A DNA stretch of 12,294 nucleotides from Hyphomicrobiales bacterium. Lineage in GTDB: Bacteria > Pseudomonadota > Alphaproteobacteria > Rhizobiales > Xanthobacteraceae. Location of the stretch: contig PKXB01000146.1 of NCBI GenBank assembly GCA_003133345.1, forward strand, positions 9,398 through 21,691. Reading direction: 5' to 3'. The translations under genes were made by a program, and so were the position numbers. How positions within the stretch are numbered: position 1 is the first letter of the stretch; each line of letters starts with the position of its first letter. The notes beneath the pieces were generated by a model, which was given only the letters and a program-made list of their open reading frames with translations, made no database searches and was not told the origin of the DNA. Below, one piece after another: positions 1 to 12,294 of this stretch.

Positions 1-2190
1 GGCATCGCCGTCGGCATGGCCACCAATATCCCGCCGCACAATCTGGGCGAACTGATCGACGCCTGCGTCGCGCTGATCGGCAATCCGGCGCTGAGCATCG
101 ACGATCTCAACGCCATCGTGACCGGGCCGGATTTTCCGACCGGCGGCATCATTCTCGGCAAGGCCGGCATCCGCAGCGCCTATCACAGCGGCCGTGGCTC
201 GATCGTGATGCGCGGCAAGGTCGCGTACGAGACCATCCGCAAGGAACGCGAGGCGATCGTCGTCACTGAGATTCCCTATCAGGTGAACAAGGCCAGTATG
301 GTCGAGCGCATCGCCGAGCTGGTGCGCGAGAAGAAAATCGACGGCATCGCCGACCTGCGCGACGAGAGCGACCGCGACGGTTATCGCGTGGTGATCGAGC
401 TCAAGCGCGACGCTGAGCGCGACGTCGTACTCAACCAGCTTTACCGCTTCACCCCGCTGCAATCCTCGTTCGGCGCCAATATGGTGGCGCTCGACGGCGG
501 CCGCCCGCTGCTGATGACGCTGAAGGATATGCTCGCAGCCTTCATCGCCTTCCGCGAGGAAGTGGTGTCGCGGCGTACCAAGCATCTGCTCGGCAAAGCG
601 CGCGACCGTGCCCATATCCTGGTCGGCCTCGCTATCGCGGTCGCCAATATCGACGAGGTGATCAAGCTGATCCGCGCCTCGAACGACGCCAACGAGGCGC
701 GCGAGGCTTTGATGGCGCGCGAATGGCCGGCGACCACGGCGGCCACGCTGATCGAATTGATCGACGATCCGCGCCACAAGGTGAGCGCCAAAGGCACCGC
801 GCGGCTGTCGGTCGAACAGGCGAAGGCGATCCTCGATCTGCGCCTGCAACGGCTCACTGCGTTAGGCCGCGACGAGATCAAGGCCGAGCTCGACAAGCTC
901 GCCAGCGAGATCGCCGACTCCCTGGAAATCCTGCGCTCGCGCGCGCGCATCCAGACCATCATCAAGGACGAGCTGGCGGCGCTGAAAGAGGAATTCGCCA
1001 CGCCGCGCCGCACCGTCATCGCCGAGGAAGAGGGCGAAGTCGAGGATGAGGACCTGATCCAGCGCGAGGACATGGTCGTGACCGTCTCGCATCTCGGCTA
1101 CATCAAGCGCGTGCCGCTTTCGACCTATCGCGCGCAGAAGCGCGGCGGCAAAGGCCGCGGCGGCATGCAGGTGCGCGAGGAGGACTTCGTCAGCCGGCTG
1201 TTCGTCGCCTCGACCCACACGCCGGTGCTGTTCTTCTCCTCGGCCGGCCAGGTCTACAAGGAAAAGGTCTGGCGGCTGCCGCTGGCGGCGCCGCAGGCGC
1301 GCGGCAAGGCGCTCATCAATATCCTGCCGCTCGATCAGGGCGAGACCATTACCACCATCATGCCGCTGCCCGAGGACGAGACGACCTGGGGCCAGCACGA
1401 CGTGGTGTTCGCCACCACCAAGGGCAATGTGCGGCGGAACAAGCTGTCGGATTTCGCGAAGATCAGGCCCTCCGGCATCATCGCCATGAAGCTCGACGAC
1501 GGCGACGCCATCGTTGACGTGCAGATTTGCACAGAGAAGGACGATGTGCTGCTGACGGCGGACGGCGGCCAGTGCATCCGCTTTGCGGTGCCGGAGGTGC
1601 GCGTATTCTCAGGGCGCACGTCCGACGGGGTGCGCGGCATCGCGCTCGGCAAGGACGACAAGGTGATTTCCATGTCGATCCTCGGCCATGTCGAGGTGAC
1701 CGCCGATGAACGCACTGCCTATCACAAGCGCGCCAGCGCCATCCGGCGCGGCGCCGGCGTTGAGCTGGAAGCCGCACCCGAGGAGGCAGCGGAGGCAGCG
1801 GAAGCGGCGGAAGCCGGCACCAACGGCGGGATCGAGCTCGGCGAGAAGCGTTATGTCGAATTGTCGGCGGCCGAGCAGTTCGTGCTCACGCTGTCGGAGC
1901 GCGGCTACGGCAAGCGCTCATCGTCGTATGAGTACCGCACCACCGGCCGCGGCGGCAAAGGCATCGTGGCGATGTCGCTTACCACCAAGACCGGCAAGAT
2001 CGTCGGCTCGTTCCCCGTCGAGGAGTCCGACCAGGTCATGCTGGTCACCGACGCTGGCAAGCTGATCCGCACTACGGTCGCCGGCATCCGCATCGCCGGG
2101 CGCTCGACGCAAGGCGTGATCGTGCTCAACACGCACGAGGACGAACGCGTGGTCTCGGTCGAGCGGTTGAGCGAGGACGAGGGGGAGTAG
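1..2190 (+). CDS. gyrA: DNA gyrase subunit A, 3' portion (5' end outside the window)
   Basis: Subunit A of the type II topoisomerase that puts negative supercoils into DNA in the cytoplasm. The reading frame is open from the first base, and the ATG at 16 is internal: the preceding codons read GIAVG and continue into [12 protein letters not shown], which matches E. coli GyrA from about residue 170. The catalytic tyrosine region is therefore outside the window. Visible are the rest of the breakage-reunion core, the coiled-coil region ending near [15 protein letters not shown], and the C-terminal DNA-wrapping beta-pinwheel. The pinwheel starts with a GyrA box (QKRGGKG, bases 1135-1155) and has further blades such as GVRGIALG and TQGVIVLN. 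Between late blades there is an insert of about 60 residues that includes an Ala/Glu-rich run. The protein ends soon after the last blade and lacks the long acidic tail of E. coli. 729 codons are visible before the TAG. The last 49 codons are duplicated downstream at 2546-2695. Confidence 0.98.
1783..1812 (+). repeat. In-frame 9-base tandem repeat in gyrA (Glu-Ala-Ala units)
   Basis: Codons run gag-gca-gcg, gag-gca-gcg, gaa-gcg-gcg, gaa: three units of Glu-Ala-Ala plus one Glu, the first two identical in sequence. The run lies in the insert of the C-terminal domain between pinwheel blades, where length change is likely to be tolerated. The unit is a multiple of three, so expansion or contraction would keep the frame. 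Confidence 0.8.
2039..2190 (+). repeat. Direct repeat, copy A: 3' end of gyrA
   Basis: The end of gyrA from the last two bases of a Met codon (2039) to the TAG (2190) recurs at 2544-2695 at a constant offset of 505 bases with no gap. Over 2041-2190 I count 14 mismatches in 150 positions. Seven are silent or in the stop codon. The others change six residues, three of them among the last six codons. Copy A is the tail joined to the intact gyrA frame. Confidence 0.95.
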
Positions 2191-2226
2191 TTCGTCGATC
2201 ACCCCGGCACGACAAGGAAATAGATT

Positions 2227-2541
2227 ATGACCACAAACCAATATCACGAGCCCGCCGATGAGTTGCCGACGGAGATTCGCACCTTCGCCCGCATGGTGAC
2301 TTCGCTCCAGGAAGAATGCGAGGCCATCGGCTGGTACGAGCAACGTATTGCGCTCGAGAAGAACAAGTCCGCCCGCGCCATCATGGCGAGTGCGCAAAAA
2401 GAAGAATTCAAGCATTTCGGAATGGCGCTGGAATTCCTGCTGCGCCAGAAAAAGGACTGGCGGGACATCCTCAAGGAGATTCTGTTCACGACCGGCGATA
2501 TCGTGAAAGCCGGCGGGAAGGCGGAAAAAGACGCCGACTAG
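2227..2541 (+). CDS. Small ferritin-like protein of the EncFtn (encapsulated ferritin) type, without cargo tag
   Basis: A 104-residue, mostly helical protein, probably an iron-oxidising ferritin-like protein of the encapsulated-ferritin family. Recalled alignment with Rhodospirillum rubrum EncFtn keeps the key positions at a constant offset of two: E30, E32, W36, Y37 in EECEAIGWYEQR and E60, H63 in KEEFKH, matching E32, E34, W38, Y39, E62 and H65 there. The family forms its di-iron site between two subunits, so each chain has only two helices and half a site, which fits the short length. The tail ends KAGGKAEKDAD and has no LGIGSLK-like encapsulin-targeting peptide, and no encapsulin gene is in the window, so a free-standing form is inferred. 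An AAGGA Shine-Dalgarno at 2214-2218, eight bases before the ATG, supports the start. It lies 36 bases after gyrA and four bases before the duplicated gyrA tail. Assignment by recall, not by search. Confidence 0.75.
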   Translation: MTTNQYHEPADELPTEIRTFARMVTSLQEECEAIGWYEQRIALEKNKSARAIMASAQKEEFKHFGMALEFLLRQKKDWRDILKEILFTTGDIVKAGGKAEKDAD

Positions 2542-2545
2542 TTTG

Positions 2546-2695
2546 CTGGTCACCGACGCCGGCAAGCTGATCCGCACGCCGGTCGCCGGCATCCGCATCG
2601 CCGGGCGCACGACGCAAGGCGTGATCGTGCTCAACACCGCCGAGGACGAACGCGTGGTGTCGGTCGAGCGGCTGAGCGGGGAAGACGGCGAGTAA
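2546..2695 (+). pseudogene. Detached second copy of the gyrA C-terminal tail (49 codons plus stop)
   Basis: Direct-repeat copy B. It reads [11 protein letters not shown] and so on to SGEDGE-stop (TAA) in a frame different from both gyrA and the ferritin-like gene, and is about 91% identical in bases and 43 of 49 residues to the tail of gyrA. It covers only the last pinwheel strands and cannot act as gyrase. Nothing upstream continues the gyrA frame: the ferritin-like stop is four bases before the homology begins. A TTG at 2543 could in theory start a 50-residue peptide, but I see no convincing ribosome binding site. The frame is still open and ends in its own stop, so the fragment is either recent or never decayed. 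Confidence 0.9.
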
Positions 2696-2719
2696 GCCCC
2701 AACGATGTCATGCCGGTGG

Positions 2720-2790
2720 ATTCCGGGTCCACGCGCCGAGCCTGTCATCGGGTCGGCCTTTGGCCAGGCCGTTGGCGCGTGTCCCGGAAT
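2720..2790. repeat. Intergenic inverted repeat (REP-like hairpin)
   Basis: The arms at 2720-2737 and 2774-2790 are nearly complementary (attccgggtccacgcgcc against ggcgcgtgtcccggaat). Inside is a smaller stem, ggcc-ttt-ggcc, at 2755-2765. The core ggcctttggcca recurs in the repeat at 11212-11276, so this looks like a dispersed repeat family. It lies between the detached gyrA tail and the convergent minus-strand gene and could serve as a two-way terminator, though no T-run follows. Confidence 0.7.
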
Positions 2791-2799
2791 GATCGGGTG

Positions 2800-3021
2800 C
2801 TAATTGATGCGGTCGGTGGTGACCAGCCGGATGCGCGGGTTGCCGAAGGGCGTGCCGACGCAATTGAGATACGGCCAGGAGCGCTGCGTGCAGGCCTTCA
2901 AGGCGGTCTCGGCCGGCTTCGACAGCGGACCGGCATCGACCGGGGCGCTCGGCGCGGACAGCACGGTGACGGCGGCGGCGATGGTCGCGGCGAGCATGAC
3001 GGCGGTGGTAGTTTTCAGCAT
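2800..3021 (-). CDS. Small exported protein of unknown function
   Basis: 73 residues. Residues 1-30 look like a signal peptide: MLK, a hydrophobic Ala/Thr/Val stretch, and possible cleavage near VDAG. The mature part is only about 42 residues and carries two cysteines in [11 protein letters not shown], which could form a disulfide in the periplasm, followed by [17 protein letters not shown] good Shine-Dalgarno (AGGGGG, five bases before the ATG on the minus strand) supports the start at 3021. It is divergent from coaD across about 106 bases, so the two promoters must lie there. I have a vague memory of similar small proteins with a WPYLNCVGT motif in Bradyrhizobium relatives but know no function. 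Confidence 0.72.
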
Positions 3022-3127
3022 GACGGCCCCCTGTTTTGGCGTCTTGCCGGTTGGTCGCGGGGGCAGGGCAACAGGTTCACGGGAAGCGGCCTTGCGGGGG
3101 GCAAAAACCCGGGTTAGACCCGCGCTT

Positions 3128-3625
3128 ATGCTGCGGACCGCCCTTTACGCCGGGTCATTCGACCCCGTCACCAACGGCCATCTCGACGTGGTGCGCCACG
3201 CCGTCCGGCTGGCCGACAGGCTGGTGCTGGCGGTCGGTGTCAATCCCGGCAAGGCGCCGCTGTTTTCCGCCGACGAGCGCTTAGGGATGCTCAAGGAGAT
3301 CTGCGCGCCGCTGGCGCGCGCGGCCAAGTGCGAACTGGACTACGTGACCTTTTCCGGCCTGGTGGTCGAGGCCGCGCGCAAGGCGGGAGCCACGATTCTG
3401 ATCCGCGGCCTGCGCGACAGCACCGATTTCAACTATGAAATGCAGATGGCGGGGATGAACGAGGCGATGGCGCCCGAAATGCAGAGCGTGTTCCTGCCGG
3501 CCTCGCCGCTGGCGCGCCCGATCACCGCCACATTGGTGCGTCAGATCGCCGGCATGGGCGGCGATGTCACCGCCTTCGTGCCGGCCGCCGTGGCGGCGCG
3601 GTTGAAACAGAAATTCTCGCGTTAG
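3128..3625 (+). CDS. coaD: Phosphopantetheine adenylyltransferase
   Basis: Transfers AMP from ATP to 4'-phosphopantetheine to give dephospho-CoA, the next-to-last step of coenzyme A synthesis, in the cytoplasm. 165 residues, usual for the family (about 160-170). The nucleotidyltransferase signature is at the N-terminus: [12 protein letters not shown], with the T/HxGH motif at residues 15-18. K42 (NPGKAP) and the [13 protein letters not shown] block at 92-104 bind substrate and phosphate. The motif near the C-terminus that usually reads ISSTLVR is ITATLVR here. The first ATG that gives the family N-terminus ([13 protein letters not shown]) is at 3128. The open frame extends upstream to 2804, but that part is antisense to the minus-strand gene and is not coding. 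The bases just before the ATG lack a clear Shine-Dalgarno. The stop is overlapped by a palindromic repeat. Confidence 0.97.
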
Positions 3626-3673
3626 CGCATGATCCCGAAAAGTGGGTACCGGTTTTCGGACAAGATCATGCGC
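3625..3673. repeat. Dispersed palindromic repeat overlapping the coaD stop
   Basis: A 49-base element with perfect 10-base ends, gcgcatgatc at 3625-3634 and gatcatgcgc at 3664-3673, and a second perfect stem, ccgaaaa (3635-3641) with ttttcgg (3653-3659), round the core gtgggtacc. The first base is the last base of the coaD TAG. I recognise this as a high-copy intergenic repeat of Bradyrhizobium-like genomes. A relative lies at 11286-11330. It could end coaD transcription or shield the mRNA end, but no T-run follows. It ends 27 bases before the next start codon. Confidence 0.88.
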
Positions 3674-3700
3674 CACGAAAAATCAAAATCGGGAGACTTC

Positions 3701-4246
3701 ATGATCCGTATTCTCGCTATCGTCGTCGCGCTTGTGTGCGCCGCGCCCGCCATCGCGCAAGTGTCCGATCCGCAGAACACCGTGCTGCTCGACACCACAA
3801 AAGGCCGCATCGTCATCAAGCTGCGCAACGACATCGCGCCCAAGCACGCCGAGCGCATCAAGCAGCTGGCGCGCGACGGCTTCTACAACAATGTGCCGTT
3901 CCACCGCGTGATCGCCGGCTTCATGGCGCAGACCGGCGATGGGCAGAACGGTGACGGCACCGGTGGCTCGAAATATCCGCAGCTCAAGGCCGAGTTTTCC
4001 AATGTGCCGTACACCCGCGGCGTGGTCGGCATGGCGCGCACCTCCGATCCGAATTCGGCCAATTCGCAATTTTTCATCATGTTTGCCGAGAATTCCGGCC
4101 TGAATGGCCAGTACACCGTGATCGGGCAGGTGATGTTCGGCATGGACGTGGTCGACAAACTCAAGAAGGGACCGGAATCCGCGAATGGCGCGGTCTCCGA
4201 TCCCGACAAGATTCTGAAGATGCAGGTCGCCGCCGACGCGAAGTGA
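3701..4246 (+). CDS. ppiA: Exported peptidyl-prolyl cis-trans isomerase (cyclophilin)
   Basis: Speeds the cis-trans change of peptide bonds before proline; probably acts on proteins folding in the periplasm. 181 residues. Residues 1-20 (MIRILAIVVALVCAAPAIAQ) form a clear signal peptide with an AIA-Q cleavage site. The cyclophilin fold follows: TTKGRIVIKL at 32-41, the catalytic block FHRVIAGFMAQTGD at 67-80 with the expected Arg69, Phe74, Met75 and Gln77, then NSQFFIMF near 121-128. The start at 3701 is chosen over the in-frame ATG at 3629 because a GGGAG at 3691-3695 sits five bases before it, the signal peptide starts exactly there, and 3629 lies inside the palindromic repeat. Next to it, 24 bases on, is a cytosolic paralogue, so the two look like a tandem pair in one operon. 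Confidence 0.95.
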   Translation: MIRILAIVVALVCAAPAIAQVSDPQNTVLLDTTKGRIVIKLRNDIAPKHAERIKQLARDGFYNNVPFHRVIAGFMAQTGDGQNGDGTGGSKYPQLKAEFSNVPYTRGVVGMARTSDPNSANSQFFIMFAENSGLNGQYTVIGQVMFGMDVVDKLKKGPESANGAVSDPDKILKMQVAADAK

Positions 4247-4270
4247 GTTAGCAACAACAGGAACAAGCCA

Positions 4271-4726
4271 ATGGCCAAGCCGGAAGATACCCTCACGCTG
4301 GAAACCACCAAGGGCAAGGTGGTGATCGCCATGCGGCCCGACCTAGCGCCCGGCCACGTCGCGCGCATCAAGGAGCTGGTGAAAGAAGGCTTCTACGACG
4401 GCATCGTGTTCCACCGCGTGATCGACGGCTTCATGGCGCAGACCGGCTGCCCGCAGGGCACCGGCACCGGCGGCTCCGGCAAGAAGCTCAAGGCCGAGTT
4501 CAACAAGGAGCCGCACGTGCGCGGCACGGTGTCGATGGCGCGCGCGGCCAGCCCCGATTCCGGCGACAGCCAGTTCTTCATCTGCTTCGACGACGCCCAC
4601 TTCCTCGACAACCAGTACACCGCCTGGGGCAATGTGATCGAGGGCATGGAAAACGTCGACAAGATCAAGAAGGGCGAGCCGGTGAGCAACCCGGACAAGA
4701 TCGTCAAGGCGACGATGGGGGCGTGA
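4271..4726 (+). CDS. ppiB: Cytosolic peptidyl-prolyl cis-trans isomerase (cyclophilin)
   Basis: 151 residues with no signal peptide, so the cytoplasmic counterpart of the gene before it. Starts with TLTLETTKGKVVIAM. The catalytic block FHRVIDGFMAQTG at 47-59 has Arg49, Phe54, Met55 and Gln57, and SQFFICF at 100-106 is the second family block. The two cyclophilins are clearly related over their whole mature length. This one has a shorter loop after the catalytic block (CPQGTGTGGSG) and two cysteines, at 60 and 105. A CAGGA at 4258-4262, eight bases before the ATG, supports the start. It is probably co-transcribed with the exported cyclophilin (24-base gap) and is followed at once by a hairpin that may end the message. 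Confidence 0.96.
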   Translation: MAKPEDTLTLETTKGKVVIAMRPDLAPGHVARIKELVKEGFYDGIVFHRVIDGFMAQTGCPQGTGTGGSGKKLKAEFNKEPHVRGTVSMARAASPDSGDSQFFICFDDAHFLDNQYTAWGNVIEGMENVDKIKKGEPVSNPDKIVKATMGA

Positions 4727-4731
4727 CTTAT

Positions 4732-4752
4732 CCCTCCCCTGAAAGGGGAGGG
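4732..4752. terminator. Perfect GC-rich hairpin after ppiB
   Basis: ccctcccct and aggggaggg form a perfect nine-base stem with a three-base loop (gaa), beginning five bases after the ppiB stop. No T-run follows, so a classical Rho-independent terminator is not proven. It is also the left edge of the larger hairpin mosaic. Confidence 0.5.
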
Positions 4753-4762
4753 TCGACCGCCA

Positions 4763-4788
4763 CGCAAGTCGGCTATAGCCGACTTGCG
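4763..4788. repeat. Perfect 26-base palindrome
   Basis: cgcaagtcggcta at 4763-4775 is followed directly by its exact reverse complement at 4776-4788, with no loop. It lies at the base of the stem formed by 4755-4763 and 4826-4834. It could extrude as a cruciform or bind a dimeric protein. I see no other copy in the window. Confidence 0.85.
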
Positions 4789-4941
4789 AAATCGTATATG
4801 CCGATCTCGGGTAAACTCGAGATCGGTGGCGGTCGGAGTGGGGTTTCCTTGATGCTCACCCCCACCCGGCGCTTCGCGCCATAGCCGATGCTCCGCATCG
4901 GCGTTCTTGAGTGGGAAGACGGCGGCCGAAGGCCGCCTATG

Positions 4942-4963
4942 CCTCCCCCTTGCAGGGGGGAGG
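4942..4963 (+). promoter_or_regulatory. Hairpin that covers the likely queA ribosome binding site
   Basis: The arms cctccccc (4942-4949) and gggggagg (4956-4963) form an eight-base stem with a six-base loop. The right arm contains the best Shine-Dalgarno for queA (ggaggt at 4959-4964, 11 bases before the ATG), which would be hidden when the stem forms. A weaker site, agaagg at 4968-4973, lies only two bases from the ATG. Control of translation is inference. It may only be the end of the repeat mosaic. Confidence 0.4.
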
Positions 4964-4975
4964 TATAAGAAGGCC

Positions 4976-6067
4976 ATGCGCACCGACCTGTTCGACTTCG
5001 ACCTGCCCACGGACCGCATCGCGCTGCGGCCGGCGAGCCCGCGCGACGCCGCGCGGCTCCTGGTGGTGCGGCCGGGCGGGGCGCCCGACTTGGAAGACCG
5101 AGGCGTTGGCGACTTGCCTGACCTGCTGCGGCCGGGCGACTGCCTGGTGGTCAACGACAGCAAAGTGATCGCGGCCCGGCTCAACGGAAGGCGGATCGGG
5201 CGCGGCTCGAGCGAGCCCTCGATCGAGGCAACCCTGCACAAGCGGCTCGACGGCTCGCATTGGCGCGCCTTCATTCTCGGGGCGAAGAAAGTGCAGGTCG
5301 GCGACATTCTGCGGTTCGGCACCGAGGGGCGGGTCTGTTTCCTCGGCGAGGTCGATGCTCAAGTTTTGCAAAAAGATGAAGGGGGCGAGGTAACTCTTTC
5401 ATTTTCCTTCCATGGCCCAGTACTCGACCAGGCCATTGCCGAGCGCGGCGCAATGCCGCTGCCGCCCTATATCGCCTCCCGCCGCGCCCCCGACGAGCAG
5501 GACCGCAGCGACTACCAGACCGTTTTTGCCACGCCCGAGGGCTCGGTAGCGGCGCCGACCGCCGGCCTGCATTTCACGGAAAAGCTGCTGGCGCGGCTCA
5601 AGGAGCGCGGCGTGGCCTTGCATAAAGTGACGCTGCATGTGGGCGCCGGCACCTTCCTACCGGTGAAGGCCGACGACACCGAAGCCCACCAAATGCACGC
5701 CGAATTCGGCAGCGTGCCGGCCGAGGTGGCCGAGGCGCTCAATACGGCGCGCGCCAAGGGCGGTCGCATCGTCGCGGTCGGCTCGACTGCGCTGCGGCTG
5801 CTGGAAACCGCGGCCGGCGAAGACGGCCAATTGCGCGCTTTTGCCGGCGAAACCGCGATTTTCATCACGCCGGGTTACAAATTCCGCGCCGCCGATCTGA
5901 TGCTGACCAATTTCCACCTGCCGCGCTCGACGCTGTTCATGCTGGTGGCGGCCTTCAGTGGGCTGGACGCCATGCAGCGGGCCTACCGCCACGCGATTGC
6001 GACCGGCTATCGGTTCTATTCCTATGGCGACGCCTGCCTGCTGTATCCGGCGTCCTACGGCGTCTGA
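4976..6067 (+). CDS. queA: S-adenosylmethionine:tRNA ribosyltransferase-isomerase
   Basis: Moves the ribosyl part of S-adenosylmethionine onto 7-aminomethyl-7-deazaguanine in tRNA to make epoxyqueuosine, the step after tgt in queuosine synthesis. 363 residues, near the usual 340-360. Family blocks: [19 protein letters not shown] at 6-24, [18 protein letters not shown] at 56-73, [10 protein letters not shown] at 160-169, [23 protein letters not shown] at 179-201, [11 protein letters not shown] at 220-230, then [19 protein letters not shown] near the C-terminus. The start at 4976 gives the family N-terminus [11 protein letters not shown]. The frame is open back to 4907 but that stretch lies in the hairpin mosaic. 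The last 13 bases overlap the end of the minus-strand gene. Its partner tgt is the next plus-strand gene, about 470 bases on. Confidence 0.97.
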
Positions 6068-6414
6068 CCGACCCAAAATTGCCGTTCGGCCTGGAATTGC
6101 TTCACGTAACGGCTGTTGGGGACATCGCTCTGGGTCGACCCTTTGCCGATTGTGCCGTAGGCGGTCTTCTCGATCTCCCCAGATGGCGTCAGCCGCCAAT
6201 AGATCGCGTATTTCTTGCTGGCCGGCATGAACATCAAGACGATCGTATTCTTCGCCGTCAGATTGGCCGCATGCCAGTCGCCGGCTTTATCGGTGACCGG
6301 CTGCTGGATGACCGGAACCTCCGCGTTGCCGAAGCCGAGGAATCCAGCCGACGCGCTGGCGAAGAGCAGCAGCGACAGCAAGAACACGCCGATTGAACTG
6401 AATGGCTTTCGCAT
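6055..6414 (-). CDS. Exported protein of unknown function, between queA and tgt
   Basis: 119 residues. Residues 1-23 (basic MRKPFSS, hydrophobic [14 protein letters not shown]) form a signal peptide with likely cleavage after ASA. The mature part, about 96 residues, has [47 protein letters not shown] and [18 protein letters not shown], no cysteine, and looks like a small beta-rich periplasmic domain. I do not recognise the family. It is judged real because it has a signal peptide, fills a gap that would otherwise split queA from tgt, and starts at an ATG with a weak upstream gggggc. It runs tail to tail with queA and overlaps its last 13 bases, and is divergent from tgt over 123 bases. Confidence 0.75.
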
Positions 6415-6537
6415 ACTGCCCCCGCTGTTATGAAATGAGAGGCTAGCAAATCAGCCGGCTCGCGCATACCCATCTGACGCTTGCAGCGCCGCCGCGGGGC
6501 TTGTCTTGCCGGTCGTGCTCTCTACAACGTGTCGACA

Positions 6538-7674
6538 ATGTCCAACGCCTTCTCCTTCCGCCTGCAAACAACAGACGGCGCCGCGCGCCGCGGCGAGATC
6601 GTCACGCCGCATGGCCGCGTACAGACGCCGGCCTTCATGCCCGTCGGCACGCAAGCCACGGTGAAGGGGCTGATGCCGGAGGCTGTAGCGGCGACCGGCG
6701 CCGAGATCGTGCTCGGCAACACCTATCATCTGATGCTGCGGCCGGGCGCCGAGCGCATCGCAGCGCTCGGCGGCCTGCACGCCTTCATGAACTGGCCGCT
6801 GCCGCTCCTCACCGATTCCGGCGGCTTCCAGGTGATGTCGCTGTCGGCCTTGCGACGGCTCGAGGAGCACGGCGTCACCTTCCGCTCGCATCTCGACGGC
6901 GCCATGGTGGAACTCAGCCCCGAGCGTGCGATCGAGATCCAGGCGCTGCTCGGCGCTGATATTGCGATGCAGCTCGATGAGTGCATCGGGCTGCCGGCTA
7001 GCGCTGAGGAAATAGCGCGCGCCATGCAATTGTCGCTGCGCTGGGCCGAGCGCTGCAAACGCGCTTTCGAGGGCAGGGTGCGCGAGGGCTATGCGTTGTT
7101 CGGCATCGTACAGGGTGGCGACGATCCGGCGTTGCGCGCGGAAAGCGCCAAGGCGCTCACTGGCATCGGCTTCGAGGGCTACGCCATCGGCGGGCTCGCG
7201 GTCGGCGAGCCGCAAGAGGTGATGCTGAAGATCGTCGCCGAGACCGCGCCTATGCTGCCGCAAGACCGCCCGCGCTATCTGATGGGCGTCGGCACGCCCG
7301 ACGATCTGCTGCAGGCGGTGGCGCGCGGCATCGACATGTTCGATTGCGTGCTGCCGACCCGCAACGGCCGCCACGGCATGGCCTTCACGCGCTATGGCTC
7401 GATCAATCTGGCCAATGCGCGCCACGCCAATGACGCTCGTCCGCTCGACGAGCAAAGCGCACATCCGACGGCGCGGACTTATTCGCGCGCCTACCTGCAT
7501 CACCTGACCAAGGCCAATGAGCTTCTCGGCCAGGTGCTGCTCTCCACCATCAATCTCGCCTACTACCAGGCGTTGATGGCCGGCATGCGCGAGGCCATCG
7601 CGGCCAAGCGTTTCGCGGACTTTCAGGCTGCCACCAAGGCGCGGTGGGAGCAGGGCGATATTGCGACAATGTGA
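6538..7674 (+). CDS. tgt: tRNA-guanine transglycosylase, zinc ligands replaced
   Basis: Swaps the wobble guanine of GUN-anticodon tRNAs for preQ1, the entry step of tRNA queuosine formation, in the cytoplasm. 378 residues. Base-exchange residues are present: [11 protein letters not shown] with D93, QLDEC with D147, and [17 protein letters not shown] at 264-280 with the nucleophile D269. Against Zymomonas mobilis Tgt (nucleophile D280) the C-terminal part aligns from memory without gaps at an offset of 11. The four zinc ligands C318, C320, C323 and H349 fall on S307, H309, A312 and I338, so the usual structural zinc site is absent, while the flanking SRAYLHHL is kept. The start at 6538 matches the family N-terminus, and the in-frame extension to 6481 is unlike the family. 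The frame is intact and the active site complete, so the enzyme is probably active. Confidence 0.96.
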
Positions 7675-7723
7675 GAGGGCATCCGGGGTTGTCACGGTGC
7701 ATCGCCTTGGCTAAAGGCAACGC

Positions 7724-8584
7724 ATGAATGTTCACCCAGAATTCCTCGCCAAGCGCCGCAAGCCGCGCTTCAAGCTGCCGTCCGGCGCGACCGACGCCCA
7801 TTGCCACGTGTTCGGGCCGGGCGACAAATTTCCCTATGCACCGAACCGGCGCTACACGCCGGAAGACGCGCCCAAGGAAATGCTGGCGGCGCTGCATGCG
7901 CATCTTGGTGTGGATCGTGCGGTGATCGTGCAGGCCAGCTGCCACAGCACCGACAACGCGGCGATGCTCGATTGCATCGCGTCGGACCCGAAACGCTATC
8001 GCGGCGTCGCCATCGTGGACGACAGCTTCAGCGACGCCGACTACGACCGGCTCGATGCCGGCGGCGTGCGCGGGGTGCGCTTCAATTTCGTCAAGCATCT
8101 GGGCGGCGCGCCCGACATGGGCGTGTTCAACCGCGTCATCGACCGCGTCAAAGGTCGTGGCTGGCACGTGGTGCTGCATCTTGACGCGCCCAACATCATT
8201 CCGCTCTCCGACACGATCCGGAAGCTGCCGCTGCCGTTCGTGATCGATCACATGGGCCGCGTGCCGTCGGCGGCCGGCGTCGAGCAGCCGCCGATGCGCG
8301 CCTTGATCGAACTTTCGGCCCATGAAAATTGCTGGATCAAGGTCTGCGGCGCCGAGCGCATTGCCATGCCGCCTTATACGGCGGCGGTGCCGATCGCCCG
8401 CGCCTTAGTCGAAGCGGCGCCCAGCCGCGTGCTGTGGGGCACCGATTTCCCGCACCCCAATGCTACCCATGCGGCCGACGAGGCCGACCTGGTCGATCTG
8501 CTGCCGCAATTTGCCGCAACCCCGCTGGCGCAACACTGCCTACTGGTGGACAATCCCGCCCGGCTTTATGGTTTCACCTCATAA
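7724..8584 (+). CDS. Amidohydrolase (2-pyrone-4,6-dicarboxylate lactonase / LigI-like)
   Basis: 286 residues, a metal-dependent TIM-barrel hydrolase of the Amidohydrolase_2 group. Motifs in order: DAHCHVFGP at 24-32 (H26, H28), LHLDAP near 151-156, DHMGR at 175-179 (H176) and WGTDFPHP at 238-245 (catalytic D241). The opening GATDAHCHVFGPGDKFPYAP with RRYTPEDAP is typical of the subgroup of LigI, which opens the ring of 2-pyrone-4,6-dicarboxylate in lignin-derived aromatic breakdown, and of lactonases such as 4-sulfomuconolactone hydrolase. The true substrate is not fixed. AAAGG at 7713-7717, six bases before the ATG, supports the start. It begins 49 bases after tgt and ends 34 bases before a Bug-type binding protein, with which it probably forms an operon. 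Confidence 0.88.
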   Translation: MNVHPEFLAKRRKPRFKLPSGATDAHCHVFGPGDKFPYAPNRRYTPEDAPKEMLAALHAHLGVDRAVIVQASCHSTDNAAMLDCIASDPKRYRGVAIVDDSFSDADYDRLDAGGVRGVRFNFVKHLGGAPDMGVFNRVIDRVKGRGWHVVLHLDAPNIIPLSDTIRKLPLPFVIDHMGRVPSAAGVEQPPMRALIELSAHENCWIKVCGAERIAMPPYTAAVPIARALVEAAPSRVLWGTDFPHPNATHAADEADLVDLLPQFAATPLAQHCLLVDNPARLYGFTS

Positions 8585-8618
8585 GAAGAAAAAACGCAAA
8601 ACTTCTGGGAGGATCACA

Positions 8619-9596
8619 ATGAGGAAGATGTTTTTCGCGCTGCTGGCAGTGCCGGCGGCTTTACTGTTGACGCTGGCGCCGGTCAATCCGGCGCAGGCGA
8701 AATGGCCCGAGAAGCCGGTGCGGATCGTGCTGCCGTTCGGTCCCGGCGGCGTCGCCGACGTCACGTCGCGCATGCTGGCGGCCAAACTCACCGAAAAATT
8801 CGGCCAGCAGGTGGTGATCGAGAACATGCCCGGCCCGGGCGGCATCAACGCCGCGCGCACCGTGATCAACGCAGCCCCGGACGGCTACACCATGGCGCTC
8901 GTCACCAATGGCACCTCGATCAGCGTGGCGGCGTTCAACAAACTGCCGTTCGATCCGGTGAAAGACCTGGCGATGGTGTCGATGGTCGGCACCTTCGATC
9001 TGGTGTTCGCGGTCAATGCCGCGTCCGAATACAAGACGCTCGGCGATTTCATCAAAGCGGCGAAGGCTAACCCCGGCAAGTTCAATATCGGCACCACCTT
9101 GCTGGGCGGCACGCAAAATCTCGGCGCTGAATTGTTCAAAATCGTAGCCGACCTCAACGTGCAGGTCGTGCCGTACAAGAATTCGCCGGACATCGTGGTG
9201 GCGCTGTTTCGTAATGACGTGCAAATGATGATCGATTTTCCGCCCGCGGTTCAGGGCCAGGTCAACGACGGCAAGGTGCGCCTTTTGGCGAGTTCGTCGT
9301 CGCAGCGCTCGGCTTTACTGCCGAAGACACCGACCGTCGCGGAATCCGGCGTCAAGGACTACGAGGTGATCTCGTGGAACGGCATCGCGGCGCCGAAAGG
9401 CACGCCGCAGGACGTCATCGACGCCATGAACAAGGCCATGCACGAGGTGCTGGCGTCGCCCGAACTCAAGGCGCAATTCCAAAAGGTCGGCGTGGAAGCG
9501 CATGCTAGCACGCCGGCCGAGCTGATGGGCCGGCTCACGTCCGACATCAAGAAATGGGACGCGGTCATCGTCAAAGCCGGGATTGCGAAGAAGTAG
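8619..9596 (+). CDS. Bug/TctC-family periplasmic solute-binding protein
   Basis: 325 residues. Residues 1-27 are a signal peptide ending in AQA before KWPEKPVRI. The mature protein has the family's opening PVRIVLPFGPGGVADVTSRMLA, then NMPGPGGINAA, PDGYT, and a C-terminal PKGTPQDVIDAMNKA. Bug proteins bind carboxylic acids and related solutes in the periplasm. The membrane parts of a tripartite tricarboxylate transporter are not in the window, so it is an orphan here, which is common in this family. The start at 8619 has a strong GGGAGGA at 8607-8613. The frame open to 8460 overlaps the amidohydrolase and is not used. Its place 34 bases after the amidohydrolase suggests that it presents that enzyme's substrate or a precursor, but this is inference. 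Confidence 0.94.
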   Translation: MRKMFFALLAVPAALLLTLAPVNPAQAKWPEKPVRIVLPFGPGGVADVTSRMLAAKLTEKFGQQVVIENMPGPGGINAARTVINAAPDGYTMALVTNGTSISVAAFNKLPFDPVKDLAMVSMVGTFDLVFAVNAASEYKTLGDFIKAAKANPGKFNIGTTLLGGTQNLGAELFKIVADLNVQVVPYKNSPDIVVALFRNDVQMMIDFPPAVQGQVNDGKVRLLASSSSQRSALLPKTPTVAESGVKDYEVISWNGIAAPKGTPQDVIDAMNKAMHEVLASPELKAQFQKVGVEAHASTPAELMGRLTSDIKKWDAVIVKAGIAKK

Positions 9597-9666
9597 CGGC
9601 AAACGGCGGTGACCCCGCGAATGCGGACGGCCTGAGCGGTACGAAATCTAAAACATTCCGTTATCC

Positions 9667-9692
9667 GCACGCTGGCGCATAATGCAGCGTGC
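9667..9692. promoter_or_regulatory. Inverted repeat upstream of the LVIVD-repeat gene
   Basis: Perfect eight-base arms, gcacgctg (9667-9674) and cagcgtgc (9685-9692), enclose a ten-base spacer that contains cataat (9678-9683), which resembles a -10 box. The unit lies 23 bases before the ATG of the next gene and just upstream of its Shine-Dalgarno. It could be an operator over a promoter or a leader hairpin. No good -35 box is seen, so this is tentative. Confidence 0.35.
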
Positions 9693-9714
9693 TCTTCGCT
9701 AATGGGAGGTCGTC

Positions 9715-11157
9715 ATGCCGCGGTTTTTTTCCTTCACTGGTGTGGGTGTTGTGTTTTTGGGCCTGTTTGGCTTCGTGGTTGCGGGTGCGGCGCAAGGCCA
9801 GAAAGTCGGCGCGCCGCCCGAAGCCAGCAACATGCGGCTCGCCGGGTACGACAACCTGCAACACCGCAGCGCCTACCAGTCCACCATCTTTCATCAGGGC
9901 AATCGGTGGATCGCCTATATCGGACATCACGGCGGCACCCACGACGTGCCGAAACCCGTCAATCCGCTGACCGGGCAGGCCGAATACAGCGGTACTTCGA
10001 TCGTGGACGTGACCGATCCGGCGCATCCAAAATATCTGCATCATATTCCCGGCGAAGAGGGCCTCGACGAGCAGGGCGGCGCGCAGATGGCGCGCGTCTG
10101 TTCCGGCCTGAAAAGCGATCCCAGCAAGGTTTATCTACTGCGCACCTTCGGCAATTCGGCGCACGAAATCTGGAATGTCACCGACCCCGCAAATCCGGCG
10201 CTTGTCACGCGCATTTCCGGCATCAAAGGCACGCACAAGAACTTTTGGGAGTGCGATACCGGCATCGCCTATATCGTCTCCGGCGCGCCGGACTGGCGGA
10301 CCAACCGGATGACGCAGGTCTATGACCTCAGCGACCCCGCGCATCCGGTGAAGATCCGGGACTTCGGGCTGGTCGGCCAGCAGCCAGGCGCTACCGGGCC
10401 GGTGCCGGCGCCAGTGCACGGCATGATCTCGATGGGGCCGCAAGGCAACCGCATCTATTTCGGTTACGGCACCAACAAAGGCGGCGTTGTGCAAATCATC
10501 GACCGCCGCAAGCTGTTGCAAGGGCCGAAGGAGCCGACGCCCGACAATCTGCGCTATCCGGTAGTCGGGCAGTTCGAAATGTCACCGCTCAATGGCGCAC
10601 ACACGACCTTCCCGCTCGGCACGATGCCGATCCAGGAATTCGCCAAGGATCATGAGGGCAGCATGCGCAACATGATCATGGTCGTGGACGAGCAGATCAA
10701 GAACGAATGCGACGAGCCGCGGCAGATGGTGTGGTTCGTGGACGCGACCGTCGAGCAAAAGCCGATGGTGGTGTCGCATTTCACCGTGCCGGAGGCGAGC
10801 GGGAATTTCTGCCAACGCGGCGGCCGCTTCGGCTCGCATTCATCGAACGAGAGCATGGCGCCGGTGTTTTATCGCAAGCTCGCCTTCGTGACCTGGTTCA
10901 ACGCCGGCCTGCGGGCGATTGACATCCGCGATCCTTATCGGCCGCGTGAGGTCGGCTATTTCATTCCGTCAATCACCGAGGCGACCGAGAAGCGTTGCGT
11001 CAAGGTGGACGGCCAGGACCGCTGCAAGGTGGCAATCCAGAGCAACAATGCCGAAACCGACGAGCGTGGATATATTTATGTGGTCGATCGCGCCAATACC
11101 GGACTGCACATCCTGGAGCTCACCGGCGAGGCGCGGCAGATCGCGGGATTGCCCTGA
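9715..11157 (+). CDS. Exported LVIVD-repeat (beta-propeller-like) protein
   Basis: 480 residues. Residues 1-28 form a signal peptide (hydrophobic GVGVVFLGLFGFVVAGAA). The rest carries at least four spaced repeats of LVIVD type: SIVDVTDPAHPKYLHHI at 95-111, IWNVTDPANPALVTRI at 152-167, VYDLSDPAHPVKIRDF at 202-217 and AIDIRDPYRPREVGYF at 401-416. Such repeats are thought to build a beta-propeller. Six cysteines (129, 180, 332, 366, 428, 437), including the close pair CVKVDGQDRC, suggest disulfides in the periplasm. There are also several histidines (HHGG, GTHKNFWEC, SHSSNES) but no metal site can be claimed. GGGAGG at 9704-9709, five bases before the ATG, supports the start. No known activity. 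The gene stands alone, 118 bases after the Bug gene and convergent with the flavin hydroxylase. Confidence 0.88.
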   Translation: MPRFFSFTGVGVVFLGLFGFVVAGAAQGQKVGAPPEASNMRLAGYDNLQHRSAYQSTIFHQGNRWIAYIGHHGGTHDVPKPVNPLTGQAEYSGTSIVDVTDPAHPKYLHHIPGEEGLDEQGGAQMARVCSGLKSDPSKVYLLRTFGNSAHEIWNVTDPANPALVTRISGIKGTHKNFWECDTGIAYIVSGAPDWRTNRMTQVYDLSDPAHPVKIRDFGLVGQQPGATGPVPAPVHGMISMGPQGNRIYFGYGTNKGGVVQIIDRRKLLQGPKEPTPDNLRYPVVGQFEMSPLNGAHTTFPLGTMPIQEFAKDHEGSMRNMIMVVDEQIKNECDEPRQMVWFVDATVEQKPMVVSHFTVPEASGNFCQRGGRFGSHSSNESMAPVFYRKLAFVTWFNAGLRAIDIRDPYRPREVGYFIPSITEATEKRCVKVDGQDRCKVAIQSNNAETDERGYIYVVDRANTGLHILELTGEARQIAGLP

Positions 11158-11211
11158 GCGGCGCGATTATTATTTTATTGCTTGCGTGTGATCTTGTCCG
11201 ACCTTCCTTCG

Positions 11212-11276
11212 CCCGCCGAAGCGGGCTTCGCACTCGGGTCCGGCCTTTGGCCAGCCCGAGCACAGGCTTCGGCGGG
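11212..11276. repeat. Intergenic inverted repeat after the LVIVD gene
   Basis: Outer arms cccgccgaagc (11212-11222) and gcttcggcggg (11266-11276) are perfect over 11 bases. Inside are ctcggg (11233-11238) with cccgag (11255-11260), and ggcc-ttt-ggcc (11242-11252). The inner core matches the repeat at 2720-2790. It lies between two convergent genes and could stop transcription from both sides. The 172 bases between the two genes (11158-11329) hold no gene. Confidence 0.75.
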
Positions 11277-11285
11277 AAACAGGTT

Positions 11286-11330
11286 CCCATCCCGGATCAA
11301 TTCGAGGACAAGCTTTTCGGGATCACGCGC
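11286..11330. repeat. Dispersed repeat, relative of the one at coaD
   Basis: Read on the minus strand, the unit begins tagcgcgtgatcccgaaaag, with the TAG being the stop of the flavin hydroxylase. At coaD the plus strand reads tagcgcatgatcccgaaaag, 19 of 20 bases the same, and there too the TAG is the gene's stop. Beyond this shared start the two units differ: this one continues with gtcctcgaattgatccgggatggg instead of the symmetric second half. I recognise both forms as intergenic repeats of Bradyrhizobium-like genomes. Confidence 0.75.
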
Positions 11331-12294
11331 TACGGCCCGCCGTACAGCCAGGCGATGCCATCGTAGCTTTGCTGTGGCGTGCGGCCGGCCAGCGCCAGCT
11401 CGCGCAATTCGGCGGTCACTCCGCGCGCGTGATAGAACTCACCATAGACGCGCGCCATCACCTGGGTGCGGCCGGTGCGCAAGTAGCGCGCCTGCTCGTA
11501 GGCCTTGAATGCGGCCGGCAGATCGTTCGGCGTCGCCGCTACTTTTTCCGCCAGCACTACCGCGTCCTCGGTCGCCATGCAGGCGCCTTGCGCGAGATAT
11601 TGCAGCATCGGATGGGCGGCATCGCCGAGCAAAGTGACGCGGCCTTTCGACCATTCCTTGACCGGCTCGCGATCGCACAGCACCCACATGCGCCAGGTTT
11701 CGATGCGCTCGAGCATGCGCAGCACTTCCGGGCGCTGGCCTTTGAAATGCTCCCACAGCAGTTCGGCGCTGCCTTCCTCGTTCCAGCCTTCCTCGTAGCG
11801 GTCGGAGTGGAACACCGCGACCAGGTTATAGAGTTCGCCCCGGCGCAGCGGATAATGCACGAAATGAGTGCGCGGGCCGGCCCACAACACCACGTCGGGC
11901 CGCCACAGATCCTCCGGCACCTCGGAGCGCTTGAGCACGGCGCGATAGGCGATGTGGCCGCACACCCGCGGCTTGCCGTCGCCGACGATGCGCTCGCGGA
12001 TTTTAGACCACATGCCGTCGCAGCCGATCAGCGCGCGGCCCTCGACCCGTTCGCCGGCTTCGAGCGTGACGACGACACCGTCGCCGCGCTGCTCGAAGCC
12101 GTCGACGCGCCGGCTGGTTTCCAGCGTGATCAGGGGGCTGCCCTGGCAGGCTTTCAAGAAGGTGCCGTGGATGTCGGCGCGATGAGTGACCGCATAGGGT
12201 TGCCCGAAGCGCTCGAAGAACGCCGGGCCGAGCGGGACCTGGGTGATCAGCTTGCCGGTGAGCGCATCGCGCATTTCCTGCGCCGGCGGACGGT
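11330..12294 (-). CDS. FAD-dependent aromatic-ring hydroxylase, C-terminal part (5' end outside the window)
   Basis: A group A flavin monooxygenase of the salicylate hydroxylase / 3-hydroxybenzoate 6-hydroxylase type. It adds one oxygen to an aromatic acid using NAD(P)H and O2. About 320 residues are visible. The frame stays open past the ATG at 12274 to the window edge (RPPAQE precedes it), so that ATG is internal and the N-terminal dinucleotide-binding GxGxxG is missing here. Counting from that Met: HRADIHGTFL at 31-40, the DG motif ALIGCDGMWSKIR at 81-93, and the FAD-ribityl GD motif VTLLGDAAHPMLQYLAQGA at 213-231. The protein ends YDGIAWLYGGP, and its stop codon starts a dispersed repeat. 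It points towards the LVIVD gene. A role in the same catabolism as the amidohydrolase is possible but unproven. Confidence 0.9.
   Translation of the reverse strand, partial: RPPAQEMRDALTGKLITQVPLGPAFFERFGQPYAVTHRADIHGTFLKACQGSPLITLETSRRVDGFEQRGDGVVVTLEAGERVEGRALIGCDGMWSKIRERIVGDGKPRVCGHIAYRAVLKRSEVPEDLWRPDVVLWAGPRTHFVHYPLRRGELYNLVAVFHSDRYEEGWNEEGSAELLWEHFKGQRPEVLRMLERIETWRMWVLCDREPVKEWSKGRVTLLGDAAHPMLQYLAQGACMATEDAVVLAEKVAATPNDLPAAFKAYEQARYLRTGRTQVMARVYGEFYHARGVTAELRELALAGRTPQQSYDGIAWLYGGP

Follow-up and report, generated by a model that had tools for sequence, protein, structure and literature searches.

The stretch of DNA analysed here (the window, 12,294 nucleotides) comes from a soil bacterium and is part of a draft genome of the genus Pseudolabrys, which comprises 238 contigs and is 83% complete. 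The window opens inside gyrA. The 3′ part of this gene, including the C-terminus and stop codon, occupies positions 1–2190 on the forward strand and carries the domains DNA_topoisoIV and DNA_gyraseA_C. Its best NCBIfam matches, TIGR01063 and NF004043, both fall short of their cut-offs, because the window truncates the frame. A spacer of 36 bases (2191–2226, forward strand), with AAGGA before the next start and a fold of only −4.1 kcal/mol (2187–2236), leads to a gene for a short ferritin-like protein of 104 amino acids (2227–2541, forward strand). Behind this gene stands a second gyrA end, here called tail B, which consists of 49 codons and a stop, preceded by a TTG codon at 2543 (2543–2695, forward strand; PF03989, E 1.3e-13). 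Tail B is followed by an imperfect palindrome predicted to fold into a strong hairpin (2696–2800; −53.9 kcal/mol), and then by a small gene of 73 amino acids on the reverse strand (2800–3021). The latter has no match in Pfam and NCBIfam searches; by tblastn, many relatives carry it in the interval from gyrA to coaD. The right flank is formed by a coaD-like gene (cytidylyltransferase-like, PF01467; 3128–3625, forward strand).

The final 49 codons and stop of gyrA itself (tail A, 2041–2190, forward strand) are repeated in tail B. A repeat search paired 2039–2189 with 2544–2694 (151 nt, spacing 505, 91% identity). When 2041–2190 is compared base by base with 2546–2695, 14 of the 150 positions differ, the last of them in the stop codon (TAG/TAA), and the identity extends two bases leftward of 2546, to 2544. 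After the gyrA stop at 2190 come 36 bases, a 104-codon open reading frame with its stop (2227–2541), four bases, and then position 2546. The sequence-only reading that preceded this analysis had described two tails at an offset of 505 with 136 of 150 bases identical, and only 36 bases and one small gene between gyrA and the second tail; both descriptions are confirmed base by base. Judged by the sequences, so many identical bases in register are not a product of chance. Tail B gives a frame of 50 residues from the TTG at 2543, one base behind the stop of the ferritin-like gene, and its stop-free open frame spans 62 residues.

The gene between the tails had also been called ferritin-like, and Pfam bears this out. 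Its product matches the EncFtn-like family PF22277 at E 1e-22 (80.1 bits, over the curated cut-off of 27) and the Rru_A0973 protein (5da5) at E 4.2e-15, while its score against TIGR04535, the encapsulin-associated ferritin model, is below the cut-off (80.8 bits; cut-off 125). The ferroxidase residues of Rru EncFtn, Glu32, Glu62, His65, and Tyr39 (PMC5012862), are kept as E30, E60, H63, and Y37, as read off the alignment. Encapsulin-associated ferritins are marked by a C-terminal targeting peptide with a Gly-Ser-Leu-Lys type motif (PMC5012862); none is apparent by eye at the C-terminus of this protein, which ends in KAGGKAEKDAD. The protein may oxidise Fe(II) without an encapsulin shell, and its gene, 36 bases behind gyrA, probably shares the gyrA transcript. 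In these respects it resembles the s-FLP class of encapsulated ferritins (such as Nitrosomonas europaea NE0167, 3k6c, which it also matches in sequence), which, according to PMC11202242, are likewise about 100 amino acids long and of the PF22277 type, with a ferroxidase set of Glu, Glu, and His plus Tyr and no apparent targeting peptide. It differs from the class as described there in its place behind gyrA and in its genomic company, as PF04454, the only encapsulin shell family searched, was found in none of 60 genomes (its own, 83% complete, and 59 relatives). The locus contributes a further EncFtn-like protein for which no shell partner is known, encoded at an unusual and probably steadily transcribed place.

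The history of the EncFtn-like gene departs from that of the sister species, G018. Its product shares only 66% identity with the G018 protein and groups in a tree with metagenome proteins instead. EncFtn is present in 8 of the 43 genus genomes (own included, one a fragment), and in the others it does not adjoin gyrA. In a tree of 95 rows, the seven Pseudolabrys rows require six changes, at least three of which are forced by starred branches; L161 (= G027) and L095 (= G009) were not counted as outsiders.

The two-tail arrangement appears to be confined to this locus among the genomes searched. A stand-alone second gyrA tail occurs in none of the 42 other genus genomes (tail B found a match in 41 of them and none in G062), and the family-wide distribution that would have spoken against a transfer was not seen in them. 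The order gyrA, EncFtn, tail was likewise absent among the matches listed for 391 family genomes, own included, although absence there is less certain as two candidates were scored per genome. At 92 other EncFtn loci, examined with flanks of 1.5–6 kb (shorter at contig ends; some loci represent the same place twice), no gyrA tail was detected at E 0.001. None of these sets, that is, the genus, the family matches listed, and the 92 EncFtn loci, yielded a donor with EncFtn directly behind gyrA. Among the 40 matches listed, DNA similarity of this locus to other EncFtn loci stops by 2544, where tail B starts, and many of the gyrA matches listed begin at about 2528–2530, a hint of weak microhomology. 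As far as literature titles and abstract openings go, such a gyrA arrangement is undescribed (islands, truncated copies, Pseudolabrys).

To the right of tail B, the locus departs from its relatives in gene content. A LysE-type gene adjoins gyrA in 31 of 37 linked relatives and is missing here, as are the ankyrin and TctC genes. Relatives without the ferritin-like gene had been expected to show a single tail followed directly by the sequence seen after 2695; no such empty site was seen, and LysE, ankyrin, and/or TctC intervene in nearly all linked relatives. As tail B stands before the usual place of these three genes, their loss need not be the insertion event. The palindrome has four more partial copies (74–82%) elsewhere in the same genome, and a hairpin motif, chosen after this hairpin had been seen, follows gyrA in 5 of 37 relatives, against a background of 35 in 1900 windows.

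Phylogenetic affinity changes along gyrA. Positions 1–1450 are sister to G018 (support 100/99). The 3′ third (1451–2190, forward strand) carries a different signal in trees and AU tests: for 1451–2187 the grouping with G018 is rejected (AU p 0.0039), at a cut picked after a sliding comparison. With G018 left out, this part prefers G009 (87/87); G022 is rejected (p 0.007), and G060 together with G028 strongly so. The end of tail A, unlike this preference, resembles G060 and G028, so that no single donor sequence fits both the 3′ third and tail A. A comparison of nine further near pairs showed that G009/G032 gives up most of its excess similarity in the gyrA 3′ third and that three lose some, and G018 itself switches partner there. 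The switch near 1450 may consequently be unrelated, or may lie in G018. The switch point predicted within gyrA is thus present but not specific to this genome. As a pointer to the donor, the 3′ third rejects the sister species yet offers no clean candidate, and because it is mosaic in other species too, donor and direction are not proven.

The tails themselves give a weaker signal. Forcing tail B to join G018 costs 0.4 lnL and tail A 8.4 lnL; tail A joins G060 and G028 at no cost, and tail B at a cost of 10.7 lnL. Tail B therefore leans towards G018 and tail A away from it, without significance, none of the five tail tests giving p < 0.05. At 147 bases, the tail trees are too short to decide donor or direction. 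The right flank goes with the sister species, both in the coaD-like gene (sister to G018, support 97) and in a marker some 14 kb rightward (with G018, support 100).

Stand-alone tail proteins of 49–50 residues recur in other contigs. Tail B has two rare changes, a Ser→Thr found in none of 42 relatives and a Glu→Gly base found in one of 42, and both are present in the stand-alone proteins P0001 (8 members, 9 contigs) and P0002 (3 members, 1 contig). P0019 (14 members) is of the A type and equals tail A from residue 3 on, while P0015 and P0021 have unusual substitutions. An EncFtn nearly identical to the one described here, P0121, occurs in 6 contigs; among the proteins listed, no stand-alone tail was shown to share a contig with an EncFtn protein.

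The explanation that we favour, with somewhat better than even confidence, is that one-sided homologous recombination at gyrA imported the EncFtn-like gene together with a gyrA 3′ end and displaced the old tail. The incoming DNA would have consisted of tail A, perhaps with up to about 600 preceding gyrA bases, and the EncFtn-like gene. Its gyrA part would have recombined by homology with the resident gyrA, and its far end, just past the EncFtn stop, would have been attached about 150 bases ahead of the stop of the resident gyrA, at a point lacking real homology. A linear fragment could have entered in this way through homology-facilitated illegitimate recombination, or a small circle carrying a truncated gyrA end could have done so through a single crossover. 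Either route would leave gyrA intact, followed after 36 bases by EncFtn, with the old tail B as a remnant ahead of the old downstream hairpin. Both the one-sidedness of the homology and the direction, in which A arrived and B stayed, are inferred. The sequence-only reading had likewise proposed an incoming gyrA end with a ferritin-like gene; its outline stands, with partial support. The lack of a second tail in the 42 genus genomes, the distance of EncFtn from that of G018, the gyrA switch, the affinity of coaD, and the hairpin behind tail B all support that proposal; it is weakened by the failure to find a donor, by the lack of specificity of the gyrA switch, by tail sisterhood, which is not rejected, and by the 73-amino-acid gene.

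Several observations run against this explanation. The missing LysE, ankyrin, and TctC genes need an extra step, and the A-type stand-alone tail P0019 does not follow from a single event. To the left of gyrA, a marker falls with G060 (support 97), and the 73-amino-acid gene groups weakly with G028, G060, and G022 rather than G018 (85/80, bootstrap not settled).

A possible but clearly less probable alternative is a local duplication within one lineage, after which the copies diverged, tail B under relaxed constraint. It could have arisen from a tail-EncFtn tandem whose second EncFtn was lost, or from a 505-base circle of the same lineage re-entering. Separate trees of the two tails and the gyrA body, which had been suggested as a check, placed the body with G018 and did not reject a sister relationship of the tails (AU p 0.52 and 0.6); the sister tree even scores 1.6 and 2.8 lnL above the free tree. 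The two rare changes of tail B, the match of P0019 to tail A, and the unusual substitutions of P0015 and P0021, as expected from drift, also agree with a duplication. However, the divergence between the two tails equals that seen when gyrA tails are compared between species of the genus, and no second EncFtn or fragment lies behind tail B within the window. Nor is tail B plainly a decayed copy: at the 13 differing sites, the 42 relatives agree with tail B at a mean of 6.4 and with tail A at a mean of 4.7. Decay of tail B without constraint was considered on its own, and the two unusual changes are not decisive.

The reverse direction is unlikely. Here, gyrA and EncFtn would be resident, and tail B, the hairpin, and the 73-amino-acid gene would have arrived from the right-hand side in place of the LysE/ankyrin stretch. 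The native gyrA body, the absence of the LysE and ankyrin genes, and the nearness of the 73-amino-acid gene to G028 and G060 fit this scenario. The tree of that gene is weak, however, and with coaD, about 100 bases further on, being sister to G018, the foreign piece would have to be short. Furthermore, EncFtn stands directly behind gyrA in no other genome searched (for the family, among the matches listed).

It is less probable again that the 505-base tail-EncFtn unit is an integrase-free mobile cassette. If it were, the flanking gyrA tails would let host recombination excise a circle with one tail, which could reinsert behind any gyrA, making the end of an essential and ubiquitous gene a universal attachment site; the A- and B-type stand-alone tails in other contigs would then be footprints of traffic between strains. 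A chimera of assembly or binning, with pieces of two genomes joined at gyrA, is conceivable for so fragmented and incomplete a draft but very improbable: no shared repeat of at least 20 bases was reported for the EncFtn/gyrA joint, and the occurrence elsewhere of tail-B-type proteins (P0001, P0002) and of the near-identical EncFtn P0121 argues against assembly error. That tail B works as a peptide of 50 residues (one GyrA blade), translated along with EncFtn and starting at the TTG, hardly deserves credence, since its open 50 codons, the closeness of the TTG to the EncFtn stop, and the recurrence of stand-alone tails are offset by changes at nearly fixed positions in tail B, P0015, and P0021, which point to relaxed constraint, by the lack of a clear ribosome site by eye, and by the fact that no single GyrA blade is known to act alone.

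Recombination at gyrA, the favoured explanation, is a known kind of event, of which this locus is most likely a neat example rather than a new system. It offers a compact natural case of how one gene can be acquired behind an essential gene, with that gene unbroken and no visible mobile element. It also suggests a searchable scar, namely a diverged second copy of a gene's final codons behind one foreign gene.

Some genomic islands rebuild the 3′ end of the gene they enter and leave the old end at the far side. The target would likewise have been kept whole here by an incoming 3′ end, but the likeness to such islands that had been drawn fails on the key feature, the integrase. By open reading frames and Pfam, the EncFtn-like gene is alone between the tails, without a site-specific recombinase; there is one cargo gene, and the two tails share 91% of their 150 bases.

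Closer parallels are found in one-sided homology. According to PMC3240628, homology-facilitated illegitimate recombination is known from Streptococcus pneumoniae, Acinetobacter baylyi, and Pseudomonas stutzeri, and in one test of Escherichia coli conjugation most clones had gene-end duplications of 109–950 bp, which arose by single crossover of a truncated circle. In both processes, foreign DNA enters through one-sided homology, as proposed here, and the E. coli crossovers likewise leave a gene-end duplicate behind the insert (150 bp here). Homology-facilitated illegitimate recombination proper is accompanied by deletion of the target; here, the missing LysE, ankyrin, and TctC genes may reflect such a deletion or a separate event. 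The present case also differs from both in that it is natural, concerns an essential gene, has tails 9% apart, and is deduced from sequence. T6SS effector and Rhs loci (PMC5361080) offer a similar anatomy, as an incoming module anchors in the conserved upstream part and displaces old 3′ ends downstream as orphans. In those loci the modules consist of toxin and immunity genes, whereas here the tail is the conserved terminus of a housekeeping gene, and the cargo encodes a ferritin-like protein.

The final 49 codons and stop of gyrA (tail A, 2041-2190, with the stop at 2190) recur at an offset of 505 bases (tail B, 2546-2695), and 14 of the 150 bases differ between the two copies. The sequence-only reading had described a gyrA tail repeat flanking a ferritin-like gene, and this is correct. 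The tails are separated by a 36-base spacer, a 104-codon gene (2227-2541), and four further bases. Tail B is in a different frame from this gene, and a TTG at 2543 is a possible start. It is followed on its 3' side by an imperfect palindrome (2696-2800; fold -53.9 kcal/mol), which has four more partial copies (74-82%) elsewhere in its own genome, a Pseudolabrys draft of 238 contigs that is 83% complete. Beyond the palindrome are a small gene on the reverse strand (2800-3021) and then a coaD-like gene. Directly 3' of coaD, at 3618-3689, a palindrome roughly 60 bases long has 41 matches in the same genome, itself counted (40 candidates scored), and copies of 88-100% identity in many Pseudolabrys genomes. 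The adjoining genes at 3629-4246 and 4271-4726 are 71% alike over 181 bases and are, judged by eye, presumably peptidyl-prolyl isomerase-like.

The protein encoded at 2227-2541 scores 80 bits against the Pfam EncFtn-like family (cut-off 27) and matches 11 solved encapsulated-ferritin sequences, the best being 5da5 (Rru_A0973). The Rru EncFtn is described as having di-iron ligands Glu32, Glu62, and His65, plus Tyr39 (PMC5012862), and the equivalents in the 5da5 alignment (E30, E60, H63, and Y37) are kept. The protein scores below the cut-off of TIGR04535, the encapsulin-associated model, and has no apparent targeting peptide at its C-terminal end. A search for encapsulin (PF04454) across 60 genomes, its own included, found none. 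A review names short proteins of this type s-FLPs, states that they were initially classified as non-encapsulated, and does not decide the matter (PMC11202242). Together, these features suggest that the protein is probably a short EncFtn-like enzyme with predicted ferroxidase activity that functions without a shell, at least without one of the PF04454 type.

The region downstream of gyrA was compared in relatives, as the sequence-only reading had proposed. Forty gyrA/coaD stretches were used, plus eight more (seven of the same kind), and wherever the end of gyrA was covered (36 stretches of the first set and 6 of the second) a single tail was present. Tail B matched 42 of 43 genus genomes (all except G062), and among these 43 a short open frame with a second tail occurred in the own genome alone. 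In three others (G003, G018, and G019) the additional matches were weak (40-45%) and inside the same gyrA, and the additional match in G001 was in a long frame on a different contig. Some part of the tail-EncFtn-tail stretch was matched by 373 of 391 family genomes, with two candidates scored each, and among the matches listed the tail and EncFtn parts occurred together only in the own genome. Its locus is also the only one with a gyrA tail beside EncFtn among 93 EncFtn loci (some being one place fetched twice; flanks of 1.5-6 kb, less at contig ends).

A single contig carries both gyrA and coaD in 37 relatives (36 from the genus; G054 from the order only), and in these the interval between the two genes ranges from 771 to 8,787 bases (loci L044-L083 and L184-L189) and carries, by Pfam name, LysE-type genes in 31, ankyrin genes in 26, and TctC genes in 9. 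The window's interval has 938 bases and none of the three. Given this range of sizes and gene contents, the interval varies among relatives, and the version in the window looks like a derived one. The region behind gyrA is a minor hot spot where genes turn over.

EncFtn occurs in 8 of the 43 genus genomes, the own genome counted (G066 has a fragment at a contig end). In a tree of 95 proteins (104 columns, with many forks lacking resolution), 6 changes are required to account for the seven Pseudolabrys rows, and starred branches force at least three of these. As few changes were needed in 87 of 500 shuffles, so these rows are hardly clustered. The window EncFtn groups with metagenome proteins P0122-P0126 (support 96 for the six), away from the sister species G018, and separate acquisition of EncFtn is favoured. 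EncFtn-like proteins 61-78% identical to the window's (L092-L171) come from Bacteroidota, Verrucomicrobiota, Gemmatimonadota, Actinomycetota, and Alphaproteobacteria, and interleave on the tree.

Over gyrA 1-1450, the window joins G018 (supports 100/99), as it does in coaD (97) and in a marker some 14 kb further right (100); a marker left of gyrA joins G060 (97). For gyrA 1451-2187, grouping with G018 is rejected (23.7 lnL, AU p 0.0039, an optimistic value since the cut at 1450 was set after a sliding comparison). Replacement of gyrA's 3' third by a piece that ends at EncFtn would be expected to leave this pattern. Several cautions apply to the switch near 1450. Excess similarity between the window and G018 falls from 7.6 to 2.6 points in the 3' part; among nine other near pairs, it is mostly lost in G009/G032 (6.4 to 1.3), partly lost in G011/G064 (5.0 to 3.2), G025/G063 (6.8 to 5.4), and G031/G065 (10.9 to 9.4), and gained in five. 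G018 itself groups with G003 and G020 in 1451-2187, so the switch may have happened in G018 rather than in the window. With G018 left out, this part of the window gyrA favours G009 (87/87), and groupings with G022 (p 0.007) and with G060 + G028 are rejected; consequently, no donor stands out. A further caution is that the 73-residue gene on the right side of tail B tends weakly towards G028/G060/G022 (85/80). The gyrA 3' third looks mosaic across the genus, with the window, G018, G009, and G064 changing partners, which could mislead typing based on gyrA.

Placing tail B with G018 costs 0.4 lnL, and with G060/G028 10.7; tail A has the opposite pattern (8.4 with G018, no cost with G060/G028). 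The tail trees therefore lean towards an incoming tail A, as had been claimed, although in these tail-only tests no p reaches 0.05 and sisterhood of the two tails is not rejected. The favoured direction is that tail A came and tail B stayed.

A protein search with tail B (50 residues), limited by design to proteins roughly 28-88 residues long, had 197 matches (120 of them listed), and one with P0019 had 150 (120 listed). Most of the 31 tail proteins inspected start at gyrA's Met there or are longer pieces, so most may simply be the ends of normal gyrA genes whose frame is broken or whose contig stops there. Tail B's two unusual changes, Ser to Thr and Glu to Gly (the bases for which occur in 0 and 1 of 42 relatives, respectively), are both present in P0001 (50 residues, 8 members, 9 contigs, the longest of 6,036 bases) and P0002 (58 residues). 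P0019, with 50 residues and 14 members, is identical to tail A from residue 3 onward, and P0015 and P0021 are alike with 49 residues. The first codon of P0001 and P0019 is that of tail B, read as Leu; this could reflect a TTG start left unconverted or a frame open at its end. At a position near the beginning where gyrA has Leu, P0001, P0015, P0019, and P0021 carry Val or a start codon. P0121 is an EncFtn nearly identical to the window's (18 members, 6 contigs). A one-off assembly error as the source of the arrangement is unlikely, since P0001 and P0002, with tail B's changes, and P0121 occur in other contigs. A bolder reading, that the tail-flanked unit is a cassette moving by host recombination, is improbable.

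Recombination that brought in a gyrA end with EncFtn is, in outline, the best available explanation, with moderate confidence. A circle carrying a truncated gene end would, through one crossover, yield a whole gene, the insert, and a truncated end. Alternatively, homology-facilitated illegitimate recombination (HFIR) of a linear fragment would have the same outcome, provided that the fragment's free end was joined within gyrA. After such recombination, EncFtn would probably ride on the gyrA transcript, as the 36-base spacer is short, lacks a strong hairpin, and has AAGGA ahead of the start codon.

The arrangement is a good example, from nature, of a kind of event already known. Of 60 Lac- clones obtained by E. 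coli conjugation, 56 are reported to give a product diagnostic of gene-end duplication, and 14 sequenced clones confirmed such duplications, of 109-950 bp (PMC3240628). These single-crossover duplications have the same layout as gyrA, EncFtn, and tail B. For T6SS effector modules, HFIR has been proposed, with old 3' parts moved downstream, and the same source cites a like displacement at Rhs loci (PMC5361080).
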